DNA of 64,000 nt from a virus. Below are positions 1-64,000 of the stretch, piece after piece. Both the position numbers and the translations under genes were made by a program. Under the pieces are notes generated by a model, which had not been told where the DNA came from, searched no databases, and was given only the letters and a program-made list of their open reading frames with translations. Every line of letters begins with the position of its first letter. Within the stretch, counting starts at the first letter, position 1. The stretch spans positions 26,588 to 90,587 of the IMG/VR virus record IMGVR_UViG_3300036819_000331; one strand, given 5' to 3'.

Positions 1-35
1 TCCTCCGCGCTGTAGTGTATGACCTTGCGCATCAT
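1..35 (-). CDS. Start of a gene cut by the window edge
   Basis: Only the first codons are visible, reading MMRKVIHYSAE before base 1. The ATG at 35-33 overlaps the stop of the upstream gene in an ATGA arrangement, and a GGGGGAGAAGAA ribosome-binding stretch lies just upstream. It therefore looks like the next gene of the leftward operon. Nothing can be said about its function. Confidence 0.5.
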   Translation of the reverse strand, partial: MMRKVIHYSAE

Positions 36-385
36 TTCTTCTCCCCCGTCGTCCCGACGACGGCCATGGGCGGCGCGGGTTTCTTCTTCGGGACAGCCTC
101 GATGCGGGGTTCGTTCCTGGGCTGGGCATCCGGGATAGGTTCCATGGCGGCCGATTTGTTTTCGATGAGCGGAAGCATCTTCTCGTAGTTGCCGCCGTAC
201 TCCGCTGTAAGCTTCGCGGCATTCAGCGCGACGGTGGCGTTGTCGATGATTTGCTCGCTGACTTTCACGATGGCATTGGTGCGGGCGGTCTCTCGCTCCA
301 TCTGCTCGTCGGTCAGATCCTCCTCGCCCAACCGCTCCAATTGAGCAAATAGGTGGTTGTTTAAATCAAGCAGCTTGTTTTTCAT
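32..385 (-). CDS. Small helical phage protein of unknown function
   Basis: 117 residues. The N-terminus (MKNKLLDLNNHLFAQLERL) resembles a small protein common in early operons of temperate phages, usually annotated hypothetical; this is from memory. The first two thirds look helical. The C-terminus is a Pro/Lys-rich, probably disordered tail ending in GEKK. The ATG at 385 was chosen because the conserved-looking N-terminus starts there and GAGAG precedes it. An in-frame upstream extension to 625 overlaps the parB coding end and looks non-coding. It is in operon with the ParB-like gene upstream. Confidence 0.7.
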   Translation of the reverse strand: MKNKLLDLNNHLFAQLERLGEEDLTDEQMERETARTNAIVKVSEQIIDNATVALNAAKLTAEYGGNYEKMLPLIENKSAAMEPIPDAQPRNEPRIEAVPKKKPAPPMAVVGTTGEKK

Positions 386-447
386 AAACACTCTCGTCGT
401 TGGTTGGCCCGTGGGCCGCCCCCGCGTGAGAGCGGCCCGGTTGATGA

Positions 448-2361
448 TTAAGCAGCTTTCTTCTTCGCCTTCGCGGGCTTCTTTTCCGGTGCCGTGAACG
501 CCATGCCGTCCGGTAGCCAAGTACGGAGCTTCTGCTCGGTCTCCTTGTTTCCGGAGAATTTCTTCGGGTCGGCGAATGCCCGATCCAGCTCCTTCACGAT
601 GTCCCCCTTCTTGGCGCTGGCCCATTTTTCAGCCCAGGCCTTCGAGAAGATGGTCTTTCCGATATCGAGCAACTGGTCCTTGGTAATGCGCCCGAGATAG
701 TTTTCAGCGGTGGGCCGCCAGAATTCCGTCACTTGTGCCTCCGTAGCCCCGAGGGCCGATTCGAGCGCGTTTTTCTGCGCCAGCTGCGATTGAAGCGTGC
801 CCGCCACGCAATAGGCGAGGATCGCGAGCTTCTGCGCCTGCGTCAGCTCGCGGAATTCCTCAAACTTCGCGGATTCGGTCTTTTCCTTGAGCCAATCCAG
901 CGCCAGCTGCTCGTGGCAATGGAGCAACATCTTCCCGGCGGCAGTATTCTTGGCGTCCGCCACCATGTCGGTCCTGAAGTGATTCCGCGAGAAACTGACG
1001 TCCGGCCCGGTATGGATGTGGCTGCTGGTGAACTTGTCGATGGCAGCCTTGAATGCCAACAGGTCGAAGGTGACTTCGGGATCTGAGGCAAGCACAGCCT
1101 GCACAATCTGTAGGCGGTGCTGCTTCAGGGAGTCGATGATGGACTGCGAGAAACCCTTTTCCTTCGGCTTGGCGCCCTTACCGGCGTCGTCTTCCAACTC
1201 ATCGCCATCGACGCCCGAAATATGCGCCGCGTCCTGCTTGCGCACCAACCCCAGCGTCACCGCGAAGTCGCCACCATGATCGATGGCGATGTACGCCCCG
1301 GCATGTTTTTTCTCTTCCGGGTCGAAAATGACGTATTTCTTTATCTCCTCGTCCGCCTCATTTACCTGCTCCTGAAGCTCGTCCCGCTTCGTGCAGGTGT
1401 CCTCGTAGGCTGGATCTTCGTCGTCGATGTCCATCCATTTCTCGTCAATGGCCTCGTATTCCGCGCTGAGTTTCGCATATTTTTCCGCCAGTTTCTTCGG
1501 GGCGTTGATCGGCTTTGGCTCGATGCGGCCCATCTTTCCGGTATATTGCCAGTCGCGCTCAAGTGCCGTCTCCGCCCATGCCCAGCCGTCGGCCTTGAGC
1601 TTTTCGGCTTCGGCGGCGAGCTTGTCCTGAGCCAGTTGCTGCAGCAACGCGCCGTCGTCGAAGAACTTCTCCTTACCGAAGAGGTCGGCGGTTACTGTCC
1701 CGCCAGCTTTCTGGTAGGCGGCGATTCCCACGAACTTGCCGAGCTTGCTTTCAGTGCCGGGCTTTTCCTGGGTGATGAGGCTGCGAATATGATGCGTATT
1801 CATATACCGGCCCTCCGCCTTGAAGATCTTGCGCTGCAGCTCATGGTCATCAGTGATGGTGAAGGCCTGGGCACAGTCGAGGGACATCTTGTCCTCGCGG
1901 TAGGCCTGAAACACCTCCGGTGCCAGCCGCGCCAGTTTCATGCGCTGCTGGACGCGCTTCTCGGTTACGCCGAACCGCTTGGCGATCGCCGCGGGCTTCA
2001 TCCCGGCATCCGCTAAGGCGGCGAAGGCCTCGAATTCGTCGGCGGGGTGCATGGCATCCCTCACGATGTTTGCGGCGAGGCTTAATTCCGATGCGTTCGC
2101 ATCGCCCGCCAGCTCGCAGGATATCTTGTGGTCCTTGGGCAGTTTCCCGTCTTTCTGCAATCCTTGCAGTGCCGTGAGGCGACGGCCGCCGTCCACTACG
2201 TCGTAACTGCCGTCTTCGGCCTTCGTCACGAGGGGCGGTTGCAGAAGCCCGTGGCTGAGGATGGATGCCTTCAGCTCCTCCAGGGAGCTTTTGTCGTGGG
2301 ACTTGCGGACGTTGTGGGGAGACACTTTCAGTTGGTCGAGGGAGATGTAAACAGCAGACAT
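448..2361 (-). CDS. ParB/RepB/Spo0J-family protein (ParB-like nuclease fold plus HTH)
   Basis: 637 residues, much longer than a typical chromosomal ParB (about 300). Residues 1-100 match the ParB N-terminal fold: the VSPHNVRKS start, SILSHGLLQPPLV, and VVDGGRRLTALQGL corresponding to the conserved G-x-RR box. Residues 110-165 hold the KorB-like helix-turn-helix (KPAAIAKRFGVTEKRVQQRMKLARL). The remaining 450 residues are acidic and helical with a Lys/Ala-rich end (KKPAKAKKKAA). Plasmid ParB family members bind centromere sites and CTP. Long phage versions lie in early operons and their role is less clear. If the element is circular it lies near the parA/RHH pair at 61 kb, but that pair already has its own RHH partner, so a direct ParA-ParB pairing is only inferred. 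Confidence 0.85.
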   Translation of the reverse strand: MSAVYISLDQLKVSPHNVRKSHDKSSLEELKASILSHGLLQPPLVTKAEDGSYDVVDGGRRLTALQGLQKDGKLPKDHKISCELAGDANASELSLAANIVRDAMHPADEFEAFAALADAGMKPAAIAKRFGVTEKRVQQRMKLARLAPEVFQAYREDKMSLDCAQAFTITDDHELQRKIFKAEGRYMNTHHIRSLITQEKPGTESKLGKFVGIAAYQKAGGTVTADLFGKEKFFDDGALLQQLAQDKLAAEAEKLKADGWAWAETALERDWQYTGKMGRIEPKPINAPKKLAEKYAKLSAEYEAIDEKWMDIDDEDPAYEDTCTKRDELQEQVNEADEEIKKYVIFDPEEKKHAGAYIAIDHGGDFAVTLGLVRKQDAAHISGVDGDELEDDAGKGAKPKEKGFSQSIIDSLKQHRLQIVQAVLASDPEVTFDLLAFKAAIDKFTSSHIHTGPDVSFSRNHFRTDMVADAKNTAAGKMLLHCHEQLALDWLKEKTESAKFEEFRELTQAQKLAILAYCVAGTLQSQLAQKNALESALGATEAQVTEFWRPTAENYLGRITKDQLLDIGKTIFSKAWAEKWASAKKGDIVKELDRAFADPKKFSGNKETEQKLRTWLPDGMAFTAPEKKPAKAKKKAA

Positions 2362-2415
2362 GGACGGCTCCTATTGTGAAGGTTTACGGGTGAAGGGGTT
2401 TTCTAGGTGTCAAAC

Positions 2416-2973
2416 TCACGACGCGCCTGCCAAGGCGAGAATTGCCGATACGGAATTATCGCGATGATCATCGAGCGAGTGCGGATAAGGGCTGTCGTCC
2501 TCATGTCGCCACCGGCAGTCAAAGGTGAGTTTCGGGAACATCTCGACCATCTTGTGCAGCAGGGGTATCGGGGCGTCCCAGGCAGTGTTGAAGGTGATTT
2601 CGGTATATCCATACTCAACCGACGCGTCGTCGATATCGACGCTGCAGGCATTCCACTTCGTGCCCCAATTCTGGATAGACCAGCTATACCAGTCGCGGTG
2701 GCCAATGGCCGCCAGTTCGGCTTCTTCCTCGGCCGTGAAAAGCCGAGTCTGTTCGGGCGAATCCTTTTCCCACTCCTTGACGACGTACCAGGATTTAACC
2801 GCCACGCCGTTGATGGTGGTGTGGCCGGAAGCGGTGTGTTTCAGGATCTCGGGCATCGGCGCGATGCGGTTGAAATCGAAGAGTTCGTCTTCCCACTTCA
2901 CGGCTTTCAAGAAAGCCCTAATGTCGGCCCGCTCGCCTTCGATGTAGATGCGGTTTGATGTCCAGTTCGGCAT
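2416..2973 (-). CDS. Api92-like / DUF1281 family protein
   Basis: 185 residues. It begins MPNWTSNRIYIEG, the hallmark start of the DUF1281/Api92-like ferredoxin-fold family of phages and plasmids. Aromatic-rich motifs such as WYSWSIQNWGTKWNA follow, then FNTAWDAPIPLLHKMVEMFPKLTF, also typical of the family. The ATG at 2973 is preferred over the GTG at 2979 because AAGGAG lies 7-8 bases before the ATG but overlaps the GTG. The biochemical role of the family is unknown. The 195 bases upstream (2980-3174) show no gene. Confidence 0.8.
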   Translation of the reverse strand: MPNWTSNRIYIEGERADIRAFLKAVKWEDELFDFNRIAPMPEILKHTASGHTTINGVAVKSWYVVKEWEKDSPEQTRLFTAEEEAELAAIGHRDWYSWSIQNWGTKWNACSVDIDDASVEYGYTEITFNTAWDAPIPLLHKMVEMFPKLTFDCRWRHEDDSPYPHSLDDHRDNSVSAILALAGAS

Positions 2974-3174
2974 ATGCACGCTCCTTCAGTTAGAGGTTGT
3001 TGGCGAGTGACAAAGGGCAGGGCGGCGCGCTGCCGCAACATGAGTTCGCGGGGACCCGGCTGCAGGAGCGAAGCGACGAAGCTGGGCGGAACGAATTTGC
3101 GGCGAGGGTGCGGCGTCCCTGCCAGTCACGGAGAGCCAACAACGGAAGGGGGTTACGGAAAATGCGTGACTCGG

Positions 3175-3432
3175 CTAAATGCCGGGCTCCTGCCCATACT
3201 CCCGCTCGTACCACTCCTCGAACTGGTCCGGCTTCTGTGCCTGATAACGACACACAGTCCAAAAGAGATATAGCCCCAAACCGGACAGGAATACCGAGCT
3301 TGGCCAGTTGCCTCCCCCGGAGACGAAGGATACGAAATCGAAGGACAAATCGATGACGGCCACAATCATGATGGCGAACCACAGGAATATGGCGACGTAA
3401 ACCAGAGAATGCGTAAATCTGCGCTTCATCAT
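3175..3432 (-). CDS. Small membrane protein
   Basis: About 85 residues with two hydrophobic segments, LVYVAIFLWFAIMIVAVIDL and a weaker one around SSVFLSGLGLYLFWTV. A hydrophilic tail rich in Glu follows (DQFEEWYEREYGQEPGI). The start is uncertain: paired ATG codons at 3432 and 3429, or an in-frame ATG at 3453. The Shine-Dalgarno is weak. It is divergent from the rightward gene at 3524. I do not recognise the family. Confidence 0.5.
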   Translation of the reverse strand: MMKRRFTHSLVYVAIFLWFAIMIVAVIDLSFDFVSFVSGGGNWPSSVFLSGLGLYLFWTVCRYQAQKPDQFEEWYEREYGQEPGI

Positions 3433-3523
3433 CTCGGCTCGGCTCGGGTACATTTCCGATCATTCTACGTCCAGTCGCTGGGAGATTTCCATCCACCCCT
3501 GCCGATAGGTATGCTGGGATACA

Positions 3524-4036
3524 GTGAGCCTGCTGGAAATAATCGTGGCGATTGCGACGAGCGTTGCTGGAACGATCATTTACGCTACGGTCGGTGGCGG
3601 ATACCGGCGCTTGTTTGGCCAGCAAATCTACATTACTGAGCCGCAGGAAAACGGGTTTCTCGCCCCTGCCGAGTCCCGTCGGGGCACGTCTGCTCATGCG
3701 GTTTCCGGAACCCTGAAACATCTCCCCAAGGGCCACGCCGTATGGCTTATCGTCATCGACGAGAAAAAGGGAAAGCATTGGCCACAGGGGTTCGAGCGCG
3801 TGGAATATCACGAGGCGACAGGAACATGGAGTGGGTACATAACGGCGGACGGGTGGCACCAGGTGACCGTCACGGCGGTCGTGGCTCCTCCGACCACGCA
3901 GGAGTATTTCAACTATTTTCAGCGCGTCGGGGGAATGACCAAGCACGAGCCGCTGCTGAGCATTCCGTCCGAATGCAAACGACGGCATAGCATTCATGTC
4001 AAGGTTCCTCCGACTCAGCCGAAGCAGGGTTCCTAG
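3524..4036 (+). CDS. Membrane-anchored beta-rich accessory protein (moron candidate)
   Basis: 170 residues from a GTG start on the strand opposite the surrounding operon, which marks it as an inserted accessory gene. An N-terminal hydrophobic segment (LLEIIVAIATSVAGTIIYATV) is followed by a globular domain. The domain contains VSGTLKHLPKGHAVWLIVIDEKKGKHWPQG and TGTWSGYI. That pattern, a hydrophobic strand with VWL, then a WPQG-type turn, then a TG-x-W strand, resembles an Ig-like domain I have seen in bacterial accessory proteins, but this is only pattern memory. A role in host conversion or exclusion is inference. Confidence 0.55.
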   Translation: MSLLEIIVAIATSVAGTIIYATVGGGYRRLFGQQIYITEPQENGFLAPAESRRGTSAHAVSGTLKHLPKGHAVWLIVIDEKKGKHWPQGFERVEYHEATGTWSGYITADGWHQVTVTAVVAPPTTQEYFNYFQRVGGMTKHEPLLSIPSECKRRHSIHVKVPPTQPKQGS

Positions 4037-4038
4037 CG

Positions 4039-4221
4039 TCATATAAGACCCCGTTCCTGCGCCAGCCATTCCGGCATCTGCATCACCTTCTCGCTCGCGC
4101 ACCACTCCGCCTGCGACTTGGGAAGCCATGTGCTCTTGCTGCCATCGAAGAATTGGTATGCCTTCTCCGTTTCGTGGCGAAGTTCCCCGGCGATTTCGAT
4201 GATGTCGTGATTCTTTTTCAT
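4039..4221 (-). CDS. Small phage protein, 60 residues
   Basis: Compact protein with ELRHETEKAYQFFDGSKSTWLPKSQAEW, a beta-strand-rich motif seen in many short phage early proteins. The ATG is at 4221. Its stop lies 3 bases from the convergent gene ending at 4036. The function is unknown. Confidence 0.65.
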   Translation of the reverse strand: MKKNHDIIEIAGELRHETEKAYQFFDGSKSTWLPKSQAEWCASEKVMQMPEWLAQERGLI

Positions 4222-4274
4222 AGGTGAGCCTCAGATAGCGTAGTCGTGAAGTGCCCTGATAACCTTGAAGCCAT

Positions 4275-4805
4275 ATGGCAAGAATGAAGGTGACGGCCGT
4301 TACCGATGCGCACGCATGCGCGTTTCTCGGATTCGCAAAGCAATATCAAAAGGCCGGTAACCTTTTGTTTGATCGGCACGACCAAATGCTGGGCAATCCG
4401 GCATACTTCCTGTATGCGCATACGATTGAGCTCGCCTTGAAGGCTTTTCTCCGAGCCGCGGGCCTTCCCATTGTCACGGATAAGAAGAGGAAGAGTCATC
4501 ATATAACGGGGTTGTATGAAGAATGCCATGCTCTCGGACTTAGAATTGGCCCCCAAGACCGTTTCGATATTCGCAACGTTATCGTATTGCTCGAAGGCGC
4601 AAATCAAGATCAGGGCCTTCGATACGCGCGGGGGAAAAGCGCCAGTTTTCCTGATCTGTCGTGGACTCGGGAGGCAGTCGAGAGTCTGCTGGGTGCGGTT
4701 GAGCCGAGCGTGAAGAAGAAGATGGAAAGTGATGGCATTGTCCCAGCCACCCCGGCGAGGTTCGATTTCGTCTTCAGTACGCCGACGAGGAAGACCAAAG
4801 CTTAA
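4275..4805 (+). CDS. Helical protein with HEPN-like look, accessory
   Basis: 176 residues on the strand opposite the early operon, so probably a second moron. The core segment NPAYFLYAHTIELALKAFLRAAG resembles helix 1-2 of HEPN-type proteins, where similar sequences are common. I cannot find the R-x4-6-H catalytic motif of HEPN RNases, so a nuclease role is not supported. The C-terminal 40 residues look flexible. The start could be ATG 4275 or the second ATG at 4284. Confidence 0.55.
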   Translation: MARMKVTAVTDAHACAFLGFAKQYQKAGNLLFDRHDQMLGNPAYFLYAHTIELALKAFLRAAGLPIVTDKKRKSHHITGLYEECHALGLRIGPQDRFDIRNVIVLLEGANQDQGLRYARGKSASFPDLSWTREAVESLLGAVEPSVKKKMESDGIVPATPARFDFVFSTPTRKTKA

Positions 4806-4825
4806 GTGCGATGTCGCGAGGTTGC

Positions 4826-5020
4826 TCATGCCGTCAACTCCTTTCGCATTTGGCCCATGACTGTAGGGTGGCATGCAATATACGGTCTGCGCGTTAGCGG
4901 GTCAGTGATCATCAGCATCTCCCTCCATACCGGTCGGGCGCAGTCTCGCACTCTTTTCATAAGCTTCTTGATAAGCCGCTTTGAGCGATTGCGAGAAAGG
5001 GGAGGAAGCTCGATGGCCAT
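4826..5020 (-). CDS. Small basic protein, 64 residues
   Basis: It starts MAIELPPLSRNRSKRL and carries a basic helical stretch (KRLIKKLMKRVRDCARPVW). GGAG lies about 10 bases upstream of the ATG at 5020. It fits the leftward operon downstream of the zinc-finger gene. There is no family recognition, and overlapping longer reading frames are judged non-coding. Confidence 0.4.
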   Translation of the reverse strand: MAIELPPLSRNRSKRLIKKLMKRVRDCARPVWREMLMITDPLTRRPYIACHPTVMGQMRKELTA

Positions 5021-5120
5021 ATAGTTCGGCTCCAAGTAAGGACTCGGATAAACCGGGATTCCGTTCGCTGGAGCGCGCCGGGAGTGATTCCGGGGCCGAA
5101 GGGCAGAGGATCGAGGAAGT

Positions 5121-5501
5121 TCATTCAGCAAGCCCTTTCCATTTGCGCCAGCGGTCAAGGAAATAAGCCTTCGCGCTCGCGGTGGGTATCTTCTCAAGGC
5201 AGGCTGTCGAGCGCAATTCGCGAAAAGCCTGAGTGATGTCATCCCAGAGTTGGCCGAACGGCGGCCATTGGCCGTCACAGGAGAGCCCGCGACGAATGTT
5301 ATTGCAATCTAGGCATGTGTGGTACGAGTCCATCTCGCCTTCCCATTTTCCGGAGAAATAATGGTATTGCTGTCCTGGCAAAATGGGCCGGTGGCACTCA
5401 TAGCATTTATGCTGCTTCCGTGCGCGGCGGATGGCCTCCGACTGAAATTCGTAGGCTCCGTCATAGTCCCCGCCACCTATGCAGACTCCGCACCCGGTCA
5501 T
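5121..5501 (-). CDS. Cys-rich putative zinc-binding phage protein
   Basis: 126 residues. Paired cysteine knuckles CYEC and CLDC, separated by about 30 residues, suggest a treble-clef or LIM-like zinc site. A second short Cys set (CGVC) is near the N-terminus. The ATG at 5501 overlaps the stop of the exonuclease gene as ATGA, which fixes the start. Likely DNA- or protein-binding; the precise function is unknown. Confidence 0.7.
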   Translation of the reverse strand: MTGCGVCIGGGDYDGAYEFQSEAIRRARKQHKCYECHRPILPGQQYHYFSGKWEGEMDSYHTCLDCNNIRRGLSCDGQWPPFGQLWDDITQAFRELRSTACLEKIPTASAKAYFLDRWRKWKGLAE

Positions 5502-6172
5502 GCCGCTTCCCCACGCAACGCCTTCACCAGATACGGGTCCAACTCCGGCTGCCCCAACAGCCACCGCTTGTAATCGGCGGGAATATCCTTGATGGTCGCG
5601 CCCTTGTGCTTGCCGAACGTCATCACCGTGGGAATGCGCGCCAGCTCGCTCCGCATCCATATGCGCTCCCAGGTGAGCGGCCCGGCGGAATCCACCATCC
5701 GAGGAATCAGGTGGGACAGGATGATGTGGCAGTTGTAAACGTCCACATCGGCAGAATGCGCCCCTTTAAGCAATTCGCGGGCTTGCTGGCGGGCGACATG
5801 ATAGAGAACCGCCGATTGCGAATAGCTGTCAAGCCCCGGAAAGAAATGCCGAGAGAGCGCCAGCACGCATATGCGCCGGATCTCCGGCTGGCCGATTACC
5901 TTCCAGTCGTAATCGACGTTGTAGCCGACCAGATACTCTGTGCCCGGCGGTAACGCGAACTCGGTGTATGGCGGGCAGTCCGACAAGTCCTCGTCCATGA
6001 TGTGATGGGTAGCCAGCGCCCCGAGGGATATCGGCTTACCAGGGTTATAGCGCTGGAGGAACGAGCCCTCCGGCCTCAGGGTATTCGGATCAGGGACCTT
6101 GATCCATGCGGCCTCGATGAGTCTCGGTTCGACTAATGAAGTTGCCTCCGTATCGAATAAAACTGCGGTCAT
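5498..6172 (-). CDS. DnaQ-superfamily 3'-5' exonuclease, ExoX-like
   Basis: 224 residues. The Exo I motif is FDTEAT at residues 6-11 (metal ligands Asp7 and Glu9). The Exo II region is YLVGYNVDYDW, and the Exo III motif HSADVDV carries the His and Asp of the DEDDh class. The C-terminal 45 residues (FGKHKG, IPADYKRWLL) match the small ExoX C-terminal domain thought to aid DNA binding. It probably trims ssDNA ends during phage recombination. It lies in the same operon as the RecT/RecE-like pair. Confidence 0.88.
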   Translation of the reverse strand: MTAVLFDTEATSLVEPRLIEAAWIKVPDPNTLRPEGSFLQRYNPGKPISLGALATHHIMDEDLSDCPPYTEFALPPGTEYLVGYNVDYDWKVIGQPEIRRICVLALSRHFFPGLDSYSQSAVLYHVARQQARELLKGAHSADVDVYNCHIILSHLIPRMVDSAGPLTWERIWMRSELARIPTVMTFGKHKGATIKDIPADYKRWLLGQPELDPYLVKALRGEAA

Positions 6173-6216
6173 GTGCTGCTCTGCTGCTGGGGGTTTAAAT
6201 TAGGGGGTTGGCGGGA

Positions 6217-6630
6217 TTACTGTGAAGGAGTATCCTCCAGTTTGGTCATCGGAGGCAATGGGGCTGGATACCACTTAACCGGCTTGAGAATGGCCGGTAT
6301 CATCTTCCGGTAGTTCAAAATCATGTGCGCCGGTATGCCGCTGGCATCGTTGTTTCTATTGTCGAGGTCGGGCTCTACCCAGAAAATCGCGTAATCAGGT
6401 GCGTTTTCCATGCCCTGCCATTCCACCGTCTTTTCGCCAGCTTCCAACGCCACCTCAAGCATTAAAGCAATGCGACCACCGACCATCTCCAGCACCGGAT
6501 GGAGGGCGATGATCGCCATTTCCGCAGCTGGTAGAAAGTAGCGCGCCTTTTTCTTCCTCGCAAAGCCAGCATCATTTAAATCCTTGATGGCGTCCATCAC
6601 ATTACGACGCTTGTCAGAACTCTCCGTCAT
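6217..6630 (-). CDS. Hypothetical early protein, 137 residues
   Basis: The start ATG at 6630 overlaps the upstream stop (ATGA). The N-terminus is basic (DKRRNVMDAIKDLNDAGFARKKKARYF), the middle is amphipathic and helical (EMAIIALHPVLEMVGGRIALMLEVAL), and the end is Pro-rich. No recognised domain. It lies between the recombination genes and the exonuclease in one transcript. Confidence 0.65.
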   Translation of the reverse strand: MTESSDKRRNVMDAIKDLNDAGFARKKKARYFLPAAEMAIIALHPVLEMVGGRIALMLEVALEAGEKTVEWQGMENAPDYAIFWVEPDLDNRNNDASGIPAHMILNYRKMIPAILKPVKWYPAPLPPMTKLEDTPSQ

Positions 6631-6902
6631 GCCGCCGTCTCCGGCTTCAGATCCTTCTTGTGAACCAGCATGTCCAGCCGTAGACGTTCCGGGTTCTTGA
6701 AGTCTGCCGGAATATGGCATGGCAACCGGGTTGTTACCCCGTCCCTATTGACGCAACGCTTGTGGAGAGCGAACAGAAACACCTCCTTGCCGGGACTTTT
6801 CTCGGCGAGTTGCTTCATATTCCACAATGCCGCATCAAACGTCGCGTGAATAACATCGGGCGTGCCGCCGCCTTCCACGAAAATCATGTAACCCTTGGCC
6901 AT
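6627..6902 (-). CDS. Hypothetical early protein, 91 residues
   Basis: Starts MAKGYMIFVEGGGTPDVIHATFDAALWNM, an alpha/beta fold with an early beta strand, helix and second strand (KEVFLFALHKRC). GGAG lies 5-8 bases before the ATG at 6902. It is coupled by ATGA to the following gene. The family is not recognised; many phage early operons carry similar single-domain proteins of unknown role. Confidence 0.65.
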   Translation of the reverse strand: MAKGYMIFVEGGGTPDVIHATFDAALWNMKQLAEKSPGKEVFLFALHKRCVNRDGVTTRLPCHIPADFKNPERLRLDMLVHKKDLKPETAA

Positions 6903-6936
6903 AAATACTCCTTCGATGGTGGTTGATGGATTTCGA

Positions 6937-8016
6937 TTAAGCTGCCGCCCCGTCTTTCGAACCGCTAAAGAGCTTCTTGCCGGACGGCTTCTGCTCTTCA
7001 GGTGCCGGAAGTGAAATCCCCAGCGCCTCGATCTTCGTCACCTCCAGTGCCATTCCTTTCTCCCTCATGGCCTCGACCACCATGACCCCGGAAGAACCGA
7101 GGAACACGGCGGGGCGCTCCTCCGCCGGATACGCAGTGAGGACGGCGATCAGTTCCGCGGCTGCGGCCTTCACGCCAGCAGCGGTGGTGATGGTGTGTTT
7201 GGAGATATCGAAGGTGGGGAGCGGGGCGGGTTTCGGGTCGGTGGGCTTCACCTCGGGTGGGGAGGTGTCGCCGGCGGCCTGGTCGATGACCTCGCCGGTT
7301 TCGGCATCGAAGGTTTCATTGGGCGCCGCTTTCGGCTGCGGCTTCGACGCCCTGATCTGGTTGTTGATGTCGTCCAGCGCCGAGGCGGCCGAGGAATTCG
7401 TTACGTCCACGGCATTGTCGGGTCCAATGCCGAAAGAGCGGTCCTCCATTTCCTCCTTCGTATAAACGCCCATCAGTATGTCCGGGCAGTAGAGCCGGGC
7501 CCATGCGCGCGTGGCGAAATACCCGAGCTGCTGCTTCGGCTGCTGCTTCCACAGCGGGGAATTGCGAGTGATGATAGGTTTTAACTCAGCTTCGAACACC
7601 GCAGGCTCGTCCTCGCCCACGAAGGTTGCGCTCACCTTGCATTTGAGGTTTTCGCCCTCGCCGCTCCATTCCAGCTTCGGCCGGGCCTTGAGCGGCGCGC
7701 GCGAAAGGATGATGGCGTTCACCAGTTGCGCCTCATAAGCCATCCCGTCATTGACGAAATAGGTCTTCTGCGCCACTGAGAACGGATCCATCTCCCAGCG
7801 CATCGACTGCAGTAGGACCGCGAGGCAATCGGCCTGCTTCTGGCGGAGGTGCTTCGGGACGAAATTGGACAGCGCCATGAAGTGCGAGAACTTCTCGAGT
7901 TCCGCGAAATTGTTGAACGCTAGCTTCATCCCGCCAACATGCTCCACGGCGGCGAGCTGGACCTGCTGGAATTCCTTCTTGGGCATGGTTTCGTCGGTAA
8001 CGGTGGGCGTATTCAT
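6937..8016 (-). CDS. RecT-family single-strand annealing protein
   Basis: 359 residues. The central region has the RecT pattern: MALSNFVPKHLRQKQADCLAVLLQSMRWEMDPFSVAQKTYFVNDGMAYEAQ, then the AIILSRAPLKARPKLEWSGEG and YFATRAWARLYCPDILMGVYTKEEM blocks typical of annealases that form filaments on ssDNA. The C-terminal 150 residues are Pro/Ala-rich and probably disordered, with a short folded end. It is paired with the exonuclease gene 22 bases upstream, as in RecE/RecT systems. Likely role: replication-associated recombination and concatemer formation. Confidence 0.9.
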   Translation of the reverse strand: MNTPTVTDETMPKKEFQQVQLAAVEHVGGMKLAFNNFAELEKFSHFMALSNFVPKHLRQKQADCLAVLLQSMRWEMDPFSVAQKTYFVNDGMAYEAQLVNAIILSRAPLKARPKLEWSGEGENLKCKVSATFVGEDEPAVFEAELKPIITRNSPLWKQQPKQQLGYFATRAWARLYCPDILMGVYTKEEMEDRSFGIGPDNAVDVTNSSAASALDDINNQIRASKPQPKAAPNETFDAETGEVIDQAAGDTSPPEVKPTDPKPAPLPTFDISKHTITTAAGVKAAAAELIAVLTAYPAEERPAVFLGSSGVMVVEAMREKGMALEVTKIEALGISLPAPEEQKPSGKKLFSGSKDGAAA

Positions 8017-8038
8017 GGCATTTCTCCTTTGTTGTTGG

Positions 8039-8890
8039 TTAAGAGGCGTTTAGCTGGCGCTGCGCCCAGACGGGCAGATTCAGCGGGACGAGCGAAATAT
8101 CCGGATAGCCGGGATATTCGTTGCTCTTCCTGCATTCGGCGTAGGTGGTAAGGTTCTTCAGGTATTCGATGCGACCCAGCTTGAGGAAGTCCGGCTGGGA
8201 GACATACACGCAGGCGCAGTACGGCGGTTCCTTCTCGACGGCGACGAAAGCGAAGCCCACGGGCTCGCGTCCGAACACCTGCCGATACGCCTCCATGTAG
8301 AAGGCGGCCTGCACGTGATACCGGTGGTCGATGGCGAGCTTCTCGAAGATCTCGGGCTTGGCGCAGCGGGTCGATTTTAGATCCACAATCAGGCCGTCCT
8401 CGCGCAGCCAATCGAAGCGCGCGCGGCAGTCCATGCCGGTTTCGACATCGTTCCAAAGCGCCGTGACTTCTGCCCGTCCCTTATCCCGCTGCAGGATGAA
8501 CCGCGCGGCCGCGTGGTCCTCGACGGATTTGGCCATCGCATTCGCCATTTCCATCTGATCTGCGCTGAGTATGGCCTTTCCGCGGTGGATGATGCGGAAC
8601 TCCTCTTTCTGATCCTCGATCGAGCGACCACACTCCTTTTTGGTCGGCCAGGAGTCGGGCAGTTTGACGATCTCCGTCTCGACCTTTTCCGGCTCCAGAA
8701 TCATCGTATGAAACGCGCTGCCGAACACGAGCGCAGGCGTTTCATCGGTCGGATTCTCCATGAACCATTTGAAATGTGCCGGGCTTTGGGCAATTCTGTC
8801 CAAGCCGCTCTTGCTGACAAACTGCTGTTTCATCTCCGTGGAGTGATACAGCTCGTTGGGCATGTCGTAGATAAGACGGGGGAGAATCAT
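8039..8890 (-). CDS. RecE-like PD-(D/E)XK exonuclease (DUF3799 type)
   Basis: 283 residues. An early GSAFHTMILEP motif supplies the usual His. The catalytic set reads Glu141 (AEVT), Asp160 (RARFDWL) and Asp170-x-Lys172 (IVDLKST), the RecB/RecE arrangement. A QAAFYMEAYR helix follows. The length equals the nuclease domain only, without the long N-terminal region of E. coli RecE. It would resect 5' ends and load the adjacent RecT-like protein. The stop of the next upstream gene overlaps its start. Confidence 0.88.
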   Translation of the reverse strand: MILPRLIYDMPNELYHSTEMKQQFVSKSGLDRIAQSPAHFKWFMENPTDETPALVFGSAFHTMILEPEKVETEIVKLPDSWPTKKECGRSIEDQKEEFRIIHRGKAILSADQMEMANAMAKSVEDHAAARFILQRDKGRAEVTALWNDVETGMDCRARFDWLREDGLIVDLKSTRCAKPEIFEKLAIDHRYHVQAAFYMEAYRQVFGREPVGFAFVAVEKEPPYCACVYVSQPDFLKLGRIEYLKNLTTYAECRKSNEYPGYPDISLVPLNLPVWAQRQLNAS

Positions 8891-9096
8891 AGCAGGGGTT
8901 CCTGAGGGATGAGGGTGTTGTTTCCGCCTTCGTAGATTACTTTAAACATGGCCACGCGAATTACATTGGAACGGCCAGCGAGATCCCCCATGCGCGCGCG
9001 TGCGGCATCCAGAGTAAGAAGCGGGCCTTCCATGACAAGCGGCCCTTCTTCCTTCCACTCGGCCATGACGCCGTATTTTTTGGGTTCGTCGTTCAT
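8887..9096 (-). CDS. Hypothetical early protein, 69 residues
   Basis: Short alpha/beta protein (KYGVMAEWKEEGPLVMEGPLLTLDAARARMGDLAGR) coupled by 4-base overlaps to both neighbours. The TLDAARARM stretch resembles small phage proteins that bind nothing known. The assignment rests on operon continuity. Confidence 0.65.
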   Translation of the reverse strand: MNDEPKKYGVMAEWKEEGPLVMEGPLLTLDAARARMGDLAGRSNVIRVAMFKVIYEGGNNTLIPQEPLL

Positions 9097-9407
9097 GGCG
9101 CTCTCCGACCAAAGATCCCGGTCAAATGCACAAGCCCCAGCCTCATCCGCAGGGCAAACCGCCTGCGCGCTAGCTTCGCGTCTATCGCGTCGAGCCGTTC
9201 CATCAGATCCGCATCCGCGATGTCATCCCCGAGGATTTCGAGCTGCATCACCGCGCGTTCGAGCGATTGCAGAGCAATGGTCTTGCGCTGCTCCACCGTC
9301 ACGTCATGACGCAGTGACACGACGCGCTCATGCCTGATCCGCTCGGCGCGCACCTCAGCGGCGCACTCGTCGAAGCCGGTCCAGAAATCGCTTAGCAAGT
9401 CCTTCAT
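9093..9407 (-). CDS. Hypothetical helical early protein
   Basis: 104 residues, almost all helical and charged (ECAAEVRAERIRHERVVSL, ERLDAIDAKLARRRFALRM). It is coupled by ATGA to the XRE gene upstream and to the gene downstream. The family is not recognised. Confidence 0.65.
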   Translation of the reverse strand: MKDLLSDFWTGFDECAAEVRAERIRHERVVSLRHDVTVEQRKTIALQSLERAVMQLEILGDDIADADLMERLDAIDAKLARRRFALRMRLGLVHLTGIFGRRAP

Positions 9408-9790
9408 ACCCCCTCCTCGCCCGCGAGGGCCTTGGCAAGATTACGGATTGCGCCGCGCATTGCAGGGGAAAGCCTTGCCAGAATACGGACGGTCTCAAGG
9501 CGCATGCGCTCGCTCATGTCGGTGGCGGGTTTTTCCGGCGCAGGAGCATCATCGGCGCAGGCTTCGTTAATGAGTTGCTGGCACGTCGTACCGAGTTCCG
9601 AAGCAATCTTTACGAGGGTTTCCACGGATATCCTGTTGATTCCCCTTTCGTATTTCTGCTGTTGCTGAAATGTCACACCCAGCTTGTCGCCAACGGCCTG
9701 CTGCGAGAGGCCAGCCGCGACACGTCGCGCGCGCACGGCAGCACCGAGCCGTTTATTGAAGGGGGTGGGGTCGGAAGTGGTCATAGTCAT
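9404..9790 (-). CDS. XRE-family transcriptional regulator
   Basis: 128 residues. A helix-turn-helix at about 13-65 reads RLGAAVRARRVAAGLSQQAVGDKLGVTFQQ then KYERGINRIS, matching the classic Xre/Cro fold including the QQKYERG recognition region. The C-terminal half is helical and may oligomerise. The ATG at 9790 overlaps the upstream stop (ATGA). It is distinct from the immunity repressor at 13.8 kb. A second regulator within the early operon may control late steps or its own operon. Confidence 0.8.
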   Translation of the reverse strand: MTMTTSDPTPFNKRLGAAVRARRVAAGLSQQAVGDKLGVTFQQQQKYERGINRISVETLVKIASELGTTCQQLINEACADDAPAPEKPATDMSERMRLETVRILARLSPAMRGAIRNLAKALAGEEGV

Positions 9791-10026
9791 TCTCCATGGC
9801 TGTCGGGTTGGCGGGATTCGTAGTCGATGGGCTTTATGCAATCGTCGAGCTTTGCGCCTTCTACGAGCGGGGCCACGATCTTCATGCGCCTAGGCTTGCT
9901 CGCCATGTAGCGTTCACCGGTGCTGACGATCTCGCGCTGCTCCCACTCGCGCCAGCAATCGGGGCAACGACCGTTCTCATCGAGCGGAGCATGGGGGCAC
10001 ATCGGGCATGTGGCGGGTTCCGTCAT
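9787..10026 (-). CDS. Small zinc-ribbon protein
   Basis: 79 residues. The N-terminus has CPMC and CPDC spaced 10-12 residues apart, a zinc-ribbon. A short basic stretch (MASKPRRMK) and an acidic end follow. The start was chosen at the ATG 10026 just before the Cys motif; its ATGA overlap with the neighbour supports this. Function unknown. Confidence 0.65.
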   Translation of the reverse strand: MTEPATCPMCPHAPLDENGRCPDCWREWEQREIVSTGERYMASKPRRMKIVAPLVEGAKLDDCIKPIDYESRQPDSHGE

Positions 10027-10157
10027 ATGCTCTTCCCTCCAGACTTGACCACCAGCACCGCAACCGCTGGCATAGCCACGAGGAAGCTGATGGTTGCTCC
10101 CGCGAGGAATGCAATGGCGTGGTCGGCGCGGGCGGGATCTTTGTGGTCGGGCATCAT
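10023..10157 (-). CDS. Single-span membrane miniprotein, 44 residues
   Basis: One hydrophobic helix (AIAFLAGATISFLVAMPAVAVLVV) after a charged N-terminus, ending KSGGKSI. The start ATG overlaps the upstream stop. It is one of four consecutive membrane miniproteins in this stretch. Confidence 0.6.
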   Translation of the reverse strand: MMPDHKDPARADHAIAFLAGATISFLVAMPAVAVLVVKSGGKSI

Positions 10158-10339
10158 GGCTTGCGCCTCCGTAATCCCAGAATTCGTAGAATCCATCCCG
10201 CATAGACCAGTGGCCAAAGGAACAGGATTCCGATCAACGTTTCTGCATCCTCTATCTGGGCCGGGACTGCGCGTGCAGCCGCCGACATAGTAGCCAGAGA
10301 GCCGCAGGCCCACAGCAGAATAATCAGTGAAATGCTCAT
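10154..10339 (-). CDS. Small membrane protein, 61 residues
   Basis: Two hydrophobic segments (MSISLIILLWACGSLATM and LIGILFLWPLVYAGWILRILGL) and a basic end RRRKP. It overlaps both neighbours by 4 bases. Unknown function. Confidence 0.6.
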   Translation of the reverse strand: MSISLIILLWACGSLATMSAAARAVPAQIEDAETLIGILFLWPLVYAGWILRILGLRRRKP

Positions 10340-10524
10340 ACCCGCTGCGCCCCCTTACACTGATTTCTCCACCAGGCCGCGAACCCCCCGACATAAACCA
10401 CCGCGGTCCACCATGGCGATATGCCGATCTGATTGCAGAGCTTCGTCATCTCAATGAAGATGGCGAACGCGAGGGCGATGGAGCCGTTCACGAGGGCGAG
10501 GATTTTCATTGCATCGCGGATCAT
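10336..10524 (-). CDS. Small membrane protein, 62 residues
   Basis: Starts MIRDAMKILALVNGSIALAFAIFIEM with one clear hydrophobic helix, then a second weaker one (WTAVVYVGGFAAWW). It is coupled by 4-base overlaps. A member of the membrane-miniprotein run. Confidence 0.6.
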   Translation of the reverse strand: MIRDAMKILALVNGSIALAFAIFIEMTKLCNQIGISPWWTAVVYVGGFAAWWRNQCKGAQRV

Positions 10525-10670
10525 GATTGCCCCCAACCCAAAGCCAAGCCAATAAACACGAACGCGGCGATGCCCGTGAAGAGAGCCGCGGTCCCGAGAA
10601 GGCCCTGCGCCAGCTCGCGCCACGAAGGCGGCTCGGATAGGTCGAGTAAATATTGGATGGCGTTACGCAT
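10521..10670 (-). CDS. Small membrane protein, 49 residues
   Basis: MRNAIQYLLDLSEPPSWRELAQ followed by a hydrophobic helix (GLLGTAALFTGIAAFVFIGLALGW). It overlaps the upstream Cys-rich gene by 8 bases and the downstream gene by 4. Confidence 0.55.
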   Translation of the reverse strand: MRNAIQYLLDLSEPPSWRELAQGLLGTAALFTGIAAFVFIGLALGWGQS

Positions 10671-10836
10671 AAGGCTTCTCCTCTTCAAAGTCGGTGTGCT
10701 CCAAGTCATCGAAGGGCATAAGCGCCCGTTCCCCGTTACCGCACCAGTTGCACGGTCCTGAGCAGGTGCCGGTGACGTTCCCGGGCCACGGCGTCCCGGC
10801 GTCGGCGCTGCATTCGCGGCAAATATCAGCCAGCAT
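10663..10836 (-). CDS. Small Cys-rich protein, 57 residues
   Basis: It contains CREC and a CSGPCNWCGNG cluster, a likely zinc site. The acidic end is FDDLEHTDFEEEKPYA. The start ATG at 10836 is inferred from the position of the Cys motif; an ATG at 10857 is also in frame. Function unknown. Confidence 0.55.
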   Translation of the reverse strand: MLADICRECSADAGTPWPGNVTGTCSGPCNWCGNGERALMPFDDLEHTDFEEEKPYA

Positions 10837-11113
10837 GGGCGGCCTCCTTCTCGGCAATTTGAAACGTCATCCCGATCCGGTTGATGTGGGCAACGATGCG
10901 CTGAGCGCCTTCACCGGAAAGCACCGACGGCATTCCTTCGGTCCGCAGCGCGCGCTCCAGGCCGGTGAGGAATCCCCGCTGGAACTTCGGGTCTTTGAAA
11001 TCCTCGGTCATCTGCCCAATCAGCCGCGTCATGTCGCCGCCGACCTGGATCTCCAGCAGCGCGTCATGCAGGGCCTCGACGATGCGCAGCAGTTTTGCGG
11101 TTTCGAGGCTCAT
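10826..11113 (-). CDS. Hypothetical helical protein, 95 residues
   Basis: Helical protein (ETAKLLRIVEALHDALLEIQVGGDMTRLIGQM) with a middle segment FKDPKFQRGFLTGLERALR. The ATG at 11113 overlaps the upstream stop as ATGA. No family recognised. Confidence 0.6.
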   Translation of the reverse strand: MSLETAKLLRIVEALHDALLEIQVGGDMTRLIGQMTEDFKDPKFQRGFLTGLERALRTEGMPSVLSGEGAQRIVAHINRIGMTFQIAEKEAAHAG

Positions 11114-11346
11114 GCGGCGGCTCCCCTGATGAAGGTTGCGGCGATTCGGCGGATTTCGCACCAGTCGTGGCCGGGGTCGGTCTTTTCGCCGAGCTTGATG
11201 TAAGGTTCGAGACCCGCAGGCTCGACGCCTTTATCGGACATGACCATGAAAAAACAGGACACGTCATGGGACGCGGTGGTGGCGCCGCTCGTGAATTCCG
11301 CGCGGTACGTTTCTTTGGTGGACCGGATGCGTTTGAGGTATTTCAT
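11110..11346 (-). CDS. Hypothetical protein, 78 residues
   Basis: Starts MKYLKRIRSTKETYRAEFTSG. It appears beta-strand rich, with KLGEKTDPGHDWCEIRRIAATFI at the end. Coupled to its downstream neighbour by ATGA and separated from the upstream gene by only 3 bases. Unknown function. Confidence 0.6.
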   Translation of the reverse strand: MKYLKRIRSTKETYRAEFTSGATTASHDVSCFFMVMSDKGVEPAGLEPYIKLGEKTDPGHDWCEIRRIAATFIRGAAA

Positions 11347-11349
11347 GCG

Positions 11350-11556
11350 TCAGGCCCTCCCTTCCGGTGGGGTGAAGCTGCTCCATTCGCGATGCCCGGC
11401 GATGGCCTTGCCGTCCACTCCCGCGCGCGCAGCTACGCGGGCGAGGCTTTCCATGATTTCCGGGGTTTCATCGGCGAGGCTGTGCGTGTGCTCCTGCAGG
11501 GCGTGATGCGAGGGGCGGTTTAGCCAGGCGTGGAGGAGATGGGTGAGGGACTGCAT
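11350..11556 (-). CDS. Hypothetical protein, 68 residues
   Basis: His-rich N-terminal half (LTHLLHAWLNRPSHHALQEHTHS) and a helical C-terminal half. GGAG lies 8 bases upstream of the ATG. No recognised domain. Confidence 0.55.
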   Translation of the reverse strand: MQSLTHLLHAWLNRPSHHALQEHTHSLADETPEIMESLARVAARAGVDGKAIAGHREWSSFTPPEGRA

Positions 11557-11574
11557 GGGAACTGCTCCTGCGGG

Positions 11575-12924
11575 TTAATACTGGATGCGGATGTGGGGGA
11601 TCTCGCCTTTGGCGATGGCCTCGACAATACGTCGGGCGAGCGCCTCTTCGGCAACTTCGGCAAACTCATCTTCGCCGCTGACGATTACGGCTCTCAGGAG
11701 GCCGTCAACGACCTCTCCGTTGATCTTTGCGCGGTGTTTCTCGTTAGCCTCGCGTTTGGCTGCGGCTTCAGCCTCCGCCCGCTTTTCAGCCGCAATCCGG
11801 TCGCGTTCGCGCTTCGCCGCGGCTTCCTCGGCTGCTTTCTGGGCAGTTGCCGCCTTCTCCGCCGCGATTCGCGCGTTCTCTTTGGCCTCTGCCTGCGCCG
11901 CAACCCGGTCTTTCTCTGCCTGCGCAGCCCGTGCTTCAGCCTCTTCCTTCTCACGCTTCGCCTTGGCCTCGCGCGCCGCGCCTTCATCGGCCTCGCGTTT
12001 TGCCTTGGCTTCGGCGGCATCCTTCTCGCGCTGAAGGCGCTGACGTTCTGCTTCAGCCTTGGCCTTTTCCGCGGCCACGCGGGCGGCTTCGTTTTCTGCG
12101 GCCTTTCGCGCTTCTTCCTCAGCCAGGAAGCGAGCCTGTTCCGCGGCAGCCCGGGCAATCTTTTCCTCGTGCTCGCGCTGCTTGCGTTCCTCTTCCTCTT
12201 TCCGGAGGCGGGCAAGCTCGGCCTGCTCGGCATCGTCCTTCTGGCGTTTGACGACGGCTGCGGCTATGCTGTCGGTGGCCTGCTCAAGCACCAGCTTTGC
12301 TTTGGCGGAAAACTCTTGCCAGTCAGTCTTGTCCTCCAACATCTCCCGGAGCCGCCGGTTTATCTGCTCGATGGGAGCAGTCTGCCAGTGGACGGCTACA
12401 TCCGCGACATATTGGGCAATCTGAGCGAGGCGAGCCTCATGGGCCGCGACGCGGTCCTTTTCCCGGTTTTCCCAGTCGGTCAGGGGTTGCCGGATTTCCT
12501 TCTGCAGGGCCTCCAGCCGCTCCCATGCGCGGGCACGCTCAAGGTCAACCTTCTTCGCCTGGTCTTTCCAACCGGCAACGAGGTCCTTCCCTGCCTTGTC
12601 GAGGGCGGTCTTGGATTTCGCGATCTTATAGGCAAGCGAGGCAAGATCATCGCGGCCCTTGGCCGTGGAAATATCGACGGCGATGGAGCGGGTTTCCTTC
12701 TCTATGCGGTCGAGAATGGGGTCGAGGCCGTTGGCCGTGAAGATCTGTACGGGGTTGATGGCCTTCGATACGACCAGTTCGAGGCCGCTCAGGGCGTGAG
12801 CCCGCGCTTCGGACCTGTCCTCGGCTTCTGCCATGGCGCGAGACTCTGCGCCCTCGCGTGAGCGGCCTGCGCTTTCGATTGCGTCCATCGTGGCATCGTC
12901 GGAAGAGTGAGCAAGCTTAGACAT
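11575..12924 (-). CDS. Long coiled-coil phage protein
   Basis: 449 residues. Residues 45-200 (GLELVVSKAINPVQIFTANGLDPILDRIEKETRSI and the following DISTAKGRDDLASLAYKIAKSKTALDKAG) resemble a protein commonly found just before phage recombination genes and annotated as coil-containing. Residues 200-400 are a continuous charged coiled coil rich in Ala, Glu, Lys and Arg. The C-terminus (VVDGLLRAVIVSGEDEFAEVAEEALARRIVEAIAKGEIPHIRIQY) looks like a small folded domain. The ATG at 12924 overlaps the upstream gene by 8 bases. Possible link to DNA handling; not established. Confidence 0.75.
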   Translation of the reverse strand: MSKLAHSSDDATMDAIESAGRSREGAESRAMAEAEDRSEARAHALSGLELVVSKAINPVQIFTANGLDPILDRIEKETRSIAVDISTAKGRDDLASLAYKIAKSKTALDKAGKDLVAGWKDQAKKVDLERARAWERLEALQKEIRQPLTDWENREKDRVAAHEARLAQIAQYVADVAVHWQTAPIEQINRRLREMLEDKTDWQEFSAKAKLVLEQATDSIAAAVVKRQKDDAEQAELARLRKEEEERKQREHEEKIARAAAEQARFLAEEEARKAAENEAARVAAEKAKAEAERQRLQREKDAAEAKAKREADEGAAREAKAKREKEEAEARAAQAEKDRVAAQAEAKENARIAAEKAATAQKAAEEAAAKRERDRIAAEKRAEAEAAAKREANEKHRAKINGEVVDGLLRAVIVSGEDEFAEVAEEALARRIVEAIAKGEIPHIRIQY

Positions 12925-13183
12925 AGGCGAGCCTTTCTGATTTAAGTTCGTCAATCTTGGCGTCCGTCGCCTCATCACTGGCCACATTCTCGTGGTACTC
13001 CTCGGAGAATTCCGCAGTGAGGTCGATCTTGTTGGCATCCGTGACGGCAACCGTGAATGCGTAGGTGCTCGCATACTGTTCCGCCGCATCCGCAGCCTCC
13101 GCACGGTCGGTATGCACCCTGTCGTGGGCTTCGGGGCCGAAGAACCCGTTGTGGATGTTGATATAGAGGGTGGTATTTTTCAT
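12917..13183 (-). CDS. Hypothetical early protein, 88 residues
   Basis: Begins MKNTTLYINIHNGFFGPEAHDRVHTDRAEAADAAEQYA, with an early strand then a helix and an acidic C-terminal half. A GGGGG stretch precedes the ATG at 13183. No recognised family. Confidence 0.6.
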   Translation of the reverse strand: MKNTTLYINIHNGFFGPEAHDRVHTDRAEAADAAEQYASTYAFTVAVTDANKIDLTAEFSEEYHENVASDEATDAKIDELKSERLAYV

Positions 13184-13193
13184 GATGTTCCCC

Positions 13194-13445
13194 CTACTTC
13201 CCGCGAGAGTCTAAAGCGTCCCAGACAGAATGGGACTTCGCCTGCGCCAGCTGCGTCTCCGCCTCCCTGCGGCGGGTGCGGTGCAGCTCGGGGTGCATCT
13301 GCTTGGCGAAGTGCGTGTAGGCGTTGAAGGCCTCCTCGTCAACGCTGGCGATGCCGTCATCGATGCCTTTCAGATAGAGAGAACTGCCGCCTACTGCCAT
13401 GAGGCAGAGGGCGATTAGGGAGAGTTTGGCTTTGAGATAGTTCAT
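13194..13445 (-). CDS. Small exported or membrane-anchored protein, first gene of the leftward operon
   Basis: 83 residues. An N-terminal hydrophobic segment (KAKLSLIALCLMAVGGSSLYL) acts as signal anchor; the rest is hydrophilic (DEEAFNAYTHFAKQMHPELHRTRRREAETQLAQAK). It is the first gene after the leftward promoter, with the predicted start of transcription about 24 bases before its ATG. Early expression suggests a host-takeover or exclusion role, but nothing shows it. Confidence 0.6.
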   Translation of the reverse strand: MNYLKAKLSLIALCLMAVGGSSLYLKGIDDGIASVDEEAFNAYTHFAKQMHPELHRTRRREAETQLAQAKSHSVWDALDSRGK

Positions 13446-13475
13446 GGTGGGCCTCACTGGTAAGTTGTGAGGCAC

Positions 13476-13528
13476 AATGTTGCACATTCTGAAACATCGC
13501 GCAATCAGAAAGTTTCATAAAATGAAAC
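13476..13528 (-). promoter_or_regulatory. Leftward early promoter with two repressor operators
   Basis: On the minus strand a -35 TTGCGC (13504-13499) and -10 AACATT (13481-13476) are 17 bases apart. Two copies of a 17-bp inverted repeat overlap or flank it: GTTGCA-CATTC-TGAAAC at 13479-13495 (covering the -10) and a perfect palindrome GTTTCA-TAAAA-TGAAAC at 13512-13528. The same motif occurs three times beside cro. The arrangement mirrors lambda pL/OL. Promoter strength and protein binding are inferred. Confidence 0.75.
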
Positions 13529-13630
13529 ATCCAAGTAACCCAAAGACTTACTCGGGTGGTCTTGTTGGCAGGCAATGAGATTGAGGGCGAATAAGTGCCG
13601 ATCAGAAGGGCAAGGAGCGCATGGAGGGCG

Positions 13631-13780
13631 CTATGCGTCGTTGTCGTCGGAGGGCACCATGTTGGCCTGCCGATTCCACTCGATCAGAATCGTGAGCATA
13701 GTGACGAACAGAAGGTAAAGTACAAACGCGCCCAGGAGGCTGGCGGCGGCGAACTTCACGATTGCGGCAAGGAACGCCAT
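13631..13780 (-). CDS. Small membrane protein downstream of the repressor
   Basis: 49 residues, MAFLAAIVKFAAASLLGAFV continuing into a long hydrophobic helix (LYLLFVTMLTILI), then EWNRQANMVPSDDNDA. Its ATG lies 2 bases after the repressor stop, so it would be translated with the repressor and expressed in the lysogen. That placement is typical for exclusion or immunity-accessory proteins; the function itself is inference. Confidence 0.55.
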   Translation of the reverse strand: MAFLAAIVKFAAASLLGAFVLYLLFVTMLTILIEWNRQANMVPSDDNDA

Positions 13781-13782
13781 GA

Positions 13783-14430
13783 CTATGACCGACTTCTTAC
13801 AAATGGCTTAATAAAGATCACTGGAGCACACCACGCCAGCTCGACGTCGGTTATAGTGTCCATGTTATAGCTCTGCAAGTCGAATCTGCCGTGGGTCTGC
13901 CCCTTGCGGACCATCTTCAGAAGCGTGCGGCCGTCCCTCATCTGCACAACGCAAAGGCTGGCCAAGCAGTGGTCCGGCGCTCCGCCGTCATATCGCTGCG
14001 CATAGTAGACGACGGTCCCCTCGGGCATGAACGGGAGCATCGAATTGCCTTTCACCCGGAGGGCCACGATGCCGGTTGAAAAGATGCCGGGCGGCGCTTC
14101 CACCCACTCGCAGTTGATGTATTCCTCATCGGCGGGATCAATCACCTTCGGCATAAGGGGCAGATCGTCCAGCGGGTAAACCTCGCCGCCAGCGCCGACC
14201 TCCCCGACGATTGGGATTCGCAAATCGTTCAGCAGCTCCGAAGGAGTCCAGCCGAATTTTCCGCCAAGCTTGCGCATCCATTCCTCATTCATTCCAATCT
14301 TGCCCGCTTCGAGTTTGGAAATATGCCCACGGTTCGTATTGGTTGCGTCGGCAATATCCTGCTGGGTCAAGCCCAGCGCAGTTCTCAGATGCAGCAAGTT
14401 GTTTGTATAAGGCCCTCTTGTCTTTGCCAT
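13783..14430 (-). CDS. CI-type phage repressor (HTH plus S24 peptidase)
   Basis: 215 residues. The Xre HTH at about 8-62 reads LRTALGLTQQDIADATNTNRGHISKLEAGKIGMN. A self-cleavage site is likely at the Ala-Gly in GEVGAGGEVYPL. The S24 serine is in KGNSMLPFMPEG and the catalytic lysine in GRTLLKMVRKG. The protein should bind the GTTKCA-N5-TGAAAC operators on both sides of its gene, holding the prophage silent and responding to RecA-stimulated cleavage. The ATG at 14430 was chosen because the HTH starts soon after. A TAATAAT -10 on the minus strand (14464-14458) is a plausible maintenance promoter. Confidence 0.92.
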   Translation of the reverse strand: MAKTRGPYTNNLLHLRTALGLTQQDIADATNTNRGHISKLEAGKIGMNEEWMRKLGGKFGWTPSELLNDLRIPIVGEVGAGGEVYPLDDLPLMPKVIDPADEEYINCEWVEAPPGIFSTGIVALRVKGNSMLPFMPEGTVVYYAQRYDGGAPDHCLASLCVVQMRDGRTLLKMVRKGQTHGRFDLQSYNMDTITDVELAWCAPVIFIKPFVRSRS

Positions 14431-14440
14431 GCGCGGCAAG

Positions 14441-14514
14441 GTTTCACTTTCCGCAACATTATTACAGTGCATAGATTGAAACATTTTCTTGACTGAGGTT
14501 GCAAATTATGAAAC
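14441..14514. promoter_or_regulatory. Three repressor operators between repressor and cro
   Basis: Three copies of the immunity operator: GTTTCA-CTTTC-CGCAAC at 14441-14457, AGTGCA-TAGAT-TGAAAC at 14466-14482, and GTTGCA-AATTA-TGAAAC at 14498-14514. Centres are 25 and 32 bases apart. The middle copy is weakest (two half-site mismatches). The third lies in the spacer of the rightward promoter. This matches the three-site right operator of lambdoid phages, with two sites at the left promoter. Confidence 0.75.
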
Positions 14515-14517
14515 ATC
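14489..14517 (+). promoter_or_regulatory. Rightward early promoter
   Basis: -35 TTGACT at 14489-14494 and -10 AACATC at 14512-14517 with a 17-base spacer that contains an operator. Transcription would begin at about 14524, at or one base before the cro ATG, and no Shine-Dalgarno precedes cro. A leaderless cro message is therefore likely. Confidence 0.6.
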
Positions 14518-14524
14518 AATACCC

Positions 14525-14755
14525 ATGAAGCTGAGAACTTGGATGGACGAGCGAAAGAAGACGCAGGCGGACCTTGCGGAAGCCATCGGCCGCAACAAAA
14601 CGCGTGCAAATCGAATCTACAATGGCGCCATACCGAATGAACAGGAAATGCCCATGATCGAAGCTTGGACGCAAGGGCTCGTCCAGCCGAATGATTTCTT
14701 TGCGCGCGTCGTTCCAGAAAGTGCTGTCGGCGGGGTGGGTCATTGCAATGCCTAA
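14525..14755 (+). CDS. Cro-like regulator
   Basis: 76 residues. The HTH is MDERKKTQADLAEAIGRNKTRANRIYNGA, with helix 2-3 pattern ADLAEAIGRNKTRANRI. Divergent from the repressor with operators between them, which defines its role as the lytic-side antagonist. The start ATG at 14525 coincides with the predicted transcription start; there is no ribosome-binding site. The 75 bases after it contain an imperfect hairpin (GTTAAG...CTTAAC, 14762-14787) but no U-tract. Confidence 0.85.
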   Translation: MKLRTWMDERKKTQADLAEAIGRNKTRANRIYNGAIPNEQEMPMIEAWTQGLVQPNDFFARVVPESAVGGVGHCNA

Positions 14756-14830
14756 TAAATGGTTAAGTAGAGGGTTTGTCTCTTAACGAACGTCCCAAAA
14801 TGGTGCAACAAAAAAAAGTGTGAAGGTTTT

Positions 14831-15421
14831 ATGACGGGCGGCTTAGAAGAATTCCAAACGAGAGCGACAATTCGACGCCATAAGAAGCCGCCCTTGGTTA
14901 TCCGGCAAGTGACACAATGGAACCAGCGCTTCGGAGTCGTATATTTCCTGCGCGAATCCTCAATCGGTCTGATAAAGATCGGCTTCACCAGCGGTGATCC
15001 ACAAAAGAGGCTGGTGAACGTCGCCAACGCTCTGAAGGCAACGGTTAAATGGGTAGGCTATTTCCGCGCGCAGGCCGTCGAAGAGATCGCCGCGCATCAG
15101 CGGTTTCGCCATCTTCATGTTCGCAACGAGTGGTTTCGTCCCGAGGCAGAATTGCTGAAGTGGATGGAAGAAATGAGCCCGATATTTGATGAGGCGTCCG
15201 CGCTGGATGAGCTTTTTGATCTCGCTCTGATTGCCCGTGTGAAAGCCATCACGGCGCGTCAACATCAAGGCAGAATCGATTTTCACGGCCTCATGCGGAA
15301 CGTCGATTACCTCGACTTTATTTTCTGGCTGTGTCGGCGACGAATACCCTCTGCGGAACTTCTGAATGAGGTGCGCGCGACACTTCGGAAACTGGACTCC
15401 CAGGAAAGGGCCGCCGCATGA
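14831..15421 (+). CDS. GIY-YIG / T5orf172-type protein
   Basis: 196 residues. Residues 35-110 hold the T5orf172 version of the GIY-YIG fold: VVYFLRESSIGLIKIGFTSGDPQKRLVNVANA, then KWVGYFRAQAVEEIAAHQRFRHLHVRNEWFRP, where the His/Arg pair and EWF motif are typical. Such domains occur in phage early proteins, sometimes as nucleases and sometimes of unknown role. Acceptable Shine-Dalgarno GAAGG lies before the ATG. Its last codons overlap the gapR-like start. Whether it cuts DNA is unknown. Confidence 0.8.
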   Translation: MTGGLEEFQTRATIRRHKKPPLVIRQVTQWNQRFGVVYFLRESSIGLIKIGFTSGDPQKRLVNVANALKATVKWVGYFRAQAVEEIAAHQRFRHLHVRNEWFRPEAELLKWMEEMSPIFDEASALDELFDLALIARVKAITARQHQGRIDFHGLMRNVDYLDFIFWLCRRRIPSAELLNEVRATLRKLDSQERAAA

Positions 15422-15915
15422 CCCAAACCCCTCCCTCTCCCCAAACCCCTCCCGCTACTGCCCCCCACCGTGCTTCCTCTGATGCTGCTGATAAGCTGCG
15501 GGCAATGGCGGAAGAGGACGGTGCAAAATGCACCATCAGAATCGGCGACGGCCCGGAGATTCCGTTCGATCAAGCTGGTGAGCAGAAGCTGAAGGATCAT
15601 TTCGAGAAAGCTCTGGGTGCCCAAAGCCGCGCTTCCACGCCGCGTACCGGCGGCATCGCAGCCGACCAGCTCCGGTCTGTAATCGAGCGCCTTGAGCGGC
15701 TCCATGAGGAAAAAGCCGGTATCGCCAGCGATATCAAAGACCTCTTTGCGGAAGCAAAAGGTAATGGTCTGGATGTCCCGACGCTGAGGAAGATTCTCAA
15801 GCTCCGCGCGATGGACGCCGCGGAGCGGGATGAGGCGGAGCATTTGCTGCATACCTACTGCGTTGCTTTAGGCCTGCAGCCAGATTTATTCGAAACACAC
15901 GCAGAGGGGGATTAA
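15418..15915 (+). CDS. GapR / DUF2312-family DNA-binding protein
   Basis: 165 residues, about twice the usual 90-residue GapR. The C-terminal 80 residues match the family: QLRSVIERLERLHEEKAGIASDIKDLFAEAKGNGLDVPTLRKILKLRAMD, then DEAEHLLHTYCVALGL. GapR tetramers encircle overtwisted DNA ahead of forks and RNA polymerase in Alphaproteobacteria. The extra N-terminal region is Pro-rich and then contains a small alpha/beta segment (KCTIRIGDGPEIPFDQAGEQKLKDHF). It overlaps the upstream gene by ATGA. Strong pointer to an alphaproteobacterial host. Confidence 0.88.
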   Translation: MTQTPPSPQTPPATAPHRASSDAADKLRAMAEEDGAKCTIRIGDGPEIPFDQAGEQKLKDHFEKALGAQSRASTPRTGGIAADQLRSVIERLERLHEEKAGIASDIKDLFAEAKGNGLDVPTLRKILKLRAMDAAERDEAEHLLHTYCVALGLQPDLFETHAEGD

Positions 15916-16129
15916 CCGCGATGTAAGCGCGGGCGCAAGTCATGGCGATGTGGGCCTTCACCTGGGCGGCACATCGGAACCGACAAGAGTAGGGCTAGAC
16001 AGCGGCGTAATGGATACAGCGGGTCGGGCTTGCAGGTGGGCGCATTCCCCATAGATGTTCGTGCCGTGCCTACCCACCTCAACCGGGATTGTCCCAATGA
16101 AACGTCACCATTCAAATTTGGAGAAAGCC
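15916..16129 (+). ncRNA. Structured intergenic region A (candidate RNA element)
   Basis: 214 bases without a convincing coding frame between the gapR-like gene and the next short gene. Complementary segments suggest a fold: GATGTG with CACATC (about 15948-15976), and AGGTGGG with CCCACCT (about 16035-16079) enclosing a long loop. GTGCCTACC occurs at 16066-16074 and recurs in region B. A ribosome-binding GGAGAAAG lies at the end. Could be a structured 5' leader or an independent RNA. Confidence 0.35.
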
Positions 16130-16396
16130 ATGTCCGCACTCGTAGACGCCCTTACCGCCCTCGGCCAGCAGATCGCTGCCCTCAACCCCACCGCCAACGC
16201 CGCCCATCTCGCCACCATCGATGCCCACCTGACGAAGCTCGACACGGAGGAAGGTGCCGACGAAGCCACCATCGCCGATACAACGGCGGCGCTGAATGCA
16301 TTCGTGACCGCCGCCAAGGGCACGTCCTCGGCGTCGGGCGCGAGTTCCGCGAGCGGCACTTCCTCCGCGTCCGGTGCGGCTGCGGCGAAGAGCTGA
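16130..16396 (+). CDS. Small protein with Ser-Ala-Ser-Gly tail
   Basis: 88 residues. The folded part (MSALVDALTALGQQIAALN and AAHLATIDAHLTKLDTEEGAD) is helical and heptad-like. The C-terminal 28 residues are a low-complexity tail of repeated SSASG units. GGAGAAAG 6 bases before the ATG at 16130 fixes the start; an upstream ATG at 16097 is less well placed. A similar SASG tail ends the protein at 57783-58178. Function unknown. Confidence 0.65.
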   Translation: MSALVDALTALGQQIAALNPTANAAHLATIDAHLTKLDTEEGADEATIADTTAALNAFVTAAKGTSSASGASSASGTSSASGAAAAKS

Positions 16397-16709
16397 TGAA
16401 TTCCCGAAAGGGAAACGTGCCTATGGCGCTTCTGGGGATACGGCTACCGCTGACAGCCTAAACAGCATCGCTGAGTCGGCGGAGTGAGTCGGATAGAACG
16501 AAGAAGGCTCCCACAGAAGCGCCGCCAAGATAGCAGATAGGCCCCAGGCCATTTAGTCCTGCTATGCCCGCGTCGAGGCCAGAGACGCCGGAGACCAAGC
16601 GCCGTAATGCTGGCCGGTAGCCTCGCCGGTAAAGGGAAGGGCGGTCCTGCTAGCGGGCCGCTCTTCCGGGCCGCGTGCCTACCAACCCCAAACCGAAAGG
16701 AGTCTGCCC
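16397..16709 (+). ncRNA. Structured intergenic region B (candidate RNA element)
   Basis: 313 bases without a supported gene; short reading frames on both strands lack start signals and look non-coding. It opens with a perfect TTCCC-GAAA-GGGAA hairpin (16401-16414). GGCGCTTCTG pairs exactly with CAGAAGCGCC about 90 bases later, and ATAGCAG pairs with CTGCTAT. The region ends GTGCCTACCAACC (16675-16687), like region A, followed by AAAGGAG for the next gene. AGAACGAAGA inside it recurs in region C. Confidence 0.4.
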
Positions 16710-17024
16710 ATGGATTTCGGAGAAGCAATTAGAACGTTGAAGGCTGGGAAGCGTGTCGCGCGTGCTGGCTGGAACGGCAAAGGCATGTTCTTGTATTACG
16801 TGCCGGCAGCCAGCTATCCGGCTCAGACGGATGTGGCGAAGGAATACTGGAAAGACAAGGCCACGTCTTTCACCGAAACCAACGTCCCCAAGGTTCCCTA
16901 CGTGGCCTATATCGCCATGAAAACCGCACAGGAAAATGTGGTGCCTTGGCTTGCCAGCCAGACTGACGTCCTCGCAGAAGATTGGGAAACCGTGGAGGGC
17001 GCGGCGGCGATGAAAGCCGCATAA
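16710..17024 (+). CDS. DUF2829 family protein
   Basis: 104 residues starting MDFGEAIRTLKAGKRVARAGWNGKGMFLYYVP, which is the signature of DUF2829 (W-N-G-K-G-M core). The second half (VPYVAYIAMKTAQENVVPWLASQTDVLAEDWETVE) also fits. Members are frequent in phages, with no known activity. Strong AAAGGAG precedes the ATG. Confidence 0.9.
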   Translation: MDFGEAIRTLKAGKRVARAGWNGKGMFLYYVPAASYPAQTDVAKEYWKDKATSFTETNVPKVPYVAYIAMKTAQENVVPWLASQTDVLAEDWETVEGAAAMKAA

Positions 17025-17240
17025 CGAATACCCCCAGAGGGAGGTCTGGTACGGCTCGCAAGGCCCCCAGCACCTTTTAGGAACGGTTCTACCGTAGGTC
17101 TTCAGGACGCCTCCCGCACTACACGTGCCCACCCAAGAGACGCCTTCAACAGTCTCGCCCAGAACGAAGACAACGGGCCCACGCCATCCCGGCGATAGAT
17201 CGGGAGGCGCGGGAAGTGACAACCAACAGGGAGCGTGCCC
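17025..17240 (+). ncRNA. Structured intergenic region C (candidate RNA element)
   Basis: 216 bases with no convincing gene between two short coding genes. GCCTCCCG near 17110 pairs with CGGGAGGC near 17200, enclosing a GAGAC/GTCTC hairpin. ACGG-TTCTA-CCGT forms a small hairpin upstream. AGAACGAAGA is shared with region B. It ends with GGGAG before the next ATG. Whether it is a leader or a separate RNA is undetermined. Confidence 0.35.
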
Positions 17241-17498
17241 ATGGAAATGACCATGTATGAGGAGGCGATCTTCGGCAGAGCCGCGGCTGCGCGCCCTCCA
17301 CAACCGAACGTAATCAAGCTGGCGGTCGATGCGATAGGCCGAGAACACTACCGGCACGATTGGCGCGGCCATTGGATATGGGAAATGGGCCGCTGGACCG
17401 GCCCGCTCAGGCTCGAAGGGCTGATGCGCGCGGCGAATGCGCGCCTGAAGGAGCGGGGAGAGCCGCAGATCACCACCAACCCGATTTGGGAGGTGTAG
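17241..17498 (+). CDS. Hypothetical protein, 85 residues
   Basis: Starts MEMTMYEEAIFGRAAAARPP; the middle is Trp/Arg-rich (HYRHDWRGHWIWEMGRWTGPLRLEGLMRAANARL). GGGAG is 8 bases before the ATG at 17241, favouring it over the in-frame GTG at 17235. Followed 2 bases after its stop by the next gene. Not recognised. Confidence 0.6.
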   Translation: MEMTMYEEAIFGRAAAARPPQPNVIKLAVDAIGREHYRHDWRGHWIWEMGRWTGPLRLEGLMRAANARLKERGEPQITTNPIWEV

Positions 17499-17500
17499 CC

Positions 17501-17773
17501 ATGTCATTTAAAAGTGAAAATCACGCCCTTAAGCGCCTCTCATCAATCACGTGGAAACCCGACAACGACGGCTTCCTCACGATGGACGGATACTTTACGC
17601 CCGCCGGTGCCCGCACATTGCTGAGCCAGCTTGGAGAGGAAGGCCGCGATGCCCTCGGGCTGGTGTTCATAGCCCACCACAGCAAGGCGATGATGCGGCG
17701 GAGCCAGGCGGAGCGGATTTTTGAGATCGAGGGCCTGCCGCTGAATATTCAGGAACGGGTGAGGGCTCTATGA
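17501..17773 (+). CDS. Hypothetical protein, 90 residues
   Basis: Begins MSFKSENHALKRLSSITWKPDNDGFLTMDGYF; has PAGARTLLSQLGEEGRDALGLVFI then a helical end. GGGAGG lies before the ATG at 17501. Its stop overlaps the RusA-like start. Likely part of the early replication operon; function unknown. Confidence 0.65.
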   Translation: MSFKSENHALKRLSSITWKPDNDGFLTMDGYFTPAGARTLLSQLGEEGRDALGLVFIAHHSKAMMRRSQAERIFEIEGLPLNIQERVRAL

Positions 17774-18126
17774 ATCAGTACGTCATCGAAATCCCAGACT
17801 GGCTCCCCACTCCACTGAATAAGCTGATGGGCAACTGGCGGCAGTCGGCAAAGCTGAAGAAGCAGGACCGCGAAATGATATGGGCGTACAGCAGACTCGC
17901 CAAGGTGCCGTATGAGCGGATCAAGCGCAGCGTCGAGTTGATCATCACGCTGGAACCGGCGCAGCGGGCGGTCGATCCGGACAGCTACCAAAAATCGGTA
18001 GGCGACGCCCTGGTGAATAGCTACGCGCTCTGGAATGACAGCCACCTGTGGGTGGAGTGGCTTCCCATAAAGTTTGAGCGCGGCGCGCGAAGGAACACCC
18101 GGATTCTGCTGAGGGATATCGCATGA
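17770..18126 (+). CDS. RusA-like Holliday junction resolvase
   Basis: 118 residues, the usual RusA length. The start LPTPLNKLMGNWRQSAKLKK fits the P-x-x-x-N-x-x pattern of RusA. The acidic catalytic region reads VDPDSYQKSVGDAL with the Asp-x-Asp, Lys and second Asp set, followed by WNDSHLWV (third Asp). RusA homodimers cut four-way junctions, resolving phage concatemers before packaging. ATGA-coupled on both sides. Confidence 0.8.
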   Translation: MNQYVIEIPDWLPTPLNKLMGNWRQSAKLKKQDREMIWAYSRLAKVPYERIKRSVELIITLEPAQRAVDPDSYQKSVGDALVNSYALWNDSHLWVEWLPIKFERGARRNTRILLRDIA

Positions 18127-18521
18127 TCACCCCAGTCCGCATCCAGCGCAAGCGCACCCGCGGCTTCAACCTTCAGGCCGAGAGCCACGCCGTCAACGGA
18201 TTGCCTTGTGTCAGCGTGACTCGCCCCAGCCGGTGGGGCAATCCTTTCGATTTCCGCCGGTTTGGCCGCGAACTCTCGCTCGCGCTTTTCCGAAACACGC
18301 TCCGGGGCTTCTGGAGTCCCGGCCTGGTCGTCGATGTCTCCGATGAGATATGCGATCTCTGCTACACAGCCCATCACAGGTTCCTGAAGGGCCTCGGCGC
18401 GCATCCGCTGGAGATTATAGGCACGGAGTTGGGCGGCAGGAACCTGGGCTGCTTTTGCCCGATGGACGTTTCTTGCCACGCGGATATCGAACTCGAGTTC
18501 GCGAACAGGTGGGCAGCATGA
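18123..18521 (+). CDS. DUF4326 family protein
   Basis: 132 residues. CVSVTRPSRWGNPFDFRRFGREL is the DUF4326 opening (R-x-T/S-x-W-G-N-P-F), and LGGRNLGCFCPMDVSCHADIELEF is the closing Cys/His motif (C-x-C-x6-CH). The role of this common phage family is not established; a link to base or nucleotide chemistry has been suggested by context. Coupled to both neighbours by ATGA. Confidence 0.85.
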   Translation: MITPVRIQRKRTRGFNLQAESHAVNGLPCVSVTRPSRWGNPFDFRRFGRELSLALFRNTLRGFWSPGLVVDVSDEICDLCYTAHHRFLKGLGAHPLEIIGTELGGRNLGCFCPMDVSCHADIELEFANRWAA

Positions 18522-18721
18522 AACACAAAGTCCTCCCATTCGCCACGTCCCTTGAAAGCACGCAGTTCGCGCTGGAGCAGCTTCTGAAGCGGTTCTGCAA
18601 ATTGGAGACCGCGCATAACGCCAACGGCAAGGAACTGAAGGAGGCCAGGATTCAGCTGAACCTTCAGGGCATGGAAATAAAACGCCTGCGCGAGCGGGTG
18701 GAACGGAGGGACGCGGAATGA
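18518..18721 (+). CDS. Short coiled-coil protein, 67 residues
   Basis: MKHKVLPFATSLESTQFALEQLLKRF, then a charged heptad region (KELKEARIQLNLQGMEIKRLRERVERRDAE). Overlaps the genes on both sides by 4 bases. Function unknown. Confidence 0.65.
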   Translation: MKHKVLPFATSLESTQFALEQLLKRFCKLETAHNANGKELKEARIQLNLQGMEIKRLRERVERRDAE

Positions 18722-18741
18722 AACCAACCAAGGAGGAACTT

Positions 18742-19569
18742 ATGGGTGCAAAACACGCGGGGGGGGGCGACATGGTTAGCCAGCTTGGCCCGAAACCGGA
18801 ATTGAAGTGGCTCGCGCTCGAAAAGCTTTACGTGGACAGCCGCTACCAGCGGAACACGAAGTCGCGCGCCAGCGAGAAGAACCTCGACTATCTGAAATCC
18901 AGTTTCTCCTGGTCGCACTGCGGCGCTCTTATAGTCTGCTATGTGCCGGCGGAGAAGAAGTTCGCGGTCATCGACGGACAGCATCGCCTGCAGGCCGCGA
19001 TGGCGCGAAAGGACATCGAAGCGCTTCCGTGCCTTGTGGTCAGCGGGCTGGACTTCGAGAAGCAGGCGAAGAGTTTTGTCGCCATCAATACCAAGCGCGT
19101 ACAGCTGAACTCCCTCGCCGCGTTTCATGCGGCAGTGGCATCCGGCGACAAAACAGCCGCCACGCTGAAAGACATTCTCGACGAGTGTGACATTGAAATC
19201 CCGCTTTCGCCGGTGATGAGGGGAGAAACGGGTCCCCGGCAGATGCAGTCGCCTGGAACGTTGGCGGCTCTCGTCGGGAAATATACCGGCAAACAAATCT
19301 GTTGGACACTCAAGATCATTCCCGAGGCATACGGCGAACAGAAGGGCCGTATGCGGGCGCTCCTCATCAAGGCATTGGTAACCTTCGCGAAATACACACC
19401 AGACATCGATCAGAAGCGCATGGTGAAAGTGCTTTCGGCGATCGATCCGTTGCAACTCGAAATCGATGCGCGAGCCTATGTGAGCATTTCCGGCGGGACA
19501 ACGGTCGCCGCGGCCGTGCAAGCAATTGATCGGCTCTACCGTAACGCTGGGAGGAAAAACGCAGCATGA
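18742..19569 (+). CDS. ParB-like DUF6551 family protein
   Basis: About 275 residues. ELKWLALEKLYVDSRYQRNTKS, then VIDGQHRLQAAMARKDIEALPCLVV, resembles the ParB nuclease fold. VAINTKRVQLNSLAAFHAAVASGD is typical of DUF6551. These proteins resemble DGQHR-type modifiers and ParB nucleases, but activity is unknown. A perfect AAGGAGG 5 bases before the ATG at 18742 favours this start. The ATG at 18718, which overlaps the upstream stop, is the alternative. Confidence 0.8.
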   Translation: MGAKHAGGGDMVSQLGPKPELKWLALEKLYVDSRYQRNTKSRASEKNLDYLKSSFSWSHCGALIVCYVPAEKKFAVIDGQHRLQAAMARKDIEALPCLVVSGLDFEKQAKSFVAINTKRVQLNSLAAFHAAVASGDKTAATLKDILDECDIEIPLSPVMRGETGPRQMQSPGTLAALVGKYTGKQICWTLKIIPEAYGEQKGRMRALLIKALVTFAKYTPDIDQKRMVKVLSAIDPLQLEIDARAYVSISGGTTVAAAVQAIDRLYRNAGRKNAA

Positions 19570-20081
19570 GCGATGTGGAGGGTCTGATAACGGCACTTGG
19601 CAATGAAGGCGCCAGCGCGGCGACAATCACCGATGAGCTGAACCGCCGGGGCTTCTGCGACCGCCGGAAGATGCCATTCACGCGGGAGACCGTTGAGAGC
19701 TATCTGCGGATGCTCGGTATCGGCCCATCCCTCCCTTTTCCCGCTCTCGAACTCTCGACCCCGGAACCTTCTTCCCCAACTGAAGCGCCCCCCGCGGTGT
19801 TTCACGATCCACTGAAGAAGCTGCAAGCCGAGGCCTATCAGGCTGGCGAAGACCTACCTCCTGCCGAGCCACTTTCCATCAACAGCAAAGAAGGGGCACC
19901 GCTGGGCGAGCCGCGCTATCACCCCGGCGTTCTTGGGCAGTGGCCTACGGGCATAAATTACGGCGGCGATAATTGCTACCCCGACGCGCCTCCTTACAAC
20001 TACACCCATCCCGGCCGGTACTGCGGCAGCGATCTGCGCGGTGGAAGCAGCGCCTCTCAAGCTCTCATGGGAGGACACTGA
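19566..20081 (+). CDS. Protein with N-terminal HTH-like region
   Basis: 171 residues. Residues 5-50 (LITALGNEGASAATITDELNRRGFCDRRKMPFTRETVESYLRML) resemble the recombinase-type helix-turn-helix that links a resolvase to DNA. The rest is Pro/Gly-rich and probably disordered. There is no catalytic serine domain, so it is not a recombinase. Possibly a DNA-binding accessory factor. Confidence 0.6.
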   Translation: MSDVEGLITALGNEGASAATITDELNRRGFCDRRKMPFTRETVESYLRMLGIGPSLPFPALELSTPEPSSPTEAPPAVFHDPLKKLQAEAYQAGEDLPPAEPLSINSKEGAPLGEPRYHPGVLGQWPTGINYGGDNCYPDAPPYNYTHPGRYCGSDLRGGSSASQALMGGH

Positions 20082-20374
20082 TGCCCCCCACCGTGTTTCC
20101 CGCAACGCGATCAGCCGACTGGTACCGGACCCACCTCTTCGTGGCACAGGCCTCTCCCACGGTATGGAGCGCCGAGAAAGCCCGCATCCGCACCCTCGAA
20201 TGGAAACGGCCCGCGAAGATTCGCATCACCGCCTGCATGCTGTGCTGCACCCGCCCGATTGACGCCATAACCATCCCGCAGGGCGATACCTACCTGCTGG
20301 AACGCCTCGGCCTCACCCACCTGGGCGACACAAAGAACCGGAAGCTGGCGCAGCAACTTCGGGAGTTCCCATGA
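20081..20374 (+). CDS. Hypothetical protein, 97 residues
   Basis: Starts MPPTVFPATRSADWYRTHLF; contains ITACMLCCTRPIDAI, a possible metal site, and a helical end. The ATG overlaps the upstream stop (TGATG). The first codons coincide with a 20-bp motif that recurs exactly at 57398-57417, so part of the N-terminus is dictated by that repeat. Function unknown. Confidence 0.6.
   Translation: MPPTVFPATRSADWYRTHLFVAQASPTVWSAEKARIRTLEWKRPAKIRITACMLCCTRPIDAITIPQGDTYLLERLGLTHLGDTKNRKLAQQLREFP
20084..20103 (+). repeat. 20-bp dispersed repeat, coding copy
   Basis: CCCCCCACCGTGTTTCCCGC at the very start of the gene at 20081, identical to the intergenic copy at 57398-57417. Confidence 0.5.
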
Positions 20375-20604
20375 CCGCGAAAATTCTGTCCATAAGCTCC
20401 GTCCCCCGCAGCGCCGCCCACCAATGGAAGGAAGAGGCTGTGCTCGAAGGCTTCCTGAAGGCCCTGAAAGCCCTCACCGCACTCAAGCCATGCAGCACGC
20501 GCGAGACCATATCCGCACTGGAGAACTGGGCCGCGAGCGGGATGCTGAGCGAGGCGGAGGTTGCGGCGTTGATGGAATTTCACGGTTGGGAGCGCGGGTC
20601 ATGA
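20371..20604 (+). CDS. Hypothetical helical protein, 77 residues
   Basis: MTAKILSISSVPRSAAHQWKEEAVLEGFLKALKALTALK, then ALENWAASGMLSEAEVAALMEFHGW. ATGA-coupled on both sides. No family recognised. Confidence 0.6.
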   Translation: MTAKILSISSVPRSAAHQWKEEAVLEGFLKALKALTALKPCSTRETISALENWAASGMLSEAEVAALMEFHGWERGS

Positions 20605-21083
20605 AAGCACTCAGCATCGGCCAGAAGCATGGCAACGATCAAGACCGCAACGGAGTACCATCAGCGAATGGAGACGACAAGCCAGTGAGAGTATCGAGGC
20701 ACGCACAAGAGATCATCAACATGAAAATCGAGCCGGACGAGATAGTCTCGCTGGTGCAGGAGATGGCCAAGCGCCACGACGAAGGTAAACCCACAGGCTG
20801 GGAAGCCGGCGCAATCATCCTTGCCCGCCTATATCCCGGACGCCCCGCAAGGGCGCATTGCATCTCGGAGCGCATGCAATGCCTTGCTGAGATGGCAAAA
20901 GATGTGCGTATGCGCGGTTGGAGCTTTGAGGGCCCGGAGGATGGCTGCCTGATCACGAATGAGGCGGTATTCCGCGGTGCGGCCTTGTGCCCGATGCGCG
21001 CCGGTCAGAATCGGGTGCGCTTCGATCCGGATGAGTTTTTCGCCATTGTCCTTGCAGAGACGCCGTCGGAGGGAAAAGCATGA
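20601..21083 (+). CDS. Hypothetical protein, 160 residues
   Basis: A helical first half (HAQEIINMKIEPDEIVSLVQEMAKRHDEGKPTGWEAGAI) and an alpha/beta second half with RMRGWSFEGPEDGCLITNEAVFRGAALCP. The ATG at 20601 overlaps the upstream stop. Some features (GWSFEGP, acidic end) look like a small nucleic-acid related protein, but I cannot name it. Confidence 0.55.
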   Translation: MKALSIGQKHGNDQDRNGVPSANGDDKPVRVSRHAQEIINMKIEPDEIVSLVQEMAKRHDEGKPTGWEAGAIILARLYPGRPARAHCISERMQCLAEMAKDVRMRGWSFEGPEDGCLITNEAVFRGAALCPMRAGQNRVRFDPDEFFAIVLAETPSEGKA

Positions 21084-21142
21084 GGTTGCCCGCAATGCAT
21101 ATTTGCACCACACGGTATGGCGTTGGAGGCGCAGCGCCATGA
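21080..21142 (+). CDS. 20-residue coupling ORF upstream of the replication gene
   Basis: Reads MRLPAMHICTTRYGVGGAAP. Its ATG overlaps the upstream stop (ATGA) and its stop overlaps the next ATG (ATGA), the same architecture as the rest of the operon. GGAGG for the next gene lies within it. It could be a translational-coupling leader rather than a functional peptide. Confidence 0.35.
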   Translation: MRLPAMHICTTRYGVGGAAP

Positions 21143-21981
21143 GCAAAATATTCCGGTTCGATTGCTATCCCCACGACTGGCTGCTCGATACCTCCCGCCT
21201 GACTCCTGAAGATCGCGGCATCTATGTCCAGATCGTCATGCTTATTTACGCGCGCGGCGGCCACATCGACAATGACCCGAAGTGGATTTCCGGCTCCTGC
21301 AATTGCTCGTCCCGGTTGGTGTCAGCGTCCATTTCGCGGCTTGTTGAGATGGACTTCATCCAACTTTCAGCCGGCAAAATCACCCAGAAACGTGTCCAAC
21401 GTGAGCTGAACACCAAGCGAGCGCAGATTGAAAGCGGTGCGAACGGTGGCCGGAAGACAGCCGAAAATAAGCCAGAAACCAGTAAAGACAATGGCATAAC
21501 ACCAAGGATCGAGACCTCCGACCCACCCAGCTCTAACCCTACCCCTAATCCTATCCCTAACCCTATAAGTAATCCCCCTGTGTCCCCCACAGAATCGGGA
21601 TTCAGTTTTCTCGACCGCTCGCGACTCGACCCTGTAATTCCCGCGGAGTGGCTGGCAGTGTGCCGGGGCGAGATGGGCTGGCCGGAAAACATCGCCATGG
21701 ACATCTGGACGAAATTCAGCGGCCACCAGGGGCGGAAGGTCGGGCATGCCGCGCTGAAGACCAGCGAGGAATGGGGCGCGGAGTGGCGGACGTGGTACCG
21801 GAAGGAAAACATCCCCGCGCAGAGGCTTAAGGCTGCTGCGGCGGTTGAGACTGCGGTGCCGCGCACGCCGGAGGAACAGGCCAAATACGACGCCGAGCAA
21901 CGCTCCTGGCATCTCAAGATGGGAAAGCAGCACCCGGTCTACAACCCTGAAGGCAAGACCGTCCTGGAGGCCAACACATGA
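21139..21981 (+). CDS. DUF1376-type phage replication protein
   Basis: 280 residues. Residues 1-95 are the DUF1376 winged-helix domain: FRFDCYPHDWLLDTSRLTPEDRGIYVQIVMLIYARGG, SRLVSASISRLVEMDFI. A Pro/Asn-rich linker (repeats at 21528-21575) follows, then a C-terminal domain with VIPAEWLAVCRGEMGW, IWTKFSGHQG and EWGAEWRTWYRKE, a pattern seen at the end of phage O/DnaT-like proteins. It probably recognises the origin or helps load the host helicase; no phage helicase gene is seen. The repeat in its linker may be part of the origin, as in lambda O. Confidence 0.8.
   Translation: MSKIFRFDCYPHDWLLDTSRLTPEDRGIYVQIVMLIYARGGHIDNDPKWISGSCNCSSRLVSASISRLVEMDFIQLSAGKITQKRVQRELNTKRAQIESGANGGRKTAENKPETSKDNGITPRIETSDPPSSNPTPNPIPNPISNPPVSPTESGFSFLDRSRLDPVIPAEWLAVCRGEMGWPENIAMDIWTKFSGHQGRKVGHAALKTSEEWGAEWRTWYRKENIPAQRLKAAAAVETAVPRTPEEQAKYDAEQRSWHLKMGKQHPVYNPEGKTVLEANT
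21528..21575 (+). repeat. Four tandem 12-bp units inside the replication gene
   Basis: CAGCTCTAACCC, TACCCCTAATCC, TATCCCTAACCC and TATAAGTAATCC are consecutive 12-base units with a shared CTAAYCC core. They encode the repetitive NP-rich linker of the DUF1376 protein. Lambda-type phages keep origin iterons within the O gene at this position, so these may be iterons. They could equally be only a coding repeat. Confidence 0.45.
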
Positions 21982-22121
21982 CAGCCCAGCTCGCAGGTGG
22001 CGTGAAAAATAACAGCGGGCAGCACGGGCGGTGGGGTTCTTTTCGCACTTACCTTCCCTGCCGTGACCGTGCATTTAACCCTCAACGAATGGTAGTTGTA
22101 TGTCTGTCTTGCAGCTTTTGA
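21978..22121 (+). CDS. Possible small protein, 47 residues
   Basis: ATG overlapping the replication gene stop (ATGA), reading MTAQLAGGVKNNSGQHGRWG and ending MVVVCLSCSF. It overlaps the next gene by 22 bases. Supported only by the ATGA coupling that the whole operon uses. Confidence 0.3.
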   Translation: MTAQLAGGVKNNSGQHGRWGSFRTYLPCRDRAFNPQRMVVVCLSCSF

Positions 22122-22339
22122 GAATCTTGTGGTGGGGGCTGGACACCACCCTAAGTTTTGGAGCGGTGCCATTGTGGCTGCTGACCGGGCGAGAAGTTTA
22201 CAACGGCCTGATTGCGACTGGGTACTCGTTAGCGGTATGCGGCGGTTTTGCATGCTTCGTGACGGCATGGTTCGTGCTTATCGGGATTTGCAAGAGGACC
22301 GCCGAGCGGAGTGAATTATGGAGCGCTGGGAATGTCTGA
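22100..22339 (+). CDS. Small membrane protein, 79 residues
   Basis: Two hydrophobic segments, LQLLRILWWGLDTTLSFGAVPLWLL and GLIATGYSLAVCGGFACFVTAWFVLIGI. The Shine-Dalgarno is weak. It overlaps the gene downstream by 8 bases. Unknown role. Confidence 0.5.
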   Translation: MSVLQLLRILWWGLDTTLSFGAVPLWLLTGREVYNGLIATGYSLAVCGGFACFVTAWFVLIGICKRTAERSELWSAGNV

Positions 22340-22727
22340 TGCGCTCTTCCGCCAATGGGTCCAAACCCTCCCATCCTGCCTCGACGGAAAGTCATTTTCC
22401 GAATGGATCCCCACCATCGGGGAGTGGCGAAACCTCGCGTGCCATATCCGCCGCGCCGGGCGTTCGGGAATTGGCTTCAAGGAGGCCTACGCCGTCGTCC
22501 CGATGACTGACGGGCAGCATCGATATCAACATCAGCACGGCGAACTCGCCTGCCTCCGCAAATTCACTCGCGATCCCCAGCTCATCTGCACGCTCGACAA
22601 TGCCTCGCCGTTTGAGGCGGAGCGTCTGGCGGGTGAGTGGTTCGATGCGCAGGTGGAGAAGTACCGGGCGATGTGGCGGCGCATGGTTCAAAACGGGGAA
22701 TTACCTTTAACCGCAGGGAAATGCTAA
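22332..22727 (+). CDS. Phage protein with HNH-like His motif
   Basis: 131 residues starting MSDALFRQWVQTLP. The segment AYAVVPMTDGQHRYQHQHGELACLRKF resembles the His-rich core of small phage HNH/NinG-like proteins (P-L-T-x-x-x-H-x-x-Q-H-x-x-G-E). I see no Cys pairs. Nuclease activity is conjecture. The ATG at 22332 was chosen over the GTG at 22311 because of the GGAG 8 bases upstream. Confidence 0.55.
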   Translation: MSDALFRQWVQTLPSCLDGKSFSEWIPTIGEWRNLACHIRRAGRSGIGFKEAYAVVPMTDGQHRYQHQHGELACLRKFTRDPQLICTLDNASPFEAERLAGEWFDAQVEKYRAMWRRMVQNGELPLTAGKC

Positions 22728-22753
22728 TGAACAACAAAAAAGGAGACACCACC

Positions 22754-23302
22754 ATGCAGGCAGCGCCAGTCGAGGATACCGGATTCATCGACATGAGGGA
22801 GCAGCTGGCACCCAAGCAGGTGAAGGCGTATGTCGAGCACCAGCGGGAGCGGGGCCATGTCGAATTCAATAACGGCTCCATCCTCGTGAAGAGCCGTCAC
22901 CCGCTCGACCAGTGCCTGCGGCGGGGCATCATCGAGGCCCACCACCATGACAGCGGCAAGCGCATCATGACGATCCGGGACTGCGCGTTCTCCCGCACGT
23001 CCGGCCGCATCTACAATGACCTCGGGCAGGGCGATAGTGGCATCGATGCCATGACGCTGTTCACGGAGGCCAGCCGGGCGATGATGAAGCTCGGCAACCC
23101 GAAGTTCGGCGGCCTCTGGGGTCTCATCAAAATCGTGTGCTTCAGCGAGCCGGATATCGATGGGAACTTCTTCAGCGAGGCGGAATACTCAGCGCTCTAC
23201 GGGCTCGGGCCGAATATTCAGAACGCGTTTGAGGAGTTGGATAAGGCGTTGGGGGAGGCGAGGGAGGCGATAAAAACGCGTCTCACGAATTCGCAGCGGT
23301 AG
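22754..23302 (+). CDS. Hypothetical protein at the end of the early operon
   Basis: 182 residues. KQVKAYVEHQRERGHVEFNNGSILVKSRHPLDQCLRRGIIEAHHHDSGKR, then IYNDLGQGDSGIDAMTLFTEASRAMMKL and EAEYSALYGLGPNIQNAFEELDKAL. AAGGAG 7 bases before the ATG at 22754 supports this start. It is the last rightward gene before late genes, where late-gene regulators often lie, so a regulator is possible but unproven. Its last 20 bases overlap the convergent TIR gene. Confidence 0.6.
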   Translation: MQAAPVEDTGFIDMREQLAPKQVKAYVEHQRERGHVEFNNGSILVKSRHPLDQCLRRGIIEAHHHDSGKRIMTIRDCAFSRTSGRIYNDLGQGDSGIDAMTLFTEASRAMMKLGNPKFGGLWGLIKIVCFSEPDIDGNFFSEAEYSALYGLGPNIQNAFEELDKALGEAREAIKTRLTNSQR

Positions 23303-24536
23303 TATTTTTCGGGGGACGTGGCATGCCGCATTGTTCGCACACCTTGGCGAAAAAGGGTTCCATGGCGGCGAGTGGGTCTTCGCCGACGCGATAATCCCCC
23401 TCGACCTCGATGAGATCGCTGGCACACGGACCAACCGGGCGCGCGAAGTTGGAGAAGCCCATTGAGCGACCTCGCACACCCTCAAATCCGGCAATCCAAT
23501 GAAAAGGCCCTGGAATACCAAAGCGATCACGCAGGAACTCGGCACCTCGCAACAGACTGTTCGAAAAACCAGACTCATCAAGCAGGATAAGCTTTGGTAG
23601 GTTCTGCAAGGGAAAGGTGTCTATCAGCCACAATTCGCCATCAATAAACATAAAGACAACCGCAGGCGCGAGATTAGAGTCCAGAACGGGTGCTAGGCCC
23701 GCGCCATCCGCGCCTCGCAAGTCAAAACTGCTTGTGTAGCCGTTATACAGCGGCAGCGTGGATAAATCTTTAACCTGTTTCCTGATAGCAATGACATTAA
23801 ACGGCTCCGTTGGGGGCGTTTGAGGAATAACCCTGAGCCAGAAGGCGGCTCCGTCAGACAGTAATGCCTCAGATTCAGGCCTCCCGTTCAGACTGGCGAT
23901 GGGATGCTTATAAAATCCGATTGGCTCCCCCTTGGCACGGAACCTCGCCCTACCATCTAGCGGGCGTCGGTACTCCCGTGGTTTAACTGGCGCGAGGCTT
24001 GACTTGTAGGTCTCGGCTGCGAGGATTTGTCTAATCTCGATTTCGAGAACTTTCGAGAGGTGCTCGCGCTGGGCTTTTCGTTCGTCGTCGGACGCTCCAT
24101 CTGGTACGTCGTATGGAGACGGGAATGCGTGATGCGCAAGGTCGAACGGCATCGTTGCCCTGTTGGGTTTTCCGTACGCCGTATTCATCACGGGGACAAT
24201 CCTGCTGTGCCCCAAACTCTTAAGGGCATACCCGTATTCGATCAGCACATTAGGGTTCGGAGTCGGCTCGCCATTCTTGCGTTCAGCGACGAACGTCAAG
24301 TCAGGAACGAAAATGGCGGCTCGATCGATCTTGCCAAGGATCGTATCGAATATGGGCGGAGATCCGGGAACCCCCTTAATGTCCTTATCAAGAACCAGTT
24401 CGTGAGGGCGCTCATCGATAGTAAGTTCCTTCGAAATTCGTTCCAGAGCGGACTTGAGCGCTCGTTCTATGAGGTTGCGCCCTTCCTTCGTCGGCCTATC
24501 CGATTGCCACGAGAAGAAAACCGTTGCGGTGCTCAT
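23283..24536 (-). CDS. TIR-like protein with C-terminal extension (candidate defence effector)
   Basis: 417 residues. The N-terminal 165 residues match the bacterial TIR-like group that begins FFSWQSD: VFFSWQSDRPTKEGRNLIERAL, LDKDIKGVPGSPPIFDTILGKIDRAAIFVPDLTFV, then NPNVLIEYGYALKSLGHSRIVPVMNTAYG. The Glu in NVLIEYGYA is where TIR NADase catalytic glutamates fall. The C-terminal 250 residues are an alpha/beta domain of unknown type (RRPLDGRARFRAKGEPIGFYKHP, LPKLILLDESGFSNSLLRGAEFLRDRFGIPG). It reads against the surrounding operons and forms a two-gene cassette with 24544-24825. A role in exclusion of other phages is inference. Confidence 0.7.
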   Translation of the reverse strand: MSTATVFFSWQSDRPTKEGRNLIERALKSALERISKELTIDERPHELVLDKDIKGVPGSPPIFDTILGKIDRAAIFVPDLTFVAERKNGEPTPNPNVLIEYGYALKSLGHSRIVPVMNTAYGKPNRATMPFDLAHHAFPSPYDVPDGASDDERKAQREHLSKVLEIEIRQILAAETYKSSLAPVKPREYRRPLDGRARFRAKGEPIGFYKHPIASLNGRPESEALLSDGAAFWLRVIPQTPPTEPFNVIAIRKQVKDLSTLPLYNGYTSSFDLRGADGAGLAPVLDSNLAPAVVFMFIDGELWLIDTFPLQNLPKLILLDESGFSNSLLRGAEFLRDRFGIPGPFHWIAGFEGVRGRSMGFSNFARPVGPCASDLIEVEGDYRVGEDPLAAMEPFFAKVCEQCGMPRPPKNTTAANS

Positions 24537-24543
24537 TAGTTCG

Positions 24544-24825
24544 TCAATCAGTAGTTATGGTATCGCGATATACAGTGAAGGCCAGGTCAAAGATTTCCTC
24601 GGCAATCGCAGTCAATTCCGGTCGCCGAACTCCGTCGAGATTCTCCAAGGCTTTGTTGATCCGCACAAGTCGCTCGCGGTATTGCGGCGGCGATGTTTCG
24701 CCAAGCGGAAGAAGGGTGATTTTCGCTCCGAGGAGCCGCGACTTGAGCTTTTCATCAATCGTGGCGAGGAGTTTGCATGCGCTGTAACAACGCTCCGCTA
24801 CCGACAGATCTGCATTTCTGGCCAT
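24544..24825 (-). CDS. Helical partner of the TIR-like gene
   Basis: 93 residues: DLSVAERCYSACKLLATIDEKLKSRLL, then YRERLVRINKALENLDGVRRPELTAIAEEIFDLAFTVYRDT, all helical. It ends 7 bases before the TIR-like ATG, so the two are one operon. It may be a sensor, inhibitor or structural partner of the TIR protein. Family not recognised. Confidence 0.6.
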   Translation of the reverse strand: MARNADLSVAERCYSACKLLATIDEKLKSRLLGAKITLLPLGETSPPQYRERLVRINKALENLDGVRRPELTAIAEEIFDLAFTVYRDTITTD

Positions 24826-24912
24826 GGTCGAATTCTACCCCAGAGTAGGAAGAATAAGGAGGCCACGCTTTTGGGCTTGCGTTTTTCTAATATTCGTGTA
24901 AATTGCAAATCG

Positions 24913-24935
24913 TTGACACGCCCTTTTTGTCTCTA
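24913..24935 (+). promoter_or_regulatory. Possible late-region promoter
   Basis: TTGACA at 24913-24918 is a consensus -35. A partial -10 (TAGCGT) is 16 bases further. It lies in the 222-base gap between the divergent TIR cassette and the late genes. No other feature is seen in this gap. Confidence 0.35.
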
Positions 24936-25047
24936 GCGTTTGGAGCGCATGAATTCGCAGAAACGCTTGGCCTTCCGATCTTCAACCGTATCTTTTCCCA
25001 CCGAAATCGACGCCGGTTCGTGCCAGGCGGCCCGTATTGAGGCCGCG

Positions 25048-25179
25048 ATGTCGAAGCCTGTCCTCCGTGTTGCCGTAACGCCGGAATGGCTGGCGGAGAA
25101 TGCGGTGAAGCAGCTGGCGTATGAGGAGAAGTTCCGCGCGTGGCGTAAGCTGCATCCGTCGCGTAATACGACTCAATAG
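25048..25179 (+). CDS. Small protein, 43 residues, before terS
   Basis: MSKPVLRVAVTPEWLAENAVKQLAYEEKFRAW and a basic end. GAGG lies 5 bases before the ATG. An in-frame upstream ATG (24952) without a good ribosome-binding site would add 32 residues. Function unknown. Confidence 0.45.
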   Translation: MSKPVLRVAVTPEWLAENAVKQLAYEEKFRAWRKLHPSRNTTQ

Positions 25180-25189
25180 CAATTTTCAC

Positions 25190-25290
25190 GGGGACGGCAC
25201 AATCCGCAAGGACGCGTGCGCGGGGTGAGAAAACCCTGAGTAATCGTCCCCACTAAACATGCCCCGCGGGTGAGCGGGGATTTTCATTTT
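25190..25290 (+). promoter_or_regulatory. Structured leader with terminator and alternative pairing upstream of terS
   Basis: GGGGACG (25190-25196) pairs with CGTCCCC (25245-25251), enclosing two hairpins: GCAC...GTGC capped by TCC-GCAA-GGA, and GGGT-GAGAAA-ACCC. Ten bases later CCCCGC (25262-25267) pairs with GCGGGG (25274-25279), followed by ATTTTCATTTT, an intrinsic terminator form. CGCGGGG at 25219-25225 is also complementary to CCCCGCG at 25262-25268, which would block the terminator stem. This is the layout of an attenuator, riboswitch or put-like antitermination site controlling late genes. No known class is recognised. Confidence 0.5.
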
Positions 25291-25308
25291 CAACTGACGT
25301 TCGAGTTT

Positions 25309-25809
25309 ATGGGTAGGAAAGCGCCGAAGAAGCTGGTGAAGTTCAGCTCCGAACTCGGCGAGTTGATCTGTTCGCTGCTGGCCGAAGGACAGAGTCTGCG
25401 GAAGATTTGCTCAATCGATAGCATGCCGCGAGTATCGACGGTGATGTATTGGTTGGCGAAAGGCGCGGCGAAGACAAAGCCATTCGACGCATTCCTTGAG
25501 CAATACGCGATCGCGCGCGAGGCTCAGGCTCAGGTTTACGTCGATCAGATCATCGATATTGCCGATGATGACGAGGGTGATTTCGGCTTCAAGTCGGAAG
25601 ATACCGAAGAGGGCGCGAGCGGCAAGCCCGTCGTCCTAATTGACAACGTTCATCGGGCGAAACTGCGGGTTGACGCCCGCAAATGGATTGCCTCGAAGCT
25701 TCTTCCGAAGAAGTACGGCGAGAAGATTCAGCAGGAACACAGCACCAAAGACGATAAGCCCATACCGATATTCACGCTCAACATCGGCCAGAAGACGCCC
25801 GATGCATGA
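25309..25809 (+). CDS. terS: Terminase small subunit (Sf6-type)
   Basis: 166 residues. LICSLLAEGQSLRKICSIDSMPRVSTVMYWLAKG forms an HTH followed by FLEQYAIAREAQAQVYVDQIIDIADD, the helical assembly region of Sf6-like TerS. The C-terminus (VDARKWIASKLLPKKYGEK) is also typical. TerS rings recognise pac/cos and regulate TerL. Weak Shine-Dalgarno; the start follows the family N-terminus. The last 4 bases overlap terL. Confidence 0.85.
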   Translation: MGRKAPKKLVKFSSELGELICSLLAEGQSLRKICSIDSMPRVSTVMYWLAKGAAKTKPFDAFLEQYAIAREAQAQVYVDQIIDIADDDEGDFGFKSEDTEEGASGKPVVLIDNVHRAKLRVDARKWIASKLLPKKYGEKIQQEHSTKDDKPIPIFTLNIGQKTPDA

Positions 25810-27053
25810 ACATCCAGTACCAACGGCCGCCGCTGTATCCCAAGCAACTCGCCGCCATCTTCCATGACAAGCGATACGGTTTCATAGAAGCGAGTACCAA
25901 GGCCGGCAAGACCGTCGGAAACATGGCGTGGATTCTGGAAAAGACCCTTATCGGATCCAAGCCGAATCAGAACCGCTGGTGGGTCGCTCCTGTATACGGT
26001 CAGGCGGAAATTGCCTACACGCGCATGAAGCATGGCCTTCCGAAGGGCATATTTGATGCGCACGATACGAAGCTTCGCCTCTCGTTCATCAACGGCGCAA
26101 ATATCTGGTTCAAGTCCGGCGAAAAGCCCGACAACCTCTACGGCGACGACGTTTACGATGTCGTCATCGACGAAGCGAGCAGGCTGCGCGAGGAAGCTTA
26201 TACTGCGATCCGAAGCACGCTTACCGCGACGCGCGGTGCGCTCAGGGCCATAGGCAACGTCAAGGGACGTAAGAACTGGTTCTACCGCCTCTGCCGAAAA
26301 GCCCAGGCGGGCGATCCGACAATGGAGTACCACAAACTCACCGCATATGACGCGGTCGAGGGTGGCGTCCTGGCGGCGGAGGAAATCGAATCCGCGAAGC
26401 GGGAGTTGCCGGAGAATGTCTTCCGGGAGCTTTACCTTGCCGAGCCTTCAGATGATGGCGGCAACCCGTTCGGCATCGCAGCGATTCAGGCGTGCGTTAA
26501 GCCGCTTTCGACCTTACCCGCAGTCTCCTGGGGCTGGGATTTAGCAAAATCCTACGACTGGTGCGTCGGAATCGGCCTCGACAGGAACAGCGACACTTGC
26601 CGGTTCGAACGTTTCCAAAAGCCTTGGCAGGACACGATTTCCTACATAAGGAATGTTACCGGCAATGTCCCGGCGCTTGTGGACAGTACCGGAGTCGGTG
26701 ACCCGGTGCTTGAGGCTCTCCAGGCAAACGGCGGCAACAATTTCGAAGGCTTCAAGTTCTCGCAGCTGAGCAAACAGCAGCTCATGGAAGGGCTGGCGGT
26801 CGCGATACAGCAAAAGCACGTCGGCTACCCGGCTGGCGTCATTGTCTCCGAGCTTGAACAGTTCGAATACGAATATACGCGCACCGGAGTACGTTATAGC
26901 GCCCCGGAAGGATTTCACGATGACTGCGTATGCGGTCTCGCCCTCGCGGTGCGCAGAAAGACAATTCCGCTGCCCGGCGCTGGCTGGCTCGCCTACGCCG
27001 AGTCGCAGGCCGTCGAAGCGCAGAAAGCCGCAGAGAAAGCCAAACACCCTTAA
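25806..27053 (+). CDS. terL: Terminase large subunit
   Basis: 415 residues. The Walker A-like ATPase motif is ASTKAGKTVG (residues 28-37), Walker B is VYDVVIDEASR with catalytic Glu, and the coupling motif is RAIGN. The nuclease half has WGWDLAKSYDW, PALVDSTGVGDPVLEAL and FHDDCVCGLALAV, supplying the three Asp of the RNase H-like active site. It packages concatemeric DNA into proheads through the portal. Confidence 0.92.
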   Translation: MNIQYQRPPLYPKQLAAIFHDKRYGFIEASTKAGKTVGNMAWILEKTLIGSKPNQNRWWVAPVYGQAEIAYTRMKHGLPKGIFDAHDTKLRLSFINGANIWFKSGEKPDNLYGDDVYDVVIDEASRLREEAYTAIRSTLTATRGALRAIGNVKGRKNWFYRLCRKAQAGDPTMEYHKLTAYDAVEGGVLAAEEIESAKRELPENVFRELYLAEPSDDGGNPFGIAAIQACVKPLSTLPAVSWGWDLAKSYDWCVGIGLDRNSDTCRFERFQKPWQDTISYIRNVTGNVPALVDSTGVGDPVLEALQANGGNNFEGFKFSQLSKQQLMEGLAVAIQQKHVGYPAGVIVSELEQFEYEYTRTGVRYSAPEGFHDDCVCGLALAVRRKTIPLPGAGWLAYAESQAVEAQKAAEKAKHP

Positions 27054-27071
27054 CCCATCACAGGAGTTCTT

Positions 27072-27773
27072 ATGACCACCTATTCGATGCTCGCCCCCGC
27101 GGCCAAGGCCGGATTTACCCAGCAATGCGCGTCCAGTACCACGTATACCGCCGATGCTTATGGCTTCATCACTGGAATCGCCCTGGCCGATGTCGGCGAC
27201 CTCTATAAAGGAGGCTGCATCCCGCTGGGCCAGTCCGGCGTGCGCAGCACGTTCAGCCAGACCGTCGATCCCAGTATCAGCAACGACAACACCCAGGACT
27301 TCGGCATCGGTTCGGAATGGTTCAACACCACGACCGGCCTGATGTGGCGCTGCCAGTCCGCTGCGACCGGAGCGGCGGTGTGGTTGCCGCAGGTTTCGTC
27401 CGGCGTGCTCGTGGGTCGCCTTATCGGCGCGAACATGAACGTCACGACCGACCAGGCCATCAACATGACGGGCTGGACGGCGCTCAACAAATTCCGTCTG
27501 ACCAAGGTAACGGTGAAAAACGCCAGCGTCTCGCTCACGACGGCAGCGGGCGGCATCTACACCGCTGTAAGCAAGGGCGGTACGGCCTATGTGGCATCGG
27601 GTCAGGCCTATAGCGCGCTGACCGGCGCAACGCTGGCGCTCGACCTTACCATCGCCACAACTCCCGGCGTCACGCCTCTTGCGGCGGCCAGCCAGCTTTA
27701 TCTGGCGCTGAGCACCGCGCAGGGCAGCGCAGCAACGGCAGACGTATATTTGTTCGGCGACGCCTACGTGTAA
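27072..27773 (+). CDS. Beta-rich virion protein (decoration or head fibre candidate)
   Basis: 233 residues, rich in Ala, Thr, Gly and Ser. FGIGSEWFNTTTGLMWRC is a motif also found in phage fibre N-termini (EWFNTTTG). The C-terminal half (LNKFRLTKVTVKNASVSLTTAAGGIYTAV) looks like a beta sandwich. AGGAG precedes the ATG. Its position between terL and portal suggests a head decoration or fibre protein. Confidence 0.6.
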   Translation: MTTYSMLAPAAKAGFTQQCASSTTYTADAYGFITGIALADVGDLYKGGCIPLGQSGVRSTFSQTVDPSISNDNTQDFGIGSEWFNTTTGLMWRCQSAATGAAVWLPQVSSGVLVGRLIGANMNVTTDQAINMTGWTALNKFRLTKVTVKNASVSLTTAAGGIYTAVSKGGTAYVASGQAYSALTGATLALDLTIATTPGVTPLAAASQLYLALSTAQGSAATADVYLFGDAYV

Positions 27774-27800
27774 AACTGAGGCCAGTAGCGAGAGTTTGCA

Positions 27801-29369
27801 ATGCCGGAGGGAGGAAAGGTTACGCCGATCTCCCCCGGCGTCGTTGCGCGCGTGACGCGTGCGGCACGATACGTCATCACTGGAAACGCCGACGGATGGT
27901 TCCCCGCAGGCCAGCCGCTCACTCCCCAGGCTCCTCCGGAAGTCCGGGGCCGCCAGTTCGACTACCCGACCTACGTCAATACGACCTATACGCCGCGCGC
28001 GGGCGAGCCGATATCCTTCCAGGATTTGCGCGGCCTCGCCGATAACTGCGACATCCTCAGCTCTGCCATCGAAACCCGCAAGGACCAGATGGAAGCGCTG
28101 GAATGGAATATCCGCATCAAGGCGGACGACAACAACAAGCGTACGACCGCAACGGCAGAGCAGCAGAAGCGCATCGACGCCATCACCGATTTCCTCCAGT
28201 ACCCCGACAAGATCAACAGCTGGGAGCAGTGGCAGCGCCAGCTCCTCGACGACATGTTCGTCATCGATGCGCCGTGCCTCTACAAGCGCAAGGACCGCAA
28301 GGGGCGTCTCTACGGACTCGAAATCATCGACGGCGCGAGCATCAAGATTCTGATTGACGACTCCGGCCGCAGGCCGCTTCCGCCCGATCCGGCCTACCAG
28401 CAAATCATCAAGGGCATGCCGGCGACCAACTACACCAGCGACGAGCTGCTGTATTGGATGCACAATCCCCGCAGCCATAAGGTCTATGGCCGCTCGCACG
28501 TCGAGCAGGTCATCCTGACTGTGAATACGCTGATCCGCCGGGCGCTGTTCCAACTTGAATATTACAAGGAAGGCAGCCAGCCCGACGCATTCTTGGGACT
28601 GCCGAAGGAATGGAATAGCGAGCAGATCATCGCCTTCCAGAAGAATTTCGACGCCATGATGGCGGGCAACCTCGCCATGCGGCGCCGCCTGAAGTTCATG
28701 CCCGGTGAGTTCAAGTACCAGGAGACGAAAGCCCCGCAGCTCAAAGACGAATACGACGAGTGGCTGGCGCGCATCATCTGCTACGTGTTTTCCCTTGCGC
28801 CGACGCCGTTCATCAAGCAGATGAACAGGGCGACGGCGGAATCATCGCATGATGCCGCGCTGGAAGAGGGCTTGGCACCGCTCCAGAAATGGATGCGCAA
28901 GAACGTAAACCGCGTAATCGCCGTAGATTTTGATTCCTCCGATCTCGAGTTCGCTTACGTTGATGACCGAGAACAGGACCCGCTGCAGGCGGCCCAGATC
29001 AACCAGATCTACGTCCAGGCCGGAATAATGTCGGTCGATGAGACGCGTGAGAATATCGGCTTAGTGCCGCTCGGTGGCGCTGCCGCTGTGGCAATGCCGC
29101 TCACAGCGACCGGGTTCGTCGCACCGAAAACTCCCGAAGAGCAGCAGGCAGATGCCGACGCTCAGACGCAAGCAATGCAGGCAGCTGCGGAGGCGCGCGC
29201 CAAAGCTGGGCAGAACGGAGCGCAGTCGAACGGTAATCAAAACGACCCGAAACACGGTGGGGGCGATGCGCCTCCTAGTAAGGATACGGACGACGCGAAG
29301 AAAGCAGCTCCTGCCAACTTAAAAAAAAAGCCCAACCCATATCTCCTCATGACCGGGCGCAGGCATTAA
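27801..29369 (+). CDS. Portal protein
   Basis: 522 residues. LRGLADNCDILSSAIETRKDQMEALEWNIRI, then LLDDMFVIDAPCLYKRKDRKGRLYGLEIIDGASIKILID and LLYWMHNPRSHKVYGRSHVEQVILTVNTLIRRA follow the phage portal fold. Residues 440-505 are Ala/Gln-rich. The dodecameric portal is the DNA entry channel. Near its 3' end an A9G run (29321-29330) provides an in-phase A-AAA-AAG slippery heptamer, and the -1 frame continues open into the minor head gene. Confidence 0.9.
   Translation: MPEGGKVTPISPGVVARVTRAARYVITGNADGWFPAGQPLTPQAPPEVRGRQFDYPTYVNTTYTPRAGEPISFQDLRGLADNCDILSSAIETRKDQMEALEWNIRIKADDNNKRTTATAEQQKRIDAITDFLQYPDKINSWEQWQRQLLDDMFVIDAPCLYKRKDRKGRLYGLEIIDGASIKILIDDSGRRPLPPDPAYQQIIKGMPATNYTSDELLYWMHNPRSHKVYGRSHVEQVILTVNTLIRRALFQLEYYKEGSQPDAFLGLPKEWNSEQIIAFQKNFDAMMAGNLAMRRRLKFMPGEFKYQETKAPQLKDEYDEWLARIICYVFSLAPTPFIKQMNRATAESSHDAALEEGLAPLQKWMRKNVNRVIAVDFDSSDLEFAYVDDREQDPLQAAQINQIYVQAGIMSVDETRENIGLVPLGGAAAVAMPLTATGFVAPKTPEEQQADADAQTQAMQAAAEARAKAGQNGAQSNGNQNDPKHGGGDAPPSKDTDDAKKAAPANLKKKPNPYLLMTGRRH
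29321..29330 (+). other. Candidate -1 ribosomal frameshift site (A-AAA-AAG)
   Basis: Nine A followed by G. In the portal frame the codons are TTA AAA AAA AAG, so the last seven bases form the X-XXY-YYZ heptamer A-AAA-AAG, the dnaX-type slippery sequence. Slipping back one base enters the frame of the minor head protein, which has no stop from 29330 to 30089. GCCC (29330-29333) and GGGC can pair around a 25-base loop shortly downstream. Transcriptional slippage on A9 is an alternative. Confidence 0.6.
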
Positions 29370-29407
29370 AGTCCCGCGCGGCCATAAAGAGGCTCGCTGG
29401 GAAGGTT

Positions 29408-30091
29408 TTGGCGAAAACCGCCAGTTCGGTAGCCCGGCAGCTTAATACAGCGCTGGGCAAGCTCGCCAAGGCCGATGATGCCGACGACCAGTCGGATGGA
29501 ATCGTAAGCGAACTCGACCTCAATCTGCTGACGGGCCTCTCGGCAGTGCATCCGTGGCTGGAGGACGTGGCGGCGGATCGAGCCGGTGATGAGTTGCTAT
29601 CGCTTGGGATCTCCGAGGATACAGATTTCTTCAGCCACGCAAATACGCGCGCGGCAGATTACGCCAAAGACCGCAGCGCTGATCTGGTCACCCAGATCGA
29701 CGAATCCACGCGCGACATGCTCCGCCGGAAGATCGCCGACGGTATCGCCGCGGGTGCGATGCGGGAAGACATCATCGATTCCATCATGGACTCGGATATC
29801 TTCAGCGAGTCGCGCGCCACGCTAATCGCTGATACCGAAGTCGCGATGGCGAACGGGCAGGGGGGGCTTGCCGGTTACAAGGAAGCCAAAGCCGCGGGCG
29901 TGAAGTTGAAGAAGGTCTGGGTGTGCGATTCTGATCCGTGTCCTATCTGCGAAGAAAATGAAAACGCGGGCGAAATAGACGTTTCAGATTCCTTCCCAAG
30001 TGGCGATGATGCTGAAATCGCTCACATTAATTGCCTGTGTCACACAGAATCCGTGGTCGAGGATGACAAGGAAGAGGATGACGACGAATGA
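29408..30091 (+). CDS. MuF/SPP1 gp7-type minor head protein
   Basis: 227 residues if read from the TTG at 29408. The MuF fold region is TQIDESTRDMLRRKIADGIAAGAMREDIIDSIMDSDIFSESRATLIADTEVAMANGQG, then VWVCDSDPCPICEENENAGEI and HINCLCHTE, the Cys/His end typical of the family. There is no good start codon: TTG is poorly spaced from GGAAGG and the next ATG is about 100 codons in. The frame stays open upstream to the portal A9G run, so it is likely made as a portal fusion by -1 frameshifting. It would act inside the prohead in assembly or genome exit. Confidence 0.75.
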   Translation: MAKTASSVARQLNTALGKLAKADDADDQSDGIVSELDLNLLTGLSAVHPWLEDVAADRAGDELLSLGISEDTDFFSHANTRAADYAKDRSADLVTQIDESTRDMLRRKIADGIAAGAMREDIIDSIMDSDIFSESRATLIADTEVAMANGQGGLAGYKEAKAAGVKLKKVWVCDSDPCPICEENENAGEIDVSDSFPSGDDAEIAHINCLCHTESVVEDDKEEDDDE

Positions 30092-30264
30092 CGATACTCC
30101 AAGCCATCAGCCTCCTCAACGGCACGGTGCCGAATGGCCTCGTGGCTGTGCAGCGCGTCATGCTGATGAACGGCATCGTCGATGCGGCACGCAACGGCGA
30201 TAAGGATGCCCGGCAGTTCATCGACCTTTGCGCCCTGAACGTCGCAACAGCAACAAGACACTAA
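30088..30264 (+). CDS. Small protein, 58 residues, in the head cluster
   Basis: MTILQAISLLNGTVPNGLVAVQRVMLMNGIVDAARNGDKDARQFIDLC, helical, with an ATGA overlap to the minor head gene. The ATGA coupling and good codon pattern support it. Not recognised. Confidence 0.6.
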   Translation: MTILQAISLLNGTVPNGLVAVQRVMLMNGIVDAARNGDKDARQFIDLCALNVATATRH

Positions 30265-30265
30265 C

Positions 30266-30316
30266 GACCACCCATTGTTTGGTCACTGGCCGCTCTTAAC
30301 CGGACGGCCCATTTTT
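30266..30316 (+). terminator. Two hairpins ending in a T-tract between head genes
   Basis: GACCA (30266-30270) pairs with TGGTC (30280-30284), then GGCCG (30288-30292) pairs with CGGCC (30305-30309), followed by CATTTTT. The second stem is only 5 bp, so it may attenuate rather than stop transcription before the protease gene. No Shine-Dalgarno is seen between it and the ATG at 30340. Confidence 0.4.
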
Positions 30317-30339
30317 CACCCCTATCTTGAGCACCACCC

Positions 30340-32649
30340 ATGTCCGAGCTTCGGCTATTCGTTCCCATTGGGAAAGTCGATGCCGCGAAGCGCCTTGTGT
30401 ATGGGACGTTGACGGCGGAGACGCCTGACAAAAGCGGCGAAATTTTTGATTACGCCAGCGGTAAGCCCGCGGTGCAGGCCTGGTCCGATGAGATTAAGGC
30501 GGCCACGAAGGGCAAGTCCCTCGGCAACGTGCGCGCGATGCACGACAAGATCGCTGCTGGTAAGTTCACCGATATTGTCTACGACGACGAGAACAAGCGC
30601 ATTGAGGGCGCGGCGAAGATCATCGACGACGCCGAATGGGAAAAGGTCGTCGAAGGCGTTTACACCGGGTTTTCAATCGGGGGATCGTATACCAAGCGTT
30701 GGCAGGACAAAGACAATCCCAGCCTCTGGCGCTTCACGCCCGAACTGAGCGAAATCTCGCTCGTCGATAACCCCTGCGTCCCCACCGCGACCTTCGAATA
30801 CATCAAAGCCGACGGCTCGCGCGAAATGCGCAAATTCATCACCCATTCACACAAAGAGGATTCTATGGACCCCAAGGCACTCGCTGCCGCCAAAGAGGCG
30901 CTGGCAAAAGGCACCGCGACGGATGAGCAGAAAACGTTGCTGGCAAAAGAAACCGCCGAGCTGCTGAGAGCCGCGCAGGAAGCTGATGCCAAAGGTGAGG
31001 CCACCGATGACCAGAAGGCTCTCGTGAAAGCCGCGGCCGATGAAGCCGCGAAGGTCGTGCTGGTAAAGGACGGCAAGCCGGTGAAGCCCAAGACCGCGCC
31101 TGTGCAGGATAACGCGTGGATCGCCCCGACCGACGGCTCCCGCCACGCCACGAAGCGGGAAGCGGAGATCCACGAATTACACCTCGAAAAACAGGCCGAG
31201 CTCGCGCCTGGCCTCGCCCAGATGGACGCCCTGCTGAAAGGTGCCAAGACGCCCGCCGAGGATGAGGACGAAGACGCCGAAGGCGACGACGAGGACGCCA
31301 AGGCCAAAAAGAAGGAGCGCCGCGAGAAAAAGGCCAAGGAGAAGGCCGAAAAGGACGACGCCGAGATGGCGGCGAAGGCCAAGGAAAAAGAGGAGGCCGA
31401 CAAGGCCGCTGCGGACGAACTGGCGAAGAAGGCCAAAGAGCAAGCTGATGCGGCTGCCACGCTCGGCAAAAAGGATTACTCCGATAAGGAGCGCAAGGAA
31501 ATGGCCGACAAAGGTGAGGCCATGGCCGGCGGCGAGTTCCCAATCAAAACGAAGAAGGATGTCGAGGACGCCGTCAAAGATTGGGGCCGCGCAGGATCGA
31601 AACCGGACGTAAAAGCCCATATCATCGCCCGGGCAAAGGCTATCGGCGCTGAGGACGCGCTGCCTGACGGCTGGATAAAGAAGGATAAGAAGGAAAAAGC
31701 GACACCGACCGGCAAGCTCGAAAAGGGCCTGCATCAGGTGGGCTGGCTCGCGCGCATGCTCGATGAGTTGAACCAGTTCAAGGGCTGCGTGGCAATGGAG
31801 CAGTATTTCGAGGGCGACACCGATAGCGAGTTGCCCGCGAAGCTCAAGTCGCTCGTCTCCGAAATGTGCGAGTTGCTGGTGACCCTCGTGCAGGAAGAGA
31901 CCGAGGAATTGACCGAAGGTGACGACGACGATGTCGAGATCCTCGAAATGGCCGCCGGTCTTCCCGCCGGTCATCCCGAAGCGATCGCGAAGGCCGCGCG
32001 CGCCAAGGCCGAGCCGCTGGTGAAGTCGGACAGCAAGAAGGATTCCGAGTTCGGTGCTCAGCTGGTCAAATTCGCCGAAGCGCTTGAAAAAGCCGGTGCT
32101 CGTCATAGCAAGGCCGATGCGGAGCGCGTGCAGGCGCTGCATGACCATGCGGCTGATGTCGTGAAATGCTTCGGAGCAATGGCCGAGAAATGCACCGACA
32201 TGCACAAGGCGTCAGGAGAGGCGAAGAATACCGCCATCGATCTCGGTGCCAAAGGCGACCGCTACGAAGGCGAAGACGACACCGCAAACAAGAGCGCCGC
32301 GAAAATGAGCAAGCTGCTCGATGCGCTTCAGGCTGAGCGGGATAACGGCGCTGCGACAGCGAAGGTCCTGACCAGCACCTATGAACGACTTGAGAAGGCC
32401 ATCCCCCTGATTGAAGGCCTTCAGAAGCAGAATGCGGAATTCGTTTCGAGAATTGAACACCTGGAATCGCAGCCTGCTGCGCCCAAGGGCAATGTGAGGA
32501 CGATTTCCAAAGCTCAGGATAACGGTGATGCCGGTGGCGAAACCGAGGCTGAGTATCAGGCGAAGCTGGCGAAAATGAGTCCTGTGGAGAAGTCGCGCGA
32601 ACTGATGAAGCTCGCGATGGCCAACCCTCAGGAATTGCAGCGCCTGTAG
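30340..32649 (+). CDS. XkdF-type prohead protease fused to scaffold-like region
   Basis: 769 residues. Residues 1-165 match the XkdF domain (LRLFVPIGKVDAAKRLVYGTLTAETPDKSGEIFDY, VRAMHDKIAAGKFTDIVYDD, GFSIGGSYTKRW, ELSEISLVDNPCVP), a putative serine protease. Residues 170-380 are a highly charged Ala/Lys/Glu coiled coil. At 385-450 (YSDKERKEMADKGEAMAGGEFPI, KAHIIARAKAIGAEDALPDGW) lies a DUF6582-like segment. The remainder is helical and scaffold-like. A protease-scaffold fusion would be consumed during prohead maturation. Confidence 0.85.
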   Translation: MSELRLFVPIGKVDAAKRLVYGTLTAETPDKSGEIFDYASGKPAVQAWSDEIKAATKGKSLGNVRAMHDKIAAGKFTDIVYDDENKRIEGAAKIIDDAEWEKVVEGVYTGFSIGGSYTKRWQDKDNPSLWRFTPELSEISLVDNPCVPTATFEYIKADGSREMRKFITHSHKEDSMDPKALAAAKEALAKGTATDEQKTLLAKETAELLRAAQEADAKGEATDDQKALVKAAADEAAKVVLVKDGKPVKPKTAPVQDNAWIAPTDGSRHATKREAEIHELHLEKQAELAPGLAQMDALLKGAKTPAEDEDEDAEGDDEDAKAKKKERREKKAKEKAEKDDAEMAAKAKEKEEADKAAADELAKKAKEQADAAATLGKKDYSDKERKEMADKGEAMAGGEFPIKTKKDVEDAVKDWGRAGSKPDVKAHIIARAKAIGAEDALPDGWIKKDKKEKATPTGKLEKGLHQVGWLARMLDELNQFKGCVAMEQYFEGDTDSELPAKLKSLVSEMCELLVTLVQEETEELTEGDDDDVEILEMAAGLPAGHPEAIAKAARAKAEPLVKSDSKKDSEFGAQLVKFAEALEKAGARHSKADAERVQALHDHAADVVKCFGAMAEKCTDMHKASGEAKNTAIDLGAKGDRYEGEDDTANKSAAKMSKLLDALQAERDNGAATAKVLTSTYERLEKAIPLIEGLQKQNAEFVSRIEHLESQPAAPKGNVRTISKAQDNGDAGGETEAEYQAKLAKMSPVEKSRELMKLAMANPQELQRL

Positions 32650-32696
32650 CTATCCCTCCCTATTCCCATTAACCAATTCAATTTTTGAGGCTTTTT

Positions 32697-34226
32697 ATGC
32701 TCAGTCCCACGGCGGAAACCCTCGCGCTTACGCGCCAGGCACTCGCCAACAAAATGACGAAAGAGGAGGCCCTTGCAAAGGGCGTCACCGTCAGTACCGG
32801 CTTGGTCTATTACGACCTGCAGGCTCCCGCAAAGAACCTGTACCCGGTAATCACTCCCCTGCGCAACGCCATTCCGCGCGTCGGCCGCCCGATCGGGTAC
32901 GGCGACTCCGCGAAGTGGAAGCAGATCGCGGCAATCACTGGCTCCGGTTACGACGCGATGGGCTGGGTCCCGGAGGGCCAGCGCTCGGGCACGATGTCCT
33001 ACAGCGCAACGCTCAAGTCTTCCACCTACATGACGCTGGGTGAAGAAGACTACGCGACCTACGAGGCCATCTCTGCCGGCGAAGGCTTCGAGAACGTCGA
33101 GTCCACCGACAGCTTGCGCACGCTGCAGAAAATGATGCTCAAGGAAGAGTCCGCTCTTCTGGGTGGCAACGGCGGCGGTGTCCAGCTCGGCACTCCCACG
33201 GCTCCTACCCTCGCTGCTGCGGGTTCTGGCGCAACGCTTCCTGCCCTGACGTACTCCGTAATCGCAGTGGCACTGACCTATGAGGGCTGGCGCAATGCGA
33301 CTCTGGCGGCTGGCGTTGCAACCACCAAGACCATCACCGGTGCTGACGGCGGAACCTTCGTGCTGAACGGCGGCTCTTCCAATAAATCCGCCAGCACCAC
33401 TCAGGCCATAACCCTCGGCCAGACGCTTTCCGCTACCGTTCCCGCAATCCAGGGCGCGGTTGCTTATGCGTGGTTCGTTGGTGCGGTCGGCAGCGAGACG
33501 CTGCAGGCGATCACCAACATCAACAGCACGACCTTCGCGGCTCCGCTTACCGCTGGCCGTCAGGCTGCTACCGCCGTAACCGCCGACAGCTCGTCCAACC
33601 CCGGCCTGGCCTACGACGGCCTGATGACACAGGCGTTCAATACGAACAACCTCGCCTACGTCAACATCATGGCCACCGGCACTGCCGGCACGGGCACGCC
33701 GCTTACTGCGTCGGGCCGCGGCTCGGTGGTTGAGATCGACAACATGCTTCGCAGCATGTGGGACAACTACCGCCTCAGTCCCTCGGTTCTCTACGTCAAC
33801 AGCCAGGAGCTCATCAACATCACCAATAAGGTGCTGGGAACTGGTACGAGCTCGCTGCTGCGCTACGACGCCCCGGCAAACGGCGGCATGGCATCTCCCA
33901 TCGCAAGCGGTGTCATCGAATGGTACTTCAATCCCTTCGGCGGCGCCAATGCGGACGACGGCAGCACTGGCGGCGTAAAGATGCCGATCCGGGTGCATCC
34001 GAACGTTCCGCCCGGCACCATCGTTGCCTGGACCAAGGAGCTGCCCGCCTGGTATCAGAACAATGAGGTCCCGAACGTCGCGGAGGTCATCGCGCGCAAG
34101 GATTACTACCGCATTGACTGGCCGCCCCGCACCCGCAAGCGCGAGTACGGCGTGTATGCCGAGACGACACTCGCGGTCTATGCAACTTTCGGCCTCGGGA
34201 TCATTACGAACATCGCCAATGGTTAA
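32697..34226 (+). CDS. Major capsid protein (HK97 fold with Ig-like insertion)
   Basis: 509 residues. The N-terminal part (VYYDLQAPAKNLYPVITPLRNAIPRVGRP, LKSSTYMTLGEEDYATYEAIS) and the C-terminal part (LLRYDAPANG, VHPNVPPGTIVAWTKELPAWYQNNEVPNVAEVIARKDYYRIDWPPRTRKREYGVYAETTLAVYATFGLGIITNI) are capsid-like. Between residues 165 and 290 is a Thr/Ala-rich domain (TYSVIAVALTYEGWRNATL, GAVAYAWFVGAVGSETLQAI), a typical capsid Ig/FN3-type insertion displayed on the head surface. GAGG 6 bases before the ATG fixes the start. Confidence 0.88.
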   Translation: MLSPTAETLALTRQALANKMTKEEALAKGVTVSTGLVYYDLQAPAKNLYPVITPLRNAIPRVGRPIGYGDSAKWKQIAAITGSGYDAMGWVPEGQRSGTMSYSATLKSSTYMTLGEEDYATYEAISAGEGFENVESTDSLRTLQKMMLKEESALLGGNGGGVQLGTPTAPTLAAAGSGATLPALTYSVIAVALTYEGWRNATLAAGVATTKTITGADGGTFVLNGGSSNKSASTTQAITLGQTLSATVPAIQGAVAYAWFVGAVGSETLQAITNINSTTFAAPLTAGRQAATAVTADSSSNPGLAYDGLMTQAFNTNNLAYVNIMATGTAGTGTPLTASGRGSVVEIDNMLRSMWDNYRLSPSVLYVNSQELINITNKVLGTGTSSLLRYDAPANGGMASPIASGVIEWYFNPFGGANADDGSTGGVKMPIRVHPNVPPGTIVAWTKELPAWYQNNEVPNVAEVIARKDYYRIDWPPRTRKREYGVYAETTLAVYATFGLGIITNIANG

Positions 34227-34252
34227 CAAGTAGTTAACGACGTGCCTGTCAG

Positions 34253-34278
34253 TGCCCATCTCTTCGGGGGTGGGCACG
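34253..34278 (+). other. Hairpin after the capsid gene
   Basis: GTGCCCA (34253-34259) pairs with TGGGCAC (34272-34278), a 7-bp stem without a T-tract. Such hairpins after major capsid genes often stabilise the abundant transcript; that role here is inferred. Confidence 0.35.
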
Positions 34279-34309
34279 CACAGATTCATCGCTGACCCAA
34301 GGAGTTCCT

Positions 34310-34582
34310 ATGGCTGAAAACCTGATTACCATGCAGCACGTCTCGAAAGGACCCGCTGCCTTCACCCACGCCCATGTGGCCGTCGAATCCGATGAGGACG
34401 GCATCATCGCCATCCCGGCTGAATTCACGACACAGGCGAAGGCGCATGGCTTCACGGCCATTGCCTCGAAACCCGCTCCCAAGCCGCTGGCCAAGGACGC
34501 GGGTGGCGCGAAGGGCGGTGACAAGAAGAAACCCGGCGACGCAGAGGACGCGGGTGGCGCGAAGGGCGGTGACGGCAAGTAA
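34310..34582 (+). CDS. Small head protein with DAGGAKGGD repeat
   Basis: 90 residues. The N-terminal 55 residues (MAENLITMQHVSKGPAAFTHAHVAVESDEDGIIAIP) form a beta-strand pattern seen in small proteins next to phage capsid genes. The C-terminal tail contains DAGGAKGGD twice, linked by a Lys/Pro segment. AGGAG is before the ATG. Its end overlaps the connector gene by 14 bases. Likely a decoration or connector accessory. Confidence 0.65.
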   Translation: MAENLITMQHVSKGPAAFTHAHVAVESDEDGIIAIPAEFTTQAKAHGFTAIASKPAPKPLAKDAGGAKGGDKKKPGDAEDAGGAKGGDGK

Positions 34583-35396
34583 TCAGCTCACTACGCTGGC
34601 GAACGTCAAAGCGTGGGCGGGTGTCACCACCTCCAGCGATGACACGCTGCTGAACCGCCTGATCGCATCTGCAAGCCGCTTCATCCTCTCCTACCTCCAG
34701 CGGCCGACGCTCTTCGAGTACGTCTTCACCGACGTCTATGACGGCGTCGGCCAGCGGCAGCAAATTCTGCGGCACTGGCCGGTGCTTTCTATCGCGACGC
34801 TGCTCATTGGGAACCAGACGATCCCAGCCGCACCATCGCCTTTCACCGGCTACGGCTGTGGATACGTCCTCGACCCGTGGGACGGCTTTCCTCCCGGCAG
34901 GCCGCAGGCGCTCTCACTGCGCGGCCATGAATTCTGGCGCGGATACAGCAATGTCGAGGTGACCTACACAGCCGGTTTCGTCGTGCAGAACGAGGCGCAG
35001 ACCGTTCCAACCACGCCGTATCAGGTGACAGTAAACGCTCCGAACGGCAACTGGGCTGTCGATCAGGGTGTTACCTATGCGAATGGCACGCCATTGACGC
35101 CTGTGGCGAGCGCTCCTTCGGTCGGCCAATATATCGCGCCGACGTCGACGAACGCCTTCTACCAATTCGCCGCGGCCGACGCGAACGCCTCGGTGCTCAT
35201 CTCCTACAGCTACATCCCCGCCGACATCGAGCAGGCCTGTATCGAGATGGTCAGTGAGCGCTACAAGTACAAAGACCGCATTGGCCAGGTGAGTAAGAGC
35301 CTCGGCGGGCAGGAGACAGTATCGTTCAGCCAGAAGAACATGCCGGATTTCATTACGACGCTGTTGCAGCCGTACCGGCGCGTCATCCTCGTCTAA
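34569..35396 (+). CDS. Head-tail connector (gp6-like) with inserted beta domain
   Basis: About 275 residues from a GTG. The ends match the HK97 gp6-like helical connector: LTTLANVKAWAGVTTSSDDTLLNRLIASASRFILSYL and DIEQACIEMVSERYKYKDRIGQVSKSLGGQETVSF. Residues 140-215 insert a beta domain (VDQGVTYANGTPLTPVASAPSVGQY, ANASVLISYSYI) related to domains in the major tail and tail-tip proteins of this phage. The GTG with GAAGGG upstream is preferred; frames further upstream duplicate the previous gene. Confidence 0.75.
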   Translation: MTASNQLTTLANVKAWAGVTTSSDDTLLNRLIASASRFILSYLQRPTLFEYVFTDVYDGVGQRQQILRHWPVLSIATLLIGNQTIPAAPSPFTGYGCGYVLDPWDGFPPGRPQALSLRGHEFWRGYSNVEVTYTAGFVVQNEAQTVPTTPYQVTVNAPNGNWAVDQGVTYANGTPLTPVASAPSVGQYIAPTSTNAFYQFAAADANASVLISYSYIPADIEQACIEMVSERYKYKDRIGQVSKSLGGQETVSFSQKNMPDFITTLLQPYRRVILV

Positions 35397-35408
35397 CGGA
35401 GAGTTCCG

Positions 35409-35882
35409 GTGATCTCAATCGCAGTTGATGACCGTGTCATCATGGCGCGGCTTGCGGCGATGCCGGATAAGCTCCGCGCGCGATTGCTGAAGACCACCTA
35501 TGCCCTCGCCGAAAAGCTTAAGAGTAAGGTCCAGCAAAACCTGACGAACCGGCTGCTGAAGATTCAGACCGGTAAGTTGGTGCGCAGCATCTTCGAGCAG
35601 GTCACGAACGGGACAAACGAAGTTGCCGGGCGCGTGTTTTCGAGCGGGCTGCCCTATGCGGCCATCCAGGAGTTCGGCGGTCAAACGAAAGCCCATATCA
35701 TCGAAGCGAAGAACGGCAAGGCCCTCATGTTCAACATGGGTGGAAAGGCTGTCTTCTTCAAACGGGTGCATCATCCCGGCTCGAACATCAAGGGCGCACA
35801 TTACATGGGCGAGGCCTTCAAGGAAATGACGCCGGAAATTCAGGCGAGCTATGAACAGGCGGTGAGCCAGGGGACGAAATAG
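35409..35882 (+). CDS. HK97 gp10-like tail completion protein
   Basis: 157 residues. RLAAMPDKLRARLLKTTYALAEKLKSKVQQNL, TGKLVRSIF, GLPYAAIQEFGGQTKAHII and the final HYMGEAFKEM match the HK97 gp10 family, a head-tail joining protein. Starts 12 bases after the connector gene. Confidence 0.85.
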   Translation: MISIAVDDRVIMARLAAMPDKLRARLLKTTYALAEKLKSKVQQNLTNRLLKIQTGKLVRSIFEQVTNGTNEVAGRVFSSGLPYAAIQEFGGQTKAHIIEAKNGKALMFNMGGKAVFFKRVHHPGSNIKGAHYMGEAFKEMTPEIQASYEQAVSQGTK

Positions 35883-36317
35883 ATGGCGGCCACACGCGAG
35901 CAAATAATGCAGGCGCTGTTTGCGCTCGTGTCCGGGTCCGCGTCCTTCATCACGGCATCGCGCCGCCTCCGGCTCTGGACGGATGTTCCCGCTTCGGAGC
36001 GCCCGGCCATCTTCCAGTATGAGCGGGATGACACCTACACGCTGGGCCAGCAGTACACGCAACGCGTCGAAATGAACGTCGATCTGTACATCTACACAGC
36101 ACCCGGCAATGACAGCGGCGTGATACCAATCTCGATCCTCAACCCGCTGGTCGACGCGGTAGACGCAGCCCTTAAGCCCAGCATCGTGACGCGCAGGCAG
36201 ACGCTTGGCGGCCTGGTGTCGCATTGCTACATCGACGGCAAAATTATGAAAGACCCCGGCGACATCGACGGCGACGGAATCGCGGTCATTCCGGTGAAAA
36301 TCCTCGCGACGGTTTAA
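35883..36317 (+). CDS. Tail terminator / completion protein
   Basis: 144 residues directly following the gp10-like stop. The fold pattern REQIMQALFALVSGSASF, RPAIFQYERDDTYTLGQQYTQRVEMNVDLYIYT and a late strand (GIAVIPVKILATV) is that of DUF3168/lambda gpU-like terminators. Its position before the major tail gene agrees. Confidence 0.7.
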   Translation: MAATREQIMQALFALVSGSASFITASRRLRLWTDVPASERPAIFQYERDDTYTLGQQYTQRVEMNVDLYIYTAPGNDSGVIPISILNPLVDAVDAALKPSIVTRRQTLGGLVSHCYIDGKIMKDPGDIDGDGIAVIPVKILATV

Positions 36318-36346
36318 CCCTTCTTCCTTTTTAAGGAGTATCCCTC

Positions 36347-37111
36347 ATGACGGCTAATAATCCTCCCGGCCTTGGCTTTAACTCTGGCTGGGCGTTCCAG
36401 ATCGACGGCGACACTGTGCCGACTCCCACGCAATTCAAGATTCTCCAGAGCGCTTCGCTAGATTTCAAGAGCACGACGAAAGATCTCTTTGGACAAAACA
36501 TTTTTCCCGTTGCGGTTGGGCGGTCACAGATAAAGACCGAGGGCAAGCTCAAGTTCGCCGATTATCAGGGCCGATATATCAGGGATTTCGTTGGGGCTCC
36601 CAATAACTCGCTAATGGTCGCAGGCCAGACGCTTGTGGCCCTCAACGAGGCGGGCACTGTCGGCACCAGCCCATTCACGTATCAGACAACGAACCATACG
36701 ACTCAGGTTCTCGACCTCGGCGTGGTGTATGCGACCACGGGCATTCCGCTCACCCTAGTCGCTTCTTCGCCGACACAGGGCCAGTATTCGGTTTCCGCTG
36801 GCACCTACACCTTCAACTCCGCAGATTCCGGCGTGTCTGTCTATGTGTCCTACACCTACACGGTATCGACCGCGGGCGACAGCGTGACCATCAGCAATAC
36901 GCAGGCGGGCGCGGCAAACTCGTTCCAGACCGTATTTGGCGCGGGTTACAACGGGCTCCAGACCAACTTCATCCTCAACGCCTGCATCCCCACGGACCTT
37001 AAGATCGCCGACTTCAAGATAGGCGATTTCTCCATGCCCGAATTGGGATTCAGCGCGGTCTGCAATGCGGCCGGGGTGCTCGGAACGATCAGCGTGCCCG
37101 TCACCAGCTAA
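36347..37111 (+). CDS. Major tail (tube) protein
   Basis: 254 residues. FNSGWAFQIDGDTVPTPTQFKILQSASLDFKSTTKDLFGQNIFPVAVGRSQIKTEGKLKFADYQGRYI resembles tube proteins. Residues 95-175 contain a beta domain (VVYATTGIPLTLVASSPTQGQYSVSAGTYTFNSADSGVSVYVSYTY) shared with the connector and tail-tip protein. AAGGAG lies 9 bases before the ATG. Confidence 0.75.
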   Translation: MTANNPPGLGFNSGWAFQIDGDTVPTPTQFKILQSASLDFKSTTKDLFGQNIFPVAVGRSQIKTEGKLKFADYQGRYIRDFVGAPNNSLMVAGQTLVALNEAGTVGTSPFTYQTTNHTTQVLDLGVVYATTGIPLTLVASSPTQGQYSVSAGTYTFNSADSGVSVYVSYTYTVSTAGDSVTISNTQAGAANSFQTVFGAGYNGLQTNFILNACIPTDLKIADFKIGDFSMPELGFSAVCNAAGVLGTISVPVTS

Positions 37112-37115
37112 GGTT

Positions 37116-37538
37116 ATGCCTGATATTTCTCCCGAGGAGCTGGCGCGCCAGAAAGCGATTATCGAGGCCCGCCTCAGGGATGAGCGCGTCCTGATCTTCA
37201 CAAACCTGATGAACGGCGTTCCGGACTGGAAGGTGGCGGAGCAGTTTCATAAAAGCGTGCCGGACATCATGCAGATATTCCGGTTCATCCTGCGTAAAAT
37301 CAGGAGCCGCAGGCTTGAGCGGATGGAACCACCTATCATCGGCGATTCCATCGCGGAGATACGCAGGCAGCGCATCACCGTGCTGTCGATACTGCCGAAG
37401 CTGAATCTGGACAGAGATCCGCGGTATAAGGATGTCCTGCACGAATCGCTGGATATCAAGAACGACGGAACCGTGAGGAATTCGGATTACCTCTATGCCA
37501 TGAAGCCGTTGCCGAGCTACAAACCCTCTGTCGGGTAA
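37116..37538 (+). CDS. Hypothetical protein with HTH-like segment, tail cluster
   Basis: 140 residues: SPEELARQKAIIEARLRDERVLIF, then VPDWKVAEQFHKSVPDIMQIFRFILRKIRSRRLERM, which looks like a helix-turn-helix followed by a basic helix. The second half is also basic. AAGG precedes the ATG and it overlaps the glycosyltransferase by one base. Its presence among tail genes is unexplained. Confidence 0.55.
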   Translation: MPDISPEELARQKAIIEARLRDERVLIFTNLMNGVPDWKVAEQFHKSVPDIMQIFRFILRKIRSRRLERMEPPIIGDSIAEIRRQRITVLSILPKLNLDRDPRYKDVLHESLDIKNDGTVRNSDYLYAMKPLPSYKPSVG

Positions 37539-38170
37539 TGCTGCTCCTGCCTACGATGGGGCGGCCGGAGAAGGCGCGGCGCTTCATCGAGGCATATCGT
37601 GCAACCGGCGGCACACTTCCGTGCTGGATTGTTTTGGATGGCGCGGATGCTCATCGCTACGATGGGTTGGAATTGCCTGGCAGATGGAGGCGGATTGTCG
37701 TCGCAGCCGGAACGAAGCCGGGTGAGATTCTCAACCAGCTCTTCGCTGAGCATCCAAATGACCCCTACTATGCCGCGACGGCGGATGACGTGGTTCCCGA
37801 GACGCCCGGTTGGGACGTAAAGCTGCGGGATGCCTGCCTGCCGGACAAGGTGGCATGGGGTTATGACGGCATCGAGAATATGGGCTCGCATCCTTTTATA
37901 GGGGGCGATCTTCTGCGCAAGCTCGGGTGGTGGGTTGCACCAGGCCTGAAGCGGTCCTGTATCGACGGCGTGTGGAACATCATCGCCGCGAAGCTCGGGC
38001 GCGGAGTCTACCTGCCGGACGTTAGAACTATTCATCATCACCATACGAATCAGAAGGCCGCCTTCGACGCCACATACGCCGCACGGGCCGACTCGCCCGA
38101 TGATGTTGCGGTCTTTCGTGCCTTTCTCGCCAATGGCCTGCCCGCCGCCTTAGAGCGGGCGAAACCTTAA
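37538..38170 (+). CDS. Glycosyltransferase-like protein (GT-A fold)
   Basis: 210 residues. LLLPTMGRPEKARRFIEAYRATGG is the nucleotide-sugar opening of GT2-like enzymes, CWIVLDGAD the next strand, and ATADDVVPETPGWD supplies the acidic DxD-like motif. FIGGDLLRKLGWW and a His-rich IHHHHTNQ follow. It probably glycosylates a virion protein or host glycan, the former suggested by its place between tail genes. Substrate unknown. Confidence 0.7.
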   Translation: MLLLPTMGRPEKARRFIEAYRATGGTLPCWIVLDGADAHRYDGLELPGRWRRIVVAAGTKPGEILNQLFAEHPNDPYYAATADDVVPETPGWDVKLRDACLPDKVAWGYDGIENMGSHPFIGGDLLRKLGWWVAPGLKRSCIDGVWNIIAAKLGRGVYLPDVRTIHHHHTNQKAAFDATYAARADSPDDVAVFRAFLANGLPAALERAKP

Positions 38171-38190
38171 TCCTGGAACGGAGATTCCGC

Positions 38191-38592
38191 ATGACCGACT
38201 TCGAAGACGCGCCCAAAGTGAGCCTTGGCGGTAAAGACTGGCCCATACCCCTCATGGCTGCGCGCCAGAACCGCGTCATCGACCCGCTCATCCTGAACCT
38301 GCTGCCTCTGTTCGCCGAATTGCAGGTCAATAAGGCTGCGGGCATGGCGAAGCTCGGGACCAAAGAATATGACGCCCTGCAGGACATTGCACTGCATGCC
38401 ATCCGCCGCGCGCGGCCGGAGACGACGAAAGACCAGTTCCTTGACCTCCCCATTACCCTTCCCGAGCTTGTGGCGGCATTCCCGATAATCGCTCAGCAAA
38501 CCGGCATCTTCAAGCGAGGTGAGCCGGGGGAAGCGACGGGGGCGGTGAGCCCCCAGACTGGGACAGAATCATTGCAAACGTCTGCCACCTGA
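38191..38592 (+). CDS. Tail assembly chaperone, upstream frame (gpG-like)
   Basis: 133 residues: VSLGGKDWPIPLMAARQNRVIDPLILNLLPLFAEL, typical of tail assembly chaperones, followed by helical LDLPITLPELVAAFPIIAQQTGIF. The last 25 codons run over three 5-base homopolymers where a -1 shift would enter the downstream frame, ending at 38786. Position immediately before the tape measure supports a G/GT pair. Confidence 0.75.
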   Translation: MTDFEDAPKVSLGGKDWPIPLMAARQNRVIDPLILNLLPLFAELQVNKAAGMAKLGTKEYDALQDIALHAIRRARPETTKDQFLDLPITLPELVAAFPIIAQQTGIFKRGEPGEATGAVSPQTGTESLQTSAT

Positions 38593-38786
38593 CGGGCTGG
38601 ACGTGGGACTACGTCGACGAGACGCTGACCGTTCCCCGCCTTGAGGCCATGTATGCGGAGTGGAAACGCAATCCGCCCCTGCCGCTGATGGTCAAGGCCT
38701 ATCTGGGGATAAAGGATACGCCTGACGTGCCACCCGGCCCCGCTCAGCTGCCGGGATTCGCAACCATGCCAGATATTGAGGAATAG
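38523..38786 (+). CDS. Tail assembly chaperone extension in the -1 frame (gpT-like)
   Basis: This frame opens after a TGA at 38520-38522 and has no start codon suited to independent translation. It encodes DRIIANVCHLTGWTWDYVDE, TLTVPRLEAMYAEWKRNPPLPLMVKAYLG and ends MPDIEE. In-phase candidates for slippage are CCG-GGG-GAA (38524-38532), ACG-GGG-GCG (38536-38544) and AGC-CCC-CAG (38548-38556). The predicted fusion is about 197 residues. None is a textbook heptamer, so the exact site is uncertain. Confidence 0.65.
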   Translation, partial: AGGSDGGGEPPDWDRIIANVCHLTGWTWDYVDETLTVPRLEAMYAEWKRNPPLPLMVKAYLGIKDTPDVPPGPAQLPGFATMPDIEE

Positions 38787-38789
38787 GAA

Positions 38790-41156
38790 ATGGCGGACGA
38801 CGTCCAAGTTCGCTTCGGCGCACAAATTGAAGGCCTCATTGCCGGGGTAGAGGCAGTCAAAGCCCAGATCAGCACCATTTCGGCCCCGATAAATTCCGTC
38901 GTCTCGTCGTTCGGGGAGATGAAAGAAGCGTTGCTCGCGGCCTTCGCCATCGATAAGGGCGCTGAGTTTGTCGATCACATCACCGGCATTGGAGAACAGA
39001 TTCTCCGCGCTACGGAGATGACCGGGCTGAGCGCCGAGGAATTTCAGACGCTTCAATATGCGATGAAGGTGACCGGAACGGAAACCGGCAACCTCGGCAT
39101 CGTCATCGACAGGCTGGAGCGCAACATTGCGCTTGCGCGCGGCGGCAGCGGGCAGGCGGTGCAGGCGTTTCAGACGCTCGGCGTCACGATGGCGGACCTG
39201 AAGGAAAAATCGCCTTACGAAATCATCCAGAAAATCGCCGACGGTTTTCACAACCTGAAAGACCCGATTCTTGCGGCAGGCGCCGCGACCGAGGTCGGAT
39301 CGCGGGGATTCGCGCAGATGCTGCCCGCCCTGAAGTCGGGCAGTGACGGGTTGAAAGAGTTCGGGGAGGCTTTCAAGCAGACTGGTTCATACCTCAATGA
39401 CGCACAGGCCGGCGCCTTCGCTAAAACCCACGAAAGCCTGATTGAACTCGAAACTGCGCTGCAAGGCACTGGTGTGCAATTGGTAAGAACGTTGAAGCCT
39501 GCTATCGATTTGGTCGTGACCGCATTGACCGGCTTGATCGAAGCGATTAACTGGGTGATAGGAAAGTTTGCTGACCTCGTCAGCATTATTGAAGGCAGCG
39601 TTCTTGTCGTAATAGCGAAGGTTATAGAGCAGATAGAAGACTTTGGCGCTGAATCTGTCGCCAATTTGGAAAAGGTGAAGATTGCCTGGCAGGCGCTCGG
39701 GCGCACGATCGAGGATGTTCGCGACGGCCAACTATCCGAAGTTTCATCGGAGTGGAACATCGCCAACGCCCAGATGGAGGTGGCGAGTAAAAAAGCCGGT
39801 GTCGCGATTCAGGAGTACGGCAGACAATATCAGGATCTGGTCGGCCAGATTGCGAAGGCGACCGGCGCGCTCACGAATTTCTGGGGCAACCTCGGTGAGA
39901 AGCCAGGCGAGAGGGGCGGCGGTGGCGCGCTGGGGACGAACAAGGAAGACGGTAGCGCAGAGAAAAATGAAATCGCTATCGAAAAAAGCGATCTGCAGAG
40001 AAACCTTGAGCTCTACCGGCTCGACGTAGCCGCGAAAAAAGATGCCGATGATGCAAAGGTCGCTTCGGGGCAAATGACGAAGCAGGCCGAGCTTGCCGAC
40101 CTGATGAATCTGGTGGGGCAAGAACGGGACGTGGTTCTGGGTGAGATCACTGAGGAACGCGATCTCTATGACCGTGATTCGGCCGACTGGGAGGAGTTGA
40201 ATAATAAAAAGCTCATCGTGGCCAAGCAATACGCCAATGAACTCGCACGGCTTAACGCGCAGAGCGCCCAAGCACAGGCAGCAGATCTGAAGAAGCTGGA
40301 AGAGTCGTACAAGTCGATGTTTTCATCGATTGATCGTGCGATGGACGGCGCATTACAAGGTGTTTTACAAGGAATCCAGACGTTTAGCCAAGCCACTGCG
40401 CGCCTCTTTGGCGACATGGTGACCTCCATGCTGGAGGATATCGCAAAACTCACGCTTCGCTGGTCGGCCTTCGAGGCGTCGAAGGGCCTATTCGGGGCTG
40501 GAGATACCGTTACGAAGGCTATTGGAGAGCAGGTCCCCACCGCTCTCGGCGGAACGCAGCAAAATAGCGTACTGAATGCGGCGATGACGAAGCTCGCCGC
40601 AGTCATGGGCATAAACACGGCGGCGCATACCGCTGGCACCGTGGCGACCACAGGCAATACCGTGGCCACAGCCAGCGATACGGTAGCGACTGGAAGTTCC
40701 ACGGTTGCGACTACTGCCGGAACACTGGCGACATCCGTCAACACGACAACGACGGCTTCCAGTGGCTTTCTCCACATCGCGGCGCTGGCGGAAAACACCC
40801 TTGCAACCGCAGCCAATACTATTGCGACGGACCTCCTGAAGATAGCGATGTTCATCAAGAGCATTCTGCCAAGCTTCGCCGTCGGCAATTGGAACGTCCA
40901 AAGTGATATGGTCGCGCAAATTCACGCTGGAGAGATGATCGTTCCAGCGGCGCAAGCCGCCCAGATTCGCAATGGCGCTGGGTTTGGCGGGAGCGCCAGT
41001 TATGGGGGCGGAAGTGGCGGCGGCAACTATACGATCAATATAAATGCGATTGATACGCAGACTGGCGCGCAGTTCCTCAAAGCGAATGCATCCGTAATCG
41101 CTCAGACCTTGTCCGGGCAGGTGCGTAATTTTAATCCCGCGCTGCGGGCGAATTAA
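38790..41156 (+). CDS. Tail tape measure protein
   Basis: 788 residues, helical. MADDVQVRFGAQIEGLIAGVEAVKAQI, ATEMTGLSAEEFQTLQYAMKVTG and KSGSDGLKEFGEAFKQTGSYL fit phage tape measures. Hydrophobic stretches occur around 230-280. Around residues 615-665 an imperfect TVAT repeat (GTVATTGNTVATASDTVATG) precedes a hydrophobic end. The terminal region (IVPAAQAAQIRNG, GGNYTININAIDTQTG) is typical. It sets tail length, about 788 residues. Confidence 0.88.
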   Translation: MADDVQVRFGAQIEGLIAGVEAVKAQISTISAPINSVVSSFGEMKEALLAAFAIDKGAEFVDHITGIGEQILRATEMTGLSAEEFQTLQYAMKVTGTETGNLGIVIDRLERNIALARGGSGQAVQAFQTLGVTMADLKEKSPYEIIQKIADGFHNLKDPILAAGAATEVGSRGFAQMLPALKSGSDGLKEFGEAFKQTGSYLNDAQAGAFAKTHESLIELETALQGTGVQLVRTLKPAIDLVVTALTGLIEAINWVIGKFADLVSIIEGSVLVVIAKVIEQIEDFGAESVANLEKVKIAWQALGRTIEDVRDGQLSEVSSEWNIANAQMEVASKKAGVAIQEYGRQYQDLVGQIAKATGALTNFWGNLGEKPGERGGGGALGTNKEDGSAEKNEIAIEKSDLQRNLELYRLDVAAKKDADDAKVASGQMTKQAELADLMNLVGQERDVVLGEITEERDLYDRDSADWEELNNKKLIVAKQYANELARLNAQSAQAQAADLKKLEESYKSMFSSIDRAMDGALQGVLQGIQTFSQATARLFGDMVTSMLEDIAKLTLRWSAFEASKGLFGAGDTVTKAIGEQVPTALGGTQQNSVLNAAMTKLAAVMGINTAAHTAGTVATTGNTVATASDTVATGSSTVATTAGTLATSVNTTTTASSGFLHIAALAENTLATAANTIATDLLKIAMFIKSILPSFAVGNWNVQSDMVAQIHAGEMIVPAAQAAQIRNGAGFGGSASYGGGSGGGNYTININAIDTQTGAQFLKANASVIAQTLSGQVRNFNPALRAN

Positions 41157-41389
41157 TCCTCTCTGCCCGCAACGCGCTGGTAGCCCTTCTCATGCAGCAT
41201 GCACTGCTCCTCGACATTGAACCGGTCTATGTCCGTTCCACCGCTTGCAGTAGCCAGTGTTGCCTTATACCGGCAATAACCTTGATCGGCCTGCTTCTGG
41301 GCCGTCGTCACTCCCGGCTTATCGAGATGATCTGCCAAAGAGTTGCACGCGGCAAGTATAAGCAGCAGAAGAACAGGCGTGAAGCGCAT
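41153..41389 (-). CDS. Small lipoprotein on the opposite strand (moron)
   Basis: 78 residues. A signal sequence with lipobox LAAC (MRFTPVLLLLILAACNSLAD) is followed by a short soluble part with two further Cys (GYCRYK, EQCMLHEKGYQ). Stop codons overlap by 4 bases with the tape measure gene. Opposite orientation in the tail cluster suggests independent expression, perhaps in the lysogen, such as surface exclusion. That role is inferred. Confidence 0.7.
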   Translation of the reverse strand: MRFTPVLLLLILAACNSLADHLDKPGVTTAQKQADQGYCRYKATLATASGGTDIDRFNVEEQCMLHEKGYQRVAGRED

Positions 41390-41442
41390 GGATTCCTCGT
41401 TGAGAAGTTACTAAATGATTAACACTTCGGTTGAATTGGGTC

Positions 41443-41474
41443 AATGACACTTCGATATTGACTGAAGAGTCATT
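41443..41474. repeat. Inverted repeat upstream of the lipoprotein gene
   Basis: AATGACACTTC (41443-41453) and GAAGAGTCATT (41464-41474) are complementary except for one base, with a 10-base loop. It lies in the 163-base gap between the leftward lipoprotein and the homing endonuclease, possibly an operator or transcription signal. No U-tract follows. Nothing else is evident in the gap. Confidence 0.4.
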
Positions 41475-41552
41475 TGCCCGTCTAAATGACGGAACCCTGC
41501 CGGTGTATCAGCACCAACAGGGCTCCTGGCCAACAACAAGTGGTAGCTTGCC

Positions 41553-42509
41553 GTGGTTGATGTGGAAAATAGCACGATTGCTTCCCCTGGCAACATCGAA
41601 GTTGCGGACAGGTCGCCACCGAAAGCAGAGAAGATTTACGGCGTTTACACGCATGCAAGGCCTGATGGCAGGGTGTTTTATGTTGGGAAGGGGACGGAGC
41701 GGCGAGCTAATCACCTTGGTCCATCACAGAGGACCATTTGGCATGCGAGAGCGGTAAAGAAGTATGGCAGAGCAAACATCAAGATTAGATTTATGCCGTG
41801 TGCCTCTGAGGCCGAAGCCCTGATGGAAGAGATTCGATTGATTGCAGAGTACCGTGCAAAAGGGACCAAGCTAATCAACATAACTGATGGGGGTGATGGG
41901 GTATCAGGCCTAAAACATACGGATTCTGCGCGTGAGAAGGTTCGGCAAGCGAACCTCGGCCGAAAACATGGGCCGCTTCCTGCAAGTGCGAAGGCCAAGA
42001 TCAGTGCCGTACATAAAGGCAAGAAAAAGTCAGCGGCACATATAGAGAAAATGAGGATAGCTTTTTCCGGAAGGAAGGCATCGGCAGAAACTCGGGCGAA
42101 GATGAGCGCGAGCCAGATGGGTAAGGTGCTTTCAGAAGAGGCGAAGACCCGATTAAGCATCTTAAAGAAAGGCAAGCCCCTATCAGCGGAACACCTGAGA
42201 CAACTGCGCGAATCTCGGGCGCGTCCTGAAGTGCGGGCGAGAATGAGCGCCGCGCAGAAGGGACGTACATTTTCAGAGGCGACGCGAGCCAAAATGCGGG
42301 CGGCTAGACTCGGTAAGAAATACGGGCCTCGTCCACTTGACGTTAGGCTCAAGATAGGCGTCTCACGGAAAGGTCAGCCTGGGCGTCCTCAGGCCACAGG
42401 CACTAGCGCAAAGATTGGAGCGGCTAATATAATACGCCTCGAACAGCGCGGCAATCTCTGGTCCCTCCTCATCGGCTACCTTCTCGCAATGCAACCCACT
42501 TTAATGTGA
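41553..42509 (+). CDS. GIY-YIG homing endonuclease with NUMOD3 repeats
   Basis: 318 residues from a GTG. KIYGVYTHARPDGRVFYVGKGTERRANHL is the GIY-YIG catalytic start (here Y-GVY...FYVGKG), with HARAVKKYG and EAEALMEEIRLIAEYR. Residues 120-290 contain several NUMOD3-type DNA-contact repeats of the form HTDSAREKVRQANLGRKHG, SAAHIEKMRIAFSGRKAS, SEEAKTRLSILKKGKPLS and SEATRAKMRAARLGKKYG. Free-standing HEGs like this spread between phage genomes. It has been placed between the tape measure and the tail-tip block. The start codon is uncertain. Confidence 0.85.
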   Translation: MVDVENSTIASPGNIEVADRSPPKAEKIYGVYTHARPDGRVFYVGKGTERRANHLGPSQRTIWHARAVKKYGRANIKIRFMPCASEAEALMEEIRLIAEYRAKGTKLINITDGGDGVSGLKHTDSAREKVRQANLGRKHGPLPASAKAKISAVHKGKKKSAAHIEKMRIAFSGRKASAETRAKMSASQMGKVLSEEAKTRLSILKKGKPLSAEHLRQLRESRARPEVRARMSAAQKGRTFSEATRAKMRAARLGKKYGPRPLDVRLKIGVSRKGQPGRPQATGTSAKIGAANIIRLEQRGNLWSLLIGYLLAMQPTLM

Positions 42510-42516
42510 TGACCGC

Positions 42517-43128
42517 ATGTCAACCGCTGTCCTTCCGACCATGCTGGGTGTCGCTTGGCCCGTCAGCCGCACCATGATGGACGATGTCACCATCCAGACG
42601 GCGATATCAGGAAAAGAGACGAGAATAAACAATCAGACCTACCCGCGCTACCAGTGGGATCTGGTCTACAACATCTTGCGCAGCGCACCGGCGTTCACAG
42701 AATATCAACAGCTTCTGGGTTTCATAAACGCCCGCTACGGGCGGTGGGATACATTCCTTTACACTGCCGATGATGACAACGCCGTTGTCGGGCAGTCGAT
42801 TGGAACTGGTGACGGCGCGACCACGCAGTTTCAGCTCCTTCGTACCCTCAGCGGTTTTATTGAGCCGGTGCTCGCGCCCAATAACGTAAGCGCGGTAAAG
42901 CTCAACGGCACCACGCAGAGCGGCGGCTCTTACTCGATATCGAACTGGGGCTCCTCAGCGCCCGGCATTCTGACATTCAACAGCGCGCCTGGAAGTGGCG
43001 TGGCTATCACCGCAGATTTCACGTACTACTGGCCCTGCCGGTTCAACATGGACAAATATGCGTTCAGCGAATTCCTGGGGGGAATGTACGAACTGAAAAA
43101 GCTCTCGATCATCTCAGTGAAGAATTAG
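42517..43128 (+). CDS. DUF2460 / TIGR02217 tail protein
   Basis: 203 residues. PVSRTMMDDVTIQTAISGKETRINNQTYPRYQWDLVYNIL, GRWDTFLYTADDDNAVVGQSIGTGDGATTQFQLLR and the ending FNMDKYAFSEFLGGMYELKKLSIISVKN match TIGR02217, the GTA/alphaproteobacterial distal-tail hub type. First of a conserved four-gene block. Confidence 0.9.
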   Translation: MSTAVLPTMLGVAWPVSRTMMDDVTIQTAISGKETRINNQTYPRYQWDLVYNILRSAPAFTEYQQLLGFINARYGRWDTFLYTADDDNAVVGQSIGTGDGATTQFQLLRTLSGFIEPVLAPNNVSAVKLNGTTQSGGSYSISNWGSSAPGILTFNSAPGSGVAITADFTYYWPCRFNMDKYAFSEFLGGMYELKKLSIISVKN

Positions 43129-43143
43129 AAGAATCAAAGGGTT

Positions 43144-44043
43144 ATGAAGCCAGCAAGCCCAGCATTGATAGCGCTGCTGGCAACGCGGCAATTTTATAGC
43201 GCCGATCTTTATCAGTTCGATATCTTCAATGGCTCCGTAGCCGAAACCAACCTTTACTATTGCGGTGGCGACAAGGACATCATCTGGAACGGCATCACCT
43301 GGTCCTCGGGTCACACCGGCTCAAACTCGGGCCCTTTCTTCGACCGCAAGGACAACAAGGCAAAATGCCACTGGAAGATCGGCGTCGAGGTCGATAGCCT
43401 CGTATTCGATTGCATTCCCGGTGGCGCGACTATCGGCGGCGAACCGTTCCTGTCCTTTTGTCGCCAAGGCGGCTTCGACGGCGCTGAACTCACGCTTTAC
43501 CGCGCATTCATGCCCACCTACGGCAACACGGCGGCGGGCACGGTGATCATGTTCGTGGGCCGCGTGGCCGAGATCGACGCGAGCCGCTCACTGGCGACAT
43601 TCACGGTAAACAGCCATCTCGAGTTGCTCAACCAGAACATGCCCCGCAACCTCTATCAGTCGGCGTGCTCGAACACGCTTTACGATGCGAACTGCACGCT
43701 GAATCAGACGAGCTTCGGGGTATCGGGAACCGTGGCTTCCGGCTCGACGGCCAGCGTCATCAACGCGAATCTCTCGCAGCCTGCGGGGTATTTCAGCCTC
43801 GGGCAGCTGACGTTCACCAGCGGAGCGAATCAGGGCTTCTCGGGTTCGGTGCAAAGCTACACGCCCGGGGCTCCGGGGATGGCGAGCGTGATTTCTCCAT
43901 TTCCAAGCGCGCCAGCGCCGGGTGATACGTTCACGATTTATCCGGGCTGCAACAAGCTCTTAAGTACCTGTAGTTCCAAGTTTTCAAACGCCGTGAACTA
44001 CAGAGGCGAGCCCAACATACCAAATCCTTCAACCGCCGTATGA
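43144..44043 (+). CDS. DUF2163 / phage BR0599-like tail protein
   Basis: 299 residues. SADLYQFDIFNGSVAETNLYYCGGDKDIIWNGITWSSG, VDSLVFDCIPGGATIGGEPFLSFCRQGGFDGAELTLYRAF and CSNTLYDANCTLNQTSFGVSG match DUF2163 plus the BR0599 C-terminal domain. The paired Cys near the end are typical (an iron-sulphur cluster has been described in related GTA hubs). Couples by ATGA with the next gene. Confidence 0.88.
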   Translation: MKPASPALIALLATRQFYSADLYQFDIFNGSVAETNLYYCGGDKDIIWNGITWSSGHTGSNSGPFFDRKDNKAKCHWKIGVEVDSLVFDCIPGGATIGGEPFLSFCRQGGFDGAELTLYRAFMPTYGNTAAGTVIMFVGRVAEIDASRSLATFTVNSHLELLNQNMPRNLYQSACSNTLYDANCTLNQTSFGVSGTVASGSTASVINANLSQPAGYFSLGQLTFTSGANQGFSGSVQSYTPGAPGMASVISPFPSAPAPGDTFTIYPGCNKLLSTCSSKFSNAVNYRGEPNIPNPSTAV

Positions 44044-44492
44044 GCGACATAGAGCGCCAGCGCGCCATCCGCATCGCGCGTTCATGGATCGGCACACCCT
44101 ATCACACCGGTGCGCGAGTCAAAGGGCAGGGCGCAGATTGTATAACTCTGCTCGCCGGAATCTTCGAGGAAGCCGCGCTCGTGCCGCGCATCGAAATCCC
44201 AACCTACAGTCCGCAATGGCACCTCCATCATAGTGCCGAGCGCTACCTCGAAGGCCTGCTCAAATACACGAAGGAAATTCCCGGCCCTCCTAAGCCCGGC
44301 GATATTGCGCTCTGGAAGTTCGGCCGATGTTTCAGCCACGGCGCTATCGTGATCGCGTGGCCGCAGGTCATGCATGCTTATGTCGGATCATCCTGCCGAT
44401 ATGAGAATGCCGAGACGGCGCAATGGCTTAAGTTCATGGGTGAGGAAAGGGGCAAGCTGCGCCCGGTGAGGTTTTTTTCAATTTGGGGCTAG
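44040..44492 (+). CDS. NlpC/P60-family tail peptidase
   Basis: 150 residues. RIARSWIGTPYHTGARVKGQGADCITLLAGIF contains the catalytic Cys (ADC), and CFSHGAIVI the His. This is the cell-wall peptidase that sits at the tail tip in GTA-like tails, cutting peptide cross-links during DNA entry. Confidence 0.88.
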   Translation: MSDIERQRAIRIARSWIGTPYHTGARVKGQGADCITLLAGIFEEAALVPRIEIPTYSPQWHLHHSAERYLEGLLKYTKEIPGPPKPGDIALWKFGRCFSHGAIVIAWPQVMHAYVGSSCRYENAETAQWLKFMGEERGKLRPVRFFSIWG

Positions 44493-44495
44493 GCA

Positions 44496-47400
44496 ATGTC
44501 GTTTCTTCGCGGTCTGATCGGTGGCGGAAAATCGACGGCCACCCAGCAGACCGCAGCCGCGGGCCTGCAGGTCCAGACCTCCGTGCAGGGAAAGCCCCTC
44601 GCGCTCATCTATGGCATGACGCGCGTCGCGCCGAACTTGATTTGGTACGGCGATTTCACCGCGACTCAGCAGTCCTCGGGCGCTGGCGGCAAGGGCGGCC
44701 TCACCGGTGCCGGTGGAAAAAGCGGCGGCTCGGCGGGGTACACCTACACGGCGTCCTTCCAGCTCGCGCTCGGCGAAGGCGTTCTCAATTCCATCTGGGA
44801 TGTATGGGCAGATAAGAATCAAAGCGATCTGCCGGACCTCGGCATGTCGTTCTTCCGGGGAGACTACCAGCAAGCCCCATGGTCGTACCTTCTTCAAGGG
44901 CAGGATGCTCAGATCGATTCGGAGCCGTACGTGGTTCCGGGTTCTCCTTACCAGGTGTCGGTCAGCAATCCGCTGCTCTACGACCAGGGCGTCATTGTCA
45001 CATCTTCGTCGTCTCTGACGTATTTTCCGACCGTCTTCCAGCCCGATCTGGCGTCGAACCAATACAGCTACATCGTCAGCGCCTCCAGCGTCACCTATAT
45101 CTTCAACTCCGCGCTTGATGGCGAGTCCGTCCAGATCAGCTACAGCGTCAACGCCCAGCCCTTCACGATTTCCGCGACGGTCGCCAGCGGCCAGGTCGAA
45201 ATCGATAACGTTTTTGGGCAGGGATTCGCCGACGCCGGAGTGACCTTCATCGTCGGGTCGCCGCTCACGAAGGCTACGGGCAGTCCCTCTGCCGGGGAGT
45301 ATACCCAGGTCGGAGGCACCTACACCTTCAATAGCGCGCAGTCGGGCGCGAACGTCATCATCAGCTACGTCCCGAACAACGGGCAGTCAATCGCGCTGGG
45401 GTACAGCGGCATCGCCTACATCGCCGCGGCGAACTTCTCGCTCGGCAACAACCCATCGCTGCCGAACTTCAATTTCGAGGTATCAGGGCTCTTTTCGCAA
45501 ACCGTCCAGCAGTCGGTGCAGGGGGAGCAATATACCCTTCCGACGGCAAACGCCCTGACGATAACCGTCCGCTTCTCTCCGGAGTTCATCTCGGACGTCG
45601 GGGTCACGGATCAGGACGGCAACGTCTATACGAAGGTCAGCGCCAGCCCCGGCACCAATCAATATGTGGTGAGCGCTGGAACCTATTCCTTCTCCAGCGG
45701 CAACGCCGGAGCGGTGGTGAATATCAGCTACAACGCGAGCATCGGGCCGGATGCCCCGCCCGCGAAAGTCGTGGCCGACCTGCTTTCAAACGCGCATTAC
45801 GGCATCGGCTTCCCCTCCGACCGGGTCGATGCCCTTACGACGTATAACGCATACACGCTTGCGACGGGCCTCGTGATATCGCCGTGCTATGACACCCAGC
45901 AGCAGGCATCCTCGATGCTGGACGACATTGCCAAGGCGACGAACAGCGCCTTTGTCTGGTCTTCTGGCGTCCTCACGCTGGTCCCGTATGGCGATGAGGC
46001 GGTCACGGCGAACGGTTTCACTTACACGCCGCCCGCATCCCCGTTGTACAGCCTGACAGACGACGATTTCCTGCCCAACAAGAACCTCACAGCGTCGGCG
46101 AGCGCGTCATTCAATGACGATCCCGTGCTTATGACCCGGCTTCGCCCGGCCGATGCGTTCAACTCGATAAAGCTGGAGTGGCTCGACCGGGGCAATGCCT
46201 ACAGCCCTGCCATCATCCAGGCGGACAATCTCGCGGCGATCAATTCCTTCGGGCTGCGGCAGGACTCGGTGCGCTCCTTCCATATGTTCTGCAACGGCAA
46301 CGCCGCGCAGATATCGGTGCAGCTCCAGCTGCAGCGGCAGTCGATCCGCAATATCTACCAGTTCACGCTCGACCAGCGGTATGTGCTGCTCGACCCGATG
46401 GACATTGTTGCGATCACCGATGTGAACCTCGGCTTGAATGAGCAGTGGGTGCGTATCAACGAGATCACCGAGAATGACGACGGCTCGCTGTCGATAGTTG
46501 CTGAAGAATATCTCCAGGGCACCGGTACGGCTCCGCAATACAGCTTCCAGCAGGGGCAGGGATTCAATGCCAACTACAACGCCGATCCCGGTGCGGTTAA
46601 CGTCCCGGTGATGTTCGAGCCTCCCGCGGAGCTTACGGAGGATCTCGAAGTCTGGCTTGGGGTGAGCGGAGGCACCTTCTGGGGCGGCTGCGAGATCTGG
46701 ATTTCGACGGACAACGATAGCTACCAGTTCGCCGGGAAAACCACGGGCCCGACGCGGCAGGGTTATGTCGATGCGGCTTTGCCCGCGGTTACGCTGGCAT
46801 CGAGCGGTCTCACTATCGACCAGGCCAACACGCTGTCGGCTGACATTTCGCTCAGCGGCGGCCAGCTTTTAAATGCCTCACAGGCCGATGCCCAGAACCT
46901 CGCGACGCTCTGCTATCTGGGCTCCGGCAATACCTACGAGCTGCTCAGCTATCAGAATGCCGCGCTGCTCACCAAGAACTTCTACGCGCTCAGCTACCTC
47001 ATACGCGGCGCTTACGATAGCCCGATTCTGGCGCACCAGGCGGGAGAGCAGTTCGCGCGCATCGACTCCAGCGTCTTCAAGTATCCCTACACGCAGGACA
47101 GGATTGGGACGACGCTCTACATCAAGTTCCTGTCGTTTAACATCTATGGCGGCGGGCAGGAGCTGCTTGAGGATGTCGAGCCGTACAGTTTCACCCTGCA
47201 GGGCCTCGCGCTTTCATCTCCCCTGCCCAATATCACGAACCTGCGCAGCAGCTACGTCGCGAACATCACGCAGCTCTCATGGGATGAAGTGTCGGACTTC
47301 CGGCCGGTCCTCTATGAGATCCGCAAGGGCAGTGCATGGACCGGCGGACAGGTGCTGGGCCGCGTGGCGCACCCGCCTTTCAATGTGCAGGGCAACGGCA

Positions 47401-48281
47401 CGTACTGGGTGTCGGCCTACAGCCAGCCCACGGCGGGATTGCAGGTTTACAGCGAAGTGCCGGAGAGCCTTATCATCGCTGGCGCGCAGATCGTCAGCAA
47501 CATCATCGAATCATGGGACGAAGCGGCAACGGGATGGACGGGTTCCCTCGGCGGCGCAGCGGCCCTGTCGGCTGGCAATATCGCGCTGGGCGGCGCTGGC
47601 AATATCCTGACCGACCCGGACTTTCTGAATACGCCGAACGTGCTCTATTACGGCGGCGTCGGTTCTTCGGGGACATACACGATCCCGGACGCGCATATCG
47701 TGAATATCGGCCGCGTCGCGCCCTGCAGCATCATTATTACCAGCCTCGCCACCGGCCAGCACATCGCCGACAACATCCTGACCGTTGCCGACTTCCTGAA
47801 CTTCCAGGACGTACTCGACTCGACGGCGCAAGCGCTGGTCGATGTGTACGCCAATATCGCAACCTCTCAGGACGGCTTAACGTGGGGCGCGTGGCAGAAA
47901 TGGACGCCTGGCTCTTATAACGGGATGGCCTTCAAGGCACAGGCCGTGCTTGAGAGCATCGACGCCACCGTCACCGCGATTCTTGAGGATTTTATTTTCG
48001 AGGTCGATGTCCCTCCAAGGGACGACCACTACACGAACCTCAGCGTGCCTTCCGGCGGTTTAAGTCTCGTCTTCACGCCCGATGGCGCTACGTCTCCGGC
48101 GGCCTTCAACGGCGGCCCGGCGAATGGCGACCTTCCCGCGGTACAGGTGACGATCCTGAACGCGCAGGCGGGTGATCAGCTGGTGCTGAGCAGCCTGTCG
48201 CTCTCGGGATGTCAGCTGCAGGTGACGAACGGCGGCTTTGGCGTCAGCCGCAGTGGCAACGTGCTGGCCGAAGGTTTTTAA
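44496..48281 (+). CDS. Tail-tip / host-specificity megaprotein (GTA gp15 type)
   Basis: 1261 residues. The N-terminus (SFLRGLIGGGKSTATQQTAAAGLQVQTSVQGKPLALIYGMTRVAPNLIWYG) is that of baseplate hub megaproteins. Residues 150-430 hold three copies of the beta domain ending GTYTFNS-type strands. The centre (VVADLLSNAHYGIGFPSDRVD, DDFLPNKNLTASASASFNDDPVLMTRLRPADAFNSIKLEW) resembles the gpJ-like fold. A FN3-like stretch (RSSYVANITQLSWDEVSDFRPVLYEIRKGSAW) follows. It forms the tail spike base, contacts the receptor and leads DNA delivery. Confidence 0.85.
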   Translation: MSFLRGLIGGGKSTATQQTAAAGLQVQTSVQGKPLALIYGMTRVAPNLIWYGDFTATQQSSGAGGKGGLTGAGGKSGGSAGYTYTASFQLALGEGVLNSIWDVWADKNQSDLPDLGMSFFRGDYQQAPWSYLLQGQDAQIDSEPYVVPGSPYQVSVSNPLLYDQGVIVTSSSSLTYFPTVFQPDLASNQYSYIVSASSVTYIFNSALDGESVQISYSVNAQPFTISATVASGQVEIDNVFGQGFADAGVTFIVGSPLTKATGSPSAGEYTQVGGTYTFNSAQSGANVIISYVPNNGQSIALGYSGIAYIAAANFSLGNNPSLPNFNFEVSGLFSQTVQQSVQGEQYTLPTANALTITVRFSPEFISDVGVTDQDGNVYTKVSASPGTNQYVVSAGTYSFSSGNAGAVVNISYNASIGPDAPPAKVVADLLSNAHYGIGFPSDRVDALTTYNAYTLATGLVISPCYDTQQQASSMLDDIAKATNSAFVWSSGVLTLVPYGDEAVTANGFTYTPPASPLYSLTDDDFLPNKNLTASASASFNDDPVLMTRLRPADAFNSIKLEWLDRGNAYSPAIIQADNLAAINSFGLRQDSVRSFHMFCNGNAAQISVQLQLQRQSIRNIYQFTLDQRYVLLDPMDIVAITDVNLGLNEQWVRINEITENDDGSLSIVAEEYLQGTGTAPQYSFQQGQGFNANYNADPGAVNVPVMFEPPAELTEDLEVWLGVSGGTFWGGCEIWISTDNDSYQFAGKTTGPTRQGYVDAALPAVTLASSGLTIDQANTLSADISLSGGQLLNASQADAQNLATLCYLGSGNTYELLSYQNAALLTKNFYALSYLIRGAYDSPILAHQAGEQFARIDSSVFKYPYTQDRIGTTLYIKFLSFNIYGGGQELLEDVEPYSFTLQGLALSSPLPNITNLRSSYVANITQLSWDEVSDFRPVLYEIRKGSAWTGGQVLGRVAHPPFNVQGNGTYWVSAYSQPTAGLQVYSEVPESLIIAGAQIVSNIIESWDEAATGWTGSLGGAAALSAGNIALGGAGNILTDPDFLNTPNVLYYGGVGSSGTYTIPDAHIVNIGRVAPCSIIITSLATGQHIADNILTVADFLNFQDVLDSTAQALVDVYANIATSQDGLTWGAWQKWTPGSYNGMAFKAQAVLESIDATVTAILEDFIFEVDVPPRDDHYTNLSVPSGGLSLVFTPDGATSPAAFNGGPANGDLPAVQVTILNAQAGDQLVLSSLSLSGCQLQVTNGGFGVSRSGNVLAEGF

Positions 48282-48299
48282 CCCTCTTAAGGTTTTGAA

Positions 48300-49616
48300 A
48301 TGTCGCAAAACTCTCTGACCCTGCCGACGAGCGGCACGGTATCCGGCCTGCAAATGGCGCAGGCCACAAACAATGCTCTCGACACACTCAATACACTGGC
48401 CTCTGGCGCATCCGCTCCGGGCAGCCCCGAAGCGGGGCAGCTCTGGCACGACACGACCAACAACCTCCTGAAGATCCGTAGCCTCGACAACACCACGTGG
48501 GTTCCATTTCTCCAACTCAACGAAAGCTCCTACGCTGCCGCGCCTTCCAATTCCGCCACCGGCGCCAATGATCGCCTCAACCGTCTGATCAACGGCGCAA
48601 TGATGATCGACCAGGTGAATGAAGGTGCCAGCTATTCGGTCCCGGTCAACAATACCCTCACCTATGCGGTCGACCAGTGGATCGCGGCATGCCTCAGCAC
48701 CGGTAGTGCCAGCGGAGTCACGGCGCAGCGCGTGGCCGACGCACCGGCGGGATTCGTGAATTCCCTGAAGGTCACCGTCGGGACCGGAGCAGGTTCGGTG
48801 GGTGCCGGGGATTTTCTCCTGCTGTCACAGCCGATTGAAGCTAACAACCTGGGCGACATCAACTTTGGCACCGCGAATGCAGTCCCATTGTCCCTTTCGT
48901 TCTGGGTAAAGTCCTCGGTCGCTGGCACCTTCGCCGCCGCCTTGCAGAATGCGGCTGGCAGCCGCGTCCTGGTCCACAAATTCTCCATAGTGAGCACAGG
49001 GACCTGGACGCAGATCACCATTCCGAACATCGTCGGCGATACCGGCGGCACGTGGGTCACGAGCGGCAACGCCGTTTCGATGACGCTTTTCATTACCGTG
49101 GCCACCGGCAGCACGTACCAGCAGGCAACCCTTGACTCATGGGTGGGCGGCACCGCCTTCGGTTCAACATCGCAGACCAATGGCGTGCTCACCACCACCG
49201 GCGCTACCTTCCAGGTCGCAGGCGTGCAGCTCAATAGCGGATCTTTCTGTATGCCGTTCGAGAAGCGCCAGTTCCAACAGGAACTCTCACTCTGCCAGCG
49301 CTATTTCGAGAAAAGCTATGACTTCGGCACGGCAGTCGGTACCGCGAGTTCGCCGAACGGCTGCGAGTATTTCGTGGCCGCTGCGGCAGTTGATGGCGCG
49401 GGCATTCGCTACAAGGTGACAAAGCGCGCCGACCCGAGCCTCACACTTTACTCGCCTAATTCAGGGACCTCCGGTAAAGCCTACGATTCTAACGGGTCTG
49501 CTGATGTGACCGTGGGTGGTGCCAATATCGGGCAGAACGGAGCGATCGGAGCCGGTAGCGGGTTCACCTCCGGCCATCAGATACAGCAACACTGGACAGC
49601 AAGCGCAAGGATGTAA
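48300..49616 (+). CDS. Tail fibre protein
   Basis: 438 residues. The N-terminus (VSGLQMAQATNNALDTLNTLASGASAPGSPEAGQLWHDTTNNLLKIRSLDNTTWVPF) is a common fibre attachment region. RLINGAMMIDQVNEGASYS opens the receptor-binding part, with carbohydrate-binding-like segments ending FEKRQFQQELSLCQRYFEKSYD. AAGG 10 bases before the ATG. Likely adhesin. Confidence 0.8.
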   Translation: MSQNSLTLPTSGTVSGLQMAQATNNALDTLNTLASGASAPGSPEAGQLWHDTTNNLLKIRSLDNTTWVPFLQLNESSYAAAPSNSATGANDRLNRLINGAMMIDQVNEGASYSVPVNNTLTYAVDQWIAACLSTGSASGVTAQRVADAPAGFVNSLKVTVGTGAGSVGAGDFLLLSQPIEANNLGDINFGTANAVPLSLSFWVKSSVAGTFAAALQNAAGSRVLVHKFSIVSTGTWTQITIPNIVGDTGGTWVTSGNAVSMTLFITVATGSTYQQATLDSWVGGTAFGSTSQTNGVLTTTGATFQVAGVQLNSGSFCMPFEKRQFQQELSLCQRYFEKSYDFGTAVGTASSPNGCEYFVAAAAVDGAGIRYKVTKRADPSLTLYSPNSGTSGKAYDSNGSADVTVGGANIGQNGAIGAGSGFTSGHQIQQHWTASARM

Positions 49617-49619
49617 GCC

Positions 49620-49766
49620 ATGGGAATTTCAACGGTCCACGATGCCGGGGGCAGCTATACGGTCACTCTTGCCGACGGTACGGTAATGTCCGTCCCAAAG
49701 GATCCGCTGAACGCCGATTACGTGCGGGTGCAGGTGTGGGTGGCGGCGGGCGGAGTTCTCTCTTAA
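49620..49766 (+). CDS. Small beta protein after the tail fibre
   Basis: 48 residues: MGISTVHDAGGSYTVTLADGTVMSVPKDPLNADY, then VRVQVWVAAGGVLS. Starts 3 bases after the fibre stop. It looks like a beta-hairpin peptide of the type found beside phage fibres; perhaps a fibre chaperone or cap. Confidence 0.55.
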   Translation: MGISTVHDAGGSYTVTLADGTVMSVPKDPLNADYVRVQVWVAAGGVLS

Positions 49767-49808
49767 CAACAAACGGGATTGTTTCACTTCACAGGGGAGC
49801 GGAAAGAG

Positions 49809-50216
49809 ATGGAGGAGATGGCCAATGACGCTGTTGTTGACCGACGGATCTGGAGCAGCACCAAGAAGTTCATCCACATAAGTGCAATCATTGCTCCCTG
49901 CATTGCCGCCTTCCTGGCCGTGCAGTTCACCGGCAACCAGAACTCCAAAGACATAGAGCAGATAAAGACGATACTTGCGACGCTGGTGTCAGCTCCGCTC
50001 TCGGTGCAGCAAAACACCAAGGATATCGAAGATCTCAAGGCCAGCAGGGCCGCCATCTATTCCAAGATGAACGAGACGTTTGACTCGCTCGATCACAAGA
50101 TTTCAGAGGTAGACCTCAAGCTCAACACTATTTCTGTCAACGAGGCGCAGATCGGCCAAAGCGTGCAGGATATCAAGGACGGTCTCCGCGAAGACAGGAA
50201 CAGGCGGGGCCGATGA
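49809..50216 (+). CDS. Holin-like membrane protein with coiled-coil end
   Basis: 135 residues. One hydrophobic helix (FIHISAIIAPCIAAFLAVQF) after a charged N-terminus, then a coiled coil (KDIEDLKASRAAIYSKMNETFDSLDHKISEVDLKLN). Directly upstream of, and overlapping, the cell-wall hydrolase by ATGA. That placement fits a holin or lysis accessory. Start ATG 49809, alternative 49818. Confidence 0.55.
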   Translation: MEEMANDAVVDRRIWSSTKKFIHISAIIAPCIAAFLAVQFTGNQNSKDIEQIKTILATLVSAPLSVQQNTKDIEDLKASRAAIYSKMNETFDSLDHKISEVDLKLNTISVNEAQIGQSVQDIKDGLREDRNRRGR

Positions 50217-50656
50217 GCGCAGCGGACATCGATACGGTCGCCCGGACTCTCTACGGCGAGGCCCGAGGATCAGGTGCGGACGGAATGAGCGCTGTCGCCT
50301 GCGTCATAATGAACCGCTGCCGTGTTGCCCAACAGTACGTCACCGCCCACGGCAAACCCCATCCCGAATTCGGCGATGGCACACCGCAATCATGCTGCTG
50401 GATGGACGAGCAATTCTCGTGCTGGGATGACGATGATCCGAATCTCGATGTCATCGAGAACGTGACCAGCGCAGATCCGGTATTTCAGGAAGCGATGGAG
50501 ATTGCCGGGGCTGCGGTCGCTGGCACGCTGCCCGACACCACGAGCGGTGCGACATTTTATTACGCCAAGAGCATGCCGCAACCGCCTTATTGGGCAAAGG
50601 GAAAGACACCCTGTGCGGACATAGGCGGGCAACGTTTTTTCAACAACATTCAATAG
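50213..50656 (+). CDS. Cell-wall hydrolase, SleB/CwlJ type (endolysin)
   Basis: 147 residues. DIDTVARTLYGEARGSGADGMSAVACVIMNRC is the Hydrolase_2 opening with the catalytic Glu (YGEARG), and SGATFYYAKSMPQPPYWAKGKTPCADIGGQRFFNNI is the closing motif. It degrades peptidoglycan to release virions. No signal peptide, so it depends on a holin. Confidence 0.9.
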   Translation: MSAADIDTVARTLYGEARGSGADGMSAVACVIMNRCRVAQQYVTAHGKPHPEFGDGTPQSCCWMDEQFSCWDDDDPNLDVIENVTSADPVFQEAMEIAGAAVAGTLPDTTSGATFYYAKSMPQPPYWAKGKTPCADIGGQRFFNNIQ

Positions 50657-50665
50657 GGGTGTTTC

Positions 50666-51040
50666 ATGAAGGTAGCCATCAACGCAAGGCTGGTGCTGCT
50701 CGCGCTCGCCGTCTTGATGCTGAGCATTGGCTCGGTCTGGGCGCAGAGCGTCCCGAAGACCAGCACGAACCTGTCCGGCACCATTACGACCACCGGCACA
50801 TTCCAGCAGATCCAGGGGCAGGCGAACGGCCGGCAGGGCTGCACGATAACGGACAACACCGTCAGCGACAATCAATGGGTTTATTTCGGCACATGCGCGA
50901 ACGCCACGCAGGCCACCGCGGTGCCGCTGTATCCGGGCCAGTCGGTAAACTGCAATCTGCCGGGCGGCAATCTCGTGCTCTCCGATCCGGTGTGCATCAC
51001 CGGAACAACCGGCGACACGTTCTTTGCAAACTTTCAGTAG
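50666..51040 (+). CDS. Exported beta protein with signal peptide
   Basis: 124 residues. KVAINARLVLLALAVLMLSIGSVWAQS is a Sec signal with a VWA-Q cleavage. The mature part (TSTNLSGTITTTGTFQQIQGQANGRQGCTITDNTV, CANATQATAVPLYPGQSVNCNLPGGNLVLSD) is beta rich with paired Cys. It is the first of six consecutive exported or membrane proteins. A head-fibre or receptor-binding component is possible; the signal peptide points to the periplasm or surface. Confidence 0.65.
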   Translation: MKVAINARLVLLALAVLMLSIGSVWAQSVPKTSTNLSGTITTTGTFQQIQGQANGRQGCTITDNTVSDNQWVYFGTCANATQATAVPLYPGQSVNCNLPGGNLVLSDPVCITGTTGDTFFANFQ

Positions 51041-51049
51041 GGCTGGTCA

Positions 51050-53344
51050 ATGAGGCTTTTTCTCGCCTTAGCGCTGTCGATTCTGCCGGTTTCACCGGCA
51101 TTCGCCCAGACCGTCGGGCCGCCTCCCGGCTCGGTCTTGCCGAGCGGTGCCGCGCCTGGCGCCGGAATTCCGAACTGCACCGGCATGCGCAACATCGCCA
51201 CTTGCGAAAAGTCATACGGGTATGTGTTTCCCATGCTTCACGGCGCGGGGTGCACGGGATATGGCGACGACGAACCGGGATTCTCGGCGGCGGAGAGCGC
51301 CGGATTCGCCATCAACCCTTCGAGCGGACTGCCTATCCGTTACCCGGCAGGGCTCGTCTGCCAGTTTCAGCAGCCGTGGCTATTTGGGCATGACGGGGTG
51401 ACCCTTGAGTTTCCCACGCAGGTAAGCACTTATGACGGCGGAAGCTATGAAAACAACGCGGGATATATTCGCGAAAACACCGGGTACACCACCCACTTCT
51501 ACGCAGCCGGAAACTGCGCGATGGACCTGAACGGCTATCATGACTTTACGATAAAAGACGGGAATATCCTGGGCGATGGCGCGCAGCAGGGCACAGTCCA
51601 GTTCTGCGACTCCACTACCTACGTGGGAGGACGCCTGCCGACCATAACCCTGATCCACACTTCCGTGCAATTGATGGGCAACGCGGCAGGCGGCCCGATC
51701 AATACGCTCGCTTACACCGGTTCGGCAACTGGTACGTGTACAGGTGCGCTTTGTGGCAATTACATCAAGCTCAACGTCTTTGACAGCGATCTTGGTGAGA
51801 ACGGATGGTCGGAGTTAGGGAATATTACGGATGCATTTAATTACAACAGCACGTTTAATGCAGACTCCTGCGGCATCATCAGCGGTTATTCCACCACCAC
51901 TACTGATATCCTCTCGATCGGTAACCGGTTTGAGGCGGCTGGATACGGCCTGGCTAACACCTGCCCGCCAGGCGGACCGGCATGGTTAGTAACCGGCGTT
52001 GGATGGTCGGACGCCGGTAGCCAGTTTGAAGTAAACAACGGCCCAGATATCGAGCTTACGACGGGCTGGGGCAACTTCCATAAGACAGGCGGTCACTTCC
52101 TTGGCGCGGGTGTACTGGGAGGCAGCGGCGACGAGTCCAGCATCCTGCTGAATGCGGCATCGTCCGCGGGCGGGGCGACGATAGACTCCGACTGGCGTCT
52201 CTTGAACGGGACGCCGAAATACGCCATCGAGGGATTGGACGCGCAGATCAGCGACAATATCACGCTGAGGGGCAATCTCGGCTCTAACGGATACGCGACC
52301 GGGCTTTCCAACTTCACCGCCGGCACGCCGCCGCACTTCAGTGTGTTCGCGAACGGCGAAACCCCGACGATCTACAGCAACCCGATAAAGTTCGGTGGAG
52401 TGGCATCGCTTTCGCCGACGACGGCTTTCGACGGATTAGGCACGCTGCCCGTAACCTCGACGTCCGATCCATTCAACATCAGCACCGGCAATACCAATAC
52501 GATGGTGGTTGCGGGATTCCGCATCAATACCGCGACTCCATCAGCGGGCTCCGGCTATTCCGCGATCAATGCGGCAAACTACCTTCTCACGGAGTATAAG
52601 GTCGTTTCCTCGGTGCAGACCAATCTCTCCGTCACGGTAGGCACGGGCGCGGGCACCACGCAAACGGCGATAGGCGATGCAATCGTCGGCTCAAGCTCGC
52701 TTGCACTGGACGGCAGCGCTGCTTCCAATGTCACGAGCGGCACCTCGGCGACGGAATCCCTGACAACGGCGAACGGCAATGATGAAATCGTGGTCTTCGT
52801 CGAGGCAAACGCTACCGGTTCGAGCTGCACGGGTCCCAATCCGACGATTACGTCCATCACCTCGACCCATATCGGGAACTTCACCAGGCGGAAATCCTTC
52901 AAGACATCTGTCACGTGCAGCGAAATCGAGGAATGGGCGGCGATTGCCCCTTCCGTACTGACGTCGGAAATCATCACTATAAACTTCAGTCAGAGTATTT
53001 CCTTCGCCACGATCAGCGTTTTCGGGGTGAGTCATATCATCCCGACGCTGACCCCCAACTTTCTTTCTGGTGGTAACTTCGATCTCGGCCTCGTCCACAC
53101 CGCCTGCCCCTGCGTAGTGGAGAATCCAACGAACCCCACGCTGGCGTCGGGATCGAACGGCGAAATCGAGATTGACCAGAGCGCGACTGGTTCCGACACG
53201 GTGAGCTGGGGCAGCAACTGGAAATTCGCGGGAGGATCGGCACCGTCGCTCAGCACGGGCGCATCGGATAAGGATTACTTCCCCTTCTACGTCAAGGACG
53301 CCACCGACATCATAGTCTCGGCTGGCACGATTAACGCTCACTGA
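51050..53344 (+). CDS. Exported spike-like protein (beta-helix candidate)
   Basis: 764 residues. Signal peptide MRLFLALALSILPVSPAFA. Residues 150-400 have repeated turns (MDLNGYHDFTIKDGNILGDGAQQG, IKLNVFDSDLGENGWSELGNITDAFNYNSTF) suggestive of a beta-helix as in tail spikes. The C-terminal 250 residues look like a jelly-roll (VVFVEANATGSS, EIEEWAAIAPSVLTSEIITINFSQS). Several paired Cys fit an exported fold. No active site could be assigned. Confidence 0.6.
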   Translation: MRLFLALALSILPVSPAFAQTVGPPPGSVLPSGAAPGAGIPNCTGMRNIATCEKSYGYVFPMLHGAGCTGYGDDEPGFSAAESAGFAINPSSGLPIRYPAGLVCQFQQPWLFGHDGVTLEFPTQVSTYDGGSYENNAGYIRENTGYTTHFYAAGNCAMDLNGYHDFTIKDGNILGDGAQQGTVQFCDSTTYVGGRLPTITLIHTSVQLMGNAAGGPINTLAYTGSATGTCTGALCGNYIKLNVFDSDLGENGWSELGNITDAFNYNSTFNADSCGIISGYSTTTTDILSIGNRFEAAGYGLANTCPPGGPAWLVTGVGWSDAGSQFEVNNGPDIELTTGWGNFHKTGGHFLGAGVLGGSGDESSILLNAASSAGGATIDSDWRLLNGTPKYAIEGLDAQISDNITLRGNLGSNGYATGLSNFTAGTPPHFSVFANGETPTIYSNPIKFGGVASLSPTTAFDGLGTLPVTSTSDPFNISTGNTNTMVVAGFRINTATPSAGSGYSAINAANYLLTEYKVVSSVQTNLSVTVGTGAGTTQTAIGDAIVGSSSLALDGSAASNVTSGTSATESLTTANGNDEIVVFVEANATGSSCTGPNPTITSITSTHIGNFTRRKSFKTSVTCSEIEEWAAIAPSVLTSEIITINFSQSISFATISVFGVSHIIPTLTPNFLSGGNFDLGLVHTACPCVVENPTNPTLASGSNGEIEIDQSATGSDTVSWGSNWKFAGGSAPSLSTGASDKDYFPFYVKDATDIIVSAGTINAH

Positions 53345-53357
53345 CAGGACCCTCCTC

Positions 53358-53612
53358 ATGAAACGATTGACCATTCTTTTTGCCCTTTGCGCTCTCCCCG
53401 CATCCGCGCAGGACAACTGCCAGATCATGACCAAGGCTGAATTCCTGCAATTCCAGCAGCAGCAAAAATCACGAATGGAAGAGAGCTGCGGCCTGTTCTT
53501 CTGTAACCCCGCCAGCCCATCCTGCCCGAAGTCGATCTCGGTATGCTGGACCGATACCGACGAGGGGAATGTCATCCGCCGCGACCTCACCTGCAAGGGA
53601 AATCCGCAATGA
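53358..53612 (+). CDS. Small exported Cys-rich protein
   Basis: 84 residues. Signal MKRLTILFALCALPASAQ with clear cleavage. The mature part holds six Cys (CQIM, SCGLFFC, SCPK, VCWT, LTCKG), suggesting disulphides in the periplasm. Follows the spike-like gene closely. Function unknown. Confidence 0.6.
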   Translation: MKRLTILFALCALPASAQDNCQIMTKAEFLQFQQQQKSRMEESCGLFFCNPASPSCPKSISVCWTDTDEGNVIRRDLTCKGNPQ

Positions 53613-53806
53613 AAAACAAGATTCTGCTGCTGCCCCTTCTGCTGGCTGGATGCTCGCAGCCTCAGCACTTCGCCAAGACCGTTACTGCTTTCCCCGCGCC
53701 TCCGGCCTACGTGCAGGAAGGAACCGGAGAAGTCAAATATCTTAAGGACGGCGATATCATCCACGAGGCCAACGGACTTTGCGGCTACGTCCAGGCCAAG
53801 CAATAG
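53609..53806 (+). CDS. Small lipoprotein, 65 residues
   Basis: MKNKILLLPLLLAGCSQPQHF has a lipobox LAGC. The short mature part ends GYVQAKQ. Overlaps the previous gene by ATGA. Likely an outer-membrane lipoprotein; its role with the exported neighbours is unknown. Confidence 0.65.
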   Translation: MKNKILLLPLLLAGCSQPQHFAKTVTAFPAPPAYVQEGTGEVKYLKDGDIIHEANGLCGYVQAKQ

Positions 53807-53818
53807 GGCTGCAGGCGC

Positions 53819-54607
53819 ATGAGAATCTTCTATTCTGCCGTAGTTGCCGCCATGCTCGCGCTTGCGGGCAACGCAATGGCGCAGAATGTAGGCGCTGTGC
53901 CCGTCACGAAGCAGATCTCGCAATCCGGCATTCCCATCATCCTGCCGTCTTCTGGCAGCATAGGAAACAACGGCGCGCTCACGGGTCTCACTGCCCTGCC
54001 GCAGACGTTCGCCAACTGCTATATGTACTTCCCGGCAAACGCCATCGCGTCAGGTTCGACTGCGGGTGTCTATTTTGTCCAGATGGGCAGCTCGAGTGCC
54101 GGGACGATTTATAACAATCCGCTGTCCAGCGGAAAGCCCACCATACCCGCCTCACCGACCCCCTTCGTCACCACCGGGCCAGGCGCTTACACGCAGACGA
54201 CGAGCTCGCCCATATCCTTATTGACTATCCCTATCGCTGCAGGTGCACTTGGCAATAGCGGCAATATTTATCTGGAAGCTTCCGCCAACGTTAACAACAA
54301 CTCCGATTCCAAGTTTCTCCTCGGTACTTTCGGCGGAACAACGTTCTTCCAGTATCAGTTGACCTCGCAGATCTGGGGTGGCCTTCTGAGGCGAATCCAG
54401 AATACTGGATCACAATCGACGCAAGTGACGATGAGCGCTGGAAATACGCAATCCGGTACGGACTTCTCGTTGAACGGGAGCGCCAGCAACTACATGACGG
54501 TCAACACGGCCAACGCACAGAATCTGGTTCTCCAGCTGCAGATAAACACCGCGACCGACTTCGCGATCCCCAGTTCGTACTTCGTGCAGATCAGGCCGAG
54601 CAATTAG
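53819..54607 (+). CDS. Exported beta-rich protein, 262 residues
   Basis: Signal peptide MRIFYSAVVAAMLALAGNAMAQ. The mature chain is Ser/Thr/Ala-rich (SSGSIGNNGALTGLTALPQTF, SNYMTVNTANAQNLVLQLQIN), likely a fibre-like beta fold. Follows the lipoprotein at 12 bases. Confidence 0.6.
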   Translation: MRIFYSAVVAAMLALAGNAMAQNVGAVPVTKQISQSGIPIILPSSGSIGNNGALTGLTALPQTFANCYMYFPANAIASGSTAGVYFVQMGSSSAGTIYNNPLSSGKPTIPASPTPFVTTGPGAYTQTTSSPISLLTIPIAAGALGNSGNIYLEASANVNNNSDSKFLLGTFGGTTFFQYQLTSQIWGGLLRRIQNTGSQSTQVTMSAGNTQSGTDFSLNGSASNYMTVNTANAQNLVLQLQINTATDFAIPSSYFVQIRPSN

Positions 54608-54666
54608 CCATTCGTGCCCAAAGCCGCCATCCCGAACCCATCCCAAACAATTGATCGAGGACGACC

Positions 54667-55101
54667 ATGTATGTCTTGACCGCGCCTCCAAACATCAGTC
54701 AGTTCCAGGCGAGCAGCGGAGCTCAATATACGGTTTCCAGTGGCACCATCACTGTGCCCTTGACCGATTTGCGCGATGCCCTCATTTCAGGTTTCGCCCT
54801 GAGCAGCGCGGGCTCATCGTCTCAGACAATTTCGGGAGCCGCAGGGACGCTGGCTCTCTCAACGATCCATACCTATCTTTTCGTAAATACTCTTTCGGGC
54901 GCTGCGAGTTTTGCGCTTCCGGCGGCGGGCATACTAGGCCGGTCAGTCACGATGATCGATTTCAATGGGAACGCGCCAGCCAACAACATCACAACGGCGA
55001 TCGCGGGCGGGGGAACCATTAACGGCAGCCCAAGCCTGGTGACGGACACAACTTATGCGATCGTGACCTTCATCGATAACGGAACCAACTGGAACATATA
55101 G
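54667..55101 (+). CDS. Beta-rich protein without signal peptide
   Basis: 144 residues. IHTYLFVNTLSGAASFALPAAGILGRSVTMIDFNGNAPANNITTAIAGGG and TDTTYAIVTFIDNGTNWNI resemble small phage fibre or decoration proteins. The only member of this stretch without an evident signal. GAGG lies 7 bases upstream. Confidence 0.6.
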   Translation: MYVLTAPPNISQFQASSGAQYTVSSGTITVPLTDLRDALISGFALSSAGSSSQTISGAAGTLALSTIHTYLFVNTLSGAASFALPAAGILGRSVTMIDFNGNAPANNITTAIAGGGTINGSPSLVTDTTYAIVTFIDNGTNWNI

Positions 55102-55109
55102 GTAGGACA

Positions 55110-57053
55110 ATGAAGATATTCCGTAAAGCATTGACGTTCCTTGCCGCGCTGGCACTCGGCAGCTTCGCGATTAATGCTGCGGCCCTCGTTCCTCTCGATA
55201 AGGGGGTCACGGGCATTCTTTCTCCTGCGAACGGCGGCAACGGCGGCAATAACGGCGGCCCTCTCAGCGGCCTTGGAGGCCTCGGCTCGATTATTCCGGT
55301 CACCGCACCGACTTCCGCGAAGATTTACACTTCGGATCAGATATCGTCATCGCAGACTTTTTACGGGATGACGGCGGCTTCCACGCCAAATCCCGTGTTT
55401 GGTTTCTGGGGGGCTTACAATATTTATGAGGCCACGGGTGCTGCCCCTGGAACGCATGTCGCAGGTAACGCAAGTTCCCCCGATACTCCCGCTTTCTGGG
55501 AAATGTTTGGGTACAGCGGGAAGGGCTTTGAGCTTAGAGTTTTCAACGGCGTGCCCACTTATCTTTTTGTGGATAATAATTTTTATGATGTGTTTTATTC
55601 CCCATTACTCACTGGCACATCGCCCGGCACCGGCGACACATCGACCGTAATCACCCTGGCTTCGGGGGCCAGCACGACGAACGGCGCTTATAATCAGTAT
55701 TATGTGGCAATCACGGCCGGCACGGACATCGGCGACGTGCAGCCAATATGCAGCTACGTGGGAAGCACGACGCTTCAGGCGACATTGTGCTCCGGCTCTA
55801 CTTTTGCGGTAACACCGGATTCAACCAGCGTGTATGCTATCCAAAGCAGCGCAAGGGGCTGCCCTTCGGGGAATTGCCTACGCGCATCCGGCGGTGGCCA
55901 TGAAGATTTTGTTTATGTGCAGTTTCCGTCTATCGGCTGGCATCATATTAAGGTCTATTCCAGTCAGTTCGAAGGCGTTGCCATTGGCCCGAATGATTCA
56001 CTTGTTCCCGAAGGCCCACAGAATGCCGTTGCGGCTATCGAAGTCGGAGATTCTTTTACGGGCTGCACTTCAGGCCCGAATAGCGGCCCATGCCTTTCGA
56101 CCTATATTGCCACGGCGCTTAACGCCTACGAGATAAACGCAGGCAGCGGCAGCACGGGGTGGGCCAGCCCCGGCACCCCGGCGAAACTCAATTTTATGGA
56201 ACGCATTTGCCCGCCGGATGGCAGCGGTAAGGGGGCATCCGGCGCAAGCTACCTTTACGCTCTGAAATGCACAGGCGGTGGTGGTGGCTGCGGTGGTACT
56301 TATAATTTATCGATCACGTATAACGGCAGCACACAGACGGCTAGTAGTATCGCAGTCGCGGCCAGTAGTTCCACCATTCAGTCCGATCTTGCGGGCCTTT
56401 CCAATGTTCCCCTCTCGTCGGATATTGTCGTCGGCTACAACGGCGGCGTTAATACCCCTATCGCCGTCGAGATGTATAACATGCCAGGCGCAACGCTCAC
56501 GCTGGACACGACCAACGTCACTGCCTACGCCACTTCGTTCATTATTCCCTATATCGGCGAAGTGGCCCCGTTCATTCCTAAAGATTCCGCAGGGCGATCA
56601 TTGCCGGTGAAGCTTTTCGTTGAAGGTTCAGGTAATGACCTTGCGGGTGGCTACACGACAACTCAGATCGGGAACAATGCGACTGCCACGGCGCAGTGCA
56701 TCGCGCAGAGATTCCCGACTGCGCTTGCGATTTATACAGGCGCAGTTACTGTTGGAAGTCCGGCGAGCAGCACCGTCATTGCAAATAATGCCGCGCTTCG
56801 CGCTGCGTCTGGGTATCTGAACCCGATTAACGGAAACTCCAATCCCTATGTCGAGACTTATCCCGGTGGCCTCAACAGCGGGTCTTTTCTCGGAGGCACG
56901 GGTACCGGCAGCGTTGCAAGTCCGACTGCAAACACAAACGACATAGAGGTGAGTTTTACCAACTCAGGCCATCCGACATCGAACGGCCAGATGTACCTGG
57001 GCAATTATCTCGGCTATCTCGGACAGCAAATATATAATGGGAACTCAAGGTAA
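55110..57053 (+). CDS. Exported SGNH/GDSL-type hydrolase
   Basis: 647 residues. Signal peptide KIFRKALTFLAALALGSFAINAAA. Block I GDS at 313-315 (EVGDSFTG), block III G-N-D at 508-510 (EGSGNDL) and block V His621 (GHPTSNG) supply Ser, Asn and His of an SGNH esterase. Residues 395-475 insert a beta domain between blocks I and III. SGNH enzymes of tail spikes often remove acetyl groups from surface glycans. The export signal is unusual for a virion protein and suggests a periplasmic or secreted host-converting enzyme, or a virion part assembled outside the cytoplasm. Confidence 0.7.
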   Translation: MKIFRKALTFLAALALGSFAINAAALVPLDKGVTGILSPANGGNGGNNGGPLSGLGGLGSIIPVTAPTSAKIYTSDQISSSQTFYGMTAASTPNPVFGFWGAYNIYEATGAAPGTHVAGNASSPDTPAFWEMFGYSGKGFELRVFNGVPTYLFVDNNFYDVFYSPLLTGTSPGTGDTSTVITLASGASTTNGAYNQYYVAITAGTDIGDVQPICSYVGSTTLQATLCSGSTFAVTPDSTSVYAIQSSARGCPSGNCLRASGGGHEDFVYVQFPSIGWHHIKVYSSQFEGVAIGPNDSLVPEGPQNAVAAIEVGDSFTGCTSGPNSGPCLSTYIATALNAYEINAGSGSTGWASPGTPAKLNFMERICPPDGSGKGASGASYLYALKCTGGGGGCGGTYNLSITYNGSTQTASSIAVAASSSTIQSDLAGLSNVPLSSDIVVGYNGGVNTPIAVEMYNMPGATLTLDTTNVTAYATSFIIPYIGEVAPFIPKDSAGRSLPVKLFVEGSGNDLAGGYTTTQIGNNATATAQCIAQRFPTALAIYTGAVTVGSPASSTVIANNAALRAASGYLNPINGNSNPYVETYPGGLNSGSFLGGTGTGSVASPTANTNDIEVSFTNSGHPTSNGQMYLGNYLGYLGQQIYNGNSR

Positions 57054-57199
57054 TGGTTATCAAAAACCAAAGCGAAACCACATTTCCTGAAAACGCCCTG
57101 TACAACAATGAATTACAGCGCTTTTATGACGTGACCAGATTCAAACTGGATGATGTGTCGTTGCGGCCCGAGATTCAGGAACTGTCCGGAGCGCAGTAA
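57053..57199 (+). CDS. Small protein, 48 residues
   Basis: MVIKNQSETTFPENALYNNELQRF, then DVTRFKLDDVSLRPEIQELSGAQ. TAATG overlap with the hydrolase gene. No family recognised. Confidence 0.5.
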   Translation: MVIKNQSETTFPENALYNNELQRFYDVTRFKLDDVSLRPEIQELSGAQ

Positions 57200-57205
57200 G
57201 ACCAA

Positions 57206-57394
57206 ATGTCCAGACAACTCGACTGGCTCATCAGCGCCGTCATCATGGCGGTGGTCATCATGGCGGAGTACCGGCTGGTGTTCTTCGGGGTGTTTGAGCC
57301 ATTGCCGCTTGTTTCCGGCATCGCGCTTCTGCTGCTCATCCGCGTGATCAACCAGCATCTGCCGCGGCTGATTGCCGCGAAGCGCAAGCGGTAA
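57206..57394 (+). CDS. Holin-like protein with two membrane spans
   Basis: 62 residues: LDWLISAVIMAVVIMAEYRLVFF and LVSGIALLLLIRVI, ending basic (AAKRKR). Size and topology fit a class II holin. Two other holin-like proteins are in the late region, so the assignment is ambiguous. Confidence 0.5.
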   Translation: MSRQLDWLISAVIMAVVIMAEYRLVFFGVFEPLPLVSGIALLLLIRVINQHLPRLIAAKRKR

Positions 57395-57397
57395 GCC

Positions 57398-57417
57398 CCC
57401 CCCACCGTGTTTCCCGC
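57398..57417 (+). repeat. 20-bp dispersed repeat
   Basis: CCCCCCACCGTGTTTCCCGC occurs here between two genes and exactly again at 20084-20103. Related copies are at 15461-15477 (one mismatch within 15 bases), 29249-29264 on the minus strand (15 identical bases) and 61660-61674 (two mismatches). It is not palindromic. Its purpose is unknown. Confidence 0.5.
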
Positions 57418-57482
57418 CGATTGTTCAGCTTCTGTGCAGCGGTGCGCGCAGACCCCAACCCTCGTAACGAAGGAGCCTAAAG

Positions 57483-57734
57483 ATGTTTGTGATTTCCAAG
57501 GACATGGGCAAAGGCAACCCGCCCGCCTTCTTTGCCGGGGCCTATACATGGTCCACGCTTGAGCACGCAAAGCAGTACCCGAGCGAGGCCTCCGCACAGG
57601 CCGCCGTCGATTGCAGCGATTTCCTCGCAGGCTGCATCGTCATGCCGAACGATGAAACGGTTTTCGTCGGCAGAAGCCAGAAAAACGTAGAGGTAGTGAA
57701 CGGCATGAAGCCGGACACGGGCCGAAACGATTAA
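57483..57734 (+). CDS. Hypothetical protein, 83 residues
   Basis: MFVISKDMGKGNPPAFFAGAYTWSTLEHAKQYPSEASAQAAVDCSDF, then VMPNDETVFVGRSQKNVEVVN. Alternating strands. GAAGGAG precedes the ATG. Not recognised. Confidence 0.6.
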   Translation: MFVISKDMGKGNPPAFFAGAYTWSTLEHAKQYPSEASAQAAVDCSDFLAGCIVMPNDETVFVGRSQKNVEVVNGMKPDTGRND

Positions 57735-57782
57735 CACCCGCGCATTCCGCGCGGTCATCAACCCCAACTACAGGAGTCCTCT

Positions 57783-58178
57783 ATGAACCTCATCAAAACG
57801 GTCGAAGATTTGGCCGAAACCATCGGCACGGATGTCGAGACCTTCGCCGACACAGAATACCACGCCTTCCTCACGGCGAGCCTGCCCCTCTTCAACGACC
57901 TGAAGGCGTTCGCCCAGACCACCGGAAAGGCCGACTTGGCGACCCTGCTCAACGACCTGAAGGCGGATCTCGTCACGGGCGTCACCACCCTTGCTGCGAC
58001 CGGCGGCAACACGGGCGCCGCCATCGCGGCGGTTTCGACAGAAGCCCTCGGCCAGGTGAAGGATGTCACCGCAGCTGCCAAGAACGCGGTTTATGGCGCG
58101 CTCGCTATCGTGGCGGCCGACGTACCCGCGATTGTCGGTGCTCCGGCAGCAAGCTCCGCTTCCGGCGCGTCCGCGTAA
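57783..58178 (+). CDS. Helical protein with SASGASA tail
   Basis: 131 residues. KTVEDLAETIGTDVETFADTEYHAFL, LFNDLKAFAQTTGKADLATLLNDLKADLV and an Ala-rich end (GALAIVAADVPAIVGAPAASSASGASA). The tail resembles that of the protein at 16130-16396. A family of similar phage proteins of unknown function exists. GAG precedes the start. Confidence 0.65.
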   Translation: MNLIKTVEDLAETIGTDVETFADTEYHAFLTASLPLFNDLKAFAQTTGKADLATLLNDLKADLVTGVTTLAATGGNTGAAIAAVSTEALGQVKDVTAAAKNAVYGALAIVAADVPAIVGAPAASSASGASA

Positions 58179-58288
58179 TGCGCGCCCTTCTGTTAATCGG
58201 GTTGTTGAGCCTATCGGCCTGCAACCCGATCTGCTGGGCGGCTCATCCGAACTGCAATTGGATTGAGAATGGCGGGAGTTGCTGCTGA
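58178..58288 (+). CDS. 36-residue lipoprotein
   Basis: MRALLLIGLLSLSACNPICW: lipobox SAC at residues 13-15. Ends GGSCC. TAATG and TGATG overlaps join it to both neighbours. A minimal exported peptide with several Cys. Confidence 0.55.
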   Translation: MRALLLIGLLSLSACNPICWAAHPNCNWIENGGSCC

Positions 58289-58587
58289 TGCCCGGCATTC
58301 AAGAAAAACGGGTTGACTGGCAACCCAACGCCGTTGACTGGCCGTTCCCGGCGCTCAAGCCCGGCGAGTACGGTAAGGACGAGGACGGGCTGTGGTACTG
58401 CATTCCGCCCGTTGAGAGCTGTGGCGAGGGAGGTCAGCGACACGGCGTGCTGGGCAACCTCGGCAACCACAAGGTCATCGAGCATGAGGACGGCACGATC
58501 AGTGTGTCGCCGTCCATCTTGGTCAGCAACGGCCAGGGATGGTCATGGCACGGCTATCTGGAACGTGGCGTCTGGCGGCAGTGTTAA
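58288..58587 (+). CDS. Phage protein, DUF6527-like
   Basis: 99 residues. DGLWYCIPPVESCGEGGQRHGVLGNLGNHKVIEHEDGTISVSPSILVSNGQGWSWHGYLERGVW has the S-P-S-I-L and W-H-G-Y pattern of DUF6527-type phage proteins, usually near lysis genes. This family name is from memory and tentative. Function unknown. Confidence 0.55.
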   Translation: MPGIQEKRVDWQPNAVDWPFPALKPGEYGKDEDGLWYCIPPVESCGEGGQRHGVLGNLGNHKVIEHEDGTISVSPSILVSNGQGWSWHGYLERGVWRQC

Positions 58588-58606
58588 TGCGCGCGGGAGA
58601 TTGGTG

Positions 58607-58816
58607 ATGCTGGTGGATGTCTTTCTGTATTACGCGATCGGCTTCGTGGTCTGGGGTTGGTGCGTCAACAAGTACGTGGCCTACATGAGCACGCCGGCAT
58701 TTATTAAGGGGCTGTTCTACCGCCCCTTTCTGTGGCCCGTCATGCTCTGGTTTGCCGCCTTCAAATGGCGGGATGTACGGCAACTCTTCCGCCCGGATCG
58801 GAAAGGCGCGTCATGA
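58607..58816 (+). CDS. Small membrane protein
   Basis: 69 residues with two hydrophobic segments, LVDVFLYYAIGFVVWGWCV and FLWPVMLWFAAF, and a basic end (RPDRKGAS). Overlaps the spanin gene by ATGA. Holin-like or lysis accessory. Confidence 0.55.
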   Translation: MLVDVFLYYAIGFVVWGWCVNKYVAYMSTPAFIKGLFYRPFLWPVMLWFAAFKWRDVRQLFRPDRKGAS

Positions 58817-59046
58817 GCTGGATCTGGGCCGCTATCAGCGGCGCATTCTCTGGGCTGGCACAGGGCTTCCTGTCGCTGTTCGGGATGTCCACGGCGCAGA
58901 AGCTGGGCCGGGCGGAAACGAAAGAAGCCACCGACGAAAAACTCCTGCAGGAGGTAAAAGAAGCCAATGATACGGATGCTGATAGCGCTCGCGCTGGTGA
59001 CGACGCTTTGCGGGTGCAGCTCTCTCGGTTCAAGCGCCCCGACTGA
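58813..59046 (+). CDS. Inner-membrane spanin candidate (Rz-like)
   Basis: 77 residues. N-terminal hydrophobic segment (WIWAAISGAFSGLAQGFLSLFG) followed by a charged coiled coil (AETKEATDEKLLQEVKEANDTDADSARAGDDALRVQLSRF). The lipoprotein gene at 58967 starts inside it in another frame, the Rz/Rz1 arrangement. The hydrophobic part is amphipathic, so the topology is not certain. Confidence 0.65.
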   Translation: MSWIWAAISGAFSGLAQGFLSLFGMSTAQKLGRAETKEATDEKLLQEVKEANDTDADSARAGDDALRVQLSRFKRPD

Positions 59047-59158
59047 TTCGTTTTGCCTTCTGGCGAAGCCGATGACGTGGAGCGATGCTGATACGGCTGA
59101 CACCCAGCATGAAATCCTGCTCTACGACGCCCGCGGGCATACGCTCTGCGGGTGGTAG
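58967..59158 (+). CDS. Outer-membrane lipoprotein spanin (Rz1-like)
   Basis: 63 residues. Signal MIRMLIALALVTTLCGCSS with lipobox LCGC. The mature part (DSFCLLAKPMTWSDADTADTQHEILLYDARGHTLCGW) matches the short Rz1-type form seen in many phages (FC-x-x-A-x-P ... C). Overlaps the Rz-like gene by 80 bases in a different frame. Spanins fuse inner and outer membranes at the end of lysis, which implies a Gram-negative host. Confidence 0.75.
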   Translation: MIRMLIALALVTTLCGCSSLGSSAPTDSFCLLAKPMTWSDADTADTQHEILLYDARGHTLCGW

Positions 59159-59192
59159 CCCCGAAACATCAAACAACCAAAGGAGACCGGCA

Positions 59193-59324
59193 ATGCTCGA
59201 CACTATCCTCCTCGTGTTCGCGTTCGTGCTTTTCGTGCTCGCCGCTGTCGGAATTCCTTCAGGCCGCTACAATCTGATCGGTGCCGGGCTGGCGTGTTAC
59301 ATCGCGACAATGCTTTTTCACTGA
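59193..59324 (+). CDS. Single-span membrane protein, 43 residues
   Basis: MLDTILLVFAFVLFVLAAVGIPSGRYNLIGAGLACYIATMLFH. AAAGGAG lies 7 bases upstream. The sequence resembles the small phage proteins with PSGRYNLIGAGLA, often downstream of lysis genes. Unknown function. Confidence 0.65.
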   Translation: MLDTILLVFAFVLFVLAAVGIPSGRYNLIGAGLACYIATMLFH

Positions 59325-59376
59325 AGAAACGAACAATCGACCGACGGCAAGGCCCCTTCAACTGAAGGAGGCTCCC

Positions 59377-59454
59377 ATGCTTGACCACCTGCTCCGATAC
59401 CATCCTGGCTACCTGCTGATGCTGCTGATTGCGGCGGCGGTGTGCCACGGATAA
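59377..59454 (+). CDS. 25-residue membrane peptide
   Basis: MLDHLLRYHPGYLLMLLIAAAVCHG with a near-perfect GAAGGAGG 5 bases upstream of the ATG. The strong ribosome-binding site suggests it is translated. Last gene before the late terminator. Confidence 0.5.
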   Translation: MLDHLLRYHPGYLLMLLIAAAVCHG

Positions 59455-59476
59455 ATGATTGCGTTCTGGCGAAACT

Positions 59477-59512
59477 GGCCCTGCTGCCCTTCGGGGTGGC
59501 AGGGCCTTTTTT
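59477..59512 (+). terminator. Intrinsic terminator of the late region
   Basis: GGCCCTGC (59477-59484) pairs with GCAGGGCC (59499-59506), with an inner UUCG-type loop region and TTTTTT at 59507-59512. It closes the rightward late genes just before the convergent channel gene ending at 59524. Confidence 0.85.
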
Positions 59513-59523
59513 GCGTCGGGGCA

Positions 59524-60762
59524 TTAACTTCTTATTACCCGCCCGCTGATAATACCGACGAGCACCCCAAACATCGCGAGACCAAAGACAATTTCACTGC
59601 AAGCTACCATCTTTCCCCAGTTCCCTGCTGGCAAAATGTCGCCGTACCCTACGGTTGTCATTGTCACGACGCTGAAGTAGAAGGGATCGGTGAAATCACG
59701 CAGTGGCTTAACCAGTTTAAATATGTAGTAAATCCATGCATATGACGAGGCCACCACGATCAAAGATATGAACCACCGCACATAGTCAGTTCCGTACTTG
59801 GATGTGATGCGCCAGAACCCATAAGCTAGTGCGGGCACCCATTTTCTATTTCTAAGGTAACGCCTACGCCGGTGTTCCGCCGCGAGGGCGCCAAATCTGA
59901 TACTCTCATCGCGATTGCCGGCCGCCGCCAGTTCGCGCGAAAACAGCTCAAATGCCGAGATAATGAACTCAGCAGTAGATTCCTCGACGAAATTCACCGG
60001 GAAATGTGGATTTAGCTTTCTGGAACCAATATAGCTTGCGTGAGCCGCAGTTTCCATTGTGTTTAGAACATCGACCTTGTCATCTCGTTCCTGTTGGGTG
60101 AGAGGCAGTATTCTCCTCAATGAATCTTGATCGAGCGTCATAGCTTGCCGAGCGCACATGGAGATGGCTCGCCGGAAGGAAATGGCAGCATGATACCCAT
60201 GGCCCTGCTTGAGATGCATATTTCCGGCCAGCCAAAAATAGAAGGATGCCTGGGACAAGTCACCAGCGTTTAGCGCAGCTTCTGCAGCATGCCTATGACA
60301 CTCCCCGGCGAAAGTGAAAGCGCCGGCCGCAATCGGTAACGGTGGAATTCTGTCCGAGATCACTACTGTCGCTTTTCCGAGTCTTTCGAACGCGTTGGCC
60401 GCTTGGCTAAGATACGAGGCGGTGCCGAAACTGTCGGAAATCTGTCTGTAGCAAAATGAGGCAAGAAGATTAAGTTCCGCTATGACTTGTGGATGCACCG
60501 TCTTCGCCTTGTGGGCATTTGTCACCGCATCCACGTAAGCGAGAGCGGCTTCTCGATAGGTGGCTGCGGCTTCATAGCATCCTGCTGCGCGTGTGAAAAG
60601 CTGTGCTTGCCCCTCGAAGTTGTTCTGCACTGTATTCGCAAATTCAGAGAATAATGTTCCAGCAAGCCACCAATTGCCGTCCTCTTCTGCGCGAAGGGCT
60701 GCGGTGAGCGGTTTTGGGGGCAATGCTGGTAACCGAAGTTGTAAGCCGAACTTATGGCGCAT
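59524..60762 (-). CDS. TPR-like / two-span potassium channel fusion
   Basis: 412 residues. Residues 1-235 are helical repeats typical of SNAP/TPR-type proteins (AGCYEAAATYREAALAYVDAV, ASYLSQAANAFERLGKA, FTFAGECHRHAAEAALNAGDLSQASFYFWLAGNMHLKQGHGYHAAISF). The C-terminus is a channel: one helix (WFISLIVVASSYAWIYYIF), a pore helix with filter TVGYG at residues 370-374, and a second helix (SEIVFGLAMFGVLVGIISG). No voltage sensor. It may act as a ligand- or stress-gated channel that depolarises the cell, and base use is less GC-rich than neighbouring phage genes. Family not known to me. Confidence 0.75.
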   Translation of the reverse strand: MRHKFGLQLRLPALPPKPLTAALRAEEDGNWWLAGTLFSEFANTVQNNFEGQAQLFTRAAGCYEAAATYREAALAYVDAVTNAHKAKTVHPQVIAELNLLASFCYRQISDSFGTASYLSQAANAFERLGKATVVISDRIPPLPIAAGAFTFAGECHRHAAEAALNAGDLSQASFYFWLAGNMHLKQGHGYHAAISFRRAISMCARQAMTLDQDSLRRILPLTQQERDDKVDVLNTMETAAHASYIGSRKLNPHFPVNFVEESTAEFIISAFELFSRELAAAGNRDESIRFGALAAEHRRRRYLRNRKWVPALAYGFWRITSKYGTDYVRWFISLIVVASSYAWIYYIFKLVKPLRDFTDPFYFSVVTMTTVGYGDILPAGNWGKMVACSEIVFGLAMFGVLVGIISGRVIRS

Positions 60763-60789
60763 CGCATGACAGTATAGCTCCGCTACATA

Positions 60790-61011
60790 TCAGTTAACGG
60801 GCTGGCGCTTCTTCAGCTCTTCAAACGCCTCATACAACACCTCCGTCTGGCTCTTGTCATGCACGACGGCGAAGATGGCGAACTCCCTGTGGAACGCCTT
60901 CGGCACGCGGAAATTGAGGTGGGACATCTCGCCTTTATCCAAATTGCCGACGGTGTCCGTCGGCGGAGGCGGTTCACCCTTGCCCTTCGGTGGCGGGACT
61001 TTCGCCATCAC
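60790..61011 (-). CDS. Ribbon-helix-helix partner of ParA
   Basis: 73 residues. After a Pro/Lys-rich, flexible N-terminus (KVPPPKGKGEPPPP), SHLNFRVPKAFHREFAIFAVVHDKSQTEVLYEAFEELKKR is an RHH fold (strand then two helices). The stop of parA overlaps its start (ATGATG). This fits a ParG-like centromere-binding protein that also represses the parA promoter. Confidence 0.75.
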   Translation of the reverse strand: MMAKVPPPKGKGEPPPPTDTVGNLDKGEMSHLNFRVPKAFHREFAIFAVVHDKSQTEVLYEAFEELKKRQPVN

Positions 61012-61658
61012 CGTTTCTCCTTCTGAAGCGCCGCCACCAGATCAACGATGCTCTGCGCCAACTTATCGGCGCGATGGTTGAGCGTGGGGAACCGGGTCTC
61101 CGTGAGAGCCCGGCCCTCGTCGCTGGCTCGGCGGTAGGCGGTCTTCTCTGGAAGATACCCGCCGAGCACCCGATAGCCGGCTTCGGTGATGTAATCCTGC
61201 GATTCCCGGACTTCCATGTGACTGTCTCCGACACGGCAGAGTGCGAACGCGATCTTCGCTTTGCGGATGCCCTTCTTCACCAGCTCATGCGCCAGCAGAA
61301 CAGACGGCTGCATGTCATCGAGACAGAGGCCGGTAGGGAGGATCACCAGATTCGCGGTCTGCGCGATCCGCAGGGTGCTGGCCGTCGAATGCGGCGGCGC
61401 ATCGAAAATCATCAGATCCACGTGGACGGCGCTCTTGACGGCCTGCTTGACGGTCCCGAACCTCTCGACGGCGATGACGGGCTCGATGGCTGATTGCAGG
61501 CGTCGGCCCTGCCAGTTGAAGCTTGTCCCCTGCGATACGTCGAGGTCGGCGATCTTCACCGTCCACGCGGCGTTGGCATACTCGCGCGCGACCAGGCGGG
61601 CGAGGGTGGATTTGCCCACACCGCCTTTTTGGCCGACGATGCCGATGAGAATTGCCAT
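61008..61658 (-). CDS. parA: ParA-type partition ATPase
   Basis: 216 residues. Deviant Walker A KGGVGKST at 11-18. IADLDVSQGTSFNWQGRR follows, then the Walker B region LMIFDAPPHSTAST and LVILPTGLCLDDMQPS. The size fits the small ParA type (ParF). Together with the RHH gene it would form a partition module that keeps the element as a low-copy plasmid. GGGGG precedes the ATG at 61658. In-frame upstream extension to 61745 crosses the promoter and is rejected. Confidence 0.88.
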   Translation of the reverse strand: MAILIGIVGQKGGVGKSTLARLVAREYANAAWTVKIADLDVSQGTSFNWQGRRLQSAIEPVIAVERFGTVKQAVKSAVHVDLMIFDAPPHSTASTLRIAQTANLVILPTGLCLDDMQPSVLLAHELVKKGIRKAKIAFALCRVGDSHMEVRESQDYITEAGYRVLGGYLPEKTAYRRASDEGRALTETRFPTLNHRADKLAQSIVDLVAALQKEKR

Positions 61659-61685
61659 ACCCCCGCCGTGTTTGCGTTCACTGGC

Positions 61686-61713
61686 TCTATAGCAGATGGG
61701 CGGAAGCGCGCAA
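61686..61713 (-). promoter_or_regulatory. Promoter of parA
   Basis: On the minus strand, -35 TTGCGC (61713-61708) and -10 TATAGA (61691-61686) with a 16-base spacer. The start would be about 25 bases upstream of the ATG. Divergent to the TIR gene, with a palindrome 16 bases upstream of the -35. Confidence 0.5.
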
Positions 61714-61728
61714 AGGAGAAATGGTGGA

Positions 61729-61744
61729 TGCGTCAATTGACGCA
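61729..61744. promoter_or_regulatory. 16-bp perfect palindrome between parA and the TIR gene
   Basis: TGCGTCAATTGACGCA is fully self-complementary. Centromere and operator sites of ParA/RHH modules typically lie just upstream of parA, so this is the likely site for the RHH protein. It also sits just upstream of the -10 region of the TIR gene, which could link the two. Confidence 0.6.
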
Positions 61745-61767
61745 ATGGCGCATTACAGAGTGTCGGC

Positions 61768-61773
61768 TATAAT
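61768..61773 (+). promoter_or_regulatory. -10 element for the TIR gene
   Basis: Perfect TATAAT. No good -35 at 16-18 bases; TTGACG (61737-61742) is 25 bases away within the palindrome. The start of transcription would be near 61780, giving a leader of about 12 bases before the ATG at 61792. Confidence 0.45.
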
Positions 61774-61791
61774 GGTACTTTGACGAACATT

Positions 61792-62658
61792 ATGGCGAGG
61801 AAGCCTCCAAAAACTGAGCCAGAGGCGCGGGCCGAACTGGCAGTAAGCCGAGATGAAGCCGATGCGCAAATTGGCTTAAGAATCGTGTCAGGGGAGGATA
61901 TTGCGGCGAAAACGATCACTTCGCCTGACATCTTGAAGGTCGTTGAGGAAGAGTATTTCCGGTGGGATTCCTATAATGCCGAAATGCTGGACCGCCTGTT
62001 CACGACCGACAAGTTTGCAAGGGAATACAGTTTCTTCGGGATCGCTTTTATAAATACCTACCCCTCATTTCCGAAGGACCTTCAGGACTTCAAAGAGCGC
62101 ATGCAGAGTAAATTGCATCGCTTAGCCTCAATCCGTGGGCGCCTGTCACTGATTCCGCAGGGCATAAAGTTCCTGCCCGTGCCGGGCGCCTCGCCATCAC
62201 AAGAAAGTAACGTCGCCCAAGGCCGGAGGATCTTCATTGTTCATGGACACGACACCGGCACACGTGAGTCGGTCGCTCGGTTTCTGGAGCGGCTGAGTTT
62301 GGAGGTAATCATTCTCCAGGAGCAAGCCGGGAGGAGCCGGACGCTCGTTGAAAAACTTGAAGATCACTCAGACGTGGATTTCGCGATCATACTCCTGACG
62401 GGGGATGATGTGGGCGCGGCAAAGGGCGACCAAGCAAACCTAAAACCACGTGCACGCCAGAACGTAATCCTTGAGCTTGGATACTTTGTCGCCAAGCTGA
62501 GAAGGAACAACGTTTGCGCGCTCTATGCTGAGGGCGTTGAGCTTCCTTCGGATTTCGTAGGCGTCCAGTATGTTCAGATTCGTAGCGGCTGGGAGTTCGA
62601 GGTTGCCAAGGAGTTAAAGGCGGCGGGTTTCGATATCGACACGAATAAGTTGCTCTAA
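61792..62658 (+). CDS. TIR-type nucleotide-binding protein (CAP12-like)
   Basis: 288 residues from ATG 61792 (a TTG at 61780 is in frame). The N-terminal 140 residues are helical. The C-terminal half has RRIFIVHGHDTGTRESVARFLERLSLEVIILQEQAGRSRTLVEKLEDHSDVDFAIILLTGDDVG, then RARQNVILELGYFVAKL with the catalytic-position Glu. This is the PF10137 type used as TIR effector in CBASS and Pycsar, where NAD is degraded on cyclic-nucleotide binding. No cyclase is found nearby, so it is not a complete system. Transcribed away from parA. Confidence 0.78.
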   Translation: MARKPPKTEPEARAELAVSRDEADAQIGLRIVSGEDIAAKTITSPDILKVVEEEYFRWDSYNAEMLDRLFTTDKFAREYSFFGIAFINTYPSFPKDLQDFKERMQSKLHRLASIRGRLSLIPQGIKFLPVPGASPSQESNVAQGRRIFIVHGHDTGTRESVARFLERLSLEVIILQEQAGRSRTLVEKLEDHSDVDFAIILLTGDDVGAAKGDQANLKPRARQNVILELGYFVAKLRRNNVCALYAEGVELPSDFVGVQYVQIRSGWEFEVAKELKAAGFDIDTNKLL

Positions 62659-62695
62659 CGCACATCCCTGCAAGGGGCGGCACGAGCAACGACCC

Positions 62696-63544
62696 TCAGA
62701 GCATGTAAAACGGTACACCTTCCTTGGCGAGTGATTCGAGCTCTGACCCGATCCACACCGGGCCGCACCAGCCGCCTTGCCATCCCCAGTACTGGTCGAA
62801 TGGCCCCCGAAAGAGGTCCTCTGGGAATTGCAGGCGCGCAAACCGATTCTCGATAACTATGACGCGCGGACTTCTTGCGGGCGGTTGCGTCCTATCGAAC
62901 CCTGGCGCAAGCTCATTGAGCAAATTGAACTGGTCGCCGAATTCAACAACCAAACCGGCCTGCTGCTTTGCATAGAGCCGCCGCCAGACTTCGAGGTGGA
63001 GTGAATCAATGGCGTGGTATCCAAGGAGGATAAGAGCGCTGAAAGTCGTGTTGCTGTTATCTTTCAGTAGTGGTTCAGATAGGTGCTTCAGATCCTCCGG
63101 CAAGTCGGACCATTTCGGAAATCGGTAGAAGACGGGAGATGGGTCGATACTCGTCTGATCGCGCGATGAAATAACGCCAGGTCCGAACGCCGCTGCGAGC
63201 ATAGTGGGTGGGTCAGAGGGTCCGAACATGCTTGCAGAATGTACGGCGAGCGCGCATGGCATTCCCTTGTATTCTCGGAATTGCCTTCGTGCTTTCTTGA
63301 TTTTGAGGCGAACTGGATCATCAGGGCTGATTGGATCGGATGGCCACTGTTCGGGCCAACCCACGGTCTTGATTTCGACGATGCACTGGCCGGCATCGTG
63401 AGTGATAAGGTAGTCGGGCTTGCAGTCGCCTGACACGGCCTCGTATTCCCACTTGATTGCCTGCGCATCGAGATATTTTTCGAACAGGCGCTGCCCCACC
63501 GCGCCGATATCTTCATTGAGGTGGGCGAATGGACAGAGTTCCAT
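62696..63544 (-). CDS. PD-(D/E)XK-type nuclease candidate
   Basis: 282 residues. The N-terminal region (AVGQRLFEKYLDAQAIKWEYEAVSGDCKPDYLITHDAGQCIVEIKTV) has the PD-x-n-ExK arrangement: Pro-Asp (KPDYL) and Glu-x-Lys (VEIKT) 12 residues later. A later part contains IDSLHLEVWRRLYAKQQAGLVVEFGDQFNLLNEL of unknown fold. Convergent with the TIR gene, 37 bases apart. Possible restriction or defence nuclease; the family is not recognised. Confidence 0.55.
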   Translation of the reverse strand: MELCPFAHLNEDIGAVGQRLFEKYLDAQAIKWEYEAVSGDCKPDYLITHDAGQCIVEIKTVGWPEQWPSDPISPDDPVRLKIKKARRQFREYKGMPCALAVHSASMFGPSDPPTMLAAAFGPGVISSRDQTSIDPSPVFYRFPKWSDLPEDLKHLSEPLLKDNSNTTFSALILLGYHAIDSLHLEVWRRLYAKQQAGLVVEFGDQFNLLNELAPGFDRTQPPARSPRVIVIENRFARLQFPEDLFRGPFDQYWGWQGGWCGPVWIGSELESLAKEGVPFYML

Positions 63545-63562
63545 TTTCTGTAAACGGTCTCC

Positions 63563-63784
63563 CTAGAAAACGTAAACCCGCAGCATCCACCACACCAGAA
63601 ACAGCGCGATCACCGCCACCACGATGTAGCGGACCCATTGGCCCGGCGTTCTTGGCTCGGTTCGGAGGGGCACGGGGTAATGGTAGCAGGTCCGGCGATT
63701 CTTGCCGGTCGGCCTTACCGAGCCTTCTCCTTCGCTTGCGCTCACGGTTGCGCGCTCGCCGGACCGGAAAATGTTACGCTTCAT
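63563..63784 (-). CDS. Small membrane protein, 73 residues
   Basis: Hydrophilic N-terminal half and one hydrophobic helix (WVRYIVVAVIALFLVWWML) near the end. Upstream of the nuclease gene by 18 bases in the same direction, so possibly co-transcribed. It lies divergent to the gene at 63803. Confidence 0.45.
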   Translation of the reverse strand: MKRNIFRSGERATVSASEGEGSVRPTGKNRRTCYHYPVPLRTEPRTPGQWVRYIVVAVIALFLVWWMLRVYVF

Positions 63785-63802
63785 CGGAGAGAGGTATTCA
63801 TC

Positions 63803-64000
63803 ATGTTCGAGGGATCTGCGAATTGGCTCTCCATTCCGCTATGGCTCCCAATTGACGTCGCTTTCGCCATTGTCTGCGGCATCATCGCGAGCTACAACGG
63901 GCGGAAGTTCTGGCCGTGGGTCGGCTGGGGAGTGCTATTCGGCCCTCTGACGCTGGTGTATCTGGTGGTTGTCGTGGTGCGGAGGGGCGGGGAGCGGTAG
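63803..64000 (+). CDS. Small membrane protein at the right edge
   Basis: 65 residues: FEGSANWLSIPLWLPIDVAFAIVCGIIASYNGRKFWPWVGWGVLFGPLTLVYLVVVVV, two hydrophobic spans, ending RRGGER. The GRKFWPWVGWGVLFGPLTLV pattern is common in small bacterial membrane proteins. GAGAGAGG precedes the ATG. Its stop is the last three bases of the window. Confidence 0.6.
   Translation: MFEGSANWLSIPLWLPIDVAFAIVCGIIASYNGRKFWPWVGWGVLFGPLTLVYLVVVVVRRGGER

Follow-up and report, generated by a model that had tools for sequence, protein, structure and literature searches.

Introduction

The put RNA of phage HK022 is about 70 nt long, is located just downstream of the PL promoter, and forms two stem-loops without a closing helix (PMC9378689); put acts by binding the beta' zinc-binding domain and suppressing termination. 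Other small structured phage RNAs act in trans on protein, such as the RNA anti-CRISPRs (Racr; PMC10651486) and the abiF antitoxin RNA (PMC12373285). The element described here was found in a 64,000-nt stretch of viral DNA (IMG/VR record IMGVR_UViG_3300036819_000331, positions 26,588 to 90,587), which is referred to as the window, and it resembles each of these systems in part. It is a stem-loop RNA from a phage, about 70 nt in size and adjoining a putative promoter like put, but the class discussed here has a closing helix P1 (7 bp in the window) and can face convergent genes. With riboswitch and attenuator leaders it shares a junction that contains a GNRA hairpin, followed in the window by a terminator-like hairpin, whereas the class lacks an Rfam match, a conserved exclusive pairing and a constant downstream gene. 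It is also similar to Racr and abiF RNAs in being a small structured phage RNA, and an abiF RNA is present 12 nt 3' of one class member (L343); unlike abiF-type antitoxin RNAs, the window RNA has no adjoining toxin gene, and no resemblance to CRISPR repeats was noticed in it.

A Three-Way-Junction RNA Preceding the Terminase Genes

The features of the region, which lies at the boundary of the early and late genes, are given in Table 1. The original prediction described a three-way junction, GGGGACG/CGTCCCC enclosing two hairpins, one of them with a GCAA tetraloop, and all of these pieces and their coordinates are correct. When folded alone, the core reaches -31.4 kcal/mol (z -3.94), which is equaled by none of 200 shuffles, and the structure accounts for 81% of the ensemble; in a 161-nt context, the z-score of the same element is only -1.06.

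Table 1. Features of the RNA element and its surroundings in the window.
Feature	Position	Strand	Remarks
Small ORF, 79 aa from TTG	24940..25179	+	Ends 10 nt before the RNA; L001 homolog with 45% identity; no match in Pfam or PHROG
TAGCAAT	25177..25183	+	Contains the small ORF's stop codon; close to the family A TANNNT position; imperfect match
Structured RNA core, P1-P2-P3 three-way junction	25190..25251	+	From folding; kept at L001:4393-4464; model R3 match 25183-25258
P1 5' strand, GGGGACG	25190..25196	+	Pairs with CGTCCCC 25245-25251; 7 bp
P2 hairpin, GCAC / AA-CGC internal loop / TCC-GCAA-GGA / GTGC	25197..25219	+	Outer pairing GCAC 25197-25200 with GTGC 25216-25219; inner pairing TCC 25203-25205 with GGA 25210-25212; GNRA tetraloop GCAA 25206-25209
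P3 hairpin, CGGGGT-GAGAAA-ACCCTG	25221..25238	+	CGGGGT 25221-25226 / ACCCTG 25233-25238; GTGAGAAA common to L001
Junction J3/1, AGTAAT	25239..25244	+	Putative counterparts CGTATG in L001, CGTAYCG in families A/B
GC hairpin, CCCCGC-GGGTGA-GCGGGG, then ATTTTCATTTTC	25262..25279	+	6-bp GC stem with interrupted T-tract; weak terminator-like; perhaps the 3' end of the RNA itself
terS, small terminase subunit, Sf6-like, PF20901	25309..25809	+	First gene 3' of the RNA
terL, large terminase subunit	25806..27053	+	

In the original prediction, the sequence had not been recognized as a known class, and this agrees with Rfam, in which none of the riboswitch, ribozyme and sRNA families gave a match above the gathering score; even at E 10, nothing was retrieved for the window element save a meaningless alignment to NsiR1. 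Similarity searches of a named phage collection gave no similar DNA, and a description of this RNA was not found in the open-licence literature. The RNA class is apparently undescribed, being absent from Rfam 15 and unmatched by similarity in named phages.

The Nearest Relative

Terminase searches resulted in a single close relative, L001, with identities of 88% for terL, 81% for terS and 45% for the small upstream ORF. L001 carries the element at the equivalent position (fold z -2.65), and the letters GGGACGGC, AUCCGCAAGGAC and GUGAGAAA are kept between the two. More distant terminase loci were searched and are without such an RNA, and strict pattern scans resulted in coding or chance matches only, apart from L001. 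Covariation in homologs had been set as a test of the prediction, and compensatory changes between the window and L001 are observed in the outer P1 (G-C to A-U) and in P3 (G-C to C-G); a third two-sided change, in P2, hinges on the alignment register. The observed values are reached by 63 of 500 shuffles, a control that is not decisive for two sequences. The fold in the window is above chance, as L001 keeps it with two-sided changes and an independently built model recognizes the element (see below). Direct covariation evidence for the window itself is provided by these apparent compensations in L001 only.

Recurrence of the P2 Hairpin in Unrelated Phages

Scanning IMG/VR with the pattern GGNNCNATCCGCAAGGAC retrieved at least 117 stretches, with 77 distinct contexts among the matches listed; all counts from the viral scans are lower bounds. 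The recurring P2, AUCCGCAAGGAC, has an internal loop of 2x1 or 2x3 and is capped by a GNRA tetraloop; ATCCGCAAGGAC is identical in L001 and six other lineages. In seven of the 77 contexts, two of which belong to the same family (A), a P2a of 4 bp is accompanied by a P1 of at least 7 bp, compared with 0.23 expected when downstream flanks are swapped between contexts. The P1 helices of 7 or more bp in L115, L138, L140, L145 and L146 are unrelated in sequence, indicating that what is maintained in P1 is the pairing rather than a particular sequence. Model R2 led separately to an acidobacterial prophage-like locus, L115/L431, in which the RNA is located about 1.9 kb before genes that, read by eye, resemble HNH and small terminase genes.

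Several other matches were considered. A coding origin of the L145/L146 element was rejected, as the element occupies the gap from a stop codon to the following start, and its P1 covaries between the two loci (U-A to C-G). Two loci with the P2 hairpin, without P1 and P3, were set aside: L151, in which the hairpin precedes a ribosome site, and L132, in which it is part of an intrinsic terminator. The match in L101 is doubtful (18.9 bits, E 0.058). Weak R2 and R3 matches in Acidobacteriota genomes occur at chance expectation, except for L115, and in a pattern search of 881 genomes of three groups, L115 alone is structured, with the other four matches looking like coding sequence.

A Large RNA Class Formed by Families A and B

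Two of the families found via the P2 hairpin form one large RNA class. A pattern for the 3' part, blind to P2, retrieved at least 120 stretches, including at least 82 distinct members with GGTCGG upstream. The RNA is about 65-90 nt long. Its closing helix, P1, begins at the 5' end or close to it, P2 carries a small internal loop and is capped by a GNRA tetraloop, and P3 varies in length. In an alignment of 41 sequences of both families (A9; 27 pairs), 96.7% of the cells are paired, and 15 pairs show two-sided change, comprising 197 such cells. Shuffles gave 77.2% paired and 57.7 cells, slid controls gave 33-46% paired, and the covariation score of A9 was reached by none of 500 shuffles. This covariation evidence belongs to families A and B. 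P2 covaries, whereas P3a (CGGU/ACCG) never varies in the alignment and therefore neither supports nor opposes that helix.

Conserved residues are concentrated around the junction, along the P2 arm and within J3/1. Every loop is of the GNRA type (GCAA, GUAA or GUGA), a UGAA bulge is (nearly) invariant, and a U-G pair in P1 is fixed. In 20 records, the RNA is present once per phage record. An exception is L380 (reverse strand, element 3112-3204), in which two tandem copies are separated by about 60 nt and differ in both the P3 hairpin and the P1 sequence. In family A, for example L123:6248-6339, folding of the lone element prefers an alternative hairpin, UGAAACCG/CGGUUUCA, which competes with P1 and P3a, so the family A RNA may be bistable according to the folding model.

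Relationship of the Window Element to the Class

Covariance model R3 was built from A9 alone, without the window or L001, and was used to search 404 kb; its E-values are rough, as the calibration was shortened. R3 retrieved L001 with 32.0 bits (E 1.9e-5) and the window with 22.5 bits (E 0.0064), this being the best site of the window, and it matched L115, L138, L140, L145 and L146 with 27.7-35.4 bits. The link of the class to the window is partly ascertained: families A and B as well as L138, L140 and L145 were all found via a 12-mer shared with the window, and therefore part of the window's R3 score is ascertainment. A weaker R3 match at 20140-20220 on the reverse strand of the window (16.2 bits, E 0.3) is probably due to chance.

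Independent of the 12-mer, the agreement consists of the three-way topology, the abutting of P1 and P2 (P2 starts 0-1 nt after P1, also in the window), a GGWCGG start and GUA in J3/1. The P2 with its small internal loop and GNRA tetraloop is present as well, partly ascertained since the class was found via this hairpin. A TANNNT box 11-16 nt before GGWCGG is exact in L001 (TAGATT) and imperfect in the window (TAGCAA(T)), and family B has no such box. Sequence comparison showed that the P3a CGGU/ACCG and the UGAA bulge of families A and B are absent from the window and L001, and therefore the window element is at best a divergent relative outside family A or B proper. Taken in this sense, a relationship to the class is quite probable from these sequence features.

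Genomic Context and a Putative Promoter

The class RNA is intergenic, has no fixed downstream gene and can face convergent genes. Among the 82 members listed, 71 have an upstream gene on the same strand, mostly ending 2-70 nt before the RNA, and 22 have a downstream gene on the opposite strand, including a sigma-like gene in L356; these counts come from crude gene calling. The upstream genes are of many unrelated kinds, and hosts were read by eye from gene content only. In L330 and L395, the gene directly before the RNA encodes what reads like a fusion of a zinc ribbon (NrdR-type) with an RNA polymerase alpha C-terminal domain. In L327, L335, L369 and L377, a short opposite-strand sequence 3' of the RNA resembles the 3' half of a tRNA, and ARAGORN detected no complete tRNA in it. 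A solitary abiF RNA, the one next to the L343 member, is located at L343:1719-1755 (+) (Rfam RF03085, 52.9 bits), and no Abi_2 gene was detected in this 65-kb viral record. This neighbor is only a hint of a counter-defence role, from a single case.

In family A, 29 of 38 independent upstream contexts share a conserved YANNNT at -16 to -11, and the sequence before it shows little signal. Non-homologous upstream ORFs end in ...VA*, because the box DNA runs through their stop codons. TANNNT has been documented as a minimal -10 element in another GC-rich bacterium (PMC6448022), and the often conserved box would be placed as a -10-type element for a transcription start at P1. After the family A RNA, a hairpin was recognized by eye, and so was a promoter-like sequence that would separately serve a KilA-N-like gene about 295 nt further on. 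In family B, an intrinsic terminator is located directly before P1, with its T-tract at the box position, and therefore its RNA may come from read-through. A terminator also precedes the RNA in L343, L353, L365, L408 and L418, and in several of these, an opposite-strand terminator-like hairpin follows it.

The Terminator-like Hairpin and the Proposed Switch

The original prediction placed a terminator after the fold. The GC hairpin is indeed there, and a hairpin is found at the corresponding place in L001, but the T-tract in the window is interrupted and such sites are not more common in the region than expected (8 found versus 6.5 +/- 2.6 in shuffles). The predicted complementarity of CGCGGGG (25219-25225) to the 5' arm of this hairpin (25262-25268) is real in the window and extends to 9 positions when G-U pairs are counted. 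It was looked for in L001 and is absent there, and therefore the proposed switch is not conserved. An attenuator in which junction and terminator exclude each other is thus not supported, given the absence of this pairing from the 88%-identical L001 and the poor T-tracts.

Possible Functions

A covarying structured RNA in over a hundred phage contigs represents a functional RNA class awaiting a function. It is an evenly balanced proposition that the window element is a small phage RNA of this undescribed class with its own short gene rather than a leader of the terminase mRNA, and this is the preferred reading. The RNA would be transcribed from this gene with its start at P1, the hairpin after it in the window could be its own 3' end, and during infection it may act in trans on a protein of the host or of a defence system, in the manner of a structured decoy or an antitoxin-like RNA, as suggested by its anatomy. 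The conserved unpaired letters are located in a structured core and not in an open seed, which makes protein binding likelier than antisense pairing; on the aligned sequences, the conservation pattern suits binding to a protein or RNP. Since no neighboring gene is constant, the RNA is unlikely to regulate a single gene in cis. Action in trans from a small RNA gene would account for every context, with the exception of the promoter in family B. The absence of an exact TANNNT at the expected place in the window and its score of only 22.5 bits with R3 are points against this reading. More speculative is the broader proposal of a large undescribed class of phage small RNAs, spread across unrelated phages between transcription units, that would serve in trans as counter-defence or host-takeover decoys or antitoxin mimics. 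If the RNA acts in trans, it would join the few phage RNAs known to target proteins of the host, whereas action in cis on polymerase would make it a second, much wider put-like family.

Such a put-like role, one of the options named in the original prediction, is the main rival, although in itself rather unlikely. The nascent RNA would bind its own RNA polymerase and allow it to pass this hairpin and further terminators on its way into the late operon. The similar size and the strong stem-loops argue for it, as does, in family A and L001, the location immediately after a promoter-type box. In these two and in the window, the RNA is also succeeded by a terminator-like hairpin and a co-directional operon. 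However, put consists of two stem-loops without a closing P1, the terminator of family B precedes the RNA, and several promoter-bearing members face convergent genes, some with a terminator-like hairpin on both sides (L343, L353, L365), where processive read-through would yield antisense RNA only. A cis antiterminator fits the window and family A but not these convergent cases. The close same-strand upstream genes, and the position of the family B RNA right behind a terminator, would suit a 3'-end or RNA-processing element of the upstream transcript (a stabilizer, exonuclease block or ribozyme). This is doubtful, as the TANNNT box is located between the upstream gene and the RNA, the upstream genes are so diverse, and no Rfam ribozyme matches.

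The original prediction that the terminase operon has a leader acting as an attenuator or ligand sensor is improbable. The element does precede terS in both the window and L001, and the complementarity of P3 to the terminator arm spans 9 nt in the window, but this pairing is absent from L001 and the T-tracts are poor. The class also speaks against control of terminase: linkage between the RNA and terS is not conserved, many different or convergent genes are found downstream, and no Rfam riboswitch matches. A site at the DNA level, such as a cos/pac packaging site or a replication origin, with palindromes that merely resemble an RNA fold, is very improbable. Cos sites are often located just before terS, and the element is found between transcription units in many members, but the GNRA-only loop variation and the fixed U-G pair in P1 fit an RNA on this strand, and other members are located among early genes, far from terminase.

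Other Genes of the Window

The reverse-strand cargo genes just 5' of the small ORF differ between the window (23283-24825) and L001 (L001:3204-3980), and this region may be a cargo hot spot. In the window, a 417-aa cargo gene of this region has a weak CAP12/Pycsar TIR match below the cut-off. Further downstream, at 61780-62658 (+), a 292-aa protein matches the PADLOC PDC-S35 and TIR effector models and is a candidate phage-carried defence gene.
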